Source: Ignavibacteria bacterium (lineage in GTDB: Bacteria > Bacteroidota > Ignavibacteria > UBA10030). From it: DNA of 64,000 nucleotides. Location of the stretch: the NCBI GenBank assembly GCA_016873805.1, contig VGVZ01000004.1, positions 1 to 64,000 on the forward strand, read 5' to 3'. A program made the translations under genes and the position numbers. This document shows, piece after piece, positions 1 to 64,000 of this stretch (position 1 is its first letter; the number at the start of each line of letters is the position of its first letter). The notes under the pieces are model-generated. The model was not told the origin of the DNA, searched no databases, and worked only from the letters and a program-made list of their open reading frames with translations.

Positions 1-120
1 GTTCGCTCATGGGAGCAACAGCGTAACCGTCATCGAACCACCATCTCGTGGCGCTTTACCACGAACCGGGCACGAGAAACCATGGCCCGGCATTATGCCA
101 ATGTCACACAATCATCGTAA
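1..120 (+). CDS. IS630-family transposase, C-terminal fragment (cut by window start)
   Basis: Frame 1 is open from the first base to a TAA at 118-120, giving 39 codons. The residues read W-E-Q-Q-R-N, then T-I-S-W-R-F-T-T, then A-R and R-H-Y. This matches the usual end of IS630 (Tc1/mariner-like) transposases, where a W/RN block is followed by TI-W-FTT--AR--L-RLY. Only the tail is visible, so I cannot tell whether the upstream gene is intact. Eight bases after the stop lies a CTAG site holding a miniature element. IS630 elements insert at TA, preferring CTAG, so the neighbour may be mobilised by this kind of enzyme (inference). Recognition is from memory of the family. Confidence 0.65.
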   Translation, partial: VRSWEQQRNRHRTTISWRFTTNRARETMARHYANVTQSS

Positions 121-130
121 CAGTCCACTA

Positions 131-253
131 GTGCCGCTCCCAAGAATAAATATTGTGTTTTGATGCGGGATCGGTTAATGGGAGCGAGCACTAGTGCTCG
201 TTCCAACTTGATGCTCGATGATAGGACACAAGATTGCTTTGTTGGAACGGCAC
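131..253 (+). mobile_element. Twin-hairpin miniature inverted-repeat element, copy 1
   Basis: A 123-bp element beginning GTGCCG and ending CGGCAC, flanked on both sides by TA (129-130 and 254-255) inside CTAG sites. It consists of two homologous hairpin units, 131-191 and 194-253, in inverted orientation and joined by a central TA within the palindrome GAGCACTAGTGCTC (186-199). Each unit has about 12-bp arms with one bulged T. A second copy in reverse orientation lies at 59849-59971 and differs at only five positions by my alignment. It encodes nothing convincing. The TA duplications and CTAG targets fit IS630/mariner-type mobilisation. Confidence 0.85.
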
Positions 254-281
254 TAGCAATCACATCGGAGCGCGTGCTGTC

Positions 282-803
282 ATGTCTGCCCGCGAAATTC
301 TACTGCTCGGAAATCCAACGCTGCGCAACATCTGCGCACCGGTGCGAAATCTCCGTTCAACCGAGATCCGGAATGTTATCGGAGATCTTCACGACACGCT
401 CGATCGATTTCGCAAAACTCACGGATTCGGCCGAGGGATCGCCGCGCCGCAAATCGGCTCTCCGATTCGAATCATATACATCGATTGTGAATACCGCGGC
501 GCACTGATCAATCCAACCATTACAAAAAAGAGCAGAAGGAAATTCATGCTCTGGGACGATTGCTTTTCCTTTCCCGACATTCTCGTGAAACTGGAGAGGA
601 ATTACTCGGTTGAAGTGAGGTTCACCGATGAATCGGGAAAACGTCGGTCGATCAAGGCGAGCGCGGCATTCTCCGAGCTCCTCCAACACGAGATCGACCA
701 TCTCGATGGGATTCTGGCGATCGACCGTGCGATCGATTCGAAACACATCATTCTGAGAAGCGAATACGACAAGATCCGTCATCCGACTAGACTCGTGCTG
801 TAG
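282..803 (+). CDS. def: Peptide deformylase (divergent motif 2)
   Basis: 173 aa. Removes the N-formyl group from new proteins in the cytoplasm. All three deformylase motifs are present: G-x-G-x-A-A-x-Q (residues 50-57), the metal cysteine in W-D-D-C-F-S-F (Cys94, in place of the usual E-G-C-L-S), and H-E-I-D-H (136-140). The metal ligands Cys94, His136 and His140 and the catalytic Glu137 are therefore kept. I chose the ATG at 282, after a GGAG about 12 bases upstream. An earlier ATG in frame at 234 would start inside the miniature element and add 16 meaningless residues. The altered motif 2 suggests a type-2/3-like or specialised deformylase. No fmt gene is next to it. Confidence 0.85.
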   Translation: MSAREILLLGNPTLRNICAPVRNLRSTEIRNVIGDLHDTLDRFRKTHGFGRGIAAPQIGSPIRIIYIDCEYRGALINPTITKKSRRKFMLWDDCFSFPDILVKLERNYSVEVRFTDESGKRRSIKASAAFSELLQHEIDHLDGILAIDRAIDSKHIILRSEYDKIRHPTRLVL

Positions 804-838
804 GATGATCGGGGGATGGTGTGCGGCGGAGAGGAGTA

Positions 839-1004
839 ATGATGGAACGACAGTTGCTAAGCGATGAGAAAAAAACATCCCACTTTTGGCAGAACGAATA
901 GATCTCCATCCCGATATCGATATCCGTTGGAACACCGTGACGTTGGTGGTTTCCACGCCGCCAGCGAAATGCAGGATGCGCTGGATCAACTCGATGATGA
1001 ATAG
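839..1004 (+). pseudogene. Decayed pterin-4a-carbinolamine dehydratase remnant
   Basis: A good Shine-Dalgarno (GAGAGGAG, 829-836) precedes ATGATG at 839, but the frame stops after 20 codons. Fragments of a pterin carbinolamine dehydratase (PhhB/PCD) are spread over three frames. They are an N-terminal L-L-S-D-E-K piece, then a block reading L-A-E-R-I-D-L-H-P-D-I-D-I-R-W-N followed by T-V-T-L-V-V-S-T, then a shifted tail H-A-A-S-E-M-Q-D-A-L-D-Q ending at TAG 1002-1004. The H-P-D-I-D-I-R-W-N-x-V-T-L-x-x-S-T core is the family signature around the active site. About 40-50 central residues are missing and two frame changes are needed, so this is a dead gene. Confidence 0.6.
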
Positions 1005-1058
1005 TCCATCCGCATCGAATACGCATCATAAACGAAACGCGACGATTTGCCAATTCCG

Positions 1059-2018
1059 ATGATTGAAAACCTTCTCGATCCGGTGATTCTCTTTTTCGCG
1101 ATGGGACTTCTCGCGGGTCTGCTCAAATCGGATCTGCGCCTGCCCGAAGCGATCTACGAAGTGATCAGTATCTTTCTGCTCATGGCCATCGGGCTGAAAG
1201 GGGGAGTGCAGCTTGCGAAAACGAATATCGCCCTTATCCTTCTTCCCGTTGGCGTGACTGTTCTCCTGGGACTGTCGATCCCGCTGATCGCGTATCCCAT
1301 TCTGCGAAAGCTTGGGAAATTCAACGAGGCCGATTCGGCGGCCATTGCCGCGCACTACGGCTCGGTGAGTGCAGTGACCTTCGCGGTGGTGCAGACCTAT
1401 CTGGAACGACTCTTGGTCGCGTATGAGGAGTATGTCACGGTGCTCCTGGTTGTGCTGGAGATTCCAGCGATCGCGATGGGGATCCTCATCGCACGGATGA
1501 AAACACGCAAACACACCATCGACTACGGTCTGCTCTTTCACGAAGTATTCCTGGGCAAGAGCATCTATTTGCTGATTGCGGGTTTGCTTGTCGGATGGGC
1601 GGCCGGTCCGGAGCGCATCGAACCCGTTGCTCCCCTCTTCTTTGATCTCTTCAAGGCAGCCCTCGCGTTCTTCCTGCTCGAAATGGGACTCGTTGCCGCC
1701 CGACGGATCTCGGATCTCAGGCGCGTCGGACTCTTCCTGATCGGTTTTGGTATTCTGATGCCGATCGTATCAGCCGTCATCGGAACGCTCTTCGGCTATC
1801 TTGCAGGGCTTTCGCTTGGAGGATCGGTCGTCCTTGCGACGCTCTCGGCGAGCGCCTCCTATATCGCCGCCCCAGCGGCGATGCGCATCGCTGTGCCTCA
1901 GGCAAATCCTACGTTGTATCTCACGGCATCGTTGGGAATCACATTTCCATTCAACCTCCTGTTTGGTATTCCGCTTTACCACTGGATGGGAGCAATCCTG
2001 TATTCGATGGGAGGATAG
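1059..2018 (+). CDS. sbtA: Sodium-dependent bicarbonate transporter SbtA family
   Basis: About 319 aa, hydrophobic throughout with roughly ten membrane segments. The N-terminus (N-L-L-D-P-V-I-L-F-F, then L-K-S-D-L-R-L-P-E-A-I-Y and L-M-A-I-G-L-K-G-G) is the signature of the SbtA (DUF897) family, best known as the high-affinity Na+/HCO3- symporter of cyanobacteria. The next gene, 11 bases downstream, is a small PII-like protein of the SbtB type, which binds and regulates SbtA in known systems. I use ATG 1059; a TTG at 1047 in frame is also possible. Bicarbonate as substrate is inferred from the family. In a non-phototroph it would serve carboxylases or pH balance. Confidence 0.85.
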   Translation: MIENLLDPVILFFAMGLLAGLLKSDLRLPEAIYEVISIFLLMAIGLKGGVQLAKTNIALILLPVGVTVLLGLSIPLIAYPILRKLGKFNEADSAAIAAHYGSVSAVTFAVVQTYLERLLVAYEEYVTVLLVVLEIPAIAMGILIARMKTRKHTIDYGLLFHEVFLGKSIYLLIAGLLVGWAAGPERIEPVAPLFFDLFKAALAFFLLEMGLVAARRISDLRRVGLFLIGFGILMPIVSAVIGTLFGYLAGLSLGGSVVLATLSASASYIAAPAAMRIAVPQANPTLYLTASLGITFPFNLLFGIPLYHWMGAILYSMGG

Positions 2019-2029
2019 ATCGATCGCTC

Positions 2030-2326
2030 ATGGAGAAGAAAAAGCTTGTCACCATCGTCACCGAGTCTATTCTCGAGAAGAAGATCGCGAAAGATGTTCT
2101 TCGATTGGGAGCTCACGGATACACCATCACCGAGGCAAGCGGTCAGGGGGAACGCGGAATGCGGAGCTCCGATTGGGAACAGAGCAGAAACATCCGCGTC
2201 GAAGTTGTGTGCGACAACACGATCGCAGAGACGATCATCGAATACATGGCGCAGACGTACTATGAGGACTACGCAATGATTGTCTTTGTCCATGAGGTCG
2301 AGGTTGTGCGGCCGGAAAAATTCTGA
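2030..2326 (+). CDS. sbtB: PII-like regulatory protein, SbtB type
   Basis: 98 aa with the ferredoxin-like PII core: a V-T-I-V-T-E-S strand, then L-G-A-H-G-Y-T-I, the region corresponding to the T-loop around G-Q-G-E-R-G-M-R, and a C-terminal E-Y-M-A-Q-T-Y-Y. It lacks the Tyr-uridylylation T-loop motif of GlnB. It follows sbtA by 11 bases, the usual arrangement of SbtB, which senses adenine nucleotides including cAMP in characterised cyanobacterial systems and controls the transporter. The C-terminus ends soon after the last strand, without the Cys-containing C-loop of some SbtB proteins, so redox control is not expected here. Function is inferred from size, fold motifs and position. Confidence 0.8.
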   Translation: MEKKKLVTIVTESILEKKIAKDVLRLGAHGYTITEASGQGERGMRSSDWEQSRNIRVEVVCDNTIAETIIEYMAQTYYEDYAMIVFVHEVEVVRPEKF

Positions 2327-2414
2327 CGGCCTCCGTTCCCCCCCTGCGCGCCTTCCTTGTCCAAGATTCCTCCGTTGCACATGGTGAGACTTCTTGGTAT
2401 GTTTCCCCCTGCGT

Positions 2415-2996
2415 ATGACGAAAACACAGAGTGACCTTCTCGAGCTGTTTCGATCGACTAATGCACTGCTGGAGGGGCATTTTCAACTGACCTCGGGGCT
2501 GCACAGTCCTCACTACTTCCAGTGTGCGAAAGTGCTCCAATATCCTGAGCACCTGACGCTCTTGGCTGGAATGATCGCAGAGCGCTTCGTTCATGAATCC
2601 ATTGACGTCGTCGTTTCTCCCGCATTGGGAGGGATCGTCGTGGGAACGGAGGTCGGACGTCAGCTCGGCAAGCGGACGATCTTCGGCGAGCGCAAAGACG
2701 GCGTGATGTCGCTCCGACGCGGTTTTGATCTCACGAAGAATGAACGGGCACTTGTGGTGGAAGATGTTGTGACGACAGGGGGTTCGGTGTTTGAGGTCCT
2801 CGCGCTCGTGAAGCAGGCCGGGGCAGTTCCCGCAGGAGTTGGATTCATCGTTGACCGAAGCAACGGGAAGGTGAAATTCGAGACCACCCAGTATGCCGTT
2901 CTCGCGCTCGATGTTGTGACATATCAGCCCGACATGTGCCCGCTCTGCAAATCACGCACGCCGATCACCAAACCGGGGAGCCGCGGGGATTTCTAA
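2415..2996 (+). CDS. pyrE: Orotate phosphoribosyltransferase
   Basis: 193 aa. Joins orotate and PRPP to give orotidine 5'-monophosphate in de novo pyrimidine synthesis. The PRPP-binding loop is clear ([13 protein letters not shown]), as is the catalytic loop region [13 protein letters not shown]. The C-terminal C-P-L-C pair with K-P-G-S-R is common in the longer PyrE proteins. I chose ATG 2415; an upstream TTG at 2394 adds seven non-family residues. No other pyr genes lie here, though a pyrimidine salvage phosphorylase is 2.5 kb downstream. Confidence 0.92.
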
Positions 2997-3015
2997 CGCA
3001 CCAAAGGGAGTGTGA

Positions 3016-4149
3016 ATGGACTTCAACAGGCTTCGAGAATTCATCGGGGACGAATTGCTCTACCACGTCGTGGTCGCCGTCATCCTGTTCCTTGTTGTGA
3101 CGGCGTTCGGCTGGATCTTCAAACGCTTTCTCAACACGATCGGTCGAAGGCTGATCGCCAAGACAAAGAGCGATCTGGATGATATGATCGTCGACATTCT
3201 TGTGCAGAATGTGAAGTGGTTTGCATTGGTTCTCGCGTTCTACCTTTCCGCGGAGGAAATCACCAAAGCGATTCCTCCGGAGAACACGATGGCGCTCAAA
3301 TTCCTGAGCTACTTCAACGGAATTGTCTTCGTTGTGTTCGTGATTGTAGTCACGGGAATCGTGATTCGAATTGCGGACTCGTCGGTAAAATACGCGATCG
3401 AGAATCACGCAAAACGGATCAACACGAGGATCAATGAAGCGCTGCTTCCTCTCATCAATCGTGTGCTGAATATTGCCATCATCCTGATCGCTGTGATTAT
3501 TGTCCTCAATCATTTCGGTCAGGATGTCAGCAGTCTCGTCGTCTCACTCGGTGTCGGTTCGCTGGCGATCGCGTTGGCTGCGCAGGATACCCTCGCAAAC
3601 ATGATTGCCGGATTTGTGATCATGATGGATCGGCCGTTCCGGGTGGGAGATCGCATCAAGTTGCCCTCCGGAGAGATAGGCGATGTCTCCGAAATCGGTA
3701 TCCGGAGCACGAAGATCCTCGACTTCGACAACAACGTGATTGTTCACCCGAACGCGGAACTGATCAAGAGCAAAATTGTCAACTATTCGTACCCGGAAGA
3801 GATCATTCGGGTCATTGTTGAGGTCGGCGTGGCATATGGAACCGAAATCGACAAGGCTCGGTATATCATGCTCGACGCAGCGCGGAATCACCCGAATGTG
3901 CTCAAAGATCCCATTCCGGAAGTGTTCGTCATCGATCTCGCCGAATCGTCTGTCAATCTGCGCCTCGTCGCGAGGACGGATGATTTCCGAAAGAAGTTCC
4001 TGACCGAAACGATGCTCCGCGAACAAATCTATAACGCATTCAGAGCCGATGGGGTCGAGATCCCCTTCCCGCAGCGCGTTCTCTACGTTCGCGAACAACG
4101 CAATGGAATCACTCAAACTCGTCAAAAGCGAAAAACGGTACGCCGGTAA
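3016..4149 (+). CDS. MscS-family mechanosensitive ion channel
   Basis: 377 aa inner-membrane protein. Four hydrophobic segments occupy about the first 190 residues. The last ends in the pore helix S-L-G-V-G-S-L-A-I-A-L-A-A-Q-D-T-L-A-N, followed by the beta domain with F-R-V-G-D-R-I-K-L, as in MscS. The C-terminal third is the mixed alpha/beta cytoplasmic domain ending in I-P-F-P-Q-R, also characteristic. It should release solutes on osmotic downshock. The start is backed by GGGAG nine bases upstream. Its 3' end overlaps the following NUDIX gene by 47 bases, so the two are probably co-transcribed. It is longer than E. coli MscS, with an extra N-terminal helix pair. Confidence 0.9.
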   Translation: MDFNRLREFIGDELLYHVVVAVILFLVVTAFGWIFKRFLNTIGRRLIAKTKSDLDDMIVDILVQNVKWFALVLAFYLSAEEITKAIPPENTMALKFLSYFNGIVFVVFVIVVTGIVIRIADSSVKYAIENHAKRINTRINEALLPLINRVLNIAIILIAVIIVLNHFGQDVSSLVVSLGVGSLAIALAAQDTLANMIAGFVIMMDRPFRVGDRIKLPSGEIGDVSEIGIRSTKILDFDNNVIVHPNAELIKSKIVNYSYPEEIIRVIVEVGVAYGTEIDKARYIMLDAARNHPNVLKDPIPEVFVIDLAESSVNLRLVARTDDFRKKFLTETMLREQIYNAFRADGVEIPFPQRVLYVREQRNGITQTRQKRKTVRR

Positions 4150-4669
4150 AGTATTTGATCTGGTCGTCGACGAGATCGAATACCCGTCGGGAAATCGGGC
4201 GATTCGTGAGGTGGCTGAACACCCCGGGGGAGCTGTCGTCGTCGCTCTGAGCGAGCACGACGAAATCCTTCTCGTGCGCCAGTACCGATACCCGATGAAG
4301 GAATTTCTCTACGAACTCCCTGCCGGAAGACTCTCGCCGGGAGAAGACCCCGGGGAATGCGCCGCTCGGGAACTTGAAGAGGAAACGGGGTATCGCGCGC
4401 AATCGCTCCATCACCTCCTCTCGTTTTATACATCTCCCGGATTCTGCAGCGAACGCCTCCATATCTTCCTCGCCGAGACGCTGGAAAGCACGGGCAAGGG
4501 ACAACAACTTGAGGAAGGGGAACTCTCTCTCACATACGGTTGGATTCCTCTGGCCGATGCAATCGAAATGATCAGGCGCGGTGAAATTGTCGACAGCAAG
4601 ACCATTTGCGGCATCTTCATGCTGAAGCTGCATCTCGATTCGGCCCCCCAGTCCACTGGAGCGAGGTAA
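4103..4669 (+). CDS. NUDIX hydrolase, ADP-ribose pyrophosphatase type
   Basis: 188 aa. The NUDIX box is complete: G-R-L-S-P-G-E, then R-E-L-E-E-E-T-G-Y, matching GX5EX7REUXEEXGU. The N-terminal region (K-V-F-D-L-V-V-D-E-I-E-Y-P-S-G) and the Q-Y-R-Y-P motif are those of the ADP-ribose/NudF-like subfamily, so it probably cleaves ADP-ribose to AMP and ribose 5-phosphate. The start at 4103 lies inside the end of the mscS gene; a longer frame opens at 4049 but the extra residues are not family-like. Substrate is inferred. Confidence 0.88.
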   Translation: MESLKLVKSEKRYAGKVFDLVVDEIEYPSGNRAIREVAEHPGGAVVVALSEHDEILLVRQYRYPMKEFLYELPAGRLSPGEDPGECAARELEEETGYRAQSLHHLLSFYTSPGFCSERLHIFLAETLESTGKGQQLEEGELSLTYGWIPLADAIEMIRRGEIVDSKTICGIFMLKLHLDSAPQSTGAR

Positions 4670-4774
4670 TCCCCGATTGTCGAACTCCCGGAACACCATC
4701 GCGGCCTCCGGACCGTGTAACCCCCGGTTCGCCGGCAAGGGATTCTCCGGCAAACAACGAGGAGTGAGTGTTCG

Positions 4775-5449
4775 ATGAAGATACGAGCGATTCTTTTTGG
4801 CGCCACGGGAATGGTTGGCGAGGGAGTTCTTCACGAATGGCTCAAGCATCCAGAAACCGAATCCGTGCTCGTCATCGGCAGACGTTCATGTGGCGTTATC
4901 CACGAGAAGCTCAAGGAAATCGTGCACGGGGATTTCTCCGATCTCAAGTCTCTCGCAGACCGGCTCAAGGAATATCATGCGTGTTTTTTCTGCCTTGGGA
5001 TATCGGCGCTTGGCCGGAGGGAAGCTGAGTACCGAAGGGTCACGGTTGATCTCACGATGGCGGCGGCCCGCACGTTGTTGCCTCTGAATCCTCACATGAC
5101 GTTCTGCTACGTCTCAGGTGCAGGCACGGACAGCACTGAAAAGGGGAGATTGATGTGGGCGAGAGTCAAAGGGGAGACTGAGAATCGACTGTTGAATCTT
5201 GGATTCAAAGCGGCCTACATGTTCAGGCCTGGGTACATTCAGCCGACAAAGGGATTGAAAAACACGTACACGATCTACTAGATCGTCGGGCCCCTGTTTC
5301 CTCTCTGGAAGGCTTTGTTCCCGCACTACGTGTGCACACTTGAACAGCTTGGCGTGGCCATGATTCGTGCGGCACGCGTGGGTTGCCGGAAACAAATTCT
5401 CGAGAGCAACGACATCGTTCACCTAGCGTCTGCCACACAAGAGATCTAG
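4775..5449 (+). pseudogene. NAD(P)-binding epimerase-like gene interrupted by an in-frame TAG
   Basis: The first 168 codons form a Rossmann-fold protein: G-A-T-G-M-V-G-E-G-V near the N-terminus, V-I-G-R-R, Y-V-S-G-A-G-T-D-S, and M-F-R-P-G-Y-I-Q-P. A TAG at 5279-5281 stops it after N-T-Y-T-I-Y. The same frame then stays open for 55 more codons (I-V-G-P-L-F-P-L-W-K, then L-F-P-H-Y-V, E-Q-L-G-V-A-M-I, to TAG 5447-5449), which is the normal C-terminus of this family of about 220 aa. A strong GAGGAG precedes the start. This is a nonsense-split gene or a sequencing error. The N-terminal part may still be made. Confidence 0.75.
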
Positions 5450-5511
5450 CCGGCGTCGCCTGTCCTTCAGGCTGTCTTTCACTATGATCATCACTCTATC
5501 GACTGGAAGAT

Positions 5512-6861
5512 ATGAATGCTGCTGAGCTGATACGGAAAAAAAGAAACGGGAAGGAGCTCGACGCGAAGGAATTGGAGTACCTTATCGGTGCGTACGTGTC
5601 AGGAGAGGTCCCCGACTATCAAATGTCGGCGTTTCTCATGGCGTGTTACTTCCGTGGGATGACGCCTCAAGAAACGATCACCCTGACACGCTTGATGCTC
5701 TATTCGGGTCGGACGATCGATCTCTCCGATATTCCGGGGCTGAAAGTCGACAAACATTCGACGGGCGGGGTGGGAGACAAAGTCTCGCTGATTCTCGCGC
5801 CCATCGTGGCATCGTGTGGTATCCCGGTGCCGATGATCTCGGGGCGAGGACTCGGCCATACCGGAGGCACGTTGGACAAGCTTGAATCGATACCAGGATT
5901 TCGAACCTCGTTGTCTATTGAAGAGTACCGCGACGTGATCAAGAAAGTCGGCGTGGTGATGATCGGTCAAACCAACGAGATTGTGCCGGCAGACAAAAAA
6001 ATGTATGCCCTGCGAGACGTCACGGCAACCGTCGAATGCATTCCGCTCATCGCCGGCAGTATCATGAGCAAGAAACTTGCGGAAGGGATCGATGCGCTTG
6101 TCCTTGACATCAAAACCGGTCGCGGTGCGTTCATGCAGAAGTACACTGACGCGCGGGAGCTCGGGAAAACTCTTGTGGCTATCGGCAACGATTTTGGGAA
6201 GGAGACGATCGGATTTCTGACCGACATGAATCAGCCGCTTGGAACTGCGATTGGAAACTGGCTGGAAGTGGTCGAATCGGTCGAATGTCTCGCCGCCCTC
6301 AAGGGGGTGAACGACGGATCAACCGATCTGATGGAGGTCACGCACGTTCTCTCCGGGGCGATGATCATGCTGGGCAAGAAGGCCGCTTCTCTCGAGGAGG
6401 GGATCGAGCAAAGTCGGGAGGCCGTTTCGTCGGGACGCGCGCTGGAGAAATTCAAACAGATGGTGACGATTCAGGGAGGGGATCGACGTGTCATTGAACA
6501 ACTCGACTCCTATCCGAAGGCCCGATGTCCATTTGAGGTGAGAGCGACGACGAGCGGATATGTGACCGCGATCGATTCGCTCGAGCTGGGCATGACAGGG
6601 ATTGCCCTGGGAGCCGGACGCCAACGCGTCGATGACCGGATCGATCCCAAAGCGGGAATGATCCTGGAAAAAAAGATCGGTGATTCCGTGGGGGCTGGAG
6701 AAATCATCGTCCGGGCGTTTACAGACCGCGACGATGCGGTCGAGTCTGCGCAGACGCGCATTCACAGTGCATTCGCGATTAGGGAGACGCGAGTGATCAA
6801 ACCCGCATTGATTCACGAGATGATTTCTCGTGACGGCATCCAATCATGGAACAAGGCGTAG
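5512..6861 (+). CDS. deoA: Thymidine/pyrimidine-nucleoside phosphorylase
   Basis: 449 aa, full length for the family. Splits thymidine or uridine with phosphate to give the base and (deoxy)ribose 1-phosphate. The family signature S-G-R-G-L-G-H-T-G-G-T-L-D-K-L-E is present at about residues 108-123, preceded by the phosphate-binding K-H-S-T-G-G-V-G-D-K. The alpha domain, the hinge and the C-terminal alpha/beta domain (A-G-E-I-I-V-R-A) are all present. GGAAGA sits just before ATG 5512. It stands alone, with only nine bases to the convergent DUF192 gene. Whether it prefers thymidine or uridine cannot be told by eye. Confidence 0.92.
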   Translation: MNAAELIRKKRNGKELDAKELEYLIGAYVSGEVPDYQMSAFLMACYFRGMTPQETITLTRLMLYSGRTIDLSDIPGLKVDKHSTGGVGDKVSLILAPIVASCGIPVPMISGRGLGHTGGTLDKLESIPGFRTSLSIEEYRDVIKKVGVVMIGQTNEIVPADKKMYALRDVTATVECIPLIAGSIMSKKLAEGIDALVLDIKTGRGAFMQKYTDARELGKTLVAIGNDFGKETIGFLTDMNQPLGTAIGNWLEVVESVECLAALKGVNDGSTDLMEVTHVLSGAMIMLGKKAASLEEGIEQSREAVSSGRALEKFKQMVTIQGGDRRVIEQLDSYPKARCPFEVRATTSGYVTAIDSLELGMTGIALGAGRQRVDDRIDPKAGMILEKKIGDSVGAGEIIVRAFTDRDDAVESAQTRIHSAFAIRETRVIKPALIHEMISRDGIQSWNKA

Positions 6862-6870
6862 GTGGGCGCG

Positions 6871-7440
6871 CTACAGTCGCCTCCACTCGATTTTGTCTCC
6901 CACGCGAATGCCGTGCTTGCTCGTGAAACCAGCATTTACTTCGATCACATATTTCCCCGGTTCGGTCGATTCGTATCCCTGTTCTGATCCGGGGATTGTG
7001 TTTTTGTGGATTGTCACAATCTGATTGCGCGAGTTCGCGAAGATCATGTCGAGGGGAATCTTCGTGTTCTTCATCCAGAATGAGAGCATTTCGTCCGATC
7101 GGAAGATGAAGAACATCCCCTGATTGGGTTCAAGCCGTTCGCGGTACATGAGTCCCAGTGTGCGCCGATCGACGTTGTCAGCGATCTCGACGTCGATTGT
7201 GGTGATAAAGGTATTGCTCGCCGAGATGAATGTGACTTCCCCCTCCCTCCTGAACTCAAATTCCGTCCGGACGGGATTCGGAGAAGGACGTTGTTGAATC
7301 GGCTGGTTCGACGAGGGGATGACGAATACGGCGACGACAATCGCGGCAAGAAGAATCACCGCGCCCCCAATCCACGGGGAGGTCTTGTTTGTATTCCGTG
7401 GTTTGCCGGACTCCGGTCGTTGGTGTCGCTTCTGTTTCAT
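6871..7440 (-). CDS. Membrane-anchored DUF192 protein
   Basis: 189 aa. A basic N-terminus is followed by one hydrophobic segment (about residues 24-41), then a linker and a DUF192 domain carrying L-M-Y-R-E-R-L, N-Q-G-M-F-F-I-F and F-W-M-K-N-T-K-I-P-L-D-M-I-F. The domain therefore faces the periplasm. The family is widespread and structurally known but has no settled function. Convergent with deoA. Confidence 0.85.
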   Translation of the reverse strand: MKQKRHQRPESGKPRNTNKTSPWIGGAVILLAAIVVAVFVIPSSNQPIQQRPSPNPVRTEFEFRREGEVTFISASNTFITTIDVEIADNVDRRTLGLMYRERLEPNQGMFFIFRSDEMLSFWMKNTKIPLDMIFANSRNQIVTIHKNTIPGSEQGYESTEPGKYVIEVNAGFTSKHGIRVGDKIEWRRL

Positions 7441-7525
7441 CGTGTCGTTCTCAATAGGTGCAGTAGAAGATAGGAATTCCTGAAACCAGAATCACGCGTT
7501 TCGAGATCAGCGAGAGTGAAAATCC

Positions 7526-8695
7526 GTGTCCGAGTATGATGTGATCATCATTGGGGCCGGAGCGGCCGGCCTCATGTGTGCCCTCGAGGCGGGAAGACGC
7601 GGACGATCGGTTCTCCTGCTCGAACGGAACGATCGGGTCGGCGCGAAAATTCGTATCTCCGGAGGAGGCCGATGCAATTTCACGAATCGTACGGTCGAGG
7701 CAGATCATTTTATCTCGACGAATCCCCACTTTGCGAAATCCGCGCTTTCTCGGTATCCCCCGAACGAAATCATCGCCCTTCTGGACAAACATCGTCTCGG
7801 ATATCATGAGAAAAAACCGGGTCAATTGTTCTGCAACGAACGCGCACCTGCCGTCATCAAAATGCTGGTCGATGAGTGTCAGGCCGGAGGCGTGAGGATC
7901 TTGCTGAACGCGGGCGTGAGGGAAATCCAGCCGGGCAAGCGATTTGCCGTTCTGACTCGGAACCAGGAATACACATCATCGGCAGTCGTCGTGGCGACGG
8001 GGGGATTGTCGGTGCCGAAGCTCGGTGCGACGGACTTCGGGTATCGGCTGGCACGGCGCTTTGGACTCAATATTGTGACACCACGTCCGGGACTTGTGCC
8101 GCTCACCGTTCGGGGGTCTCTCCTTCGATTCTGCCGGCAACTCTCCGGGGTCTCTTTCGAAGCCCGCGTCCGAACTGGCCGAATCGAGTTTCAGGATGAT
8201 CTGCTCTTCACCCATCGCGGGTTGAGTGGACCCGCCATTCTCCAGATATCTTCATACTGGGTTGCGGGAGAGCCGATGCACATCGACCTCCTCCCAACCA
8301 GGAACATCCTTGACGTGCTGAAAGATGCCCGGACGCGGCGAAGCGGGATGCATACTCTGCTTGGCGCGTTTTTGCCCGAACGATTTGCAAGGGCGTGGGT
8401 CGAACTGCAGGGAGGCTCAAAGCCGATAACACAGTACACCATGACGGAGCTTGGGAATATCGCGCGACGTCTTCATCAATGGGAAATCATTCCCGCGGGG
8501 ACAGAGGGTTTCGCAAAAGCTGAGGTGACGGTTGGGGGAGTGGATACAGACGAGCTCTCTTCGAGGACGATGGAGTCAAAGAAGGTCAGCGGGCTCTATT
8601 TTGTCGGCGAAGTGGTGGATGTGACAGGATGGTTGGGGGGATTCAACTTCCAGTGGGCGTGGGCATCAGGTTCCGCAGCGGGAAGAGCCGTCTAG
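7526..8695 (+). CDS. Flavoprotein of the YhiN/HI0933/BaiN family
   Basis: 389 aa. The N-terminal dinucleotide-binding motif G-A-G-A-A-G-L-M-C-A with E-R-N-D-R-V-G-A-K and S-G-G-G-R-C-N-F-T-N is diagnostic of this family. The C-terminus has the second FAD contact (G-L-Y-F-V-G-E-V-V-D-V-T-G-W-L-G-G-F-N-F-Q-W-A-W-A-S-G) also typical. Members bind FAD and are predicted oxidoreductases; one gut member (BaiN) acts on bile acids, but most have no known substrate. GTG start at 7526. Divergent from DUF192 over an 85-bp gap. Confidence 0.85.
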   Translation: MSEYDVIIIGAGAAGLMCALEAGRRGRSVLLLERNDRVGAKIRISGGGRCNFTNRTVEADHFISTNPHFAKSALSRYPPNEIIALLDKHRLGYHEKKPGQLFCNERAPAVIKMLVDECQAGGVRILLNAGVREIQPGKRFAVLTRNQEYTSSAVVVATGGLSVPKLGATDFGYRLARRFGLNIVTPRPGLVPLTVRGSLLRFCRQLSGVSFEARVRTGRIEFQDDLLFTHRGLSGPAILQISSYWVAGEPMHIDLLPTRNILDVLKDARTRRSGMHTLLGAFLPERFARAWVELQGGSKPITQYTMTELGNIARRLHQWEIIPAGTEGFAKAEVTVGGVDTDELSSRTMESKKVSGLYFVGEVVDVTGWLGGFNFQWAWASGSAAGRAV

Positions 8696-8722
8696 GAGTC
8701 GACACACGATCGTCTGATCGGC

Positions 8723-9439
8723 TCATGACTTCCGTTCGGATCCCACAAGGGGCTCAAGAATTTGGATTACCTCCGCGTGATTCTTCTCTGTCGCGAGGTC
8801 AAGCGGCGTTTTGCCGTCAACCGACTTGAGATGGACTTCCGCTCCGAACTCAATGAGCTTCTTTGCCGCCGATTGCATTCCGCTGACGGCGGCGTAGTGG
8901 AGAGGAGTGTATCCGAGGGTTGTTTGCCGCGCATTGACGTCGACGCCCTGTTCAAGAAGAAACTGCGCGACCTCGAGTCTTTTTCCCGTGACGGCAGAGT
9001 GGAGTGGCATTGCGCCAAATCCATTCTTCGATATCGCATGCAGGTCCGCACCGATGGTCGCAAGGTATTGAACGACTTCTGTCTGGCCGAAGAACGCCGA
9101 AAGATGCACCGCCGTCCATCCATCATGAGAAACCGCGTTGAGCAACCGCGGGTCGATCGAGAGATGTTCCTTGACACGATCGAGATTTCCGATTGCCGCA
9201 GCCTCAAAGACCGAAAGTCTGGCACCGGTGGCAAGGAGCTCGTTTGCGATCGCATGACAGCCGTGGTACAGTGATAGCAGAATCGCCGAGTCGCCGGATT
9301 CGCTTCGGACGTTGGCCAACGCCGGATCGGCGGCAAGCATCTGCCTGACCTTTTCAACATCATTCGCGCGCACCGCCTCGATGAAGATCTCTGTGCTTGC
9401 CTGAGAGTCGACAACTACTGGCGTCGTTGTTGTGCTCAT
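8723..9439 (-). CDS. Ankyrin-repeat protein
   Basis: 238 aa. About six ankyrin repeats run through the protein, for example D-G-W-T-A-V-H-L-S-A-F-F-G, then G-F-G-A-M-P-L-H-S-A-V and G-Y-T-P-L-H-Y-A-A-V-S-G, ending with D-G-K-T-P-L-D-L-A-T-E. There is no signal peptide, so it is probably cytoplasmic and binds a protein partner that cannot be named. I use ATG 9439 (M-S-T-T-T-T-P); the frame is open upstream to 9529 but the extra residues look random. The next gene upstream (9477-9677) is on the same strand, 37 bases away, so the two may be an operon. Confidence 0.85.
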   Translation of the reverse strand: MSTTTTPVVVDSQASTEIFIEAVRANDVEKVRQMLAADPALANVRSESGDSAILLSLYHGCHAIANELLATGARLSVFEAAAIGNLDRVKEHLSIDPRLLNAVSHDGWTAVHLSAFFGQTEVVQYLATIGADLHAISKNGFGAMPLHSAVTGKRLEVAQFLLEQGVDVNARQTTLGYTPLHYAAVSGMQSAAKKLIEFGAEVHLKSVDGKTPLDLATEKNHAEVIQILEPLVGSERKS

Positions 9440-9476
9440 ATGATGGGAAGTCTTGGTGTTGTCGAAGTTTCGACGA

Positions 9477-9677
9477 TCAATCCTTGTGATCGGCAGGGCT
9501 GAGCTTCTCAGCGCCCGGGAGTTTTCCAATCAGCTGATGAGGATCGTGAATGAGAATGGGGAGGTGTTGGGGACAGATGTGAAACGTTCCGCCCTGATAC
9601 GTGAGCGTAAGGAGCGGTGTTTCGTGAGATGTTCTCTGGCACACCAGACATCCTGACAACTGCTGACCACTATTCAT
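9477..9677 (-). CDS. Small Cys/His protein of unknown function
   Basis: 66 aa. Starts with G-C-L-V-C-Q-R-T and has a later H-I-C-P-Q-H-L-P, giving a C-x2-C ... C-x2-H set that could bind zinc, followed by P-G-A-E. GAGGAG lies eight bases before the ATG at 9677, which supports it as real. From memory, similar short proteins with a C-P-Q-H and P-G-A-E ending occur in Bacteroidota/Chlorobiota. Function unknown. It precedes the ankyrin gene on the same strand. Confidence 0.65.
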   Translation of the reverse strand: MNSGQQLSGCLVCQRTSHETPLLTLTYQGGTFHICPQHLPILIHDPHQLIGKLPGAEKLSPADHKD

Positions 9678-10101
9678 TCAAATATCTCCTCTTAATTCAT
9701 CCGTAGTACCAGCAAACCGCCGGGCGGGGGAATTGTTTTCCACAGCCATTCATGTCTCATCGGCGCATAATTTGCGAGATCTTTTGGAGATATCCAAGCA
9801 CATCAACCATCGGCCCAACCGGTTCGTTTCCATCAAGCGATATTCGTGAAAAGGCGTGTGATTCTTCTACGACTCAAAGATTTCACGGCGCTGATTGTAT
9901 TGTCACCAGCCGTGATTGAGTCGCGTTGAAATCGCTGTCAGCAACGTACTTTTCGATGAGATCAAGTGCCAATGGGGCGGAGATGGAGAATCATTCCTCC
10001 GGCGACGCGTGATCCAGCACCTTGCCGGAACTCGTTTTTTTCTTATCTTGAGCGTACCGATTATGGAGCAAGAGGCCGGTTCGATCGGCTGACTTCCGGT
10101 T
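9678..10101. other. Intergenic region without a supported gene
   Basis: 424 bp between divergent genes. It holds a candidate promoter at 10022-10049 for the sensor kinase. On the minus strand, 9757-9873 is an open stretch of 38 codons without a start codon whose translation looks protein-like (S-L-D-G-N-E-P-V-G-P-M-V-D-V-L-G-Y-L-Q). A second open piece in another frame lies near 9880-9980. Together they may be remains of a decayed minus-strand gene that I do not recognise. A variant DnaA box (TTTTCCACA, 9736-9744) is alone and not evidence of an origin. Confidence 0.3.
10022..10049 (+). promoter_or_regulatory. Candidate sigma-70 promoter of the sensor kinase operon
   Basis: TTGCCG (10022-10027), 16-base spacer, TATCTT (10044-10049), ending 52 bases before the kinase ATG. 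The box pair resembles the stronger candidates at 32169, 32275, 42649 and 47859. Confidence 0.45.
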
Positions 10102-11610
10102 ATGGCGAGACTATCCCTTCGAGCGCAAGTTATTATTACTGTTGCGATTCTGGCGTTGGGCGTCATCAGTGCCGTGGTGTATATCACCTCGGCCGGTGAC
10201 GTGACTCGGGAGAATATTGTCCGGCTCAACAGAGACCGGCTGGCAACCCTAACCGAGAATCTTGCCCGTCGCTACGGATCGGTCCTCACATTTATTGCCC
10301 CGTCGCAATTTGAGGATACGTCGCTTGCCGAGCGCGATGAGATGCAGACCTTGCTCGTGACAATTACGCGCGAAGAACTTGCGAACGCAACGGACGTGCA
10401 GGCAGGATTCTATCACTCGATCTGGAAGAAATATCTTGCAGCCGGCCTCCCGAGCGATACGACGGCATCGATGGAATTGTACAATCGGTACCTCCCCGTA
10501 CTTGTCCGAGCGACAGTGGAGGAACAGCGAGAGCAGTGGAGTCAGCATGAATCGGGCAATTCCCATGTGGTGATCGTCACGAAGCCGGTGTACACTCGCG
10601 GCCGCTTGGTGGGCGTTGCATGGGCATTTGACAGTCTGGAAGATCAGTTGTCGGGTCCGACTCCCTTCAACGTGATCCCGTTTCTCCAGATCATGGCGGT
10701 TCTTGGGATTCTCCTGGCGTCATACTTTGTGATCAATCTTCGGAACGAGATCGATTCCATCCGGAAAGGACTGGAGTTGATGAAACAGGATTTGACGCAG
10801 AGACCGCGTCCGGCCCCCGGAGAGCTGCGCGACATCACCGACTCAATCAGTGAACTTGCCGAGACCATTCTTGTCCAACAGAAAGACCGTGAGACTCTTC
10901 AACGCACCGTCCAGCAAAAAGAAAAGCTTGCGTCTTTGGGCAAGGTCGTTGCCGGCGTCGCGCATGAAATCCGCACGCCCCTCTCGGCAATCAAGACGCG
11001 CGTGCAGCTTTGGCAGCGCTCGAGAAACAAAAAACAGGCTCTCTCGCAAGAATCGATGGAACTCGTCGTGAGTGAGCTCGATCGGATGGAGAAAAGCGTT
11101 CAAAAACTTCTCTACTTCTCGAAACAACGTAAGCTCAATCTCCAACGGACGGATTTGCATGAGCTGATCGAATCGACGCTGCGGACGCTGAAGGAGCGAT
11201 TGCAGCGGCGCCGAATTCGCGTGACGCGACAATTTGCCGGCGGGGGCCTCTGGGCAGATGTCGACCGCTTGGAACTCCGGGAGGTAATCATCAATCTCCT
11301 TACCAATGCGATCGATGCTCTTCCCCGCGGGGGAGAGATATGCATCCACACTTCCGCCGACGCGGAGAAAGGAACTGTCACAATCGGTGTCGAAGATTCC
11401 GGGAAAGGAATCGCATCGGATGTGGCTGAGCGAATGTTTGATCCCTTTTTTACGACCAAAGAGACCGGAACAGTCTTGGGACTTTCCACTGCCTACGAAA
11501 TTGCCCGCGCACATGACGGATTCATCGAACATATCGTCAGCCAAGAGAAAGGGGCTCGATTTGACGTGGTGTTGCCCCAAAACGGTCACGCCAAATCCGG
11601 GAGAGGATGA
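10102..11610 (+). CDS. Two-component sensor histidine kinase, NtrB/ZraS-like
   Basis: 502 aa. TM1 lies at about residues 8-29, a periplasmic sensor region at 30-190, TM2 at about 192-212 and a coiled linker follows. HisKA comes next with A-G-V-A-H-E-I-R-T-P-L (His288 the likely phospho-acceptor), then an ATPase domain with N-L-L-T-N-A-I-D-A and D-S-G-K-G-I. Its G2 region reads T-G-T-V-L-G-L-S-T-A, with the glycine pattern slightly altered. It phosphorylates the response regulator that starts in the overlapping ATGA at 11607. The signal is unknown. The downstream pseudopilin genes suggest a PilS-like role (inference only). Confidence 0.88.
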   Translation: MARLSLRAQVIITVAILALGVISAVVYITSAGDVTRENIVRLNRDRLATLTENLARRYGSVLTFIAPSQFEDTSLAERDEMQTLLVTITREELANATDVQAGFYHSIWKKYLAAGLPSDTTASMELYNRYLPVLVRATVEEQREQWSQHESGNSHVVIVTKPVYTRGRLVGVAWAFDSLEDQLSGPTPFNVIPFLQIMAVLGILLASYFVINLRNEIDSIRKGLELMKQDLTQRPRPAPGELRDITDSISELAETILVQQKDRETLQRTVQQKEKLASLGKVVAGVAHEIRTPLSAIKTRVQLWQRSRNKKQALSQESMELVVSELDRMEKSVQKLLYFSKQRKLNLQRTDLHELIESTLRTLKERLQRRRIRVTRQFAGGGLWADVDRLELREVIINLLTNAIDALPRGGEICIHTSADAEKGTVTIGVEDSGKGIASDVAERMFDPFFTTKETGTVLGLSTAYEIARAHDGFIEHIVSQEKGARFDVVLPQNGHAKSGRG

Positions 11611-13007
11611 AGAGACCAAACCAGCAATACAAAGCGCTCGTCGTCGATGACGAGAAGGCAACACGGACGAATATTCGTGATCTTCTCATCGCCGAATCCT
11701 TCGCCGTGGAAGAGGCGGCCGACGGAGTTGCGGCCCTCGAGATGGCCAAGAAACGACTCTATGACGTCGTCCTCCTCGACATCCGCATGCCGAAGATGGA
11801 TGGCCTGACGGTGCTCCGCCATCTCAAGAAGCTTCAACCGCATCTTCCGGTGATCATGTTTACGGCCTTTGGAACCAGTGAACGCGCGATCGAAGCGATG
11901 AAGATAGGTGCGTTCGATTATGTGACAAAACCGTTCGATGTCGATGAGCTTTTGGCGACTATTCACCGGGCACTCGAATATCAGAAACTCTCTGCAGAGG
12001 TGCGAGTTCTGCGAAAACGACTTGCCGAGGTCGAAGCGGGCGATTTCCAGCCGGATCAGTTTGTGAGTCATGCGACGTCTATGCAGAAAATCTTCAAGAT
12101 GATTGGAAAGGTCGCTCCATCGAAGGCGACCGTTCTGATCGAGGGAGAGACGGGGACGGGCAAAGAGCTGGTTGCCAACGCAATTTGGTATCACTCTACC
12201 CGTCGGGAAGCCCCCTATGTCAAAGTGAATTGCGCCGCGATTCCGGAAGGACTGCTCGAAAGCGAGCTCTTCGGTCACGAACGGGGCGCGTTCACCGATG
12301 CCCATGCTCAGCGTAAGGGTCACTTTGAAGTTGCCGACGGGGGAACACTCTTTCTTGACGAAGTGGGGGAGATGAGTCCAAAACTGCAGTCGAAGTTGTT
12401 GAGAATCCTTGAACAAGGCGAATTTCAACGCGTCGGTGGAAAAGAGCTGCTCAAAGTCGATGTCCGAATCGTTGCCGCCACAAACCGAAACTTGCGCGAG
12501 GAGACCCGGCTCGGTCGATTCCGCAAGGATCTATACTACCGGCTGCAGGTTGTGCATTTGGTGATCCCGCCGCTGAGGGAACGGCTCGAAGATATTCCTC
12601 ACCTCGTCACTCATTTCCTCAAGAAGTTTGGGCGGAAAAGAGATTTCACACTGACACACGCTGCGATGGAGATACTCCGTCAGTACGAATGGCCTGGAAA
12701 CGTGCGGGAGCTGGAAAACGTCATCGAACGTGCGGTCGTACTCGCCGGCGACAAGTTTATCTCCTCAGAGCACCTGTCGCTCCCCGCGCTTCATGCAGGA
12801 GAGTCACAATGGAAGAAGATCGATACCTCAACGCACTCGCCCCTTTCACTGCGGTCTATTCTTGCGAACGTCGAGAAAGATGTGATCCTCCAGGCGCTCA
12901 CCAAGGCCCGTTGGAACAAAACCCGGGCGGCCAAGTTGCTTGAGATCGATCGCAGGGTTCTCTTTGACAAGATCAAACAATATGATCTCAAACCGGAGGA
13001 ACACTAG
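11607..13007 (+). CDS. Sigma-54-dependent response regulator, NtrC family
   Basis: 466 aa. The receiver domain has V-V-D-D-E and phospho-acceptor Asp58 in L-L-D-I-R-M-P. The AAA+ domain has Walker A G-E-T-G-T-G-K-E (about 180-187) and Walker B G-G-T-L-F-L-D-E. The C-terminal Fis-type helix-turn-helix is W-N-K-T-R-A-A-K-L-L-E-I-D. The sigma-54 contact loop reads G-A-F-T-D-A rather than the canonical G-A-F-T-G-A. Start overlaps the kinase stop as ATGA. It should activate RpoN promoters; I see no -24/-12 element just upstream of the next genes, so its targets may lie elsewhere. Confidence 0.92.
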   Translation: MKRPNQQYKALVVDDEKATRTNIRDLLIAESFAVEEAADGVAALEMAKKRLYDVVLLDIRMPKMDGLTVLRHLKKLQPHLPVIMFTAFGTSERAIEAMKIGAFDYVTKPFDVDELLATIHRALEYQKLSAEVRVLRKRLAEVEAGDFQPDQFVSHATSMQKIFKMIGKVAPSKATVLIEGETGTGKELVANAIWYHSTRREAPYVKVNCAAIPEGLLESELFGHERGAFTDAHAQRKGHFEVADGGTLFLDEVGEMSPKLQSKLLRILEQGEFQRVGGKELLKVDVRIVAATNRNLREETRLGRFRKDLYYRLQVVHLVIPPLRERLEDIPHLVTHFLKKFGRKRDFTLTHAAMEILRQYEWPGNVRELENVIERAVVLAGDKFISSEHLSLPALHAGESQWKKIDTSTHSPLSLRSILANVEKDVILQALTKARWNKTRAAKLLEIDRRVLFDKIKQYDLKPEEH

Positions 13008-13072
13008 GACACGCTCCTCATGGGAGGATCCCTCACGGTGGGTCTTTTCCTCTCATTCGTTTTGAACAATCA

Positions 13073-13102
13073 TTGACAGATTTCCCACTGAAATCCCATA
13101 GT
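13073..13102 (+). promoter_or_regulatory. Candidate promoter of the pseudopilin-like cluster
   Basis: TTGACA (13073-13078), 18-base spacer, CATAGT (13097-13102), 57 bases before ATG 13159. The -35 box is a perfect sigma-70 match and the -10 is weak. No sigma-54 type GG/GC pair is seen in this gap. Confidence 0.4.
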
Positions 13103-13158
13103 CTCGATCGTGGTATGGATGTTGTAGAAAAATCAAACACTGGTAACCCGAGAAGACA

Positions 13159-13668
13159 ATGAATACCGGACAAACCCTGCTCACCATCGCTGCCCTTCTC
13201 CTGCTGGGAACGACGGTGATCTCCGTGAATCGGAACTACAGCAACCATGGGATGATCCTTCGACAGTCTGAAATCGGGCTGTACGCCGTCTCGTTGGCGA
13301 CATCGATCATCGAAGAGGCCTCGGGCAATTACTTCGATGAAGCGACGATCAATGACAACCTCTTGACCACGACGGCGCTGACGAGCGCGTCAGGCCTTGG
13401 ACCCGATGCCGACGAGGTGACATCTCCCGTCTCCACAACAGCATTTGATGATTTTGACGACTACAACAATCTAAACCTCACGGTGACTGTCCCTGGCGTG
13501 GATGTGTTCAGGCTCCGCGCGCAGGTGTTCTACGTCAATCCCTCCGCCCCCAATACTCCCGTAACGACCAAGACCTTTCATAAGCACCTCAAGATCTCCG
13601 TGACAAGTGGCGCCATGGCCGATACGGTGAGCATGTCTTACGTCTTCAGCTATTTCAACTTCAGGTGA
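13159..13668 (+). CDS. Pseudopilin-like membrane protein
   Basis: 169 aa. One N-terminal hydrophobic helix starts almost at the initiator (G-Q-T-L-L-T-I-A-A-L-L-L-L-G), then a polar Ser/Thr-rich globular domain of beta character. This is the layout of minor pilins and type II secretion pseudopilins, but there is no obvious G-F-x3-E cleavage site, so it may stay a bitopic membrane protein. It is the first of three similarly built genes (13159, 13672, 14303). The set resembles pilV/pilW/pilX-type clusters. Family not recognised with certainty. Confidence 0.75.
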   Translation: MNTGQTLLTIAALLLLGTTVISVNRNYSNHGMILRQSEIGLYAVSLATSIIEEASGNYFDEATINDNLLTTTALTSASGLGPDADEVTSPVSTTAFDDFDDYNNLNLTVTVPGVDVFRLRAQVFYVNPSAPNTPVTTKTFHKHLKISVTSGAMADTVSMSYVFSYFNFR

Positions 13669-13671
13669 GCC

Positions 13672-14289
13672 ATGGGATCGAGTACGATACTGGATATCCT
13701 CGGATCATTGATCGTCGGCGGAATGCTCCTCCTCATGGGGCTGAGACTGAACGCGAGTGCAAACGAGACAACGGCAATCTACCATGGGAGCTACATTCTC
13801 CAGGAAAACATGACGGCCCTCGTGCAGATTCTTGAGACAGATTTTCGGAGAATCGGCTATTGCAGCGACTGGAGAAAGACGGCCGATCCGACCCGCTCAA
13901 TCCGGTTGGCAGATTCCACCAGTATCCGTTTCTACACGGATTTGAATCACGACGGCGAACTCGATAGTGTAACGTACTACACTGGCCCGGTGTCCGAACT
14001 TCTCGAGACCGTCAACCCGCGTGATCGCTTTATCTACCGGCGAGTCAATATGGAGCCACCGCTGAAGATGAACCTGGGAGTTACGCAGATGGCCTTTCGC
14101 TATTTTGATGCGCTGAATGTCGAGCTTCCGACTCCCGTGTCTGATCCGAGGAGAGTCTACTACCTGCATATTTCAATCGCAGTGGAAAGTCCTGAGCCAT
14201 ACAAACAGGAATACTCGAACGATCCGTCGCAGTACGAAGTCTACTGGAAGCAGGTCAGACTGGCGACAAAGAATTTGCGGAATCGCTAA
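13672..14289 (+). CDS. Pseudopilin-like membrane protein, PilW-like architecture
   Basis: 205 aa. A single N-terminal hydrophobic helix (I-L-D-I-L-G-S-L-I-V-G-G-M-L-L-L-M-G-L-R), then a region with E-T-D-F-R-R-I-G-Y-C and a predicted beta-rich domain with D-L-N-H-D-G-E-L-D. E-x-D-x-R-x-x-G-Y downstream of the helix is reminiscent of PilW-type minor pilins. Only three bases separate it from the preceding gene and 13 from the next, so the cluster is one operon. Calcium binding by D-L-N-H-D-G is a guess. Confidence 0.75.
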   Translation: MGSSTILDILGSLIVGGMLLLMGLRLNASANETTAIYHGSYILQENMTALVQILETDFRRIGYCSDWRKTADPTRSIRLADSTSIRFYTDLNHDGELDSVTYYTGPVSELLETVNPRDRFIYRRVNMEPPLKMNLGVTQMAFRYFDALNVELPTPVSDPRRVYYLHISIAVESPEPYKQEYSNDPSQYEVYWKQVRLATKNLRNR

Positions 14290-14302
14290 CTCGAGGTGAC
14301 CA

Positions 14303-15523
14303 ATGGGACGCATGTCCATTCTCATGGTGATTGGTTTCAATGTCCTCTTTGCGGTCATGGGATTCAACGTGTCCAAAGTTGCCACTAAGTCATACGAGAA
14401 CTACACGTCGTATTACAATCGGAGTATGGCCCGTCATATTGCATCGAGCGCAGCAAACATGGCGGCGAGCGCCCTCACATTCAATCCCGAGTGGCGTGAC
14501 GGTTTCAGCAATGTCGGGTTTAGCGGTGGAAGATTCAGCGCCTCAGTGACGGTACCGGGACCCGGTATGCTGCGCGTGTTCGTTACTTCCACCTACAATG
14601 AAGTGAAGGATACGACGATTCTCATCTTAGGGCTCTCCAACTTTTCGAGGTTCGCATACTTCAGTGATATCGAAGGCAACATCTGGTGGATTACCGGTGA
14701 TACGGTTTGGGGGCCGTTCCATACACAACAGCGTATCAACGTATCCGGCAATCCGGTGTTCATCGGCAAAGCGTCGTCGAAAAATGGGATCCACCTCGGC
14801 ACGAGGGATTCGAACCCGATCTTCATCGGCGGCTACCAGAGCGGCGTGAATCTGAATCTCCCGCGCGATTTCAACGCGCTGAAAGAGTTGGCACGAACGG
14901 GCGGTCGCCACTTCAACAACGAGGATATTTGCCTCCAATTGAACGCGGACGGCACGGCGACCTATCGCATCGGATCCTGGACGTCCGTCCCCGCATACAC
15001 AATGCCGATTAGAGATCTTGCCCCCAACGGGGTCCTGATGGCGGAGAATGCCAACCTTCGGCTAAAGGGAAGGCTCAACGGCAGGCTGACCGTCGTAGCA
15101 ACCGGAAGTTCAGGAGTGGCGAAAGGAAATGTGTGGATTGATTCCAGCGTGACCTATAACCGGAATCCGATGACCGATCCCGGCTCGGAAGACATGCTGG
15201 GAATCGTGTGCGATAACGATGTCATTATCACGGACAACGCGAATAACAACAATCCGGCCAACGGCGTGACCGTTCATGCGTCGATGCTCTGTCGATCGGG
15301 CGGATTCAAGGCCGATGAGTACAACAGGCGTCCGGTGGCAGGCACGCTGACAGTGCTTGGCGGCATCCAACAATATCAACGCGGGCCGGTGGGTACATTT
15401 AGTGGCGGAAGAATTGTCTCAGGATTCCAGAAAAACTACCGTTACGATGAACGATTGATGTTCTCATCGCCTCCCCTCTATCCGTCGACTGGGACCTACG
15501 AAGTTCTTTCGTGGTATGAATAG
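14303..15523 (+). CDS. Pilus-associated surface protein with DUF4900-like domain
   Basis: 406 aa. N-terminal helix (M-S-I-L-M-V-I-G-F-N-V-L-F-A-V-M-G-F-N-V), an alpha spine with A-R-H-I-A-S-S-A-A-N-M-A, then a long beta-rich domain. W-G-P-F-H-T-Q-Q-R-I-N-V-S-G-N-P-V-F matches the G-P-x-H-T-x-x-x-L/I-x-x-x-G-x-P-x-F pattern I associate with DUF4900 proteins, which sit in PilX-like positions. It is likely the largest exposed component of the cluster. Role in a pilus or secretion pseudopilus is inferred. No assembly ATPase, PilC or PilD is present in this window, so machinery must come from elsewhere. Confidence 0.7.
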   Translation: MGRMSILMVIGFNVLFAVMGFNVSKVATKSYENYTSYYNRSMARHIASSAANMAASALTFNPEWRDGFSNVGFSGGRFSASVTVPGPGMLRVFVTSTYNEVKDTTILILGLSNFSRFAYFSDIEGNIWWITGDTVWGPFHTQQRINVSGNPVFIGKASSKNGIHLGTRDSNPIFIGGYQSGVNLNLPRDFNALKELARTGGRHFNNEDICLQLNADGTATYRIGSWTSVPAYTMPIRDLAPNGVLMAENANLRLKGRLNGRLTVVATGSSGVAKGNVWIDSSVTYNRNPMTDPGSEDMLGIVCDNDVIITDNANNNNPANGVTVHASMLCRSGGFKADEYNRRPVAGTLTVLGGIQQYQRGPVGTFSGGRIVSGFQKNYRYDERLMFSSPPLYPSTGTYEVLSWYE

Positions 15524-15986
15524 AATATTATACATGGTGATCCTCATGAATGCTCTACCTCTTCAATACAAGTACGAATGTTGCCGATGGGTAGGCCGAC
15601 TCGCTTTGATTTGGCTCTTCCTTATCGCGGCAAGCGTGGGCAACATTCTGTACGCCGGAGACACGCCGATGCGGACGGTCGAAGAATTCAAGCGGCTCGT
15701 GGACCGGAATGATTTGGTGGGACTCTGCCGCCTCATGGCGGAGACGGATGGTTCGGGCCCGCTGAAGACGTCAAGTTATGAGCAGGTCCAGCTTTCGTTT
15801 GGAAATCTCGTGCAGATGTGGGGTGGGAACTCGTTTTCGTATGTGAGTGAGCGATTTGGATCAGGCAATCCGCAACGTGCGACTGTCATCACGAGAGTGT
15901 CCCGACACGGTCAGGAGGTGAAGTTCACCCTCACAAAGATCGAGTCGGATTGGTTCATTGTTGATATCGAGATCTTTTTCAAATAG
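15516..15986 (+). CDS. Small secreted protein, fourth gene of the pseudopilin operon
   Basis: 156 aa; starts within the end of the preceding gene (8-base overlap). A hydrophobic segment at about residues 28-45 is followed by a small domain with E-E-F-K-R-L-V-D-R-N-D and K-F-T-L-T-K-I-E-S-D-W-F-I-V-D-I. The cystatin/NTF2-like feel of the last part recalls DUF4878-type lipocalin-sized domains, but there is no firm match. An alternative start is ATG 15546. Co-transcribed with the pseudopilin-like genes. Function unknown. Confidence 0.65.
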   Translation: MNRILYMVILMNALPLQYKYECCRWVGRLALIWLFLIAASVGNILYAGDTPMRTVEEFKRLVDRNDLVGLCRLMAETDGSGPLKTSSYEQVQLSFGNLVQMWGGNSFSYVSERFGSGNPQRATVITRVSRHGQEVKFTLTKIESDWFIVDIEIFFK

Positions 15987-16054
15987 GCAAGAGAGGAGAA
16001 CCTCCTCCCCCGAGCTTGAATTCCATATACCGATCGAACATGTAGACTCCTCCC

Positions 16055-16094
16055 ACGCCCGCACCTGACTCCCTCTCCCTTCCCTTGCGGGCGT
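16055..16094. repeat. Inverted repeat in a convergent gap
   Basis: ACGCCCGC (16055-16062) and GCGGGCGT (16087-16094) are a perfect 8-bp inverted repeat around a 24-base pyrimidine-rich loop, between the end of the 15516 gene and the convergent ACT gene. There is no T-run, so a terminator role is uncertain. Confidence 0.4.
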
Positions 16095-16185
16095 AACCTC
16101 ATTCAGGAACTCCAGCCTCATGATGGAATTCGGCCGACGGCAGACCAGCAAGCGGTTTCTCCATCCGGTCCGGTCCAAACCATCG

Positions 16186-16599
16186 TCAAACGCCCAGCGC
16201 GTTCACTGCCCTGTCGTACTCATCCGGCTTGATATACAGCAGGTACCCAAATCCGCCTCTGCCGTCGGCAACTCCGCTTGACGCGTACGCATTCACCTTC
16301 GATTCGTAGAGCTTCTCATGGATGACGGCCAGAGCGCCGAGCTCATCGTCTCCCTGGACAAGGATGGCCGGATGCGGGCCGATCACGCTGATGCCCGCTT
16401 TCTTTGCACCGTCATTGAGCGCGTGGGTGTCTTCGGGGAAGATCGTCAGCTGCGTGTGAGCCGGTCCCATTGGTACCGCTGTGAACGCGAGGAGATTGAT
16501 GCCAAGATCAGCAAGACGAGAGAGAAACTTGTACGCTTCCCCCGGTTCATGCTTGACCGTGACATAGAAGTAGTCGACACGACGGATACTGAATGCCAT
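16186..16599 (-). CDS. ACT-domain protein
   Basis: 137 aa consisting of two ACT-like beta-alpha-beta units. The first is V-D-Y-F-Y-V-T-V-K-H-E-P-G-E-A-Y-K-F-L, then L-A-D-L-G-I-N-L-L-A-F-T-A-V-P. The second is Q-G-D-D-E-L-G-A-L-A-V-I-H-E-K-L. No catalytic domain is attached, so it is a stand-alone small-molecule (often amino acid) sensor. AAGGGAGGG precedes the ATG by seven bases. The ligand cannot be inferred from neighbours. Confidence 0.8.
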   Translation of the reverse strand: MAFSIRRVDYFYVTVKHEPGEAYKFLSRLADLGINLLAFTAVPMGPAHTQLTIFPEDTHALNDGAKKAGISVIGPHPAILVQGDDELGALAVIHEKLYESKVNAYASSGVADGRGGFGYLLYIKPDEYDRAVNALGV

Positions 16600-16668
16600 T
16601 GGAAATACCCTCCCTTCAGATTGTCGGTATCGATGAAAGAATTGCAGGGATCGAACGATGGTCCGCAG

Positions 16669-17076
16669 CTAAGGAGATCGGTGATTCAAGCGATTGCCGT
16701 GAGTTCGGGCACATTCGAGCAGATGAATCGTTGTCACGCACCCTTGCACGATAACGATCATAATCACGATGACCAGCCACGCTTCAATGTCGTCAGAGAC
16801 AAGTGAACGATGGAGCGTCCACGCAAGTCCGGCACCCCCGACAACCATCAATGTCATCACGGAGAATAAGAGAGCCCGTTCGGTGAATGGATGGGGAGTG
16901 TCCGTGCGGCAGTATTTCCAGGTGAGGAGGCCGACACAGACGACAAACACGGACGCTGCGGCCTTTGAGAGATTCCAAATCCAGGGACCGTCGTCGAGCA
17001 CAAGTGAGTGAAAGGCGATAAGGATGCCGATGAAACTTGTGAAGGTCGAGAAAAACAACGCGAGATTTCGAACCAT
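16669..17076 (-). CDS. Four-helix membrane protein of unknown function
   Basis: 135 aa with four strongly hydrophobic segments (L-A-L-F-F-S-T-F-T-S-F-I-G-I-L-I-A; A-A-A-S-V-F-V-V-C-V-G-L-L; L-F-S-V-M-T-L-M-V-V-G-G-A-G-L; W-L-V-I-V-I-M-I-V-I-V-Q-G). I chose ATG 17076 because GGAGGG ends four bases before it. The frame is open to 17220 but the extra 48 residues are polar and lack a ribosome site. Family not recognised. Confidence 0.65.
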   Translation of the reverse strand: MVRNLALFFSTFTSFIGILIAFHSLVLDDGPWIWNLSKAAASVFVVCVGLLTWKYCRTDTPHPFTERALLFSVMTLMVVGGAGLAWTLHRSLVSDDIEAWLVIVIMIVIVQGCVTTIHLLECARTHGNRLNHRSP

Positions 17077-17235
17077 GGCACCCTCCGAATTGAGCGGAAG
17101 CGGTGGCGTGATCAACTCTTCTGCCTCCCGATGTGAACGCGGAATCAACCTCGACGTCCAAACGCGGAGATTCGCAGGATAGTTCATCGATAAGGTCTCA
17201 ACTTCGGGACTCAAATGCAAGCCTGGTTCGGACGA

Positions 17236-18201
17236 TCATAATGGGAACACCGACCCTTGTGCCGCGAGACGAAATCCCGCACCAATAACTTGCCGATGAG
17301 CTTGACTCTGTGGATCGAAAACCGGATTGGTGTGGTTGAGATGAAGAAAATGAATCTTTGATCTTGCTTCTTCCGGCAAACGATTGAATTTCTGGATGCT
17401 CTCAACAATGAACGGATGTGGAATCCCCGACATGCTCCTTCCCGGGATCTCTCCTTCCTCAAAAAAAGTCCCATCGAGAAATGCATAATCTGACGATACG
17501 ACTGCCTGGATGATCGATGTGTTCCACTTGTCCCACTTGTCGATGTCCGGGATGAACAAAATGGATCGGGAAGGTCCCTCGATTCGATATCCGACCGTTT
17601 CCGAATATTCGTCACGATGAGGAACAAGAAACGGTGTAAGCGTAATCCGATCATTGAGTCTCACTGCCACACCATTCCTGATTTGTCTGATTTCGATGTT
17701 CTCAAGTTGAACAAGCTGGTCCCACGGACCATTGGTCTGCAAAAATCGAGTCATGCGTGGCATGGCGTAGACAGGAAATTTCCGCGCACCGATTGCCTCG
17801 CGACCGAGGAACATGAGTCCTGTGTAGTGACCAACATGCGCGTGGGTGAGGAAGATTCCCGAGAGTCCAAGATGATTTGCGAGGGGTGATGGAGCGGGAA
17901 CAGGTGTCGTCCCGACCGGATGAACAGAATCAAGCAAGCGAAGCTGATCGGGGAGATCAGGTGTGGCATCAACAATCCATCGCTCGTTGGTGAGGGGATC
18001 AACGATGGCAAGCGATGTAATCATGACGCGCTCACCGGATCTCGAGGATGCGGTTAGGCAGCACGATTTCTTGCATCCTGCATGAGGATACCCGCCATCC
18101 TGAGCAATACCGAGGATGACAACGAATGGTTCGGTTGTGCGGGCCTGCTGGCCGGAGAGGAGGAAAGGGAAGAACAGAAAGAGGAGGAGCGAGCGCTTCA
18201 T
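17236..18201 (-). CDS. Secreted PqqB-like metallo-beta-lactamase-fold hydrolase
   Basis: 321 aa. Signal peptide (R-S-L-L-L-F-L-F-F-P-F-L-L-S-G-Q), then V-I-L-G-I-A-Q-D-G-G-Y-P-H-A-G-C, a PqqB-type opening. The metal motif reads T-H-A-H-V-G-H-Y-T-G: the His residues of HxHxxH are kept but the usual Asp is replaced by Gly. Further ligand candidates are P-H-R-D-E and H-L-N-H-T-N-P near the C-terminus. No other PQQ synthesis genes are nearby and the protein is exported, so a role in PQQ synthesis is unlikely. The substrate is unknown. Confidence 0.75.
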   Translation of the reverse strand: MKRSLLLFLFFPFLLSGQQARTTEPFVVILGIAQDGGYPHAGCKKSCCLTASSRSGERVMITSLAIVDPLTNERWIVDATPDLPDQLRLLDSVHPVGTTPVPAPSPLANHLGLSGIFLTHAHVGHYTGLMFLGREAIGARKFPVYAMPRMTRFLQTNGPWDQLVQLENIEIRQIRNGVAVRLNDRITLTPFLVPHRDEYSETVGYRIEGPSRSILFIPDIDKWDKWNTSIIQAVVSSDYAFLDGTFFEEGEIPGRSMSGIPHPFIVESIQKFNRLPEEARSKIHFLHLNHTNPVFDPQSQAHRQVIGAGFRLAAQGSVFPL

Positions 18202-18296
18202 GTCAGGAGGAATCCTGGGTGAGCCCGGATGACAACAGAGAAAGTGCGGATTGAGGGATTCAATTGCAAGGGGAAGTCAACGACCGTCTGGGGACG

Positions 18297-19538
18297 CTAT
18301 TCGTAGCGCAGCGATTCCACAGGATCGACGCTTGCAGCTTTTCGAGCGGGGAAGAGTCCGGCAAAGAGACCGATGAGGGTGAGGATGAGTGTCGTGAGGA
18401 GCATCGTTGTGGTCGACAGAATCGGCTTCCCAAGGAACTGCATTGCCCCCTCTTCCGAGGGAATCATGCGCACGATGGAGACTACACCGTACGAAAAGAG
18501 TAGTCCGATGGTGCCGCCGATGAGCGCGAGAAGAAGGGCTTCGGCAATGAACTGTGCGAGGATGTACGAGCGGCGCGCGCCAACGGCCATCTTGATGCCA
18601 ATCTCGCGCGTCCGTTCCTTGACAACCACGTACATCACGTTTGCCACACCGACGCCGGCGATGAGAAGCGTCAGGAAACCGACGCCGAACAGAAAGATCT
18701 CAACTCCGAGCCCGATCCTCCGACTGACTTTTTCACCCTCGATGAAGTCCCAGATGCGCAAGGCGCGCTCATCTGATGGATCGAAACGATACTTCCGTCC
18801 GAGAACGCGATAGAGCTCCGACTTTACCCGTTCCTGCTGACTCGGATCGGTTGGCCGAACCACGATACTGTTGACATAGCGATTGCCATATGTCGTTCGG
18901 AAGGTTGTAAACGGAATAATCGCACGACGGACGTCGGGACCGTTGTTCATCGACGTCTGGACCTTCTTCTGCATTGTGCCGATCATCGTATACGGAATGC
19001 CATCAACGAGCACGACTTTCCCGATTGGATCTTCATCCTTGAAGATCTCTTTGGCGATCTCGATCCCGAGGAAGAGAACGCGCCGTTGTTGCGCGACATC
19101 GGCTTCGTTGAGGAAGCGTCCGCCGGCAGCGGGATACATCCGCCGCATCTCTTCGAAGCCCGGATTCACTCCTTCACACTCCGTAGTGACGGAGAACTTC
19201 CCGTACGTGAGTGTAATATTCTTGCGGTACTGGGGACTAATCATATCGATGGAAGAAATCACCTGCGAGAGAATATCGACATCCTCTTCCACCATGAGGA
19301 TGCGACGCCCCTTAGGAAGTCCCTCATAAATTTTTCCCGTCTCCCCGCTGGCAACAATCATGATGCGATTGCCGGCGTTCAGGAGGCCGTTCATCATCTG
19401 AGTCCCCAACCCCTCTCCGAATGAAAGAAGAAGCACCACTGCCACCGTCCCCCAGGTGATTGCCGTCAGGGTGAGTAAGGCACGTGTACGGTGTGTCCTC
19501 AAGTCGTAAAAGAAATCACGGAGAAGTTCAAGCCACAT
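18297..19538 (-). CDS. ABC transporter permease, MacB/FtsX type (second permease)
   Basis: 413 aa. N-terminal helix in L-L-T-L-T-A-I-T-W-G-T-V-A-V-V-L-L-L-S-F-G, a large periplasmic (MacB_PCD) domain, then three helices with N-V-M-Y-V-V-V-K-E-R-T-R-E-I-G-I-K-M-A-V-G-A-R-R and a C-terminal F-P-A-R-K-A-A-S-V-D-P-V-E-S-L-R-Y-E, the hallmark of the MacB/LolC/FtsX superfamily. No nucleotide-binding domain is fused. It is paired with a similar permease upstream and an HlyD-type adaptor. I start at ATG 19538; the frame upstream runs through an AT-rich repeat. Confidence 0.88.
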   Translation of the reverse strand: MWLELLRDFFYDLRTHRTRALLTLTAITWGTVAVVLLLSFGEGLGTQMMNGLLNAGNRIMIVASGETGKIYEGLPKGRRILMVEEDVDILSQVISSIDMISPQYRKNITLTYGKFSVTTECEGVNPGFEEMRRMYPAAGGRFLNEADVAQQRRVLFLGIEIAKEIFKDEDPIGKVVLVDGIPYTMIGTMQKKVQTSMNNGPDVRRAIIPFTTFRTTYGNRYVNSIVVRPTDPSQQERVKSELYRVLGRKYRFDPSDERALRIWDFIEGEKVSRRIGLGVEIFLFGVGFLTLLIAGVGVANVMYVVVKERTREIGIKMAVGARRSYILAQFIAEALLLALIGGTIGLLFSYGVVSIVRMIPSEEGAMQFLGKPILSTTTMLLTTLILTLIGLFAGLFPARKAASVDPVESLRYE

Positions 19539-19543
19539 GTGAC

Positions 19544-19590
19544 AATGAAAAATGTAAAATGTAAAATGAAAAATGTAAAATGCAAAAATG
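19544..19590. repeat. AT-rich tandem repeat between two permease genes
   Basis: Short repeats of the AAAATGT type; the 15-mer GAAAAATGTAAAATG occurs at 19547-19561 and again at 19568-19582 (21-base period). It fills nearly all of the 64-bp gap and would be U-rich in the minus-strand mRNA just upstream of the second permease start. Confidence 0.7.
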
Positions 19591-19602
19591 AAGAAAATTG
19601 TA

Positions 19603-20835
19603 TCAATACCGGAGGCAGTCGACGACGTCAAGGTTTGCCGCCTTCCGGGCCGGCATCAGCCCCGCGGTCAGTCCAATGATACCGAGGACGAGAACAGTTG
19701 CCGCGACAACCTCGAGTGACATGCTGGGAGTTCCCACATACTCTTTGATGGGCACATACTGAAGCGCCTCAATGATTCCGTACGCGAGGAGAAATCCGAT
19801 GCCGGAGGCAATCGCAATAATGAAAAATGTCTCCATGAAAAACTGGACCAGGATGTTTGATCTCTTGGCTCCGACGGCTCGCTTGATACCGATTTCGCGG
19901 GTCCGCTCCTGGACAACAATGTACATGATGTTCGCCACCCCCACTCCGGCTACTCCAAGCGTGAAGCTCCCGATCAAGCCCATGAAAATGTTGAGTCCAA
20001 GGAAGAAATAGAAAATGAACTTATCGAACATCGCGGTATCCCAGATCCACACCGCGTCCTTGTCGGTCGGATCGAATTTGTACCGCCTTCCCAGCACCTG
20101 GCGCACTTCATCCGAGATCTCTTCGGAACGGATCGGGTCGTTCACCTGATAGATGATGTTGCTCAGTCGGACAACACCGTACGCTGAAGAAAATGTCGTT
20201 GAAGGGATATAGATGCGGTCTTGATCGCGCGCGCTGTACGAGGACGGCTGGGTTTTCTTCTGCATCACGCCGATGACGGTGAACGGCATTTCACCGATGT
20301 AGATCAACTTGCCGATGGCATCTTCGGAGCCAAAGAGGAATTCCTTGACTTTGTCGCCGATGAACGCGACGCGCCGTCTCTGCTCAATATCGAGTGCGTT
20401 GATGAATCTGCCTCCCCCCTCCGGAATGACATTTCGCATATCCGAATAGATGGGAAAGACCCCTGCCACGAGAGCATTGAGAATGTTCTCGCCCACCCGC
20501 ACCGCTTGGCGATTTGAATACTCCGGACTGATGGCCGAAATCCCGGTGACCTGCGATGCCAGAAGTCGGGTGTCATCTTCAATGAAACTCATCGGTCGCC
20601 CGATGCCGAATCCCTCAAACGGCTTGGTGGTACGGCCGGGGTACATGATCGCAATGCTCTCACCGATCCCGTGCATATTGATCGACATCTGCCTCTTGAA
20701 TCCGACACCGAACGCGATGAGTACGATGATCGCCACGGTGCCCCAAATGATCCCAAACATTGTCAGGAACGTGCGGAGCTTCTGAGCCTTGAGATCAAGA
20801 AGAAACTCGGACAGAATGGTTCGAAAGTGGTTCAT
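19603..20835 (-). CDS. ABC transporter permease, MacB/FtsX type (first permease)
   Basis: 410 aa, a paralogue of the 18297-19538 gene: F-L-T-M-F-G-I-I-W-G-T-V-A-I-I-V-L-I-A-F-G at the N-terminus, a periplasmic domain, and N-I-M-Y-I-V-V-Q-E-R-T-R-E-I-G-I-K-R-A-V-G-A-K-R, ending M-P-A-R-K-A-A-N-L-D-V-V-D-C-L-R-Y. Two similar permeases suggest a heterodimer. Start at ATG 20835; an upstream in-frame start at 20886 adds 17 non-family residues. Confidence 0.88.
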   Translation of the reverse strand: MNHFRTILSEFLLDLKAQKLRTFLTMFGIIWGTVAIIVLIAFGVGFKRQMSINMHGIGESIAIMYPGRTTKPFEGFGIGRPMSFIEDDTRLLASQVTGISAISPEYSNRQAVRVGENILNALVAGVFPIYSDMRNVIPEGGGRFINALDIEQRRRVAFIGDKVKEFLFGSEDAIGKLIYIGEMPFTVIGVMQKKTQPSSYSARDQDRIYIPSTTFSSAYGVVRLSNIIYQVNDPIRSEEISDEVRQVLGRRYKFDPTDKDAVWIWDTAMFDKFIFYFFLGLNIFMGLIGSFTLGVAGVGVANIMYIVVQERTREIGIKRAVGAKRSNILVQFFMETFFIIAIASGIGFLLAYGIIEALQYVPIKEYVGTPSMSLEVVAATVLVLGIIGLTAGLMPARKAANLDVVDCLRY

Positions 20836-20930
20836 AGATTCGCAACAGACTACCGCGCAACCCGCGGCGGAGGCATTCTTACGCAACTGTGAATTTGTGA
20901 ACGTCCGCGCCCATCGTCAGCTCGTAGCAT

Positions 20931-22022
20931 CTATTCGATTTTCTTCACCGGCTTTTCAATCACAACATCTCCTTCCTTTAGTCCCGACACGACCTCGATG
21001 CTGATCGCGTTGCTCAATCCGGTTTTGATGTATCGCTCTTCCTCGCGATCGGGTGGCAGCGGGACTTTCACAAAGGCCGAATCATTGCGGAACGTGATCA
21101 CGCGTTCGGGAATGGTTAGAACATCCGGTTTCTTCTGGATGATGATGTTTGCGTTCGCCGAATAGCCCGCGCGCAGTACGGTGTTCCTCGCCGCCGGGAT
21201 GATGATCTCGATCGGAAAGACGGTCGCGTTTTCCTTCTTCTGCGCCTTCAGCCAGATCTTCCGCAGGACGCCGCGTACGGTATCGTTCGGGAGAGCACCC
21301 ACCTTGATCTCGACATCCATTCCTTCCTTCAACCTTCCCACATCAATCTCATCAACGGTACCCTTGAAGAGAAGCCGTTCCATGTTTGCCATCCTCATGA
21401 GCACGGTTCCTTCCTGAAACGATGTGAGGGGTGTGACCGGATCGCCAACCTCCACACTTCGACTGAGGACAAATCCATCGATCGGCGCCTTGATGATCGA
21501 TTCGATCTGCGTGTCTCCGATCGTGACCCGACCGCTCTCGATCAGAGCAAGACGTTCGCGCGCGATCTTCAGCTGAAGCTCCGCTTCAGTGTACTTCCGA
21601 GAAAAATCCTCAAATTCCTTTGGCGAGATGAGATTGCTCCCGAAGAGCGCCTCCTGTCGGGTCTTCTCTCGTACCAGGTTATCAAAGTCCACTTGCCGCA
21701 ATTCGACCTGGCGTTTTGCCTCGGCAAGTTCGAGTGGTGTCGGATCAGGTCTTACCTCCAAGAGCGGCTGCCCGGCACGGACGAAGGCACCGACATCGGC
21801 AAATATCCGGTTGACGACGCCCGAGATTTTCGATTTCACAGAAATTTCGTTTTCGGGTTCAATCGTTCCGACGGCGAGCGCTTTGTCGACGATCGTTCCG
21901 CGTTCGACGCGCACCTTCTGGAGGGTACTGCTTGTTCCGTCGTTGCTCCCGACCAGCAGATAGACTCCGATGCTGACGATCGCAACCACAACGACGGAAA
22001 TGATGATGATCCTTAGCTTCAT
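20931..22022 (-). CDS. Periplasmic adaptor (HlyD/MacA family) of the ABC exporter
   Basis: 363 aa. One N-terminal membrane helix (I-I-I-I-S-V-V-V-V-A-I-V-S-I-G-V-Y-L-L), a biotinyl-lipoyl-like half (V-K-S-K-I-S-G-V-V-N-R-I-F-A-D-V-G), a helical hairpin of about residues 100-160, the second lipoyl half (I-K-A-P-I-D-G-F-V-L-S-R) and a beta-barrel domain. It links inner-membrane permeases to an outer-membrane channel. AAGGGA lies seven bases before ATG 22022, favouring it over ATG 22037. Operon order is adaptor, permease, permease. No ATPase or TolC gene is adjacent. Confidence 0.88.
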   Translation of the reverse strand: MKLRIIIISVVVVAIVSIGVYLLVGSNDGTSSTLQKVRVERGTIVDKALAVGTIEPENEISVKSKISGVVNRIFADVGAFVRAGQPLLEVRPDPTPLELAEAKRQVELRQVDFDNLVREKTRQEALFGSNLISPKEFEDFSRKYTEAELQLKIARERLALIESGRVTIGDTQIESIIKAPIDGFVLSRSVEVGDPVTPLTSFQEGTVLMRMANMERLLFKGTVDEIDVGRLKEGMDVEIKVGALPNDTVRGVLRKIWLKAQKKENATVFPIEIIIPAARNTVLRAGYSANANIIIQKKPDVLTIPERVITFRNDSAFVKVPLPPDREEERYIKTGLSNAISIEVVSGLKEGDVVIEKPVKKIE

Positions 22023-22185
22023 AGATAATCCCTTCATGATAAGATCGGGCGCAGGGGCGATGGGCGGGTCGCAATATTCCTCCTTACGGCTGAGGGGAAA
22101 AAAGGTTACGACGACACAGTGCAGAGATCTACATACCCTTAGACCTCAGCGCTGATGAAAACGTTGCGCGGAAAGCGACCTACCC

Positions 22186-23031
22186 TTATCGTCGATCCAG
22201 GGAGCGTCGAGCAAAATCGGCAATCGTGTTGAAATACGGCGTGCGCCCTACGATGTATGTGTCGTTGTGATCTGCGCCGGCGATTTCGTAGAATTCCTTC
22301 GGCTCATGAGCGGCATCAAAAAGGCGACGCGCGAGCCGGAGCGGGACGATCGAATCGTCGGTTCCGTGGATGAGAAGGAGGGGAATGGTAATTGAGCGGA
22401 TCTTCTCGATGGAATTGAATTCCGATTTCATGAAGATCTTGACGGGGAGAAACGGATAGAGTTCTTGTGCAAGCTCCTTGCCGGAAGAAAAGGTCGATTC
22501 GAGAATCAACGCCGCAGGAGATCGGTCTTCTGCGACATCAACAGAAACGGCACCGCCCAGACTCGTACCAAAAAGAATGATCTTTGAGGGCTCTACCGCT
22601 GGAAGTGTCGTCGAATGGTCAAAGGCAGCGCGGCCGTCCAGATAGATTCCTTTCTCAGACGGGGAGCCCTCGCTGCGGCCGTAGCCGCGATAATCGTACA
22701 TGAATACATTGAATCCCGTGCGATGAAGTCGGCGCATGAGGTCGAGGCGGTGAGAAATATTCCCCGCGTTTCCGTGGGAGAGAACAAGCGTCGCGATGGG
22801 ATCGGGAGACTCCATGTACCACCCGTGCAGCTTCACGCTGTCTGCAGTGGTGAACCAGCAATCCGTTATTCCCATCGAGGGCTGAACGGCGCCGTAAAGT
22901 CCGTCCGGGTAGACGGAGGGGAAGTAGATAAACTGATCTTCAAGTGCCATAAGTACGATCGTCCAGAGGGCAATTGCAGCGACGGCCGCAATTACCAATG
23001 ACCGGATGAATTTCAAGACGTGTCTGATCAT
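22186..23031 (-). CDS. Membrane-anchored alpha/beta hydrolase (BEM46/ABHD17-like)
   Basis: 281 aa. One N-terminal membrane helix (L-V-I-A-A-V-A-A-I-A-L-W-T-I-V-L), then F-I-Y-F-P-S and an alpha/beta hydrolase fold: oxyanion region L-S-H-G-N-A-G-N, Y-D-Y-R-G-Y-G-R-S, nucleophile elbow G-T-S-L-G-G, acid H-G-T-D-D-S-I-V-P and final A-D-H-N-D. The triad is complete. I use ATG 23031; a start at 23052 is possible. The frame stays open to 23460 through the promoter region of the divergent gene and is not used. Likely an esterase or thioesterase. Confidence 0.85.
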   Translation of the reverse strand: MIRHVLKFIRSLVIAAVAAIALWTIVLMALEDQFIYFPSVYPDGLYGAVQPSMGITDCWFTTADSVKLHGWYMESPDPIATLVLSHGNAGNISHRLDLMRRLHRTGFNVFMYDYRGYGRSEGSPSEKGIYLDGRAAFDHSTTLPAVEPSKIILFGTSLGGAVSVDVAEDRSPAALILESTFSSGKELAQELYPFLPVKIFMKSEFNSIEKIRSITIPLLLIHGTDDSIVPLRLARRLFDAAHEPKEFYEIAGADHNDTYIVGRTPYFNTIADFARRSLDRR

Positions 23032-23109
23032 CGGAAAAGATAGGTTGAACATAGCGAAAGAGACGGCAAATCTCAAGAAAGGAATGCCGGGAGAGGCAGA
23101 GAGGGGATG

Positions 23110-23138
23110 TTGTTTTTGGATTCGTCCGCGTCTATATT
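23110..23138 (+). promoter_or_regulatory. Candidate sigma-70 promoter of the secreted hydrolase gene
   Basis: TTGTTT (23110-23115), 17-base spacer, TATATT (23133-23138), 19 bases before ATG 23158. It has the same spacing as four other candidates in the window. Confidence 0.5.
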
Positions 23139-23157
23139 CGTACAGTGTCATTCTTCC

Positions 23158-24057
23158 ATGTTCAGAACAACAGCACATATTCTCATGGCGATGACTCTTC
23201 TCTCTCCATTTGCCTCTGCTCAGAGTTACTACAACTTCCGTGAGGCATTTCTTGACCGGAAAGGTTCGATCCGTTCGATGACCCTCTTGCCGGTGGAGGA
23301 GAGCGCAACGACACGCGTGTTTGATTTTCGGCTCAAGACATCGACCGATTCGATGACCGGGCGAATCCGGATGCCGAAAGGGAAAGGACCATTTCGCACA
23401 GGCCTTCTCGCTGTCGGCATCGAGACGGGAAAAGATGTCATCGCGATGATCGAAGGTCACGATGATGTGATGCTGATGGCGGTCGATTATCCGTTCGAGG
23501 GGGAGTGGGAATTCCGCGGTTGGAAGGGATTGAGTACAACGGTGAGTTTGAGGACAATGGGATTCCGGACTGTTCCGCTCCTGCTGAGTTGTCTCGACTG
23601 GCTTTTTCAGCAGGAGGATGTCGATCCAAGCGAGGTGATCATGGTGGCGGTGAGTTTCGGTTCGTTTACCGCCATCCCGGCCGCAGTGATCGATACCCGC
23701 GTGAAACAGCTTGTTGTGGTGCAGGGGGGAGGAAACCTGTCAGGGGTGATTTCCCAGAACGCCAAGCGGTGGGGAACTTCTCTTCCCGGATGGCTGGCCG
23801 GTTGGATCGGCAACGCGATTCTTAGTCCCTTTGAACCGAACAAGTATATTCCACACCTCTCACCGCGGCCGCTTCTGATGGTGAGCGGCCGAGGCGATAC
23901 TTTCTTTCCTCCTCACTCGGCGGAAGCGCTTTTCGAAAACGCGCGGGAGCCAAAGGAGCTGGTGTGGCACAAGACCGAGCACATCATGCCGGGGGAAAAG
24001 GAACTGATCAAAGAGCTGACAAATGTGGTGGTGAATAAGCTGTATGGGGAAGAATGA
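23158..24057 (+). CDS. Secreted alpha/beta hydrolase
   Basis: 299 aa. Signal peptide M-F-R-T-T-A-H-I-L-M-A-M-T-L-L-S-P-F-A-S-A with cleavage before Q-S-Y-Y-N. The fold shows V-I-M-V-A-V-S-F-G-S-F-T-A (nucleophile Ser in a G/A-x-S-x-G/S elbow), S-G-R-G-D-T-F-F-P-P (acid) and a late H-K-T-E-H-I-M-P (His). Elbow residues are less canonical than in the neighbouring hydrolase, so activity is probable but not certain. It is divergent from the anchored hydrolase at 22186-23031; the two may work on related surface substrates (inference). Confidence 0.75.
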   Translation: MFRTTAHILMAMTLLSPFASAQSYYNFREAFLDRKGSIRSMTLLPVEESATTRVFDFRLKTSTDSMTGRIRMPKGKGPFRTGLLAVGIETGKDVIAMIEGHDDVMLMAVDYPFEGEWEFRGWKGLSTTVSLRTMGFRTVPLLLSCLDWLFQQEDVDPSEVIMVAVSFGSFTAIPAAVIDTRVKQLVVVQGGGNLSGVISQNAKRWGTSLPGWLAGWIGNAILSPFEPNKYIPHLSPRPLLMVSGRGDTFFPPHSAEALFENAREPKELVWHKTEHIMPGEKELIKELTNVVVNKLYGEE

Positions 24058-24068
24058 TGGGAGCGAAG

Positions 24069-24097
24069 GTGCTGCCAGGAACTGCTACCGGCAGCAC
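24069..24097. terminator. Hairpin between convergent genes
   Basis: GTGCTGCC (24069-24076) and GGCAGCAC (24090-24097) form a perfect 8-bp stem with a 13-base loop, sitting in the 66-bp gap between the secreted hydrolase and the convergent icd gene. No T-run follows on either strand, so it is only a possible bidirectional terminator. Confidence 0.4.
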
Positions 24098-24123
24098 ATG
24101 TGGAATCTCGAGTTGTGATTCCG

Positions 24124-25587
24124 CTAGTCCTCCCCCTGTGCCTTTGTAAATCCCGATTGGTTCTCAAACGACTGAAGTTTCTCGATATGCATCCAGCGAT
24201 GTTTCGTGGAGACGCGCGTGAGGAGATCGAGAATCTGATCGTCCTTCAGTTCTCCCTGTTCTTCGCGGAGGAAGAAGCGACAGCGATGATGGTCGACGCA
24301 GTCGGTGATCGCTCCGGTCGAAGGGTACACCTTCGTTCCTCGATTTGAGATCATCTTCAGTCTCAACGGCGTCGACGCGCACAGCTCTTCGAGGCTTTTT
24401 CCGAGTGCCTCGGGGAGAAGCGGAGACTCGACAAAAACATCCACGCCCAGAACGCGGCGCACCGACGGTTTGACGAAATCAAGCTCCTTTGTGACCTGCG
24501 GCAGTTTGATCGGTTTGTATTCGCGAACGTGCCACTTCTTCGACTTCTTCCCAAGATTGGCGATGATGGCCTTCGTATAGTCGGTCGTTGATGTGCCCTT
24601 GTCGTACCCCGCCACATCTCCCGTTCTCACCTTCCCTTCTTCCAGCGTCACGAGAAGCGCATGCTCGATGGCGGCTGCCGCTTCGAATTCCCCGAGATGG
24701 CGAAGCATCATGATCGCGGAGCCGAGGAGCGCCGTCGGGTTGATCACATTCTTCCCTGCATACTTCGGTGCAGAGCCATGAACAGCTTCGAAGATTGCAA
24801 CCTCGGTCCCGATGTTTGCCGATGGAGCAAAGCCCAGCCCACCGATCAACGCAGATGTGAGGTCGCTGATGATGTCGCCGTTCATGTTTGTAGTGACGAT
24901 CACGTCAAACTGCTCGGGCCGTTTCACCAGCTGATGGGCGCAGTTGTCGATGATGATGTGCTGCGCTTCGATGTCGGGATACTCCTTGGCGACCGATTCG
25001 AAGGCGCGCTTCAACGCCCCTTCGGTCATCTTCATGATGTTCGACTTGGTTGCGCAGTGGACGCGTTTGCGTCCTTCCGAGCGGGCAAATTCGAATGCGA
25101 AGCGCGCAATTTTTTCTGATCCCTTGTGCGATATCAGCTTCAGGCACTGCGCGACACCGGGTGTCTGCATGTGTTCAATGCCGGCATACAGATCTTCCAC
25201 GTTTTCGCGAACAACCACGAGGTCGATACCGCGACCGGTGTACGGCGTTGTGATACCGGGAAGTTCGCGCGCTGGACGCACATTAGCGTACGTCTCGAAC
25301 AGTTTTCGGAGGGTGACGTTGGCACTTTTCTCTCCGAATCCGACCGGTGTCTCCAATGGTCCCTTGAGTGCAACGCGCGTCTTGTTGATGGACTGAATCG
25401 TCTCGGCTGGAACACCGGATTCCAACCCCTGTCTGAACACGCTCGCTCCTGCATGACGTTCTTCCCACTCGATCGCAACACCGGTCGCTTCGATAATTGT
25501 CCGAGCGGCATTGACGACTTCAGGTCCAATTCCGTCTCCAGGGATCACGGTGACGAGTTTCTTTCCCGATTCTGTTACGTATGGCAT
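24124..25587 (-). CDS. icd: Isocitrate dehydrogenase (NADP type, long form)
   Basis: 487 aa. Oxidises isocitrate to 2-oxoglutarate in the TCA cycle. Motifs: V-I-P-G-D-G-I-G-P-E-V at the N-terminus, V-V-R-E-N-V-E-D-L-Y-A-G-I-E, K-S-N-I-M-K, and the isocitrate/isopropylmalate dehydrogenase signature N-M-N-G-D-I-I-S-D-L-T-S-A-L-I-G-G-L-G-F-A-P-S-A-N-I-G. The extra C-terminal domain of about 140 aa is typical of the long Thermus-like subgroup. Cofactor choice is inferred from that subgroup. Monocistronic. Confidence 0.92.
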   Translation of the reverse strand: MPYVTESGKKLVTVIPGDGIGPEVVNAARTIIEATGVAIEWEERHAGASVFRQGLESGVPAETIQSINKTRVALKGPLETPVGFGEKSANVTLRKLFETYANVRPARELPGITTPYTGRGIDLVVVRENVEDLYAGIEHMQTPGVAQCLKLISHKGSEKIARFAFEFARSEGRKRVHCATKSNIMKMTEGALKRAFESVAKEYPDIEAQHIIIDNCAHQLVKRPEQFDVIVTTNMNGDIISDLTSALIGGLGFAPSANIGTEVAIFEAVHGSAPKYAGKNVINPTALLGSAIMMLRHLGEFEAAAAIEHALLVTLEEGKVRTGDVAGYDKGTSTTDYTKAIIANLGKKSKKWHVREYKPIKLPQVTKELDFVKPSVRRVLGVDVFVESPLLPEALGKSLEELCASTPLRLKMISNRGTKVYPSTGAITDCVDHHRCRFFLREEQGELKDDQILDLLTRVSTKHRWMHIEKLQSFENQSGFTKAQGED

Positions 25588-25983
25588 AGGAGTGTCGTTC
25601 CTGAGTTGTTGATGATTGTCAAGATATCACTTGTTTGCTGTTTAGGATCAGAGGAAAGGAGATCGCAGTGCGCTACGGTCCAGAGTGCGTGACGGGAGAG
25701 TTGGACTGAATCTTGGATGCGATGGCTGGGCCGCGATTCGCGCTCACAAGAGTATCGAGTTTTTGTTTGAAATCCAAAGGAAAGCGGAATACAGGAAAAT
25801 CTGGGAGCGCAATGAGTTGCATTGCCCGACTCTCTGAGGGAAGAACTGTCGATTGAAAGCTCCAGGGGGAACGGAATTCTGTGATACTGAGTCTGAACGT
25901 CGCTTTCTTTTCCCCCTCGTTTTAACCAAATTCGACCTCGAACGTATCATTCTTAGAGTCCCGGACCCGGATACCACCCCTGC
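25588..25983. other. Intergenic region, nothing identified
   Basis: 396 bp between divergent icd and the ECF sigma gene. I see no coding stretch, repeat or RNA. Promoters for both flanking genes must lie here, but no box pair is convincing. Confidence 0.4.
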
Positions 25984-26559
25984 ATGACGGATTCCACGCG
26001 CGAAACGATCGTTAGATGCCAGCAAGGAGATCTGACAGCGTTTGATGAGCTGGTTAGAAGCCATCAGGCGTACGCGTTCGGGCTCGCGTTGCGGCTTCTT
26101 CATAATGAGATCGAAGCCGAGGATGTCACGCAAGAAGCGTTCGTCAAGGCGTGGAGGCATATCGATCGGTTCGATCCCAATCGCAAATTCACGACATGGC
26201 TCTACAAGATCGTCGTGAATCTCTGTCTCGATATGATTCGGGCAAGAAAGAACGCGCGACGCCTCTTCTCGCCGATTGAGACAATCCCGACCAATCTGGA
26301 GCCGACAGATCGCAATGATCCGATGGAGTCTCAATCAAACTGGGAGCTGTGCCAACTCATCAGGGACATCACGGCTGATCTCGCGGTCACTCAGCGGCTT
26401 GTCTTCACATTGCGTGATCTTGAGAATCTTTCGATTCAGGAAGTGTGCGAGATTACCGGCCTCTCTGTGGCGAGTGTAAAGACGAATCTTCATTACGCGC
26501 GAAAGAATATCCGTGCAGTTCTGGCAACACGATATGACGTGAGGGAACGATTGCCATGA
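25984..26559 (+). CDS. ECF-type RNA polymerase sigma factor
   Basis: 191 aa. Region 2 shows F-D-E-L-V-R-S-H-Q-A-Y-A-F-G-L-A-L-R-L-L, then A-E-D-V-T-Q-E-A-F-V-K-A-W and F-T-T-W-L-Y-K-I-V-V-N-L; region 4 shows V-F-T-L-R-D-L-E-N-L-S-I-Q-E-V-C-E-I-T-G-L-S-V-A-S-V-K. No regions 1 or 3, so it is group 4. The stop overlaps the start of the zinc-finger anti-sigma gene (ATGA, 26556-26559). It probably controls an envelope response together with that gene and the lipoprotein downstream. Confidence 0.92.
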   Translation: MTDSTRETIVRCQQGDLTAFDELVRSHQAYAFGLALRLLHNEIEAEDVTQEAFVKAWRHIDRFDPNRKFTTWLYKIVVNLCLDMIRARKNARRLFSPIETIPTNLEPTDRNDPMESQSNWELCQLIRDITADLAVTQRLVFTLRDLENLSIQEVCEITGLSVASVKTNLHYARKNIRAVLATRYDVRERLP

Positions 26560-27269
26560 AGTGTCACCGGTACAAACAGCTGATTCACCTGAACCGTGAA
26601 GGTGAGCGATCCATCGCGGAAGCGGAAGACCTCCGTCAGCACCTTGAAACATGCGCTTCATGCAGAGAAGAATTGCAGCGCATGGAGAAGGTCGAGTCGT
26701 CTTATCAGACGTTTCGGCAGCTTGCCCCGGAACTGTCTAATCCGAACCGTATTGCGCGCAACATCAGAGACCGGATTGCAGGAGAAGGTCGTAGTCGCGA
26801 TCAGGAGCGGATCGCCAAAGCATTCGAGCTGCTGGCTCGCGTGTCGCTGGCCCCGTCGTTCCGCTACGTGACGGCTCTCTTCCTCTGTGTTGCACTGGGG
26901 TTCTTTCTTGTTGAGAGTGCATCGTTTGTTATCGATGTACAGAGGCTCGAAGAAAGAATGGGGCACTTCGGCGCAGCGCGTGTCGCGATCGACGCAAGGT
27001 ATTCTCTCGCTCTGGACCAGGCAAGCCGATACGCGGACGAGAACCAACTTTCGATTCTTCGGTCCCAATTCGGAGTTCGGATCGAGAACGGGAGGCTCGC
27101 AATGGGCAAGCTCGGGTTCACCGCGCTCTCTCAGTCACTTGAGCGATCAATTCCGCGAGCGTTCATAATGGCTGGTCCGAATCGCGCCGACCTCGAGCGG
27201 CTCTACTCTGCAGCCACACTGATCAAACCGCACGCGGTCGTTTCAATCACTCCAAGGCCAGAAAGGTGA
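26556..27269 (+). CDS. Anti-sigma factor with N-terminal zinc finger
   Basis: 237 aa. The N-terminal anti-sigma domain contains H-L-E-T-C-A-S-C (H-x3-C-x2-C), with an upstream Cys3 as fourth ligand. One membrane helix lies at about residues 107-127 (Y-V-T-A-L-F-L-C-V-A-L-G-F-F-L-V-E) and a periplasmic domain of about 110 aa follows. It should hold the sigma factor at the membrane until the periplasmic part receives a signal. Coupled to the sigma gene by ATGA and to the lipoprotein gene by a few bases. Confidence 0.88.
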   Translation: MKCHRYKQLIHLNREGERSIAEAEDLRQHLETCASCREELQRMEKVESSYQTFRQLAPELSNPNRIARNIRDRIAGEGRSRDQERIAKAFELLARVSLAPSFRYVTALFLCVALGFFLVESASFVIDVQRLEERMGHFGAARVAIDARYSLALDQASRYADENQLSILRSQFGVRIENGRLAMGKLGFTALSQSLERSIPRAFIMAGPNRADLERLYSAATLIKPHAVVSITPRPER

Positions 27270-27274
27270 ATGTC

Positions 27275-28336
27275 ATGCCGATCTTCATACGTCATTGTCT
27301 CAGTGTCTCAATTGTCCTCTTCCTGCTGGCAGTCCCAGGGTGTCTCGAAATCGTCAGCACGACCCGCGTCAACAACGACGGATCGCTGGAACGAACAATA
27401 GAGATCACGGGTGATTCCTTGGCGATCTTCAATTCCATTGTTCCGCTCCCTCTCGACTCGGTGTGGAATGTCAACAAAACGTACAATGGCAGGAGATCGC
27501 TCCTCACCGCGACGAGGAGATTCGAAAACGCCCAGGAGATGACGCTCGCACTCAGAGGAGAACCTGGGAAATCGATCACGTTTAGTCCGCACTATGAAAA
27601 GACATCGCTCTGGTTTTTCACGAAGCATCGGTGCACTGAAACGCTCAGGAGGTTTAACCAGATCGATGCCGTGCCCATACACGATTATCTCTCGAACGAA
27701 GAAATTGAGTTACTGGTACGACGAGGCTTGAAGAAAGATACGATCAGCTCACGCGCGGACTCATTGATGCTGGAGGACATCTCCAATCGGACAGAGGAAT
27801 GGGATGCGCGTAACTCGTTCGAGGCATACTATGCCGAGGTTCAGAAAGGGGCAAACATGCTCGGCGATCCGACTCTCACGGATGCCGATCTCGCAAGTCG
27901 GAAAGAGGAGTTGTATCGGAACACAAAGAAGCTCATATCGGATGGCAATATCGATACGCTGAAGTATCTCTTTCGGAGTATTCTGAAGAATTCCAACATC
28001 GTGCAAGCGGTCGAGCTGAATGAGGAAGGCATACAAGACTTCAAAAAGAAGCGGCAATTCACCAATGACATAGGAGTTCATACGTTCAAAACGCGCGTCG
28101 CCATGCCGGGACTGATTTCGAAAACAAATGCTCCGAGCATCGAAGGAAATGTCGCGATCTGGGAAGACTACATCGTGATTGGGTACTTCATGGATTATGA
28201 AATGCTGGTGGAGTCGAGAGAGATAAACTGGTGGGCGATTGTTCTCACGGGTATTGTGGCAGGGGGGCTAGGGATCGTGTATGTCGTCGGGCTCTTGTTC
28301 CGGTGGAGATCCGCAACGCGCCGTGCTGAAGTCTAA
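27275..28336 (+). CDS. Lipoprotein with C-terminal membrane helix, third gene of the sigma operon
   Basis: 353 aa from ATG 27275 (AAAGG eight bases upstream; a GTG at 27266 overlaps the previous stop). The signal sequence ends in a lipobox L-A-V-P-G-C. The following region contains T-T-R-V-N-N-D-G-S-L-E-R-T-I-E-I-T-G-D. A second hydrophobic helix (I-V-L-T-G-I-V-A-G-G-L-G-I-V-Y-V-V-G-L-L-F) sits just before a basic tail at the C-terminus. Lipid anchor plus a C-terminal transmembrane helix is unusual. Its genetic coupling suggests a sensor or regulator for the anti-sigma factor (inference). Family not recognised. Confidence 0.8.
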   Translation: MPIFIRHCLSVSIVLFLLAVPGCLEIVSTTRVNNDGSLERTIEITGDSLAIFNSIVPLPLDSVWNVNKTYNGRRSLLTATRRFENAQEMTLALRGEPGKSITFSPHYEKTSLWFFTKHRCTETLRRFNQIDAVPIHDYLSNEEIELLVRRGLKKDTISSRADSLMLEDISNRTEEWDARNSFEAYYAEVQKGANMLGDPTLTDADLASRKEELYRNTKKLISDGNIDTLKYLFRSILKNSNIVQAVELNEEGIQDFKKKRQFTNDIGVHTFKTRVAMPGLISKTNAPSIEGNVAIWEDYIVIGYFMDYEMLVESREINWWAIVLTGIVAGGLGIVYVVGLLFRWRSATRRAEV

Positions 28337-28614
28337 TCGGTCAGGCGGTGAGATTGAGAGGGAATGAAAGGAATCTTGTTCCCGGGGCGTAGGGCGGCCC
28401 GGACAAACTTCGTACTACTGGCCGACGAGAGGCTCCCGTAGTCGATGTTGGCGACAATGAAAAATCCGAAAGACCTCTGCGCGGGGGAGTGGAAGCTTCA
28501 TTGAGGTCTTGAAGAGATGATTCACGCGCCCTGCCCCTCCTTCACTCAAAACGAAAAGAGGCTGTCCCCTTTGTTATTCTGAGTCCCGACGTGACTCTTC
28601 GACTTCGCTCAGGG
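28337..28614. other. Convergent intergenic region with two inverted repeats
   Basis: 278 bp between the lipoprotein gene and ahcY. AAGACCTC (28470-28477) pairs with GAGGTCTT (28503-28510). CGTGAC (28590-28595) pairs with GTCACG (28614-28619), with further CT/AG pairing inside; this second hairpin overlaps the ahcY stop codon (28615-28617, minus). The CTTCGACTTCGCTCAGG stretch in its loop resembles intergenic repeats seen in many genomes. No coding potential seen. Confidence 0.45.
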
Positions 28615-29895
28615 TCACGTGCCGGCTGAATAATCAGTCATGTACGTGATCTGATCCGACGTGAGCTTGTCGATACTCAATCCCATCGTCTGCAGCTTCA
28701 GGCGGGCAATTTCCTGATCCTGCTCGACCGGGATGTCGTACACCTTGTTCTCCAACAGCTGTCCCTTCTTGTGAAGCTCGACCAATCGAAGTTGAGACAT
28801 GAACTGATTGGCGAACGACATGTCCATCACTTCCGACGGATGTCCTTCCGCCGCCGCGAGGTTCACAAGTCGCCCCTGGGCCAGAAGATAGATCCGTCTG
28901 CCGCCCGAAAGCGTGTACTCCTCGTTGTTCGCGCGAACCGTTCGTACACTCTTCGCGCGCTTCTTCAAATCCCCGATATTCACCTCGCAATCATAATGAC
29001 CGGTATTGCAGACGATCGCGCCGTCCTTCATCGACTTGAAGTGGCGATCGACGATGACATCTTTCACACCGGTTGCCGTGACGAACACATCACCGATCTT
29101 TGCCGCGTCGTTCATCGACATCACCTGAAAACCCTCAAGGGAGGCCTTGAGTGCAGCCGTCGGCTTCACCTCGGTGACAATCACGTTCGCTCCCAATCCC
29201 TTGGCCCGAAGGGCCACACCACGACCGCAGTGCCCGAATCCGGCAACAACCACATTCTTGCCCGCAAGGAGAACGCTCGTGGCGCGGAGAATACCGTCGA
29301 GCGTTGATTGTCCCGTTCCGAAAACGTTGTCGAAATCCCACTTCGTCTCCGCATCGTTGACGGCAATGACAGGATACTTCAACGCACCGTCCTGAGCCAT
29401 GGCCCGGAGACGCTGGACGCCGGTCGTTGTTTCTTCGGTTCCTCCGATGATTGTCGTTCCGGCCATCTCCGGATACTTGTTGTGCACCGTGAAGATCAAG
29501 TCTGCACCGTCGTCAAGGGTCAGATTGGGTTTGATCTTCAGCGTTTCCTCGATGCACCAGTAGAATTCCTTGACGTTCATCCCATGCCAGGCGAAGATAG
29601 AAACGCCGTCGTCGGCAATCGCTGCGGCGATGTCATCCTGGGTGGAAAGGGGATTACATCCGCTCCAGCTCACCTGCGCGCCCGCGTCAACGAACGTTCG
29701 GACGAGAACAGCCGTCTCCTTTGTGACATGAAGGCATCCGGCGATCCGGTATCCTTTGAGAGGTTTCGTTTTCCGGTACTTCTCCCGCAGAGCCATCAAC
29801 ACCGGCATGCGCGATTCTGCCCACTCAACCTTGAGTCGACCTCCCTTCGCGAGAGAGAGATCTTTGACTTTGTAGACACCCTTTTTCTCGTTCAT
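28615..29895 (-). CDS. ahcY: Adenosylhomocysteinase
   Basis: 426 aa. Splits S-adenosylhomocysteine into adenosine and homocysteine, clearing the product of methylation. Motifs: D-A-G-A-Q-V-S-W-S-G-C-N-P-L-S-T-Q-D, the NAD-binding G-F-G-H-C-G-R-G, and C-N-T-G-H-Y-D-C-E, ending near M-T-D-Y. The start at 29895 has AAGGAG four bases upstream; the open frame to 30087 is not used. It follows metK on the same strand by 52 bases, so SAM synthesis and SAH removal are co-transcribed. Confidence 0.95.
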   Translation of the reverse strand: MNEKKGVYKVKDLSLAKGGRLKVEWAESRMPVLMALREKYRKTKPLKGYRIAGCLHVTKETAVLVRTFVDAGAQVSWSGCNPLSTQDDIAAAIADDGVSIFAWHGMNVKEFYWCIEETLKIKPNLTLDDGADLIFTVHNKYPEMAGTTIIGGTEETTTGVQRLRAMAQDGALKYPVIAVNDAETKWDFDNVFGTGQSTLDGILRATSVLLAGKNVVVAGFGHCGRGVALRAKGLGANVIVTEVKPTAALKASLEGFQVMSMNDAAKIGDVFVTATGVKDVIVDRHFKSMKDGAIVCNTGHYDCEVNIGDLKKRAKSVRTVRANNEEYTLSGGRRIYLLAQGRLVNLAAAEGHPSEVMDMSFANQFMSQLRLVELHKKGQLLENKVYDIPVEQDQEIARLKLQTMGLSIDKLTSDQITYMTDYSAGT

Positions 29896-29947
29896 GTACT
29901 CCTTCTTCTCATTGTCTCTAATGGATTCTGATGGCGCTTTCTTTGCA

Positions 29948-31090
29948 CTATTTGGCAACCCTTCGTAGCAACTTGACCAAGTCTGTTTGCTCCCACGTGA
30001 AGCCGTTTTCGGATCGTCCAAAATGGCCGTACGCCGCGGTCTCACGATAGATCGGTCGCAGAAGATTGAGTCGCTTGATGATGCCACGCGGGGTCATATC
30101 GATTTCTTTTTTCAAGATATTTCCGAGTTCGTGATCGGGTAGGACGCCGGTTCCAAACGTGTGAACATGAATGGAGACCGGCTCAGCCACTCCAATCGCG
30201 TACGCGACCTGAAGCAAGCATTCGGTGGCCAATCCTGCCGCCACGACATTCTTTGCGATATGACGAGCCGCATAGGTCGCACTGCGATCGACCTTTGTCG
30301 GATCTTTTCCCGAGAATGCTCCACCGCCGTGCGGAGCGCGGCCGCCGTACGTATCAACGATGATCTTCCGTCCCGTAAGACCGCTGTCGCCGTGAGGCCC
30401 GCCGATCTCAAACCGACCGGTCGGGTTGATAAAGTATTTCGTCTTTCCGTCGATGAGTTCTGTCGGGATTACCGACTTCACGACGTGTTCAATCACATCT
30501 TCCCGGATCCGCTTCTGCGGAATGTCGCCATCGTGTTGTGTGGAGATGACGACGGTATCAACGCGAATCGGTTTGCGTCCATCGTACTCGACGGTGACCT
30601 GTGATTTCGCATCGGGGCGAAGATACGGTATCAGCTTGGGTTCCTTCTTTCGAACGTGTGCCAACCGGCGAACAAGCCGGTGCGCGTACATAATCGGCAT
30701 TGGCATGAGCTCAGCGGTTTCCGACGTCGCGTATCCAAACATCAATCCCTGATCACCGGCCCCGCCCGTATTGACGCCGCGGGCGATATCAGGTGACTGC
30801 GAATGAATCGTGGAGATGACGGAACACGAATCGGCATCGAATCGGTACTCGGAGCGCGTATAACCGATCTCCCGAATCACCGATCGAACGATGTCCTGGA
30901 CTTCGATGTACCCTTTTGTGGTGATTTCTCCGCCGACGAGAACGAGTCCGGTCGAGACAAACGTCTCACACGCGACGCGCGAATGCCGGTCCTGCGCCAG
31001 CAAAGCATCGAGGACGGCATCCGAAATTTGGTCGCAAATCTTGTCCGGATGGCCTTCAGAAACCGATTCGGATGTAAAGAGATAGCGCAT
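29948..31090 (-). CDS. metK: S-adenosylmethionine synthetase
   Basis: 380 aa. Makes SAM from methionine and ATP. Family motifs: [17 protein letters not shown] at the N-terminus, [12 protein letters not shown] and [16 protein letters not shown]. Start at 31090; the upstream frame to 31129 is not family-like. It lies between the nucleotidyltransferase gene (63 bases upstream) and ahcY, too close for a SAM-I riboswitch, so regulation must come from the promoter at 32169-32197 or be internal. Confidence 0.95.
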
Positions 31091-31153
31091 AGTGCGACTC
31101 CGCGAATGGTGCAATGATTGGATGTGCACGGCCGGAGGATACAGGCGAGGTAA

Positions 31154-32128
31154 TCAGTAGAATTCGAGTTCTGAAGAATCCCCGATGTTGATTCGTTTGA
31201 AACTTCCTGTGACGTGAGCGTTGCTTCCAACGATCGAGTCTTCCAACAACGCGTTGGTGATCCGTGCTCCTTCATTGATAATCGAATTTCGGATAATCGA
31301 GTTCTCGATAACGGCGTCATCGGCAACGGTGGCGTATGGTCCAAGCACCGAGTTCACCACCGACGCTTTCGGCGAGATATAGACGGGAGGTTGTGCAACG
31401 ACTCCAGCCGGGGTCGTCGGCGTCGGCATGCTGTCGAGGAGAATGTGATTGGTGGAGAGCAGCGTCTCGGGTTTCCCGCAATCATACCATCCTTCAACCG
31501 GAAAGGTGGTCATCTTTTCGCCCCGATCGATCATCATCTGGAGAGCGTCGGTGAGCTGGAACTCACCCTTCGTCCGGTAATTGCTCTTCACCATTTCCCG
31601 CAGCGCGTCAACAAGGTTGTGCGGCCGTTGAATGTAGTACAGTCCCACGACGGCGAGATTGCTCTTCGGATGTTCCGGCTTTTCCACCAGTCTCGTGATG
31701 TATCCGTTGCTTACCTCGGCTACGCCAAATCTTCGCGGATCTTCGACTTCTTTCACACCGAGTACGGTATCCCGGCTATCCATCATCTTCTTCAAGTCAA
31801 CGTCAAAAACCGTATCGCCCAAAATGATCAGAATCGGTGATCGGGAAAAGGTATGTCGCGACAGGTAGATCGCGTGGCCTAGTCCCAGCCGCTCTTCCTG
31901 TTCGACAAAATCAACTTTGATCGGATAGTTCTTGAGAATGTACTCTTTGATGCGATCTCCAAAATATCCGATCACGATCGTCGCTTCGTCGAAGCCGTTC
32001 TCAATAATCTTGTCCATGATGTGGCCGATGATCGGCTTTCCAGCCACATTGAGGAGAACCTTGGGGGCGGTGTAGGTATGCGGCCTCAGCCGGCTGCCGA
32101 CCCCTGCGACTGGAATGATAGCTCTCAT
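31154..32128 (-). CDS. Sugar-phosphate nucleotidyltransferase with left-handed beta-helix tail
   Basis: 324 aa. N-terminal nucleotidyltransferase: M-R-A-I-I-P-V-A-G-V-G-S-R-L-R-P-H-T-Y-T, then P-K-V-L-L-N-V-A-G-K-P, G-D-T-V-F-D-V and V-E-K-P. The last 80 residues are hexapeptide repeats (I-E-N-S-I-I-R-N-S-I-I, G-A-R-I-T-N-A-L-L-E-D-S-I-V-G). This is the long glucose-1-phosphate thymidylyl/uridylyltransferase form, similar to archaeal GlmU/RmlA-like enzymes. Sugar specificity is not readable. First gene of the metK-ahcY transcript. Confidence 0.85.
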   Translation of the reverse strand: MRAIIPVAGVGSRLRPHTYTAPKVLLNVAGKPIIGHIMDKIIENGFDEATIVIGYFGDRIKEYILKNYPIKVDFVEQEERLGLGHAIYLSRHTFSRSPILIILGDTVFDVDLKKMMDSRDTVLGVKEVEDPRRFGVAEVSNGYITRLVEKPEHPKSNLAVVGLYYIQRPHNLVDALREMVKSNYRTKGEFQLTDALQMMIDRGEKMTTFPVEGWYDCGKPETLLSTNHILLDSMPTPTTPAGVVAQPPVYISPKASVVNSVLGPYATVADDAVIENSIIRNSIINEGARITNALLEDSIVGSNAHVTGSFKRINIGDSSELEFY

Positions 32129-32168
32129 AGTTCCGAGGATCTTCGATCGTGGTGAGCGAAACGCCACC

Positions 32169-32197
32169 AAGATACTGAAGATTTCAGTCACATCCAA
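32169..32197 (-). promoter_or_regulatory. Promoter of the nucleotidyltransferase-metK-ahcY operon
   Basis: On the minus strand: TTGGAT (plus 32192-32197), 17-base spacer, TATCTT (plus 32169-32174), 40 bases before the start codon at 32128. Good sigma-70-type spacing. Confidence 0.55.
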
Positions 32198-32274
32198 AAA
32201 TGATCTGTGAGAGCAAATGGAGCCAGCGTCGATGGGTGCGCGAGTTCTGTACGCGTGAACCAAAATGCGTTATC

Positions 32275-32303
32275 TTGATTCTCCCTGCCCATTTCAGTAT
32301 AAT
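32275..32303 (+). promoter_or_regulatory. Promoter of the IPP isomerase-polyprenyl synthase operon
   Basis: TTGATT (32275-32280), 17-base spacer, perfect TATAAT (32298-32303), 27 bases before ATG 32331. The predicted transcript would have a leader of about 20 bases. Best sigma-70 match in the window. Confidence 0.7.
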
Positions 32304-32330
32304 GACTTGAAACGTGATCAACAGCAGACA

Positions 32331-33404
32331 ATGAAATCGACGCAGACGAGCTCGCGGAAAAAGGAGCATGTCGATATAACCGTATCTCGGGACGTTTCAT
32401 TTCACTCCAAGACCGCCGGGTTCGAGAAGTGGGACTTTGTCCACAATGCTCTGCCCGAACTCAATCTTTCCGAGGTCGATTGTTCCACGCATTTTCTCGG
32501 GAAACAAGTTTCTCTTCCCCTCCTCGTCTCCAGCATGACAGGCGGCTACGGGGAAGCGCTGCGCATCAATCGACAGCTCGCGGAAGTGTGTGAGGAGATG
32601 CGATTGGGACTTGGAGTCGGGAGCCAGCGCCAGGCACTCGAGGAGACGCGATTTCACCGGTCATTCAGCGTCGTTCGTGAAGCGGCGCCGTCAATCCCCA
32701 TCTTTGGAAATATCGGCAGTGCGGAGGTCGCTCGCATGCGCGAGATATCTCCGATCAAACGACTTGTCGAAATGATCAACGCCGATGGGTTTGCCGTCCA
32801 TCTGAATCCTCTGCAGGAATTCCTCCAGCCCGAGGGGAATACTGACTTCAGAGGGGTGTTGGAGGGAATCGGGAGATTGGTGCGGGAGCTTGGCGTTCCC
32901 ATCATTGTGAAAGAGATCGGCGCCGGAATCAGCGCGGGCGTCGCCCGGAAGCTTGTGGATGAAGGGGTGAAAATCATTGATGTCGCCGGGGCGGGTGGCA
33001 CGAGTTGGGCCGGAGTCGAAATTGTCCGCCGAACCGGTGCACAAGGCCGGAAGGCGCGGACAGCACGCGGGAAGACAAGCGCCGCATCCGTTTTTTGGGA
33101 GTGGGGAATTCCGACGGTCGAGGCCCTCATGGATATTGCTCCGATCAAGAAAGATATTCCCGAGCTTCGCGTTGTCGCCTCCGGAGGAATCACAAGCGGA
33201 ATCGACATCGCGAAATCGATTGCACTGGGAGCGGATCTCGCGGGATCTGCCCGGCCTTTGATCCAGGCACTCCGGCAAGGGGGAACGAATCGATTGAAGA
33301 GGCTCATTGAAGAATGGAAGTGGCAACTCAGGGGAGTCATGTTTTTGACCGGATCACGAACGGTTGGTGATCTTCAATCTCAGCCCTTACGAAGGCAAAC
33401 ATGA
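32331..33404 (+). CDS. fni: Isopentenyl-diphosphate isomerase, type 2
   Basis: 357 aa FMN-dependent enzyme interconverting IPP and DMAPP. Motifs: R-K-K-E-H-V-D-I near the N-terminus, P-L-L-V-S-S-M-T-G-G-Y-G, L-G-V-G-S-Q-R-Q-A-L-E, H-L-N-P-L-Q-E, V-K-E-I-G-A-G-I-S and V-A-G-A-G-G-T-S-W-A-G-V-E. ATG 32331 follows the promoter directly. The stop overlaps the ATG of the polyprenyl synthase (33401-33404), so the two isoprenoid steps are translationally coupled. Confidence 0.93.
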   Translation: MKSTQTSSRKKEHVDITVSRDVSFHSKTAGFEKWDFVHNALPELNLSEVDCSTHFLGKQVSLPLLVSSMTGGYGEALRINRQLAEVCEEMRLGLGVGSQRQALEETRFHRSFSVVREAAPSIPIFGNIGSAEVARMREISPIKRLVEMINADGFAVHLNPLQEFLQPEGNTDFRGVLEGIGRLVRELGVPIIVKEIGAGISAGVARKLVDEGVKIIDVAGAGGTSWAGVEIVRRTGAQGRKARTARGKTSAASVFWEWGIPTVEALMDIAPIKKDIPELRVVASGGITSGIDIAKSIALGADLAGSARPLIQALRQGGTNRLKRLIEEWKWQLRGVMFLTGSRTVGDLQSQPLRRQT

Positions 33405-34402
33405 CCAGGGCGTCGTCTCTTCAGACAGAGTTTGACAAGAAATTGGCGCGTATGCGGACATCGGTTGAACGACTGCTTGTCGAGACCACGCGCGATCTCA
33501 CCCCGCGATCGCTGTACGATCCTTTGCGATATGTTCTCAAAGGAGGCGGGAAGCGGATTCGACCGGCGCTGCTGATGCTCTCGTGCGAGGCGGTTGGCGG
33601 TACGCTCCAGGGAGCAATTCATGCCGCGGCAGCAATCGAGATTCTCCACAATTTCACACTCGTTCACGACGACATCATGGATAATGCCGGGTCACGCCGT
33701 GGACGGAAAACCGTTCATACAAAATGGGATCCGAATGTGGCGATCCTCGTCGGCGACGAACTTCTCGCGCTGGCGTATCGAGAACTTCTGAAAACGACGT
33801 CCCCGCGCATCAAGGAGATCGTCCAGCTTTTCACTCAGGGAGTCGTTGAAGTATGTGAGGGACAGGCGCTCGACAAGGAATTCGAGAATCGGAGGAGGGT
33901 GACTGTTGAGGAATATCTTGGGATGATTCAGAGGAAGACGGGGAAGATGATCGCGATTTCGACGGAAATCGGAGGGCTCGTCGGGAAGGGAACGGAGGAC
34001 GAACTGGACGCGCTGAGAACGTTTGGAGAATTCCTCGGAAGAGCGTTCCAGATTCACGATGACCTGTTGGATATCGTCGGCGACGAGCGGGAACTCGGAA
34101 AAGATGTCGGGAGCGATCTGCAGGAAGGGAAGAAGACCTTTCTCTTCCTCGAGGCGCTGCGACTGGCCAAAGGTGAAGACAGAAAGCGTTTGCGCGAGGT
34201 GATCGCGAACGGAGGAGTGTCGAAAAAAAGGATCGGAGCATTCCGGCGTATCTATGAATCGTGCGGTGCCATCGATTCGGCGCGAGAATCTGTCCGTCGC
34301 GATACCGAACGTGCACGCGCAGCGCTGGCAAAACTGTGCCCAGGAGAAAGCCGGGACATGTTGGACTGGCTCACGGATGTGCTATTGCACCGAACATACT
34401 AG
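33401..34402 (+). CDS. Polyprenyl diphosphate synthase
   Basis: 333 aa. Chain-extends allylic diphosphates with IPP. The first Asp-rich motif is V-H-D-D-I-M-D-N-A-G-S-R-R-G and the second is I-H-D-D-L-L-D-I-V-G-D, with G-G-G-K-R-I-R-P at the IPP-binding site. The residues before the first Asp-rich motif are small (H-N-F-T-L), suggesting a long-chain (octaprenyl-like) synthase for quinones, though chain length cannot be fixed by eye. Coupled to fni by ATGA. Confidence 0.88.
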   Translation: MTRASSLQTEFDKKLARMRTSVERLLVETTRDLTPRSLYDPLRYVLKGGGKRIRPALLMLSCEAVGGTLQGAIHAAAAIEILHNFTLVHDDIMDNAGSRRGRKTVHTKWDPNVAILVGDELLALAYRELLKTTSPRIKEIVQLFTQGVVEVCEGQALDKEFENRRRVTVEEYLGMIQRKTGKMIAISTEIGGLVGKGTEDELDALRTFGEFLGRAFQIHDDLLDIVGDERELGKDVGSDLQEGKKTFLFLEALRLAKGEDRKRLREVIANGGVSKKRIGAFRRIYESCGAIDSARESVRRDTERARAALAKLCPGESRDMLDWLTDVLLHRTY

Positions 34403-34530
34403 AATCGATCGCACGACGACAGGTCGTCGCGCGCCGGCGAGAGGCAAAGTGTTCCTCCAGAAGCACGATCGGCGGAACGCTGCCATTGCAAGCTGAGTCG
34501 GAATGACCCAAGGGATTGTGAAAGGGATCG

Positions 34531-34797
34531 ATGATCGAACGCGAAGTGACAATCAAGAACCGGGCAGGGCTGCATACACGTCCCGCTGCGACGCTGGTAA
34601 AACTCGCGGCACAATTCAAGTCCGACTTCTTCATCAACAAGGATGGATTTGAGATTAACGGCAAGAGCATCATCGGCGTCATGACGCTCGCGGCAGAGCA
34701 GGGAGCAGAGATGATCCTCCGGTTCTCTGGGGAGGATGAGAACGACGCGATGGCTGCCGTTGTGGAACTCTTTGAACGCGGATTCGACGAGCAGTAG
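34531..34797 (+). CDS. ptsH: Phosphocarrier protein HPr
   Basis: 88 aa. His15 lies in R-A-G-L-H-T-R-P-A (phosphorylated by enzyme I) and Ser46 in N-G-K-S-I-I-G-V-M, the regulatory site used by HPr kinase in organisms that have it. A full-length HPr. Eight bases separate it from ptsI. No sugar-specific EII genes are in the window, so the pair may feed a distant EII or act only in regulation. Confidence 0.93.
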   Translation: MIEREVTIKNRAGLHTRPAATLVKLAAQFKSDFFINKDGFEINGKSIIGVMTLAAEQGAEMILRFSGEDENDAMAAVVELFERGFDEQ

Positions 34798-34805
34798 CGC
34801 ACGGG

Positions 34806-36587
34806 ATGAGAAAGGTCATGAGCGACCAACCAAGACAAGCGAACGAAATCCTTCTCAAGGGAATCCCGGCTGCCCCTGGGATTGCCATCGGACCCTCCTT
34901 GATATTTCACAAGACGCTCCCCATCGTCGAAGAACGTTTGCTGCAGCCGTCGGAGGTGGAAGCCGAACTCGACCGGCTGCGTCAGGCCGTCGCGCGCTCA
35001 AAGAAGGAACTCCAGAAGATTTTCCGGTTTGCGGAGGAAAAACTTGGCGATGAGGAGGGAAAAATATTTGAGGCACAGCTCCTCATCCTCGAAGACTCTG
35101 TGCTGTTCGATACGATCTTTCTCAGGATTCGTACAGAGCTGCGGAATGCCGGCTACATCGTCTACGATGAAATCGAAAAATACCACCGTCTCATGGCATC
35201 GTCACGGGACGAATATACACGTGAACGGGCGCTGGATGTGGAAGATCTTCGCAACAGGATCCTCAGGAATCTCCAGGAGGAGAAGCTCGTTTCCAAGCTC
35301 CAGACATCCGCCATCGTGGTATCTCACGTCCTTGCGGCCGCGGATACACTGATTCTGAGCCGCAACGACATCTTGGGATATCTCACGGAAGTGGGAGGCG
35401 TCACTTCTCATACGGCTCTGCTGGCGCGCGCGCTGAAGATTCCGGCGGTCGTGGGAGTCCGGCATGTGGTTTCGATGGTGAAAGAGGGAACGCCGGTAAT
35501 CATCGACGGGTACGGAGGCAATGTCATTATCCATCCCTCCGAGGAAACCCTCCGATTCTACCAGGAGAAGAAGCGCAAGCACAAGGAATTCGAAGATCGA
35601 CTGGCGGATCTCCGGGATCTCCCGGCCGAAACCCCTGACGGCCGTCAGATCGAACTCGTTGCCAACGTCGAGCTGGTGGAGGAATTGGAGTTCGTTCACG
35701 TTCAGGGAGCCGACGGGATCGGGCTGTATCGCTCCGAAACGCTGTTACTGGGGAAAGAGGTCTTTCCCACCGAAGATGAGCAAGCGGATCATTACGCGCT
35801 CCTTGCGGATTCGATGTTTCCGAAAATGATCGTCATCCGAACGTTCGACATCGGCGGGGACAAGATGATGGCGCATCCCGTCCGGGAGAGCAATCCGTTT
35901 CTTGGGTGGCGCGGAATTCGCGTGATGCTCGACAAGACGAACGTCTTCATGGATCAGCTCCGGGCCATCCTTCGCGCGAGTTCCCGTAAGAACGTGAAGA
36001 TCATGTTCCCGATGGTATCAAACATCAAGGAACTGCGCGAAGCCCGACGATACCTCGAAGAGGCGAAGAGGGATCTCGTGGAGGCGAACATCCCCTTTGA
36101 TGAGAAGATCAAGGTCGGTGTCATGATCGAAGTCCCCGCCGCTGCGGTGATTACCGAAGATCTCGCCAAAGAGGTTGATTTCCTGAGTATCGGTACCAAC
36201 GACCTGATTCAATACCTGCTGGCAGTCGACCGATCCAACGACATCGTCTCTTCCCTCTATCAAGAATTCCATCCGGCAGTCGTCCGCTTTCTACGCCGTA
36301 TCATCGAACGAGGAAAGAAAGAAGGTGTGACCGTTGGCATGTGCGGGGAAATGGCCGGTGACCCGCTGGCCACGGTCCTTCTCCTGGGACTAGGCCTCGA
36401 TGAATTCAGCGTCGTGCCGATGATGCTGCCGGAAATCAAGAAGATCATTCGATCGACAAAGTACCGGGACGCGAGAAGAGTTGCGAAACATGTTCTCTCC
36501 CTCCAGACAGAAGATGAAGTGAAATCGTACCTCCTCGCATGGATGAAAAAACGATTTCCGGATATCCCTCAGGGGGAGGGAAGCTGA
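34806..36587 (+). CDS. ptsI: PTS enzyme I (phosphoenolpyruvate-protein phosphotransferase)
   Basis: 593 aa. Transfers phosphate from PEP to HPr. The N-terminal domain has G-I-P-A-A-P-G-I-A-I-G-P and the phospho-His loop G-G-V-T-S-H-T-A-L-L-A-R. The C-terminal PEP-binding barrel has D-G-I-G-L-Y-R-S-E, F-L-G-W-R-G-I-R, G-T-N-D-L-I-Q-Y and the active Cys in G-M-C-G-E-M-A-G-D-P. Start may be ATG 34806 or 34818; neither has an ideal ribosome site. Classic enzyme I without the GAF domain of EI-Ntr. Confidence 0.93.
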   Translation: MRKVMSDQPRQANEILLKGIPAAPGIAIGPSLIFHKTLPIVEERLLQPSEVEAELDRLRQAVARSKKELQKIFRFAEEKLGDEEGKIFEAQLLILEDSVLFDTIFLRIRTELRNAGYIVYDEIEKYHRLMASSRDEYTRERALDVEDLRNRILRNLQEEKLVSKLQTSAIVVSHVLAAADTLILSRNDILGYLTEVGGVTSHTALLARALKIPAVVGVRHVVSMVKEGTPVIIDGYGGNVIIHPSEETLRFYQEKKRKHKEFEDRLADLRDLPAETPDGRQIELVANVELVEELEFVHVQGADGIGLYRSETLLLGKEVFPTEDEQADHYALLADSMFPKMIVIRTFDIGGDKMMAHPVRESNPFLGWRGIRVMLDKTNVFMDQLRAILRASSRKNVKIMFPMVSNIKELREARRYLEEAKRDLVEANIPFDEKIKVGVMIEVPAAAVITEDLAKEVDFLSIGTNDLIQYLLAVDRSNDIVSSLYQEFHPAVVRFLRRIIERGKKEGVTVGMCGEMAGDPLATVLLLGLGLDEFSVVPMMLPEIKKIIRSTKYRDARRVAKHVLSLQTEDEVKSYLLAWMKKRFPDIPQGEGS

Positions 36588-36652
36588 CGAGCGATGAGGT
36601 GGTCTCGTCGCCGGCCTCCACGAAATCGAGACACGAATATGGGAGTATGACC

Positions 36653-37702
36653 ATGACTACCGATGAACTTCGACAATTGGATCCGTCAGGCATGTACGCG
36701 TGGATCCGAGAATTCCCTCAACAAATCGAGGATGCGGTCAAGATCGGCACCGCAAGCCAGCTGAAACTGTCGGTTCGCGGAATTCGCAATATCGTCATGT
36801 CCGGTCTTGGAGGGTCTGCAATCGGAGGGGATCTCCTCCGTTCGTATCTATCGGCAGAACTGACGATCCCGTTCGTCGTGAATCGGCATTATGTTCTGCC
36901 TGAATTCGTTGACAAAAACAGCCTCGTGATTATCTCGAGCTACTCGGGAAACACGGAAGAAACGATTGCGGCGCACAAAGACGCAGTGAAACGCAAGGCG
37001 CGCATCCTCTGTGTGAGCACCAACGGCGAAACGGAGAAGCTCGCGCGGAAACACAAGAACGCGTTCATCAAGATTCCCGGCGGACTCTCACCGCGTGCGG
37101 CGCTCGGGTACTCGTTCTTTCCTCTCCTCGTGGCCCTCTCGCGATTGGGTATTGTGAAATCGAAAACCCGAGCCATTGCGGAAACAATCCGGCTTCTGAA
37201 AAGAACATCGTCGCTCTTTGCCGATCTCCAGTCGCCTGAGAACGCCCCTCTCCGCCTGGCGAGGCAATTGGCGGGCAAGCTTCCTGTTGTGTACAGCGCC
37301 ACGGAGTACTTCGACGCGGTAAATGTTCGATGGCGGGGACAGATCGCCGAAAATGGAAAACAACTGGCGTTTGGCCATGTCATCCCCGAAATGAATCACA
37401 ATGAATTGGTCGGCTGGAAAGTCTTGAACGAGCTGATGAAATCGATGGAAGTCGTGTTTCTGCGGGACGGCGGCGTTCATCCCCGCGTCCGTGTCCGTGA
37501 GGATATCACAAAGAACATCATCGCGCAATACGCATCGAGCGTCACCGAGGTGTGGAGCGAGGGCGATTCTCTTCTTGCCCGGATGTTCTCCCTTATTCAC
37601 TTTGGCGATTGGGTGAGTCTCTATCTTGCCATACTCAATCGGGAGGATCCGACTCCCGTTCGGGTGATTGACTTCCTTAAAGGAGAACTGGCAAAGGTAT
37701 AA
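36653..37702 (+). CDS. Bifunctional phosphoglucose/phosphomannose isomerase
   Basis: 349 aa. N-terminal SIS domain: M-S-G-L-G-G-S-A-I-G-G-D-L-L and I-I-S-S-Y-S-G-N-T-E-E-T, then P-R-A-A-L-G-Y. The C-terminal half carries E-M-N-H-N-E-L-V-G-W, diagnostic of the archaeal-type PGI/PMI family. It interconverts glucose-6-P or mannose-6-P with fructose-6-P. GGGAG seven bases before ATG 36653 decides the start; frames open from 36539 overlap ptsI. Probably the last gene of the HPr-EI transcript. Confidence 0.9.
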   Translation: MTTDELRQLDPSGMYAWIREFPQQIEDAVKIGTASQLKLSVRGIRNIVMSGLGGSAIGGDLLRSYLSAELTIPFVVNRHYVLPEFVDKNSLVIISSYSGNTEETIAAHKDAVKRKARILCVSTNGETEKLARKHKNAFIKIPGGLSPRAALGYSFFPLLVALSRLGIVKSKTRAIAETIRLLKRTSSLFADLQSPENAPLRLARQLAGKLPVVYSATEYFDAVNVRWRGQIAENGKQLAFGHVIPEMNHNELVGWKVLNELMKSMEVVFLRDGGVHPRVRVREDITKNIIAQYASSVTEVWSEGDSLLARMFSLIHFGDWVSLYLAILNREDPTPVRVIDFLKGELAKV

Positions 37703-37741
37703 GGTCTCATCTCCCTGCGATGGAAGAGGAGGAGGAATGGA

Positions 37742-40567
37742 ATGGTGAGAATCGCGTATGCGCTGTTGTGCATACTGCTTGCGGTGTCTCATTCGAGCGC
37801 GCAGTTTTACTATTTCGGCCGGAACAAAGTCCAATACACCGATTTTCAGTGGCACGTTCTCAAGACGGAACACTTCGACATCTACTTCTATCCGGAGATG
37901 AAGGATCTCGCGGAGCGAGGAGCGCTCGTTGCCGAAGAGTCGTACCGGAAGCTCGAGCAGAGATTCAATCATAACATCTCCAGCCGCATTCCGCTCATCT
38001 TCTACAGTTCCCACCTGCATTTTCAACAGACCAACGTGACCCCCGGCTTCATCCCCGAAGGAGTCGGTGGCTTCTTCGAATTCCTCAAGGGTCGGGTTGT
38101 CATCCCGTCAAACGGATCGAGCGCGCAGTTCGCTCACGTGATCCGACATGAACTCGTTCATGTGTTCATGCATTCCAAGATCAACCGAGTGCTGCTGGAT
38201 CATCGGAAAGCGCAGGACCGTCTTCCCCCACTGTGGTTCACCGAAGGACTCGCCGAATTCTGGTCAACAACGTGGGACACCCAGGCCGAAATGGTGATGC
38301 GCGATGCCGTTCTGAGCAACATCGTTGTCCCTTTGAGCGAAATGGAGCGAATCTATGGCTCGTTTCTTATGTACAAAGAGGGACAAAGCATTCTCGAGTA
38401 TATCGCGCAAAGGTACGGTGATGAAAAGATTCTCCTTCTGATGGAAAATTTCTGGAAATCGAGTTCGTTCAGCCAGGTCATGAAGATCACGATCGGCAAG
38501 GATTACAAGGAATTCGATGAAGAGTGGCTCTACTTTCTGAAGAAGCGCTACTACCCGCAACTCGCGTATGACGATTTGCCGAGCCTTGTGACGAAGAAAA
38601 TTCTCGATGAAGGATTCAATTCCAAGCCGGTATTTCATCAGACCGACGGAGTCCGGTATGTCTACTTCATGGGGAATCATGTCGGATATACAAACCTGTA
38701 CAGACTTTCCCTCGATCAAGAAAAGCCGGATCTCGAGGTCGTCGTGCCGGGAGAACGTACCGACGCGTTCGAGGCCTTTCATCCGTTCCACAGTAAGATC
38801 GACGTTTCCGCCGACGGAATACTCGCGTTCGTAACCAAAAGCGGGGAGAATGACGCTCTCCATCTCTACGACATTGCTCAACGGCGGATCGTTGAATCGC
38901 TCCGCTTTCGGAATCTTGTCATGATTACCTCTCCATCGTGGGCTCCGGATGGAACGCGACTGGTGTTTGCATCAATTGACAAATCGGGCAATAACGATCT
39001 GTACATTTTCGATCTCAAGCGCAAGGAACTGCTCAGACTCACCAACGATTTCTATGACGATCGCGATCCGGCATGGTCGCCGGACGGAAGATCGATTGTG
39101 TTCAGTTCCGATCGATCGCGGTACGGGCGTGAGGGAAAATATAATCTGTTCGAATTCGATCTCACGAGCGGGTCGATTCTCTACCGGACCTTCGGCGACG
39201 AGAATTATTCCTCTCCCGTTTGGTCTCCTGATGGGAGGTACCTGACATTCGTATCCGATCGCGGGGGTGGGCAGAATATCTGGCTGATGAACGTCACGCA
39301 ATCAGCCGATGGGGCGCGAGACGATGCGCATCCGACAATGAGACGCCTCACGAATTTCTTCACCGCAGGATTCGATCCCACCTGGGACGACCGGGGAGGG
39401 CTCCTCTTCACAGTTTTTGAGAACTTCAGTTTTCAGATCCGATCGGTCTCGCAGGCGGAGGCGTTGTTCGATTCGTCCGACGTGATCCATACATTTTCGT
39501 TTCTGGATACGGACGACCCGTGGGAACTGCCCTCGCTGAAGGCAGAGTCCGGGATCGAAGAATTCCGATATACGGGCAAATACAATCTTGATATTGCACA
39601 AAGCCAGATCTCCACGGATCCGATCTTTGGCACATCGGGCGGAGCGGCCCTGGCCATGAGTGACATGCTGGGCAACGACATTTTCTATTTTCTTATCTAC
39701 AATACCGCCCAGTCGCAGGATGAACTGCTTGACAGCTTCAATATTGCAATGTCGCGTATCTCGCTCGGAAAGCGGGCCAATCATTCGTATGGAATCTTTC
39801 ACTTCTCCGGATATCGGTACGATCTCACCGATCCCAACATCTTCTACTACGAACGCGCGTTTGGTGGATACTTCGCGCTCAGTTATCCCCTTTCGAGATT
39901 TCGCCGCGTCGAAGCCAATGTCGTGCTCTCGAATTCCGATAAGGACATCTTCACCGGCGAGCTCCCGAGAAGAGCCCTCCTGGTCTCGAATGCATTTTCC
40001 TTCGTCTGGGACAACTCCCTCTGGGGTCCCACGGGACCGATCGACGGCAATCGATTCAAGGCGACATTCGCATTTACCACGGATGTTACCTACTCCAACG
40101 TGGGGTACTACACGGTCATCGCCGACTATCGGAAGTACTTCAGACTCGGGGTGCGGGCGACGCTGGCCTCACGGGCGCACGTCTGGTTCAACGAGGGGAA
40201 GGAATCACGACGGTTCTTTATGGGAGGCAGCTGGGATCTCCGAGGGTGGCCACGCTGGTCGATCCGGGGCCAAAAACTGTGGCTGACAAGTCACGAGCTT
40301 CGGTTTCCATTCGTTGACGAGCTCGGTGTTCGCTTTCCGTTCGGAGGAATCCGACTGGGCTCAATCCGGGGTGCGCTGTACATCGATGCCGGAAGCGCGT
40401 GGGACAAATCATACGTCGAGACGAAGGGAAGTGTTGGCATGGGTTTGCGAATGAATGTGGGAGGATTTCTCGTTCTGAGATATGATGTCGGCAAGCGCAT
40501 CGAGGAAAACTTCGCCACCCTCCAAAAGGGTCTATACTATCAGTTCTTCTTTGGATGGGATTTCTAG
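37742..40567 (+). CDS. Fusion: zinc protease domain, TolB-like propeller and BamA-type outer-membrane barrel
   Basis: 941 aa. Signal peptide (I-A-Y-A-L-L-C-I-L-L-A-V-S-H-S-S-A), then a gluzincin-like protease domain with R-H-E-L-V-H (His136, Glu137, His140) and the third-ligand helix T-E-G-L-A-E (168-172). The middle (about 270-600) is a beta-propeller of TolB/PD40 repeats, e.g. S-W-A-P-D-G-T-R-L-V-F and P-A-W-S-P-D-G-R-S-I-V-F. The C-terminal third is a surface-antigen barrel with G-G-S-W-D-L-R-G-W and a final aromatic F-F-G-W-D-F. A purine-rich GGAGGAGGAA precedes the ATG. Probably an outer-membrane protein with a protease facing the periplasm; the substrate is unknown. Confidence 0.88.
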   Translation: MVRIAYALLCILLAVSHSSAQFYYFGRNKVQYTDFQWHVLKTEHFDIYFYPEMKDLAERGALVAEESYRKLEQRFNHNISSRIPLIFYSSHLHFQQTNVTPGFIPEGVGGFFEFLKGRVVIPSNGSSAQFAHVIRHELVHVFMHSKINRVLLDHRKAQDRLPPLWFTEGLAEFWSTTWDTQAEMVMRDAVLSNIVVPLSEMERIYGSFLMYKEGQSILEYIAQRYGDEKILLLMENFWKSSSFSQVMKITIGKDYKEFDEEWLYFLKKRYYPQLAYDDLPSLVTKKILDEGFNSKPVFHQTDGVRYVYFMGNHVGYTNLYRLSLDQEKPDLEVVVPGERTDAFEAFHPFHSKIDVSADGILAFVTKSGENDALHLYDIAQRRIVESLRFRNLVMITSPSWAPDGTRLVFASIDKSGNNDLYIFDLKRKELLRLTNDFYDDRDPAWSPDGRSIVFSSDRSRYGREGKYNLFEFDLTSGSILYRTFGDENYSSPVWSPDGRYLTFVSDRGGGQNIWLMNVTQSADGARDDAHPTMRRLTNFFTAGFDPTWDDRGGLLFTVFENFSFQIRSVSQAEALFDSSDVIHTFSFLDTDDPWELPSLKAESGIEEFRYTGKYNLDIAQSQISTDPIFGTSGGAALAMSDMLGNDIFYFLIYNTAQSQDELLDSFNIAMSRISLGKRANHSYGIFHFSGYRYDLTDPNIFYYERAFGGYFALSYPLSRFRRVEANVVLSNSDKDIFTGELPRRALLVSNAFSFVWDNSLWGPTGPIDGNRFKATFAFTTDVTYSNVGYYTVIADYRKYFRLGVRATLASRAHVWFNEGKESRRFFMGGSWDLRGWPRWSIRGQKLWLTSHELRFPFVDELGVRFPFGGIRLGSIRGALYIDAGSAWDKSYVETKGSVGMGLRMNVGGFLVLRYDVGKRIEENFATLQKGLYYQFFFGWDF

Positions 40568-40569
40568 AG

Positions 40570-41739
40570 ATGAAGAGGCGGCTCGACGTACGGTGGAGCG
40601 TAATTTTCGTTCTCGCGATGATCGCGGGGGGCATCCTCGGTTGTGGCGGTTTGAAGATCAATCGGGCTTGGAAGACCCATCCGAGTGATTGGCTTCAGTA
40701 TGGCGGATCGGCCGCGCGTTCCAATGTTCAAGCAGCCAACATCAAGTTTCCTCTGAAATTTGTGTGGGAGTTCAATGCCGGCGGGGGAATTGCCGCGACA
40801 CCCATCGTGCGCGAGAGTGTTCTTATCATTTGTACATTACACGGAGAGATCCACGCGGTCCTGATGACCAACGGAAAGCATCTGGGTCGTCTGTCACTGG
40901 AATCAGCCATCGCAGGCACTCCCGTCCTCGACGGAGCGATGCTATTTGCCGGGATATCGAGAGGTGAGGAAACGCTTGTTGCTGTTGATCTCGTTGCCGG
41001 ACGGAAGCGGTGGGCGATCAATGCGGGAGGGATCGAATCCTCCCCGCTGCTGGAGGAAGGCAAGCTCTATGTGACCACGCTGGATGGAGTCCTGCTCTGT
41101 GTGAACAAACACGATGGGGCGGAGTTGTGGAGGTTTGAAACGGGAGCAGCGGAATCGCGAAAGCCGATTCGATCGTCTCCGGCCACAAACGGTCGCATCA
41201 TCGCATTTGGATCGGACGATGGATCAGTCTATGCCGTGGACATGAGGATGGGATCGTTGAAGTGGAAATTCGGGACTGCGGGTAGTATCTTTGCCACTCC
41301 GGTCATTGGGGACGATGATGTCATTGCTGGATCACTCGATGGGATATTGTATTGCCTCAGGGCAGATGACGGAACGATACGTTGGAAGGCTGCTCTGGAG
41401 GCGCCGCTCTATGGAGCTGCAGCCGCAACTGATTCGGTTGTCTACATTGGTACATCACGGGGCGAGTGTCTGGCTATCGATCGTCGGACAGGTCGCAAGA
41501 TCTGGAGCTTTCTCGCAAAGAGTATTGTTGCCTCTGCGCCGCTGGTGGTTTCGAACGCAGTGCTCTTTGGATCTCTTGATCGCAGACTGTATGTCCTCGA
41601 TCCTCACAATGGCACCACAGTCGGGATGTATGATGCAAATGGTCGTATCAGAGTATCACCCGTTGCCTGGAACGACTTTCTCTTTGTGACATCGGAAGAC
41701 AGATTCGTGACAGCACTGAAATCGGAAGATACGCCATGA
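40570..41739 (+). CDS. Lipoprotein with PQQ-type beta-propeller, BamB-like
   Basis: 389 aa. Lipobox I-A-G-G-I-L-G-C near residue 25, then seven or more PQQ-like repeats: G-G-I-A-A-T-P-I-V-R, G-T-P-V-L-D-G-A-M-L-F-A, S-S-P-L-L-E-E-G-K-L-Y-V-T-T-L-D-G, A-T-P-V-I-G-D-D-D-V-I-A-G-S-L-D-G. BamB of the barrel-assembly complex has this fold and anchor. It follows the barrel fusion by two bases and overlaps the PEGA gene (ATGA), so it may be an accessory of that barrel protein rather than general BamB (inference). Confidence 0.83.
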   Translation: MKRRLDVRWSVIFVLAMIAGGILGCGGLKINRAWKTHPSDWLQYGGSAARSNVQAANIKFPLKFVWEFNAGGGIAATPIVRESVLIICTLHGEIHAVLMTNGKHLGRLSLESAIAGTPVLDGAMLFAGISRGEETLVAVDLVAGRKRWAINAGGIESSPLLEEGKLYVTTLDGVLLCVNKHDGAELWRFETGAAESRKPIRSSPATNGRIIAFGSDDGSVYAVDMRMGSLKWKFGTAGSIFATPVIGDDDVIAGSLDGILYCLRADDGTIRWKAALEAPLYGAAAATDSVVYIGTSRGECLAIDRRTGRKIWSFLAKSIVASAPLVVSNAVLFGSLDRRLYVLDPHNGTTVGMYDANGRIRVSPVAWNDFLFVTSEDRFVTALKSEDTP

Positions 41740-42560
41740 AGGCGCTTACTGTCTCACTCCTTGTCCTCATCGGATTCAGTCACTCGATATCCCAGTCGCC
41801 GGGATCGGGAACCAATCCGACGTCCCCGGGGCGCATGAGCGAAGCGTCAGATACGATGACGGTCATTCTTTTCCAATCGGATCCCGCCGGGGTGGATGTC
41901 TATGTCGACGGAGAGGCGATCGGCAAGACACCGTATCGGTGGACGATCGATCGGTCCATGAAGGTTGTCGTACGGTTGTTTTCTCCCTCGGTGATGCATT
42001 GGATGCGGCGAGTTGCAGTCGATACGATCCGGATCAGCGCCGGATCCCGCATTGAAAAACAGTACAAATTTGATCGGATCGCGGGTTTGTATTCGGTTCC
42101 ATCGGGTGCCGGTGTGGTCGAGGGGGCTCGCGAGATCGGCACGACGCCGTTTATATATCGCTCGAGATCGCTTGCCGAGAAGCGGCTTGTGGTGCGGATG
42201 GATGGCTTCGAGGAGTATATGGTTCCGGATCTTTCGGTGGTCACGCCGATTGAACCGATCCGACTCACGAGGCTCGGCATCGATCCCACGGGGATGAATG
42301 CCGATCTCATTCTCGATGGGTCCGAGAAGGGGATCCTGGATGGTGAGCTGGTGTTTGTGGTGGCCGGTACGATGATAACGTCCGGAATCCTGGCTGCGTA
42401 TATGAAGGAGACAGGAAACAGAAGATTTGACGCGTACCTTCGAACAAAGGATCCCTCGCTGTTACGCAGCACGAGGCGGTATGACAAGGGAGCCGGCGTT
42501 GCCCTCGCCATCACCCAACTGAGTTTCGCGATATTGTCCTATCTTGTCCTGTCCGAATAG
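41736..42560 (+). CDS. PEGA-domain protein, secreted
   Basis: 274 aa. Signal peptide ending H-S-I-S-Q. Two PEGA-like units: S-D-P-A-G-V-D-V-Y-V-D-G-E-A-I-G-K-T-P-Y and S-V-P-S-G-A-G-V-V-E-G-A-R-E-I-G-T-T-P-F. The C-terminal part has two hydrophobic segments (L-V-F-V-V-A-G-T-M-I-T-S-G-I-L-A-A and V-A-L-A-I-T-Q-L-S-F-A-I-L-S-Y-L-V-L). PEGA domains bind surface or cell-wall layers. It starts in the ATGA overlap with the BamB-like gene, completing a three-gene unit. Confidence 0.82.
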   Translation: MKALTVSLLVLIGFSHSISQSPGSGTNPTSPGRMSEASDTMTVILFQSDPAGVDVYVDGEAIGKTPYRWTIDRSMKVVVRLFSPSVMHWMRRVAVDTIRISAGSRIEKQYKFDRIAGLYSVPSGAGVVEGAREIGTTPFIYRSRSLAEKRLVVRMDGFEEYMVPDLSVVTPIEPIRLTRLGIDPTGMNADLILDGSEKGILDGELVFVVAGTMITSGILAAYMKETGNRRFDAYLRTKDPSLLRSTRRYDKGAGVALAITQLSFAILSYLVLSE

Positions 42561-42648
42561 GCGCCGCAGGTGTGGATAAGCGTTGTCGCAGAATTGAGAA
42601 CGAGTACGTGGAAGGGGTTGATGGAAGCATTGGGACTGGGGTTTATTC

Positions 42649-42677
42649 TTGATTTTCAATAAAGGGAAAAATATATT
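42649..42677 (+). promoter_or_regulatory. Promoter of the Crp/Fnr regulator
   Basis: TTGATT (42649-42654), 17-base spacer, TATATT (42672-42677), 42 bases before ATG 42720. A 16-base palindrome follows at about +10 to +25. Confidence 0.65.
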
Positions 42678-42692
42678 AGTTGATCATAATGT

Positions 42693-42708
42693 GTTCGTAC
42701 ATACGAAC
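42693..42708. promoter_or_regulatory. Candidate operator palindrome upstream of the Crp/Fnr gene
   Basis: GTTCGTA-CA-TACGAAC, a perfect inverted repeat with 7-base arms, 11 bases before the start codon and just downstream of the predicted transcription start. The place fits a repressor site, most simply autoregulation. It does not match the E. coli Crp or Fnr consensus. Confidence 0.5.
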
Positions 42709-42719
42709 AGGGATCCGCG

Positions 42720-43403
42720 ATGAGAGAGGAATTCAAGTTCTTGATTTCCGTCCCGATCTTTGCCGATTTGGACGGGATGGATATTGAAAAAATTGCCAAC
42801 CTCGGTTCCATCAAGAAGTATCGCAAGGGCAACATCATCGTGATGGAGCAAGAAACGGGCGCCTCGATGTTCATCATCATTTCGGGGAAGGTCAAAGTGG
42901 TGCGAATTGACCAGGATGGACGCGAAGTCATTCTGACCATTTTGGGGCCTGGGGATTTCTTTGGAGAAATGTCCCTGCTTGATGGACTGGAGCGCTCGGC
43001 GACAGTTGTGGCAAACTCAAAGGCAGAACTGTTTATCATCCATCGGACAGAATTTCTTGACCTCCTCCATGAGTTTCCCCAAATCGCTACATCGCTTTTG
43101 GCAGAACTGACGCGGAGAATGCGGCGAGCCGATGCCCAGATCAAGAGTCTTTCGCTCAAGGATGCATCGGGTCGGGTGGCCAACGCCTTGCTGATGGTTG
43201 CCGACGATGTCGGGATGTTTCGCAAGGGAGCGGCTGAAATCGAGGAATTGCCTCTCCAACAAGACCTTGCCAACATGGCCGGGACCTCAAGAGAAACCGT
43301 CTCGCGCATGTTGCACCAATTCGTTCGTTCCGGACACATCACGCTGGATGGCACCAAGCTGACCATTCACAACTACGAGGCATTCCGCAAGGAATTCCGA
43401 TAA
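42720..43403 (+). CDS. Crp/Fnr-family transcription regulator
   Basis: 227 aa. Cyclic-nucleotide-binding-like beta-roll: I-S-G-K-V-K-V-V-R-I-D, G-D-F-F-G-E-M-S-L-L-D-G-L-E-R-S-A-T-V-V-A. The C-terminal winged helix has Q-Q-D-L-A-N-M-A-G-T-S-R-E-T-V-S-R-M-L. The phosphate-binding cassette G-E-M-S-L-L-D...R-S-A matches cAMP-type pockets. No N-terminal Fnr cysteines are seen, so it is not an iron-sulphur oxygen sensor. Has its own promoter and a palindromic operator. Confidence 0.9.
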   Translation: MREEFKFLISVPIFADLDGMDIEKIANLGSIKKYRKGNIIVMEQETGASMFIIISGKVKVVRIDQDGREVILTILGPGDFFGEMSLLDGLERSATVVANSKAELFIIHRTEFLDLLHEFPQIATSLLAELTRRMRRADAQIKSLSLKDASGRVANALLMVADDVGMFRKGAAEIEELPLQQDLANMAGTSRETVSRMLHQFVRSGHITLDGTKLTIHNYEAFRKEFR

Positions 43404-43484
43404 GACTACGCTGTATGCCACGGAACCGTCGAGTGGGCTTCGCGTCGAGGCGGACCGGAAGGAATTGAAGAGGATTGGTGAGGG

Positions 43485-44369
43485 ATGCAGGAGAGCGTAC
43501 GACAGGAAGGCGGGGTAGGTCCTTCCGACGGTGAACCTTTCGCAGACGACGGTCGTGCCGACCTGCACATCCATTCCACGTATTCGGATGGCGTTCACTC
43601 CCCCGAGGAACTTGTCAAGAAAGCCCGACAAGCAGGCCTCGTGGCAATTGCGATAACTGACCATGACAACCTCGCAGGCCTCGCGGAGGCGCTCGAGTGG
43701 GGACGTTCGCTCTCCGTCGATGTCATCCCCGGAATCGAATTCAGCGTCTCGATGAATGGCAAGGATGTGCACGTTCTTGCCTACCACTGCGATCATACTA
43801 ATCGTGATCTACTGGATTACCTCACGTTTTTTCAGCAGGAACGACTCAAGCGCGCGGAACGGATCGTCGCGAAACTCAACCGGCTGAATCTCCCCCTCAC
43901 GATGGAGTCTGTCCTCGATCAAGCCGGCGAGGGATCAGTTGGACGACCGCATATTGCCAATGCCCTCGTGGAAAACGGACTCACCGATACGTACCACGAA
44001 GCGTTCGAGAAGTATATCGGCTGGGGGGGACCGGCGTTCGAAAAGAAATTCCAGCTCACCCTTGCTGATACCTTTCGGCTGATCGCATCGGCCGGAGGAC
44101 TCTCCTTTTTGGCACATCCGGGTTGGATGATCAGCGAACCTGAAATCGTCGAAATGATCAAACTCGGACTCGATGGTATCGAGGTCATCCATCCCTCTCA
44201 CAACGAAAGCCAACGAAAGAATTTCCGGAGCATTGTCAACCAGTACTTCCTGCTGGAGAGCGGCGGCTCGGATTATCATGGGGGCCGGAGGGGTGACGAG
44301 GCGGCATTTGGCCTTCATACCGTTCCTCTCCATGTCGTGGAGACGATGCGCCGAAGACTCTTTTCGTAA
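43485..44369 (+). CDS. PHP-domain phosphoesterase (RNase AM/YciV-like)
   Basis: 294 aa. Metal motifs of the PHP family: A-D-L-H-I-H-S-T-Y-S-D-G, I-T-D-H-D-N, P-G-I-E-F-S, F-L-A-H-P-G-W and G-S-D-Y-H-G. This subfamily includes the 5'-3' exonuclease RNase AM (trpH/yciV) and nucleoside bisphosphate phosphatases, so removal of short RNA or pAp is plausible. GGTGAGG precedes the ATG. ribH starts six bases after it. Confidence 0.87.
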   Translation: MQESVRQEGGVGPSDGEPFADDGRADLHIHSTYSDGVHSPEELVKKARQAGLVAIAITDHDNLAGLAEALEWGRSLSVDVIPGIEFSVSMNGKDVHVLAYHCDHTNRDLLDYLTFFQQERLKRAERIVAKLNRLNLPLTMESVLDQAGEGSVGRPHIANALVENGLTDTYHEAFEKYIGWGGPAFEKKFQLTLADTFRLIASAGGLSFLAHPGWMISEPEIVEMIKLGLDGIEVIHPSHNESQRKNFRSIVNQYFLLESGGSDYHGGRRGDEAAFGLHTVPLHVVETMRRRLFS

Positions 44370-44375
44370 ACACCA

Positions 44376-44876
44376 GTGAACAGACGCACCACGCGGAAGA
44401 CAACTGATCTCAGCGGACGAGGATTCCGCATCGCGCTCATCGTGAGTGAGTTCAACAGCCACATCACGGAAAAACTTCGCGCTGGTGCCCTGCAGTGCCT
44501 TCGTGACCACAAGGTCCGGGACCATGACGTCCGGACGTTTGTTTGTCCGGGGGCATTCGAGATTCCACAAGTCGCGGCCAAGATCACGGCATCACAGGCG
44601 TGGGATGCCGTGATCTGTCTCGGTGCAGTTGTTCGGGGTGAGACGCCGCATTTCGAATATGTGAGCAGTGAAACCGCCCGGGGAATCCAGGATGTGGCCC
44701 TTCGCTCTGGAATCCCGCTTGTCTTTGGGGTCTTGACGACAAACAACAATCGTCAGGCCCTCGCACGGGCGGGAGGAAAACACGGGAACAAAGGTTGGGA
44801 TGCCGCACTGACGGCGCTGAAGATGATCCACCTGTTCAAGAAGATACCGCGGGAAACGCCAAGGCGACGGCGATGA
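44376..44876 (+). CDS. ribH: 6,7-dimethyl-8-ribityllumazine synthase
   Basis: 166 aa. Penultimate step of riboflavin synthesis. Motifs: I-V-S-E-F-N-S-H-I-T, V-P-G-A-F-E-I-P equivalent (V-C-P-G-A-F-E-I-P), C-L-G-A-V-V-R-G-E-T-P-H-F-E-Y-V and P-L-V-F-G-V-L-T-T, including the catalytic His. GTG start. The TGA overlaps the start of the following PorZ-like gene (ATGA, 44873-44876). No other rib genes and no FMN riboswitch are seen here. Confidence 0.93.
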   Translation: MNRRTTRKTTDLSGRGFRIALIVSEFNSHITEKLRAGALQCLRDHKVRDHDVRTFVCPGAFEIPQVAAKITASQAWDAVICLGAVVRGETPHFEYVSSETARGIQDVALRSGIPLVFGVLTTNNNRQALARAGGKHGNKGWDAALTALKMIHLFKKIPRETPRRRR

Positions 44877-47233
44877 AGTTTTTGCATCAGCGGTTCAAAA
44901 GGATGGTGGGACAATGGTCGAGCGAGACTCGGATGCCGAACCTCGACTCTGTCGCTCGCGCGGTGATCGCGTTCCTCTTCGCATTCGTCACTATACTCAA
45001 TGCTCAGGTGGCGCCGATCGGTACGTGGAAGAGCTTCGGAGATTTGAAAGAGGTCAAAGCAGTGGCTCGTACGCAATCGGGAATATGGGGAGCGACATCC
45101 AGCGGTGTCTTCATGCTGGAGACTTCGACGCAATCGTTTGTTACGTTCAGTAACGCTGAAGGGTTGTCTTCGAATGACGTGAGCGCTATTGCTGTCGATT
45201 CCCAGAATCGGGTCTGGATGGGAACACAGGATGGCTTCATCAATGTCATGGATCCGACGACGGAATCCATTGCCGTGATCAGAGACATCCAGCAATCGAA
45301 CAGAGTCCAGAAGGGGATTCGGTCATTTGCGTTTTTCGGTGACACAGTATTCGTCAGCACCGACTATGGCGTAAGTGTGTTCCAGCGCAACCGATGGGAG
45401 TTCGGGGACACCTATGCGACCTTCGGATTCAGTGTACCTGCGAAGGCCACGAGAGTCATCCTCCAGGGCAATCGAATATGGGTCTCGACGGACCAAGGGA
45501 TCGCGTCTGCCCTCCGAACCGCCCCGAATCTTTCGTCCCCATCCTCCTGGCAACTCTACGGCACACTCCAGGGATTGGCGAATCGTGACGTTCGGTCCCT
45601 CACGCTGTTCCGCGATACGGTTGTTGCCGGAACAGCTTCAGGATTGAGTTATTTCGACGGCACTCGATTTCGGACCGTTGGCGGAGTGGTGGGCCGGGTG
45701 ATCACATCGGTGGCTGTTGCGAACCAAATGCTTTACTATCTCGCAACGGATGCGACGGGATTCAGCGTTAATAGACTTACAAGCTTGACCGCTCAACCGA
45801 CAAATCTCGCGCTCAATACCTCACAGGCCGCAACCGACATGCTCTTCGACCCAACGGCTTCGACGTTGTGGATCGGCACCGCGTCAGACGGCCTGGCCCG
45901 ATTCGCCAATGGGAATTGGTCCTATTTCTCGCCGGATGGACCTCACTCCTCTTTGTTCAGCAGTATCGTTGTGGATGACGAGGGAGTTGTGTGGGGGGCG
46001 TCCGGGATCGGAGGTCGGGGACGAGGATTCTATCGGTACGATCCGTCGCGGCCCGACGGAAAACGGTGGAAGAATTTCACGGTCACACGAAATCCGATCA
46101 TGCAATTCGATGACTACTACAAAGTTTCCATAGGGGTGAATGGACGCATTTGGATCAGCTCCTGGGGAAGGGGTGTGGTCGAAGTGGTGAGTGATACCAT
46201 CCGACGCATCATCAATTCCGAGACGAAGCCGTTTCTCAACGGCGCAGTTCCTCAGGATCCCAAATATGTCGTGGTTGGCGGGGTTTCCCCGGACCCAAAG
46301 GGATTGACTTGGTTTGTCACGCGGACATCCATCGACGGGAACTACCTTGCTCAACTTATCAATGATACCACGTTCACGTACTACAAGAATTTGATCAGTC
46401 CCACCGAAGGACTGTTCACCGCGATGGTCGTGGATCGCAACGGCACCAAGTGGCTCGCAAACGGAGAACCGTACGGAAAGCCGGCAACCGGCCTGTACTA
46501 CTTCAACGAAGCAAGAACGGTGGTCGGTACCGAAACGACGGGTGGGTGGGGTTGGATGACAACCTCGGACGGACTGCCGCACAACAGCGTCCTCTCCCTG
46601 GCAGTTGACCGAGACGGAGCAGTGTGCGTCGGCACCGATCTTGGCTTGATGATCATTGTCGATCCGCTTCGACCGAAGCAGCGGAAGATCACCTCGTTCC
46701 CGCTGCGTGAACAGGTGATTCAAGCGATCGCCGTGGACGGAATCAACAACAAGTGGGTTGGAACGAAGGAGGGGGTCTTTCTTGTGAATGCCGATGGCAC
46801 GCAATTGCTGGCTCAGTACTCTGTTGCCTCGACCGGTGGCAAGCTCCTGGACAACGACGTGCGTTCGTTGGCGATCGACCAGCAACGTGGTTATCTCTAC
46901 ATCGGAACCGAGAAAGGAATGTCACGTCTGACCATCTCCCCGATTGCCACCGTCCGGAGTGTTGCCGCGCTGGAGATTGGGCCGAATCCCTACATCGTGC
47001 CTCATGAGCAGCGGTTGACGATTAAGCCGCTCGTTGCGAATAGTCACATCAAGATCCTCAGAGTCGGCGGGAAAATGGTGAGAGAGTTCAGAGCACAGGG
47101 GGGTGGACGTGCTTTCTGGGACGGGAGGGACTCTGAAGGAGAATATGTGCCGTCGGGGATATACTTCGTCGTTGCCTATGCTGAAGATGGAAACCAGATG
47201 GCAACAGGGAAGGTCGCCGTCGTCAGACGGTGA
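44873..47233 (+). CDS. PorZ-like two-propeller protein with C-terminal sorting-type domain
   Basis: 786 aa. Signal segment (V-I-A-F-L-F-A-F-V-T-I-L-N-A), then I-G-T-W-K-S-F and repeated propeller blades with the two-component-regulator signature (S-N-D-V-S-A-I-A-V-D-S-Q-N-R-V-W-M-G-T, H-N-S-V-L-S-L-A-V-D-R-D-G). The C-terminal 80 residues (I-G-P-N-P-Y, F-W-D-G-R-D-S-E-G-E-Y-V-P-S-G-I-Y-F) match FlgD-like/type 9 sorting domains. The layout fits PorZ, a surface component of type 9 secretion. No kinase or regulator domain is present despite the repeat name. Confidence 0.82.
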   Translation: MKFLHQRFKRMVGQWSSETRMPNLDSVARAVIAFLFAFVTILNAQVAPIGTWKSFGDLKEVKAVARTQSGIWGATSSGVFMLETSTQSFVTFSNAEGLSSNDVSAIAVDSQNRVWMGTQDGFINVMDPTTESIAVIRDIQQSNRVQKGIRSFAFFGDTVFVSTDYGVSVFQRNRWEFGDTYATFGFSVPAKATRVILQGNRIWVSTDQGIASALRTAPNLSSPSSWQLYGTLQGLANRDVRSLTLFRDTVVAGTASGLSYFDGTRFRTVGGVVGRVITSVAVANQMLYYLATDATGFSVNRLTSLTAQPTNLALNTSQAATDMLFDPTASTLWIGTASDGLARFANGNWSYFSPDGPHSSLFSSIVVDDEGVVWGASGIGGRGRGFYRYDPSRPDGKRWKNFTVTRNPIMQFDDYYKVSIGVNGRIWISSWGRGVVEVVSDTIRRIINSETKPFLNGAVPQDPKYVVVGGVSPDPKGLTWFVTRTSIDGNYLAQLINDTTFTYYKNLISPTEGLFTAMVVDRNGTKWLANGEPYGKPATGLYYFNEARTVVGTETTGGWGWMTTSDGLPHNSVLSLAVDRDGAVCVGTDLGLMIIVDPLRPKQRKITSFPLREQVIQAIAVDGINNKWVGTKEGVFLVNADGTQLLAQYSVASTGGKLLDNDVRSLAIDQQRGYLYIGTEKGMSRLTISPIATVRSVAALEIGPNPYIVPHEQRLTIKPLVANSHIKILRVGGKMVREFRAQGGGRAFWDGRDSEGEYVPSGIYFVVAYAEDGNQMATGKVAVVRR

Positions 47234-47269
47234 TGCCTTTCGAGGACGTGACCGGACGCGTGCAAGTCT

Positions 47270-47304
47270 CGGTATCAAGCTGGGATACCGAATCAGATCT
47301 TTTT
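47270..47304 (+). terminator. Possible terminator after the PorZ-like gene
   Basis: CGGTATC (47270-47276), 7-base loop, GATACCG (47284-47290), a perfect 7-bp stem; a run of five T follows at 47300-47304, nine bases later than ideal. Confidence 0.35.
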
Positions 47305-47386
47305 CATGGATGGATGCGAGAAAGGATCTGTTGAGCTCAACATACAATGTGTCACCATCGCACAGTTAACTTGGGAGGTTGTCGAA

Positions 47387-47668
47387 GTGGAAAACAACTA
47401 CAAGGATGAGATATACTCAAAGAGGGTGCGTGCAGGGAAGCGGACGTACTTTTTCGACGTCAAGTCGACGAAGTCGGAAAAAGACTTCTACATCACAATT
47501 ACGGAGAGCAAGCGGGTAGGAACGGAGGAGTATGAAAAGCACAAGATCTTCCTCTACAAGGAGGATTTTGACAAGTTCAAGGATGCACTCCATGAGACCG
47601 TGGAGCACATTCAGAACCTGCTTGCGCAGACCGGGGTCAATCAAGTATCTGAGCAGCATCCAGCTTGA
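47387..47668 (+). CDS. DUF3276 (PUR-type nucleic acid binding) protein
   Basis: 93 aa. The body reads I-Y-S-K-R-V-R-A-G-K-R-T-Y-F-F-D-V-K, F-Y-I-T-I-T-E-S-K-R and H-K-I-F-L-Y-K-E-D-F-D-K-F, the pattern of the Bacteroidota/Spirochaete PUR-alpha-like DUF3276 family that binds single-stranded nucleic acid. I chose GTG 47387, eight bases after GGGAGG; the frame open from 47306 adds non-family residues. A strong terminator follows. Confidence 0.85.
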   Translation: MENNYKDEIYSKRVRAGKRTYFFDVKSTKSEKDFYITITESKRVGTEEYEKHKIFLYKEDFDKFKDALHETVEHIQNLLAQTGVNQVSEQHPA

Positions 47669-47704
47669 GCGATAGCTCCTCCCACGAAGTTGGAATGCAC
47701 GAGC

Positions 47705-47745
47705 GCCCATGGAATCCGAGTGCTGGATTCGATGGGCATTTTATT
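47705..47745 (+). terminator. Rho-independent terminator after the DUF3276 gene
   Basis: GCCCAT-G-GAATCC (47705-47717), loop GAGTGCT, GGATTC-G-ATGGGC (47725-47737), a stem of 12 pairs with a single G-G mismatch, followed by ATTTTATT. Confidence 0.8.
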
Positions 47746-47858
47746 GTCCGCCGGAGCAGAGGTTGCGCTTCCAGTCGGACCAACTGCTCAAAGAGTCCTA
47801 GACACAGACCATGGGTTCCCCCTTCCACCCGTCGCATAGTCGGCTCGGGAATTTCTCC

Positions 47859-47887
47859 TTGACTCTGAGAGGTGTTTTGGTTATCTT
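47859..47887 (+). promoter_or_regulatory. Promoter of the lipid-synthesis cluster
   Basis: TTGACT (47859-47864), 17-base spacer, TATCTT (47882-47887), about 90 bases before the yceD-like gene and downstream of the 47705 terminator. The remaining 310-bp gap holds nothing else I can identify. Confidence 0.6.
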
Positions 47888-47978
47888 TTGCAGGTTTTTC
47901 TCCGAAAAACCGTATTTTTTTGACAAATACCGGGGGTTTGGGACGCGTTCCGTGTAGTTCTGCCCTCATCCCATTCCA

Positions 47979-48485
47979 TTGAGCGAATTGAAGATCAATA
48001 TCTCCAGGCTCTCCGAGGGCGTTCACTCATATGACCTGGAGACGATCGCTCCGGATCTCGAGCTGGACGACCGGTTCGACCGCCCGATCAAAGTCGCTGC
48101 AATGCTCGACAAGTCGGGCAAGCAGTTGCGGCTCGAAGCAAAGGTCGAGACCGAGGGACAGTTCATCTGCGACCGTTGTCTGGAGAAGTTCCGAAGATCA
48201 GTCGGCGCGGCGTACTCACTTGTGTACCTGCAGGAATCCCCCGCTTTCTCGGAACCTGAAAGGCTGGAAACACAATACATCTCCCCCGATACAAACATGA
48301 TTGATCTGGGGGAGGATGTGAGGCAGTTCCTGCTCCTCGCGCTGCCGATCAAGATGTTGTGCCGTGAAGAGTGCAAAGGGTTGTGTGCGTTGTGCGGTCA
48401 AAACCTCAACTCAGCCCGTTGTTCATGTTCGGATAAAGAAATCGATCCTCGATGGGAGGCTCTCAGAAAGATCTCCGAGAACTGA
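47979..48485 (+). CDS. YceD/DUF177 protein
   Basis: 168 aa. Two Cys pairs: F-I-C-D-R-C-L-E-K-F in the middle and C-R-E-E-C-K-G-L-C-A-L-C-G-Q-N-L near the C-terminus, the DUF177 signature. The family almost always precedes rpmF, as here, and is linked to 23S rRNA processing or ribosomal large subunit maturation. The only in-frame start is TTG 47979, without a strong ribosome site. Confidence 0.85.
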   Translation: MSELKINISRLSEGVHSYDLETIAPDLELDDRFDRPIKVAAMLDKSGKQLRLEAKVETEGQFICDRCLEKFRRSVGAAYSLVYLQESPAFSEPERLETQYISPDTNMIDLGEDVRQFLLLALPIKMLCREECKGLCALCGQNLNSARCSCSDKEIDPRWEALRKISEN

Positions 48486-48541
48486 CCACCGATCTTAGAA
48501 CCAGGAAATTGTGACATTTATTGAGTTAAGGAATCCTTGCT

Positions 48542-48724
48542 ATGCCGAATCCCAAACGACGTCATTCGAAATCACGCAGTCGAAAGCGCCGGACGCACTA
48601 CAAGGCAACCGCTCCGACAACCTCCGAATGCCCACAGTGCCATGAACAGAAGCTAACTCATCGGGCCTGCCCAAACTGTGGCTATTATAACGGCCGAGCC
48701 GTAGTCACTCCGAAAGAAGCGTAA
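48542..48724 (+). CDS. rpmF: Ribosomal protein L32
   Basis: 60 aa. Starts M-P-N-P-K-R-R-H-S-K-S-R-S-R-K-R-R and carries a zinc ribbon C-P-Q-C and C-P-N-C. Full length. Position between yceD and plsX is the standard bacterial arrangement. Confidence 0.95.
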   Translation: MPNPKRRHSKSRSRKRRTHYKATAPTTSECPQCHEQKLTHRACPNCGYYNGRAVVTPKEA

Positions 48725-48757
48725 GCTCTTACCCTGGGAAACCTCAACCGATTCCCT

Positions 48758-49780
48758 ATGGGATTATCTCCCAAGCCTCGCATCGTCCTTGACGCCATGG
48801 GCGGAGACTATGCCCCGGCAAATGAAATCGCCGGAGCCGTTGAAGCCCTCCGTCAATTCCCGCAGGACTTTGAAGTCATTCTCGTCGGCAAGGAATCGCT
48901 GATGCGCGAGCACCTCGCCGGCCATGTTACCGGAAACCTCGCGCTCACGGTCGTCAACGCGGATGAGGTGATTACGATGGAGGATTCACCGACCGCCGCA
49001 CTCAAGCAGAAGAAGAATTCCTCCATTGCCGTTGGCATGCGGCTTCACCAGGAGGGAAGAGCTGAGGCGTTTGTCAGCACAGGCAACACCGGTGCTGTCC
49101 TCTCTGCGTCAACCCTCATCCTGGGACGTGTGAAGGGAGTCAGCCGACCGACGATCGCGGCGTTTTTTCCCTCTGAACAAGCAGTCTGTCTCCTTCTGGA
49201 TGCCGGGACAAACGTGGACTGCAAACCCCAGCACCTGTACGAGTTTGCGGTGATGGGAAGTGTTTACGTGAACAAGATGTTTCAGATCGATCGGCCTCGC
49301 GTCGGACTCTTGAACGTTGGTGAGGAAGAATCGAAAGGAACTGTCGTTGCGCAGGAGACGCATCAGTTGTTGAAGTCGGCGCCGATCAACTTTATCGGCA
49401 ATGTCGAAGGACGTGATATTCTCAAAGGAACGGCGCATGTCGTCGTGTGTGACGGGTTCGTCGGGAACATTGTGCTGAAATTTGGGGAAAGCGTCCCTTC
49501 GTTTCTCAAGAGCCGATTGAAGCGATATGCCGATCAGTCGTTCCTCAAGAAGTTGAGGATTGGCCTCGTTCGCACGCCTTTGAAGACGTCGCTCAAAGAT
49601 ATGGACTATGAAGAGATTGGTGGTGTTCCGGTTCTTGGAGTGAATGGCGTCTCGATTATCGGTCATGGCCGATCGACCCCAAAAGCGATCAAGAATATGA
49701 TCTTGCGCGCTGCTGAAGTTGCTCGCAGCCAGATCAACAAACACATTGAGTCGACCCTCGCCCAACGCGAGTCGGTTTAA
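48758..49780 (+). CDS. plsX: Phosphate acyltransferase PlsX
   Basis: 340 aa. Converts acyl-ACP to acyl-phosphate for phospholipid synthesis. Motifs: I-V-L-D-A-M-G-G-D-Y-A-P, A-F-V-S-T-G-N-T-G-A, L-L-N-V-G-E-E-E-S-K-G and V-V-C-D-G-F-V-G-N. Follows rpmF by 33 bases in the same transcript. Confidence 0.95.
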   Translation: MGLSPKPRIVLDAMGGDYAPANEIAGAVEALRQFPQDFEVILVGKESLMREHLAGHVTGNLALTVVNADEVITMEDSPTAALKQKKNSSIAVGMRLHQEGRAEAFVSTGNTGAVLSASTLILGRVKGVSRPTIAAFFPSEQAVCLLLDAGTNVDCKPQHLYEFAVMGSVYVNKMFQIDRPRVGLLNVGEEESKGTVVAQETHQLLKSAPINFIGNVEGRDILKGTAHVVVCDGFVGNIVLKFGESVPSFLKSRLKRYADQSFLKKLRIGLVRTPLKTSLKDMDYEEIGGVPVLGVNGVSIIGHGRSTPKAIKNMILRAAEVARSQINKHIESTLAQRESV

Positions 49781-49871
49781 TTGGTACGCGCACTGCACGA
49801 TCGAATTCTGCGACAAGCGAGAAAGTCACTGAAGACAACGTCCCCATTCAACCACAATACAGAACAATTTG

Positions 49872-50885
49872 GTGAGTACAATCAGAGCAGCTGTTACAGG
49901 TGTCGGACACTACGCCCCTGAAAAGATTCTTTCGAATGCCGACCTCGAAAAAATGGTCGATACTACGGACGAATGGATTCGCACGCGCACCGGTATTCGG
50001 GAGCGTCGAATTCTTGAAAACGGTGCCACATCGGACATGTGTGCGAAGGCGATTGAGTCCCTGCTGAAGCATCGCGGGATCTCGGCGGAAGAGATTGATA
50101 TCATCATCGTTGCGACCGTCACGCCAGATATGTTCTTTCCCGCGACGGGATGTATCGTCCAGGAGAAAATCGGAGCGAAGAAAGCATGGGCATTTGATAT
50201 TTCTGCGGCATGCTCGGGATTTCTGTATGCGCTGGTGATGGGTGCCCAGTTCGTCGAAACCGGAGCGTACAAGAAAGTGGTTGTCGTCGGCGGGGACAAG
50301 ATGAGCAGTATCACCGACTACACCGATCGCAATACGTGCATTCTCTTCGGCGATGCGGCCGCTGCCGTACTTCTCGAACCTTCGGAAGACGATTCGTACG
50401 GATTGCTCGACTATCGGATGTACTCGGATGGTTCGGGCGGTCAATATCTGTACATGAAGGGCGGTGGAAGCGCCTGTCCCCCCTCGCACGAGTCGGTCGA
50501 CAAGAAATACCACTATATCTTTCAGGACGGCAAAGCAGTATTCAAGGTGGCGGTGGTCGGTATGGCCGATGTCTCGGAGGAAATCATGGAGCGCAACAAC
50601 CTGACCGGTGCCGATGTCGATTGGCTCGTTCCGCACCAGGCAAATCTCCGGATCATTGACGCGACGGCCAGCCGGATGGGCCTCGATGCCTCAAAGGTCA
50701 TGATCAATGTCGATCGATACGGGAACACAACCGCCGCAACGATCCCCCTGTGTCTCTCTGAATGGTGGCTCGATGGCAGACTCAAACGGGGGCATCGAGT
50801 CGTCCTTGCAAGTTTTGGAGCCGGTTACACCTGGGGCGGTGCGCTCCTCCGATGGTCTCTTGAGAGTCCCGGCAAGAAATCATGA
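49872..50885 (+). CDS. fabH: 3-oxoacyl-ACP synthase III
   Basis: 337 aa. Starts fatty acid synthesis from acetyl-CoA and malonyl-ACP. Active Cys114 in I-S-A-A-C-S-G-F, His in V-P-H-Q-A-N-L-R-I and Asn in G-N-T-T-A-A-T-I-P. I use GTG 49872 (TTG 49869 is equally readable). A longer loop (Y-M-K-G-G-G-S-A-C-P-P-S-H) precedes the C-terminal domain. Overlaps fabD by ATGA. Confidence 0.94.
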   Translation: MSTIRAAVTGVGHYAPEKILSNADLEKMVDTTDEWIRTRTGIRERRILENGATSDMCAKAIESLLKHRGISAEEIDIIIVATVTPDMFFPATGCIVQEKIGAKKAWAFDISAACSGFLYALVMGAQFVETGAYKKVVVVGGDKMSSITDYTDRNTCILFGDAAAAVLLEPSEDDSYGLLDYRMYSDGSGGQYLYMKGGGSACPPSHESVDKKYHYIFQDGKAVFKVAVVGMADVSEEIMERNNLTGADVDWLVPHQANLRIIDATASRMGLDASKVMINVDRYGNTTAATIPLCLSEWWLDGRLKRGHRVVLASFGAGYTWGGALLRWSLESPGKKS

Positions 50886-51796
50886 GCACAGCATTCATAT
50901 TTCCCGGTCAGGGCTCACAGTACGTCGGGATGGGAAGGGACCTCTACGAGCAGAGTGCCCGTGCACGTGAGATGTTCGATCGCGCGGACGAGGTGCTGGG
51001 ATTCTCGTTGAGCAAGATCTGTTTCGAAGGCCCGGAAGACGAACTGCGCCAGACCAAGAACACCCAGCCGGCCATATTCCTGCACAGCGTGATTGCCGCA
51101 TCGCTCTACAAGGGGATCCCGGCATCGATGGCGGCGGGACATTCGCTTGGAGAGTATTCTGCTCTTGTCTACGCCGGGGCCCTTACATTTGAGGACGGAT
51201 TGCGCCTCGTCCGGCTGAGAGGGGAACTGATGCACAAGGCCGGCATCGAGTGGAAAGGGACGATGGCCGCGGTGGTCGGCCTTTTGCCTGAACAGGTGAA
51301 TGCGATTTGCGAAGAGGCATCGGCGGCCGGCGTTGTGCAGGCGGCAAACTTCAATTCTCCAGGACAAATCGTAATCTCCGGTTCTGTGGAGGGGGTCCAT
51401 CGAGCGATGGATCTGGCGAAGTCCGCGGGGGCCAAGCTTGTGAAGGAACTTCCGGTGAGCGGCGCATTTCATTCGCCCCTCATGGGATCAGCACAACTGG
51501 GATTAAAGTCAGGATTGGAGAACGTCGCGCTGAGCAACGCCGCGATCCCGGTGTATGCCAACGTGACGGCTCAGCCCGTGCAGAAGGCAGATCATATCCG
51601 TGATCTGCTCTTGCGACAATTGACTTCTCCCGTGCGCTGGGAAGAATCAGTGACAGCCATGGTGTCCGATGGGGCAGCCACGTTTGTCGAGTTCGGGCCG
51701 GGGAAGGTTCTCCAGGGATTGGTCAAACGCATTGCATCGAACGTAGAAGTACACGGGATCGAAAAAGCTTCAGACGTGAATCACACTTCATCATAA
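50882..51796 (+). CDS. fabD: Malonyl-CoA:ACP transacylase
   Basis: 304 aa. Nucleophile Ser in G-H-S-L-G-E-Y-S-A, opening F-P-G-Q-G-S-Q-Y-V-G-M-G, Q-P-A-I-F and catalytic His in S-G-A-F-H-S-P-L-M. Translationally coupled to fabH. Confidence 0.94.
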   Translation: MSTAFIFPGQGSQYVGMGRDLYEQSARAREMFDRADEVLGFSLSKICFEGPEDELRQTKNTQPAIFLHSVIAASLYKGIPASMAAGHSLGEYSALVYAGALTFEDGLRLVRLRGELMHKAGIEWKGTMAAVVGLLPEQVNAICEEASAAGVVQAANFNSPGQIVISGSVEGVHRAMDLAKSAGAKLVKELPVSGAFHSPLMGSAQLGLKSGLENVALSNAAIPVYANVTAQPVQKADHIRDLLLRQLTSPVRWEESVTAMVSDGAATFVEFGPGKVLQGLVKRIASNVEVHGIEKASDVNHTSS

Positions 51797-51810
51797 ATGA
51801 GGAGAGCGGT

Positions 51811-52557
51811 GTGAACTCACTTGAAAACAAAGTCGCTCTGGTCACCGGCGGATCACGTGGCATCGGCCGCGCAATCGTTCTCGCGCTGGCTGATCAGGGA
51901 GCGGATATCGCCTTCACCTACAGGAGCGCGACGGGAGCCGCAGAGGAAGTGAAACAGGCCGTTGAGGCCAAAGGACGACGCGTTCTCGCGATCCAGTCAG
52001 ATGCGAAACTGCAGGAAGAGGCCGCAGGCGTCGTTGATGCCGTATTGAACGCGTTCAAGAGCATTCATATTCTTGTGAACAACGCCGGAATTACGAAGGA
52101 TAGTTTGTTGATGAGGATGAGCCCGGAAGACTGGGATGAGGTGATTACGACAAATCTCAAGAGTGCTTTCAACTTTTCGAAAGCCGTTTGTCGGCCGATG
52201 ATGGGACAGCGGGAAGGAAAGATCATCAACATTACCTCGATTGCAGGCGTCGTCGGCAATCCGGGTCAGGCGAACTATTCCGCGGCGAAAGCCGGCATGA
52301 TCGGTCTGACGAAGAGTCTCGCGAAAGAACTCGCCTCGCGGAATATTCAAGTCAACGCCGTTGCTCCCGGATTTGTCGACACCGACATGACGGAGAAACT
52401 CACGCCGCAGCAGAAGGAAGCAATCCTTGGCATCGTTCCGATGAAGCGAACAGCGAAACCCGAAGAAATTGCGAGCGTAGTGTTGTTTCTCGCTTCGCCT
52501 GCCGCGAGCTATATGACCGGCCAGGTCCTCTGCGTCGACGGCGGACTTGTAATGTAG
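51811..52557 (+). CDS. fabG: 3-oxoacyl-ACP reductase
   Basis: 248 aa short-chain dehydrogenase. T-G-G-S-R-G-I-G-R-A for NADPH, N-N-A-G-I-T, catalytic Ser in I-T-S-I-A-G and Y-S-A-A-K, and V-A-P-G-F-V-D-T-D-M-T. GTG start preceded by GAGGAG. Confidence 0.95.
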   Translation: MNSLENKVALVTGGSRGIGRAIVLALADQGADIAFTYRSATGAAEEVKQAVEAKGRRVLAIQSDAKLQEEAAGVVDAVLNAFKSIHILVNNAGITKDSLLMRMSPEDWDEVITTNLKSAFNFSKAVCRPMMGQREGKIINITSIAGVVGNPGQANYSAAKAGMIGLTKSLAKELASRNIQVNAVAPGFVDTDMTEKLTPQQKEAILGIVPMKRTAKPEEIASVVLFLASPAASYMTGQVLCVDGGLVM

Positions 52558-52611
52558 AGTTGTTTTTTCTAATTTATAGCACTTCAGATCACCCATACAG
52601 GAGAACCACAC

Positions 52612-52848
52612 ATGGCTGACGTTGAGGCAAAAGTCAAAGAAATCATCGTGTCCAAGCTTGGCGTCGATGAAGCTCAGATTACCCTTCAAGCGTCGTTCAC
52701 GAACGATCTTGGAGCGGACTCGCTTGACACGGTTGAGCTCGTCATGGAATTTGAGAAGGCATTCAACATCCAGATTCCGGACGAAGATGCCGAGAAGATC
52801 TCAACAGTCGGAGACGCGGTCAATTACCTGAAGTCGAAGATATCGTAA
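52612..52848 (+). CDS. acpP: Acyl carrier protein
   Basis: 78 aa, acidic, with the phosphopantetheine Ser in [11 protein letters not shown]. Good AGGAG ribosome site. It carries acyl chains for the fab, plsX and lipid enzymes of this cluster. Confidence 0.97.
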
Positions 52849-52923
52849 CGTCTCGCTGGTTGCGTCAACGTTTCAGCATCCACCCCAACGTTCCCAACGG
52901 AGGTGATGTCTGATCGTCATCTC

Positions 52924-52956
52924 CTCGAGTGGCGTGCAATGAGCCTGCCGCTCGAG
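52924..52956 (+). promoter_or_regulatory. Hairpin between acpP and fabF
   Basis: CTCGAGTGGC (52924-52933) pairs with GCCGCTCGAG (52947-52956): ten pairs including one G-U, 13-base loop, followed by a T-rich but interrupted stretch. Could act as a leaky terminator or processing site that lets acpP be made in excess of fabF. Confidence 0.4.
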
Positions 52957-53017
52957 GAATCGTTGTTGTTTGAAAGTCTGCAGCGGTTTTCGTTGATGAG
53001 GGAGGAGAGACAATCTC

Positions 53018-54286
53018 ATGGCATTTGACGGGAAGAAGCGGCGCGTTGTCGTTACGGGAATGGGAGCCCTGACCCCACTCGGACTCACCGTCCATGAATA
53101 CTGGGAAAACCTTCTGGCGGGGAAGAGCGGTGCAGGCCCCAATCCATACTTCGACACCAGGGAGTTCGATACCAAGTTCGTCTGTGCGCTGAAGGGATTC
53201 GATGCCATGAAGTTCATGGATCGAAAACTCGCCCAACGAAGCGACCCCTTCACGCAGTACGCCCTGGCGGCGACCGAAGTCGCTCTCAAAGACTCAGGGC
53301 TCAATCTGGAGGCGGAAGACCGGGAGCGCATCGGGGTCGTGGTGGGATCGGGTATCGGGGGGATGTGGACGTATCATCGACAGCAGGAGACCCTGTTCGA
53401 AACCAAAGGACCTCATCGAATCAGTCCGTTCTTCATTCCGATGTTGATTCCGGATATCACCCCGGGACGGATATCGATGATCTACGGTCTCAAAGGGCCG
53501 AACTACGGGACGGTCTCTGCCTGCGCGACGGCGTCCCACGCGATCGGCGATTCCTTTGTTCTCATCCAGCGAGGCGATGCAGATGTGATGGTTACCGGGG
53601 GCTCCGAGGCGCCCATCACTCCCATGGGAGTTGGCGGCTTCAATGCAATGAAGGCATTGTCCACACGGAACGATGCGCCGGAAAAGGCCAGCCGACCCTT
53701 TGACAAGACGCGGGATGGATTTGTGATGGGGGAGGGAAGCGGGATTCTCGTGATTGAAGAACTCCACCACGCGGTCAATCGCGGGGCACGGATTTATGCG
53801 GAAATCGCCGGCATCGGATTCACGGCAGATGCGCACCACATCACCGAGCCAGCGCCGGGAGGCGAAGGAGCCGTCCGTTCCATGCGACTGGCTATCAAAG
53901 ACGCCGGATTGAGCCCTGAAGATGTCGACTACATCAACACCCATGGTACTTCAACGCCGGTTGGGGACAAGAACGAGACCGCGGCCATCAAGACGGTGTT
54001 CGGTAATCGGGCGTACAACATGGCCGTGAACTCAACGAAATCGATGATCGGTCATCTACTCGGCGCAGCCGGTGCCGTGGAAGCGATTGCAACAATCATG
54101 TCCATCGTCTCGAACAAAGTCCACCCGACGATCAATCTGGAAACGCCCGATCCGGAATGTGATCTGAACTATCTTTCTGATGGTGCGAACGATTGGAGTG
54201 TGAACGCAGCGATCTCCAACACGTTCGGATTTGGTGGACACAATGCCTCCATTCTGTTCAGGAAATACGCAAACGAGCGGGATTGA
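53018..54286 (+). CDS. fabF: 3-oxoacyl-ACP synthase II
   Basis: 422 aa. Elongating condensing enzyme; Cys in V-S-A-C-A-T-A-S-H, His in N-T-H-G-T-S-T-P and H in I-G-H-L-L-G-A-A-G. Strong GGGAGGAGAG ribosome site. A 169-base gap with a hairpin separates it from acpP. Confidence 0.95.
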   Translation: MAFDGKKRRVVVTGMGALTPLGLTVHEYWENLLAGKSGAGPNPYFDTREFDTKFVCALKGFDAMKFMDRKLAQRSDPFTQYALAATEVALKDSGLNLEAEDRERIGVVVGSGIGGMWTYHRQQETLFETKGPHRISPFFIPMLIPDITPGRISMIYGLKGPNYGTVSACATASHAIGDSFVLIQRGDADVMVTGGSEAPITPMGVGGFNAMKALSTRNDAPEKASRPFDKTRDGFVMGEGSGILVIEELHHAVNRGARIYAEIAGIGFTADAHHITEPAPGGEGAVRSMRLAIKDAGLSPEDVDYINTHGTSTPVGDKNETAAIKTVFGNRAYNMAVNSTKSMIGHLLGAAGAVEAIATIMSIVSNKVHPTINLETPDPECDLNYLSDGANDWSVNAAISNTFGFGGHNASILFRKYANERD

Positions 54287-54310
54287 AGCCTCGATGCAGA
54301 AGGATCAGCA

Positions 54311-55147
54311 GTGCGTCGAAACGTGTTTCACCACATCAAAGATTTGCTCCAGAACCTCCGGGGAAAACGCGGCACTCGATCAACGATAGATACGATCTCC
54401 CCGATGAGGGAAACCGCAGGCGAGATCGATTTTCGTGAGCTTGAAACGCGAATTGGCTATCACCCCGTCAATCGTGCGGTATTCCTCGAAGCGCTCCTCC
54501 ATCGTTCATACCTCCCCTTTGTCACACCGGGCCACCGATCAAACGAACGACTCGAATTTCTCGGAGACTCCATCCTGAATTTCCTCGTCGCGGATCATCT
54601 CTATCGAACATACCGGGGCATGGGAGAAGGAGAACTCACGAAATTACGCGCTCGTCTCGTCAATCGTCGTGTGCTGGCACAACGGGCGCGAAGCATCAAC
54701 CTTTCAGAATTCCTTCTCCTGAGCCCGAGCGCGCTTCAGTCGCTTGACGGCGGATCTGAATCAATCCTCTCCGATGGTTTTGAAGCGCTGATCGGAGCCA
54801 TCTATCTTGATGGGGGACTGGACAAAGCCCGGGAATTTGTCAACCGGACACTCCTTTCCCATGAGTCAGTGCTCCAGAGCGCCCTGATGGATGACAACTT
54901 CAAAAGCGCCCTCCTCGAACACACCCAGAGTCACGGCCTTGGGGTCCCGCGCTATGTCACGATCCGCGAAGAAGGTCCCGACCATGACCGACGCTTCACG
55001 GTTGAAGTCTACGTCGGTGAACAGAAAATGGGGACCGGAACCGGTCGGAGCAAGAAGGATGCCGAGCAAGCCGCTGCTGCCGTCGCTCTTTCCGGCAAGA
55101 CCCCGCTTGCGATTAACGACCACAACGAAAACGATCAGTCTCCATGA
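54311..55147 (+). CDS. rnc: Ribonuclease III
   Basis: 278 aa. Nuclease signature [10 protein letters not shown], second acidic site [15 protein letters not shown], and a C-terminal double-stranded RNA-binding domain ([14 protein letters not shown]). About 35 extra residues at the N-terminus. GTG start. fabF-rnc adjacency is common. Overlaps gcvP by ATGA. Confidence 0.94.
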
Positions 55148-58032
55148 AGAACGACTTCGAACGACGTCATCTCGGACCACACAAAAACGATCTCCCCGAA
55201 ATGCTCAACGTGATCGGTGTTGAGTCGCTTGATGCCCTGATCGAGCAGACGATCCCCGCATCGATCAGACTTGACCGCCCGCTAAGTCTTCCCTCCCCCA
55301 TGACGGAACACGATTTCCTGGCGCACCTTCGACGAATTGCCGCGCAGAATGTTCTCTGCAAATCGTACCTGGGGCAAGGGTACTACCACTGTATAACGCC
55401 GACGGTCATTCAACGCTCGATCTTCGAAAACCCGGGGTGGTACACCCAGTACACACCGTATCAGGCAGAAATCTCGCAGGGACGATTGGAGGCCCTCCTG
55501 AATTTCCAGACGATGGTCACAGATTTGACCGGGCTGGAGGTTGCGAACGCGTCGTTGTTGGACGAGGGGACTGCCGCCGCCGAAGCGATGGCAATGGCCC
55601 ATGGCATCACGAATCGGTCGACAAATGGATCGCCGCGCAATCGATTGTTTGTCTCCGAGAGATGCTACGTTCAGACCGTTGAGGTGCTCAAATCCCGGGC
55701 GCTGCCCCTCGGAATTGATGTAGTCTCAGGCGATCATCGAACCGTGAAACTCGATTCCTCCTATTTTGGCATCATCCTCCAATATCCTGACGAGTACGGG
55801 GCAGTGTCGGATTTCAGCGCAGTCATCCGACAGGCGCACGATGTCGGAGCGCTCGCGATTATTGCGGCGGATCTGCTCAGTCTGGCTCTCCTTGTGCCGC
55901 CGGGAGAATTCGGCGCAGATATCGCTGTGGGAAGTACACAACGCTTGGGCGTGCCGATGGGATATGGTGGACCTCATGCCGCGTATTTTGCCACACGAAT
56001 GGAGTTCATCCGATCAATGCCGGGTCGCATCATCGGCGTTTCAATTGATGCACAGAACAATCCCGCGTACCGGATGACCCTTCAGACCCGGGAACAACAC
56101 ATCCGGCGCGAAAAAGCCACGTCGAATATCTGCACGGCTCAGGCACTTCTCGCAATCATGGCGGGTATGTACGCCGTCTACCATGGTCCTGATGGAATCA
56201 GATCCATTGCGTCCCGCATCAATCATCTTGCCCGCGTTTTGGAGGCGGAGCTTTCCTCATTGGGCTTCGGCCAGATGAACAATGTGTACTTCGACACGCT
56301 GAACATCGAGACGGGAGCGCGGGAGCTCCGTGATTCGATTGTTCAGATTGCGCGGCAGGAAAAGATGAACTTCAGATCCATTGGCGAGACGCGGATCGGA
56401 ATCTCCATCGATGAGACGGTTTCGGAGGAGGAGATTCTGATGATCGTGCGCGCATTCGCGCGGGCGAAGGAGATCACATTTGCCGAGACGGATCTCGCCA
56501 GAAGGTATGAATCGCAAGAGATCAGGTTTCCGACGGAATTTCACAGGACGAGCAGGTATCTCCAGCACGCCGTTTTCAATACTCATCACTCCGAGACGCA
56601 GCTCCTTCGGTACATCAAGATGCTGGAGAATCGTGATCTCTCCCTCACCGGTTCAATGATTCCTCTCGGCTCGTGCACCATGAAGCTGAACGCGGCAACA
56701 GAATTGATGCCCGTCAGCTGGCCCGAGTTCAGTCAGCCACATCCCTTCGTGCCGGTTGACCAGGTGCGGGGGTACAAGCAGATCATCGATGAGCTCGAAC
56801 ACGAGCTTTGTGAGATTACCGGATTCGCAGCGGCGTCGCTGCAGCCAAACTCAGGTGCGCAAGGAGAATTTGCCGGACTTTCCGTCATCCGGGCATATCA
56901 TGCCGATCGCGGAGAATCGCATCGGAATGTCGCGTTGATTCCATCCTCTGCGCATGGTACGAATCCGGCGAGCGCGGTGATGGCTGGACTCAGCGTCGTG
57001 GTTGTGAATTGCGATGCCAACGGAAATATCGACGTCTCGGATCTCAAGAAAAAGGCGGAACAGCACCAAGATGTCCTTGCCGCTCTGATGGTTACCTATC
57101 CATCAACGCACGGTGTGTTCGAAGAAGAGATTCGTGAGGTTTGTACCATCGTTCATTCGTGTGGTGGACAGGTCTATATGGACGGGGCAAACATGAACGC
57201 GCAGGTGGGCTTGACGAGCCCGGCACTGATCGGAGCGGATGTCATTCACCTGAATCTTCACAAGACATTTGCGATTCCGCACGGGGGCGGCGGTCCCGGG
57301 ATGGGTCCGATCTGTGTGGCGAAACACCTTGCTCCGTTTCTTCCCGGACATCCCGTCGTGAAAACAGGGGGGGAAAAAGGGATTCCTGCGGTTGCCTCGA
57401 CACCCTACGGAAGCACCAGTATCATCCTTATCTCGTACGCCTACATCCGATTGTTGGGTTCCGAAGGGCTGACGAACGCGTCGCGATACGCAATCCTCAC
57501 CGCCAACTACTTGAAATCCAGGTTGGAACGGTATTGTCCGATTCTCTACAAAGGGAAAAACGATCGCGTCGCACACGAGTTCATTCTGAATACGAAGCAG
57601 TTTAAGCAGACTGCGGATGTCGACGTCGAAGATATCGCCAAGCGTCTGATGGATTACAGCTTTCACGCTCCGACAGTCTCCTTCCCGGTTCCGGGAACGC
57701 TGATGGTGGAGCCGACGGAGAGCGAGCCTCGGGAGGAACTCGACCGCTTTGTTGATGCGATGGTTTCGATTCGCGAAGAGATCCGCGCGATCGAGGAGGG
57801 AAGAGCAGACAAGTTCAACAACGTGCTCAAGAACGCTCCCCACACAGGTGCTCATGCAACAAAGGATCAATGGGATCATCCGTACACACGGGAGCAGGCG
57901 GTATTCCCGCTTCCGTCGCTGAAGATCCGAAAATTCTGGCCTCCCGTTGGGCGAATCAACAGTACGTACGGAGACCGGAACATCTTCTGCACCTGTCCGC
58001 CTCTGGAATCGTTCATCGAGGGTTCAACGTAA
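55144..58032 (+). CDS. gcvP: Glycine dehydrogenase (decarboxylating), P-protein
   Basis: 962 aa, the single-chain form. Opens F-E-R-R-H-L-G-P and carries [22 protein letters not shown] and the PLP lysine in [17 protein letters not shown]. It decarboxylates glycine and passes the aminomethyl group to H-protein. The T-, H- and L-protein genes are not in this window. Start in the rnc overlap (ATGA). Confidence 0.95.
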
Positions 58033-58052
58033 GAATACTGAGGAGGGAGGCC

Positions 58053-58463
58053 GTGCCAATCGCACAGGATGAGAAACTCAGAAACATTCTCAACAATGCC
58101 CGGACGATCGCCGTCGTTGGTGCATCGGAAGATCCGGCGCGCGATAGTTACGCAATCACCCGGTTTCTCCTCGACCGGGGGTACGAGGTGTTCCCCGTGA
58201 ATCCGAAGCACGAGACCTTGCTGGGGGTGAGGTGCTGCCCCGACCTGAAATCTATTCCGAAGAAGATCGACATCGTTGACGTGTTCCGTAGGGCGGATGC
58301 CGTGGTTGGTGTCGCAGAAGAAGCAATTGAAGTTGGTGCAAAGACTCTCTGGCTCCAGCTCGGCGTCGTGAACGATGAGGCCGCGCGGTTGGCAGAAGAG
58401 CGGGGACTCAACGTGGTGATGGATCATTGCATTGCAGTCGAGCACCGACGGCTGATTCCCTGA
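58053..58463 (+). CDS. CoA-binding domain protein (YccU-like)
   Basis: 136 aa. A single Rossmann-like CoA-binding domain: T-I-A-V-V-G-A-S-E-D-P, G-Y-E-V-F-P-V-N-P, V-D-V-F-R-R, W-L-Q-L-G-V and V-M-D-H-C. GTG 58053 follows AGGAGGGAGG; the longer frame starting in gcvP is rejected. Function of the family is unsettled. Last gene before a strong terminator. Confidence 0.88.
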   Translation: MPIAQDEKLRNILNNARTIAVVGASEDPARDSYAITRFLLDRGYEVFPVNPKHETLLGVRCCPDLKSIPKKIDIVDVFRRADAVVGVAEEAIEVGAKTLWLQLGVVNDEAARLAEERGLNVVMDHCIAVEHRRLIP

Positions 58464-58487
58464 GGGGTATTCACAATTGTCTGGCGG

Positions 58488-58515
58488 ACCCCTTCTGACA
58501 GCGGAAGGGGTTTTT
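58488..58515 (+). terminator. Rho-independent terminator overlapping the next gene's Shine-Dalgarno
   Basis: ACCCCTTC (58488-58495), 8-base loop, GAAGGGGT (58504-58511), then TTTT to 58515. The 3' arm contains GGAAGGGG (58503-58510), which is the ribosome site for the ATG at 58518. Confidence 0.85.
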
Positions 58516-58517
58516 GC

Positions 58518-59849
58518 ATGATGAAGCGAATAATCGGTTTTGGAAGAATGTTCAAGCGAAGGATTGCGTTCGCGACGATCGCATGCCTTGTGGGTGTGCT
58601 TGCCCCGGGCGCCTGGAGCCAACAACAAAGCCAGAGTCCATTGGTTGTCGCGGAGATCAGGATACTCGGCAACAACCAAACGAAGGATGGGACGATTCTC
58701 CGGGAAATGTCGATCCAAGTCGGTGATACGCTCTCTGAGCGCGCGATCGGCCATGATCGTCAACGAATCTATGATCTTCAGTTGTTCAACCGGGTGGATC
58801 TCCAATTTACGATCGAGCGGGACAGCGCCATCGTCTATGTGATTGTTCACGAACGATGGTATGTCTTTCCGTTCCCCGTTATTGGATTCAAATACCGGGA
58901 TCCCGATAACCTCTACTATGGTGCAGGCATCATGCACCAAAACTTTCGGGGTCGGAATGAAAAGATCTTTGCCGCCTTTGCCGTCGGATTCGATCGATGG
59001 ATTGAGGCAAGCTATTTCAATCCCAGGTTGAACAGCGATGATCTGTTTCTGCGGACCTCTCTTCAATCCGCGAAGCTCCAGAACCTCCGTCCGGAGATGG
59101 GATTCTACGACCAGCAGAGGTATGGCGTCAGCCTTCTCCTCGGAAAACGATTCGGCCTGTATCAGACGTTTTCCGGATGGATCAATTATGATGTCTGGAT
59201 TGTCCCGTTCGACAGATACAGAGGGACGCTTTCTTCCAGCGGCCGCGATGCATTCCTCTCGTTCGGGCTCAGCTACAGCTATGACACACGTGATCTCCGA
59301 GAGTATGCCACCGGAGGATCTGCATACTCGGTGACAGCAATCAAAGCGGGATTGGGGACGTCGGAAGTCGATCATATGCGTCTCGGCTTTTCCGCTCGAA
59401 CGTTCCGGAAGATCACCGGAGATGTGTCGATCGGTGGACGCGTGTTCGGAACGTTCACGGCCGGAGGACCTCTTCCGCCGTACAGCTATCTCTACTTCGG
59501 GTATGATGAGAGAATCCGCGGATATTTTACCCGCATCGTCGAGGGGGAGCACGCGATCGGAACGAATGTGGAGTTTCGAATTCCGATTCTCACCCCCCGG
59601 TATCTCACAATCCCTGGACTCGTCGTTCCCCAATTCAGTGTTCTCCGGTATGGGATCTACGCAGGTATTTTCGCGGATGCGGGGAAAACGTGGTACCGAT
59701 CCGAATCGTTTTCGTCGCGACGATGGTACGCCGGAGCGGGAGGCGGACTTCATTTCCTCCTTCCGTACAGTCTCATCCTGAGAACGGAGTATGCATGGAA
59801 CGATCGGGGGAGCGGTGAATTCGTTCTGGATATCGGGGCGGCATTCTAG
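58518..59849 (+). CDS. BamA/TamA-family outer-membrane protein with one POTRA domain
   Basis: 443 aa. Signal peptide ending A-P-G-A-W-S-Q, one POTRA-like domain (V-V-A-E-I-R-I-L-G-N-N-Q-T-K-D ... L-F-N-R-V-D-L), then a 16-strand-type barrel with G-Y-D-E-R-I-R-G-Y and a C-terminal Phe. Much shorter than BamA (five POTRA), so it is a TamA/ShlB-like or lineage-specific insertase or transporter. Its TAG stop lies in the CTAG target of the miniature element at 59849-59971. Its ribosome site is inside the upstream terminator hairpin. Confidence 0.88.
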   Translation: MMKRIIGFGRMFKRRIAFATIACLVGVLAPGAWSQQQSQSPLVVAEIRILGNNQTKDGTILREMSIQVGDTLSERAIGHDRQRIYDLQLFNRVDLQFTIERDSAIVYVIVHERWYVFPFPVIGFKYRDPDNLYYGAGIMHQNFRGRNEKIFAAFAVGFDRWIEASYFNPRLNSDDLFLRTSLQSAKLQNLRPEMGFYDQQRYGVSLLLGKRFGLYQTFSGWINYDVWIVPFDRYRGTLSSSGRDAFLSFGLSYSYDTRDLREYATGGSAYSVTAIKAGLGTSEVDHMRLGFSARTFRKITGDVSIGGRVFGTFTAGGPLPPYSYLYFGYDERIRGYFTRIVEGEHAIGTNVEFRIPILTPRYLTIPGLVVPQFSVLRYGIYAGIFADAGKTWYRSESFSSRRWYAGAGGGLHFLLPYSLILRTEYAWNDRGSGEFVLDIGAAF

Positions 59850-59971
59850 TGCCGTTCCAAGAAAGTAATCTTGTGTCCTATCATCGAGCATCAAGTTGGA
59901 ACGAGCACTAGTGCTCGCTCCCACTAACCGATCCCGCATCACAACACAATATTTATTTTTGGGAGCGGCAC
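59849..59971 (-). mobile_element. Twin-hairpin miniature inverted-repeat element, copy 2
   Basis: 123 bp, reverse orientation relative to copy 1 at 131-253, with five differences by my alignment. TA at 59847-59848 and 59972-59973. The central palindrome GAGCACTAGTGCTC is at 59903-59916. Removing the element and one TA rebuilds CTAG and keeps the TAG stop of the upstream barrel gene. Confidence 0.85.
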
Positions 59972-60006
59972 TAGCTGACACTCGGATCACATGCGTCTTG
60001 AGAAGT

Positions 60007-60729
60007 ATGGGTAAGGAACACTTCTACGTCAAGCCCTCAAACATCGGTCGGTCGGTCCTCGTGATCGACGGAGAAGAGCACAAACACCTTTCGCGTGTTC
60101 TGCGCAAGCAAGTGGGTGATCATATCGTTGTCATCGATGGACGCGGACATTCGTACGAGGTGATGATCCGATCCGTTGATGGTGAGCATACCGAATGTGA
60201 AATTATCGAAACCCGGGAGATGCTCAATGAGTCGCCTGTGGAAGTTGCGATTGGTGTTTCACTGCTGCGCAATCCATCCCGGTTTGATTTCATGGTTGAG
60301 AAAGTAACTGAGCTTGGGGTCCGGAGGATTATTCCGTTGCTCTGCGAGCGGACGATTCCCCAACACGCGAAGCTATCCAGGTATCAAAAAATCGCCCTTT
60401 CTGCGACAAAACAGTCGTGTCGCTCGGTATTGCCTGAAATCTTTGTTTTGACGAAATTCGATGTGCTGTTGCAGGGTCTTTCCGGATATGATCTCAAGCT
60501 CATTCCGCACGAAACCACAGAGCAGTCACAATTCCTCGGAACTGTTTTGCAGCACCACATCACGGCGCAATCCATCTTCATCCTGATCGGTCCGGAAGGG
60601 GGCTTTTCCGATTCGGAAATCGGTCACGCGGCCGCACGGGGATTTGTTCCGGTTTCTCTCGGTCCGAGGCGACTTCGTGCAGAAACCGCGGCCATTCTGT
60701 CAGCAGGACTCGTTCTCCGTGGACGATAA
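60007..60729 (+). CDS. rsmE: 16S rRNA m3U1498 methyltransferase
   Basis: 240 aa. N-terminal PUA-like domain (G-E-E-H-K-H-L-S-R-V-L-R) and C-terminal SPOUT knot with I-L-I-G-P-E-G-G-F-S and L-G-P-R-R-L-R-A-E-T-A-A. ATG 60007 is chosen; the frame is open upstream to 59896 through the miniature element, which could misplace an automatic start. Confidence 0.92.
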   Translation: MGKEHFYVKPSNIGRSVLVIDGEEHKHLSRVLRKQVGDHIVVIDGRGHSYEVMIRSVDGEHTECEIIETREMLNESPVEVAIGVSLLRNPSRFDFMVEKVTELGVRRIIPLLCERTIPQHAKLSRYQKIALSATKQSCRSVLPEIFVLTKFDVLLQGLSGYDLKLIPHETTEQSQFLGTVLQHHITAQSIFILIGPEGGFSDSEIGHAAARGFVPVSLGPRRLRAETAAILSAGLVLRGR

Positions 60730-60757
60730 CTTTGTTCAACTCTTTTAGGAACGAACC

Positions 60758-62095
60758 GTGAAGATTGTTGTGATCGGTGCCGGTGAGATTGGATTTCACA
60801 CGGCGAAAATCCTCTCACAGGAAAAACACGATGTCATCGTTGTCGACAGCAGTGCCGCGCAGCTCGAACGCGTGAATGACGCCCTTGATGTCATGACCGT
60901 AGAGGGGAGCGGAAGCCGCCTCACCACGTTGCGTCGTGCACAGGTGGAACAAGCCGATGTGGTGATCGCAGTGACGTCGAACGACGACGTGAATTTTGCC
61001 TCGTGCGTGCTCTCGCATCGATTGGGCGCGAAGCGGAAGTTCATGCGGACCAACGATGCCGATTTCTTTCAAGATGCCGAAGTGACGCCGCAAGAACTCG
61101 GAATCGATATGGCAGTCTCTCCCGAGCGGTTGGCAGCCAAGGAAATCGTGCGCCTCATCCGCCGAACAGCGGCGACCGATATCGTCGATTTCGCCGAGGG
61201 ACGTATCCAGCTGATCGGCATCAAACTCGATCAGGCAAGTCCCTTGATCAATCGGAAGCTCAGAGATGTCGTCAAGGAGTATACTGAAGTCCCCTTCCGC
61301 GCGGTCGCAATCTCGAGAGGTCTTAGAACCGTCATCCCGTCTGCCGACGATGTCTTCAAGAAGGGTGACCAGGTTTTTGTGATTTCCAAAACCGAAATGG
61401 TACCCGAAATGCTGAAGATCTCGGGAAAAGAATCGGTGAAGTTCGAAAATGTTATGATCCTTGGAGGGACGGGGATTGGACAGCAAGTCGCTGAGGATCT
61501 GGAGGAGGAAGTCTCTGTCAAACTTATTGAATCGAGCAAAGAAGCCTCCTCACGGTTGGCCGACGTGTTGAAGAAGACCATGGTGATTCGTGGGGAAGGG
61601 AAGGATCTTGATCTGCTCGCCACCGAGGGTATCATGGATATGGATGCCTATGTGGCCGTGACGCGTGATGAGGAAGACAACATCATTTCCTGCCTGATGG
61701 CCAAACATCTCGGGGTCAAGAAGGCGATTGCCCACGTCGAGAAGACCGACTACATCCCGCTGGCCAACACGATCGGCATCGATGCGCTCGTCAACAAAAA
61801 ACTTTCCGCGGCAACGGAAATCTTGAAGCTCGTGCGTAAAGGAGAAATCCTTTCCATCGCGACGCTCCATGGTGTCGACGCGGAAATGATTGAAATGGTG
61901 GCAAGCCCCAAGTCCTCCGTTACGAAGAAACCGATCCGGGACCTGAAATTTCCCGATGGGGGGATTATCGGCTGCGTGATCAGAAAGGATGAGGTGATCA
62001 TCCCTGTCGGTGATACGCGAATCCTGCCGGATGATCGGGTCGTCGTGCTGACTCTGCCGCGGGCAATCCATGAAGTCGAAAAATTCTTCCACTAG
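60758..62095 (+). CDS. trkA: Trk potassium uptake regulator TrkA
   Basis: 445 aa. Two RCK units, each an NAD(H)/ATP-binding Rossmann fold (V-I-G-A-G-E-I-G-F-H-T-A and I-L-G-G-T-G-I-G-Q-Q-V-A) plus a TrkA-C domain. Peripheral membrane gate of the TrkH channel encoded next. GTG start with AGGA upstream. The gap to trkH is only six bases. Confidence 0.94.
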   Translation: MKIVVIGAGEIGFHTAKILSQEKHDVIVVDSSAAQLERVNDALDVMTVEGSGSRLTTLRRAQVEQADVVIAVTSNDDVNFASCVLSHRLGAKRKFMRTNDADFFQDAEVTPQELGIDMAVSPERLAAKEIVRLIRRTAATDIVDFAEGRIQLIGIKLDQASPLINRKLRDVVKEYTEVPFRAVAISRGLRTVIPSADDVFKKGDQVFVISKTEMVPEMLKISGKESVKFENVMILGGTGIGQQVAEDLEEEVSVKLIESSKEASSRLADVLKKTMVIRGEGKDLDLLATEGIMDMDAYVAVTRDEEDNIISCLMAKHLGVKKAIAHVEKTDYIPLANTIGIDALVNKKLSAATEILKLVRKGEILSIATLHGVDAEMIEMVASPKSSVTKKPIRDLKFPDGGIIGCVIRKDEVIIPVGDTRILPDDRVVVLTLPRAIHEVEKFFH

Positions 62096-62101
62096 CACTC
62101 C

Positions 62102-63547
62102 ATGCGAATTCGATCCGTCCTTTCCGTTCTCGGGTTTATCCTGGTTGTCGTCGGACTGCTGATGCTGTGCGTCCTGCCGATCTCGCTCTCCTACGACGGG
62201 GAGGATGCGTACGCTCTCGCCGTTTCGGGACTGCTTACGGTTGGTGTCGGTGCCGTTGGATGGTACGTTAACCGGAAGAAGAGCGGCGAGCTGGGCGCGC
62301 GGGAAGGATTCATGATTGTCGGGCTCGGATGGGTTGTTGCGTCACTCTTCGGATGCCTTCCTTTCCTCATCACCGGTGCGATTCCATCTTTCACCGACGC
62401 GTACTTTGAAGTTGTCTCCGGTTTCACGACCACCGGAGCGACCATCCTGACTAATGTTGAGGCCCTGCCCGAGGGGCTCCTGTTCTGGCGGTCATTGACA
62501 CAGTGGATCGGGGGTCTCGGAATCATTCTCCTGTCTATTGCCATTCTTCCGATCCTCGGCGTCGGAGGTATGCAGCTCTTCCAAGCTGAAGTTCCGGGCA
62601 TATCAGTAGAAAAGCTTGCCCCGCGAATCAGTCAGACGGCGCGAATCCTCTGGATGGTCTACGTCCTGTTGACGGTGGTGCAAATGGCTCTCTTGGTGGG
62701 GGGAGGCATGACGCTGTTCGACGCAGCCTGCCATTCGTTCACCACGGTTTCAACGGGGGGCTTCTCGACGAAGAACGCGAGCATCGCCCACTATCAATCA
62801 TCCTATATCGAGCAAGTCATCATCGTCTTCATGTTTCTGGCCGGGACGAGCTTCGCGCTGCATTATCGCGCACTGCGAGGCGAGTGGCGAAGCTATGTGC
62901 GCGATAACGAATTCACCTTCTACGCTGTTCTGGTGGTGCTCGCATCGCTGCTCGTCTTTCTGGCAATTCCCTTCGGTGAACGGGACGAACTGGGGAAGGT
63001 CGTTCAAGCAGCGGTGTTTCAGACCGTTTCCATCCTCACAACGACCGGTTTTGTGACTGCAGACTACGAGCTCTGGTTTCCCGCAGCTCAGTGGATATTA
63101 CTTATGCTGATGTTTGCGGGGGCGTGCACGGGCTCTACCGCCGGCGGAATCAAGCTTGTCCGTATCCTCGTCCTTCTGAAGAACGGCATCAATCAACTAA
63201 AAATGCTGATCCACCCGCGTGCAATCCTTCCCGTGCGTCATAACGGCAAGAGCCTGGATCAGGAGATCATCATCGACATTCTCACGTTCTTCATTCTCTT
63301 TGTTCTCATCTTCATTGTTGCCTCACTGGCAATGACCGCGCTCGGCATGGACATCGTGAGCTCGGCGGGTGCCGTCGCCGCGTCGCTGGGGAATATCGGT
63401 CCCGGATTGGGGAGCGTCGGTGCGGTTGATAACTACGCCCACGTGCCGATGATCGGGAAGTGGATTCTCGTTTTCTGTATGCTGACGGGCCGACTGGAGA
63501 TATTCACCATCATCGTTCTTTTAACCCCGGCGTTCTGGAGGCGCTAG
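62102..63547 (+). CDS. trkH: Trk potassium transporter TrkH
   Basis: 481 aa with about ten membrane segments. Selectivity loops include [23 protein letters not shown] and [15 protein letters not shown]. Moves K+ into the cell with TrkA. A second trkH-like gene follows 32 bases later. Confidence 0.94.
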
Positions 63548-63579
63548 GCGGAGGTTCTGGATCCGCACACGGTCATGCG

Positions 63580-64000
63580 ATGAACGCAAAGCGGGTGATC
63601 GGTGTCTTGGGCTTGTTGGTTGTGGCCGCCGGAATCGCAATGCTCACAGCCGTGCCGATCTCCCTTCTGTTCGGCGGAGCAGACGCGATCGCCCTTCTCA
63701 GCTCCTCAGTGATTACAATCCTCACGGGTGCCGCCCTTGGTGTCGTTGGACGATCCGACCGCTCCAACCTGCGAGTGCGGGAAGGTTTTGCGATTGTCAC
63801 GTTTGGCTGGATTCTCATCCCGCTGTTCGGTGCCCTGCCATTCCTTCTTTCCAATTCGATTCCATCCTTCACCGATGCGTACTTTGAATCGGTTTCAGGA
63901 TTCACGACGACCGGTGCCTCGATCGTGACAGACGTAGAGGCCTTGCCGCACGGAATTCTCTACTGGCGCAGTCTGACGCACTGGCTGGGAGGGATGGGTA
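63580..64000 (+). CDS. trkH: Second TrkH paralogue, truncated by window end
   Basis: The first 140 codons only. [25 protein letters not shown], then [16 protein letters not shown] and [10 protein letters not shown], closely parallel to the preceding trkH residue by residue. The frame is open to the last base. A tandem duplication or two K+ (or Na+) channels sharing one TrkA. Confidence 0.88.

Follow-up and report, generated by a model that had tools for sequence, protein, structure and literature searches.

The window, that is, the whole analysed stretch of 64,000 nucleotides, has near its start a twin element of 123 bp (131-253) that precedes a deformylase gene and consists of two hairpin units in inverted orientation, joined by a TA and set between two further TAs in the arrangement C-TA...TA-G. 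Unit 1 (131..191, plus strand, 61 bases) begins with an outer arm at 131-142, which is at the same time a transposon end, has a TTGT motif from position 153, and ends with an inner arm at 179-191. Unit 2 (194..253, minus strand, 60 bases) is inverted and thus begins with its inner arm at 194-206 and ends with its outer arm, the other transposon end, at 242-253. The linking TA at 192..193 is the centre of the palindrome GAGCACTAGTGCTC (region 185-200) and is itself part of a CTAG, as are the left and right TAs of the presumed target-site duplication at 129..130 (in CTAG 128-131) and 254..255 (in CTAG 253-256); these TAs have no strand, and the same C-TA/TA-G setting recurs in nearly all copies. 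The twin is adjoined on its left by the end of a different multicopy IS with the terminal sequence GTGGACTGTTAC (1..128, no strand), which has the left TA in common with the twin and is not part of it. A second twin copy, 96% identical and in opposite orientation, is found with its flanking TAs at 59847..59973 (minus strand), where unit 2 (59849-59908), the joint TA (59909-59910) and unit 1 (59911-59971) follow each other between an Omp85/POTRA gene (58518-59849) and a gene for an RsmE-type methyltransferase. The TAG stop of the Omp85/POTRA gene (59847..59849, plus strand) is formed by the target TA and the first G of the element. No intrinsic terminator was found in this second copy.

In stem 1, positions 131-142 pair with 179-191 and A187 is left out, and in stem 2, positions 242-253 pair with 194-206 and T198 is left out, so that both units have a one-base bulge on the inner arm. 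At stem position 7 a C-G pair of one unit is replaced by T-A in the other, and at position 11 a C-G pair is replaced by A-T. An earlier note on this DNA had already described the twin build with its TA joint, the bulge in both stems, the two pair replacements and the reverse-oriented copy at 59849-59971, and all of this was confirmed. When folded as single-stranded DNA, 131-253 is more stable than 200 of 200 dinucleotide shuffles (z -4.5), and since the genome in addition contains ten copies, the twin structure is not a product of chance. A known RNA family was considered for the element and rejected, as the match was just at chance level and far below the cut-off.

The host genome (3.2 Mb in 60 contigs) was searched for further copies of the 123-bp sequence, and there are ten twins rather than just the two of the window, nine of them 93-100% identical and the tenth 77% identical along the entire length, all in unrelated flanks. 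The earlier note had also proposed a search for solo units of 60 bp, but such units as the basic mobile piece are not supported: a covariance model of the unit, applied to the whole genome, detected 20 units, all within the ten twins, and no lone unit. One clean solo hairpin unit of 41 bp, with TA on each side in CTAG, is present in a relative (L234, 386-430, in G014:C44), and it is the only such case seen. Among 61 related genomes of 40 genera, the covariance model has hits at E<=0.01 in 23 genomes and 14 genera, and hits at E<1e-3 in 11 genera, while the 123-bp sequence as query matches in 5 genomes and a diverged twin as query in 17. In the family, at least 11 genera thus include relatives with diverged versions, and the unit order, with one end type in unit 1 and the other in unit 2, recurs across all genera; in several relatives the stem of unit 2 has just 5 bp. 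The exact pattern of the central palindrome, searched across 85k genomes, was found in one Ignavibacteria MAG only, but the pattern is a narrow one, and the host genome itself is maybe absent from that collection.

There are also sister elements of 160-174 bp that have the same ends with another palindromic interior and whose ends do not fold back (L114, L128, L149, L150 and L152 of G056 with 174 bp; L151 of G029 and L164 of G031 with 160-170 bp). Other GC-rich palindromes, of the TCCGAAGGA...TCCTTCGGA and CTGCC...GGCAG types, have been inserted into hairpin arms, the bulge or the twin joint, namely into the outer arm in L107, L126, L142 and L174, and into the junction or bulge in L138, L171, L172 and L235-L240. 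Outside the window, at G000:C4:78318-78608, three identical pattern hits are spaced by 139 bases, which suggests a 139-bp tandem repeat.

The origin of the ends can be traced in the host genome itself, where an inverted pair of the terminal sequence 1.14 kb apart (G000:C17:28432-29573) delimits an IS of about 1.14 kb. The DNA between its ends encodes HTH_32/HTH_29 and DDE_3 domains in two frames that overlap, and the transposase matches the IS630 family of NCBIfam (NF033545). The outer 30 bp of each twin unit agree with the ends of this IS type (L038/L070) in 20-23 of 30 bases, which none of 2000 shuffles achieved, and a TTGT at base 23 is common to all four ends. Five relatives have related ISs whose ends are of this type. 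A run of A (...KKN*/KKR...) divides the IS630-type transposase (L038 1699-2627, L071-L075) into two frames, at the same place in most relatives, and this looks like a conserved programmed -1 frameshifting. The twin is short, has no transposase gene and is dispersed in ten copies, nearly all of which have TA on both sides inside CTAG; the preference of IS630 for CTAG targets, with doubling of the TA, has been described (Tenzen and Ohtsubo 1991, as cited in PMC2170065). As the ends match the host IS, as the target is CTAG with TA, and as the element is dispersed, the twin is, judged by its sequence, a non-autonomous IS630-type MITE that presumably depends on the IS630 transposase for movement in trans, and the MITE-like nature proposed in the earlier note is supported by the ten copies in unrelated flanks. 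The empty sites that had been anticipated were obtained in part: orthologous sites in relatives are free of the element, but the flank on the other (right) side is too diverged to read a clean single TA. For instance, the gene upstream of the G023 copy L018 has the same end codon, without an element, in G014, G027 and G031.

In 16 of 32 cases the start of the element coincides exactly with a gene's TAG stop, the stop being rebuilt from the TA and the first G of the element. A targeting of stop codons was rejected, since stop codons also account for 8 of the 14 ordinary CTAG sites in the window, and the stop-codon positions follow from CTAG being the target. With about 0.23 sites per kb, CTAG is rare in the window, and more than half of those lying outside elements are TAG stops, which represent a natural safe landing place for elements that target CTAG.

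The different IS with terminal GTGGACTGTTAC has 19 ends in the genome (L175-L193), at contig breaks and nearly all in CTAG, and it adjoins three of the ten twin copies, the one at 131-253 and two more, with the TA in common. Given an estimated 750 CTAG sites, the chance of this adjacency is 0.002-0.01, in line with the idea that each insertion offers new CTAG targets at its own edges, and the twin itself may plausibly have arisen by insertion into such an edge CTAG. A second one-hairpin MITE would then have inserted into the CTAG that was recreated at the edge of a first one, and the pair would later have become mobile as one because the inner ends decayed, with an extra base and without TTGT. 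We regard such a composite origin as quite conceivable, albeit at somewhat less than even odds: the two units are joined by C-TA-G, the sequence found at every insertion edge, and besides the adjacent IS there is the solo unit of 41 bp that two TAs enclose in G014, but solo units are absent from the host genome and very rare elsewhere. Moreover, the constant unit order in all genera points to one old origin after which the matched changes came, so that a composite build would account for the origin of the twin but not for its upkeep.

The upkeep concerns the pairing. The earlier note had read the compensatory changes as selection on pairing, for which two changes in two units are insufficient, because the inverted repeats of an IS also covary under one transposase, but the reading gains its support from a set of 21 distinct units across relatives. 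In their 250 stem cells, in which the counts are not independent events as the sequences are related, 97.2% are paired and 20 cells have changes on both sides, compared to 5.8 in shuffles. The covariation score is 0.223, versus 0.091 in shuffles and 0.045-0.091 in controls with slid partners. Pairs 7 (CG/UA/GC), 9 (UA/CG) and 11 (CG/AU) account for 19 of the 20 both-sided changes and have no one-sided change, and there are no G-U intermediates at these varying pairs. Matched differences can also be seen at close range, as the G025 and G008 elements, from one genus and 85% identical, differ at pair 7 on both sides, and subfamilies A and B of G023 differ in a matched way at pair 9 of unit 2. RNAalifold recovers the identical stem unaided, and own-partner arms have a mean of -19.5 kcal/mol versus -15.2 after swaps between units, with none of 5000 swaps being as good. 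Pairing of the two outer arms with each other can be used in the minimum-energy DNA fold of a single sequence, but it is weaker than the pairing of each outer arm with its own inner arm in every strong twin. Nearly all units retain the bulge, at stem position 4 or 5, with T, A, C or G as its base. Among the G000 and G023 copies, variation was found at 1 of 432 outer-arm positions and 2 of 432 inner-arm positions, compared to 55 of 1161 positions in the rest of the element (Fisher 7e-7 for outer and 5e-6 for inner arms), and the inner arms are thus conserved equally with the transposon ends. These both-sided changes, the failed arm swaps, the conserved inner arms and the kept bulge with its varying base together support the view that stem pairing is under constraint.

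Covariation as such does not demand folding, as the inverted repeats of an IS covary without it when one transposase reads both. All four arms could in principle be transposase binding sites, with outer and inner arms covarying via one protein and the folding having no role; each autonomous IS indeed has two ends that match each other 1.1 kb apart (GTTCC/GTTCC, GAACC/GAACC), which demonstrates covarying repeats that are unfolded, and a conservation of inner arms at the level of the ends would agree with binding sites. However, at the very positions where each outer end of a twin agrees with the inner arm of its unit, the two outer ends disagree with one another (GCTCCC vs GTTCCAA here, GCTCCC vs GTTTCC in G023), which is why one protein reading both ends is unsatisfactory, and the inner arms lack the TTGT part and have one extra base, so that we hold this possibility to be very improbable. 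Slightly better, but still improbable, is a templated correction, in which the nascent strand folds back during replication and one arm is copied to the other (quasipalindrome correction), giving matched changes without selection on the fold. Such copying predicts that varying pairs lack one-sided intermediates and that arms fit only within their own unit, as is the case. A copying over the full length would erase the bulge, though, and yet it is kept; all three stem changes among the copies within one genome are one-sided mismatches, none of them corrected, and the inner-arm variation about 10-fold below that of the rest of the element finds no explanation. Because copying leaves these three aspects unexplained, we infer that selection on the paired form is the better reading.

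The twin is thus probably best explained as a non-autonomous miniature transposon of the IS630/Tc1-mariner type whose ends fold into their own hairpins and are selected for pairing. An IS630-family transposase encoded elsewhere would recognise both outer ends and paste the element into the TA of CTAG, thereby doubling the TA. Each outer end is adjoined by an inverted partial copy of itself, with which, in a single-stranded form (transcript or ssDNA), it would fold into a hairpin of its own, so that two hairpins stand side by side. The function of the hairpins is the least certain part of this explanation. They may perhaps act in DNA, where folding could present or join the ends of an element whose length is below the stiffness length of DNA, or, with somewhat lower probability, in RNA, where a stable transcript structure could make an insertion beside or between genes tolerable; the remaining share falls to correction or other causes. 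The absence of G-U at the varying pairs leans towards DNA, being odd for a role in RNA, but it would be expected from templated correction as well. The sister elements of G056, G029 and G031, which have no fold-back arms, have also spread, and this speaks against a strict need of the hairpins for movement. IS630/Tc1-mariner transposons are thought to require duplex ends only. A miniature lineage with compensatory upkeep of its fold-back arms would offer a natural way to test if the folding of transposon ends matters, in DNA or RNA, and the variants within one family of uncultured bacteria, in which both ends, a single end or neither end has a strong stem, are ready material for it. A stronger claim would be that IS630-type ends act as folded single-stranded hairpins, with a dedicated partner arm and a conserved bulge, compensatory upkeep across at least 11 genera, and a folded form needed for movement or persistence, and we consider this claim rather unlikely.

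Among the known systems, the REP doublets to which the earlier note had likened the element share with it the inverted pair of short palindromes and the bulged stem. REPs and BIMEs are palindromes of 20-40 bp linked to the RAYT (TnpA-REP) transposase and have no flanking TA duplications. The twin, in contrast, is bounded by TA and has IS630 ends, whereas REPs have neither a CTAG/TA insertion rule nor such ends, and a kinship is therefore not upheld, the ends belonging to an IS of the IS630 family and not to a REP/RAYT system. The Correia/NEMIS and ERIC elements are miniature elements flanked by TA, their transcripts form stable folds, and NEMIS hairpins have been proposed as RNase III substrates (PMC2229807), but they form one end-to-end stem and occur in other bacteria. 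No named twin-hairpin IS630 MITE was found in the literature searched, which mostly did not include subscription journals, nor did that literature describe IS630 ends that are each combined with a fold-back arm of their own and conserved by matched changes across genera. The statement that no named element has this build was too broad, as the CIR elements of Caulobacter and Brucella (about 110 bp) have TA termini and two halves that, connected by a linker, form independent long stem-loops (Chen and Shapiro 2003, as described in PMC2229807), and the twin likewise has two independent stem-loops and TA termini. CIRs carry GANTC methylation sites in a loop, and no parent IS is known for them, whereas the twin has no conserved GANTC in alignment A1, the loop of unit 2 in the window containing GATTG. 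RUP of Streptococcus pneumoniae, a 107-bp MITE linked to IS630-Spn1, resembles the twin in size, in a TA target duplication (presumed for the twin), IS630-family-like ends, intergenic position and in that an ORF is not needed (PMC2229807, PMC3049150). The ends of RUP, however, pair mutually in one long fold, and such a pairing of the 5' end with the 3' end is not the main fold of the twin, in which two hairpins result from pairing of the ends with their respective inner arms. RUP is thus the nearest relative in mechanism, and CIR the nearest in build.
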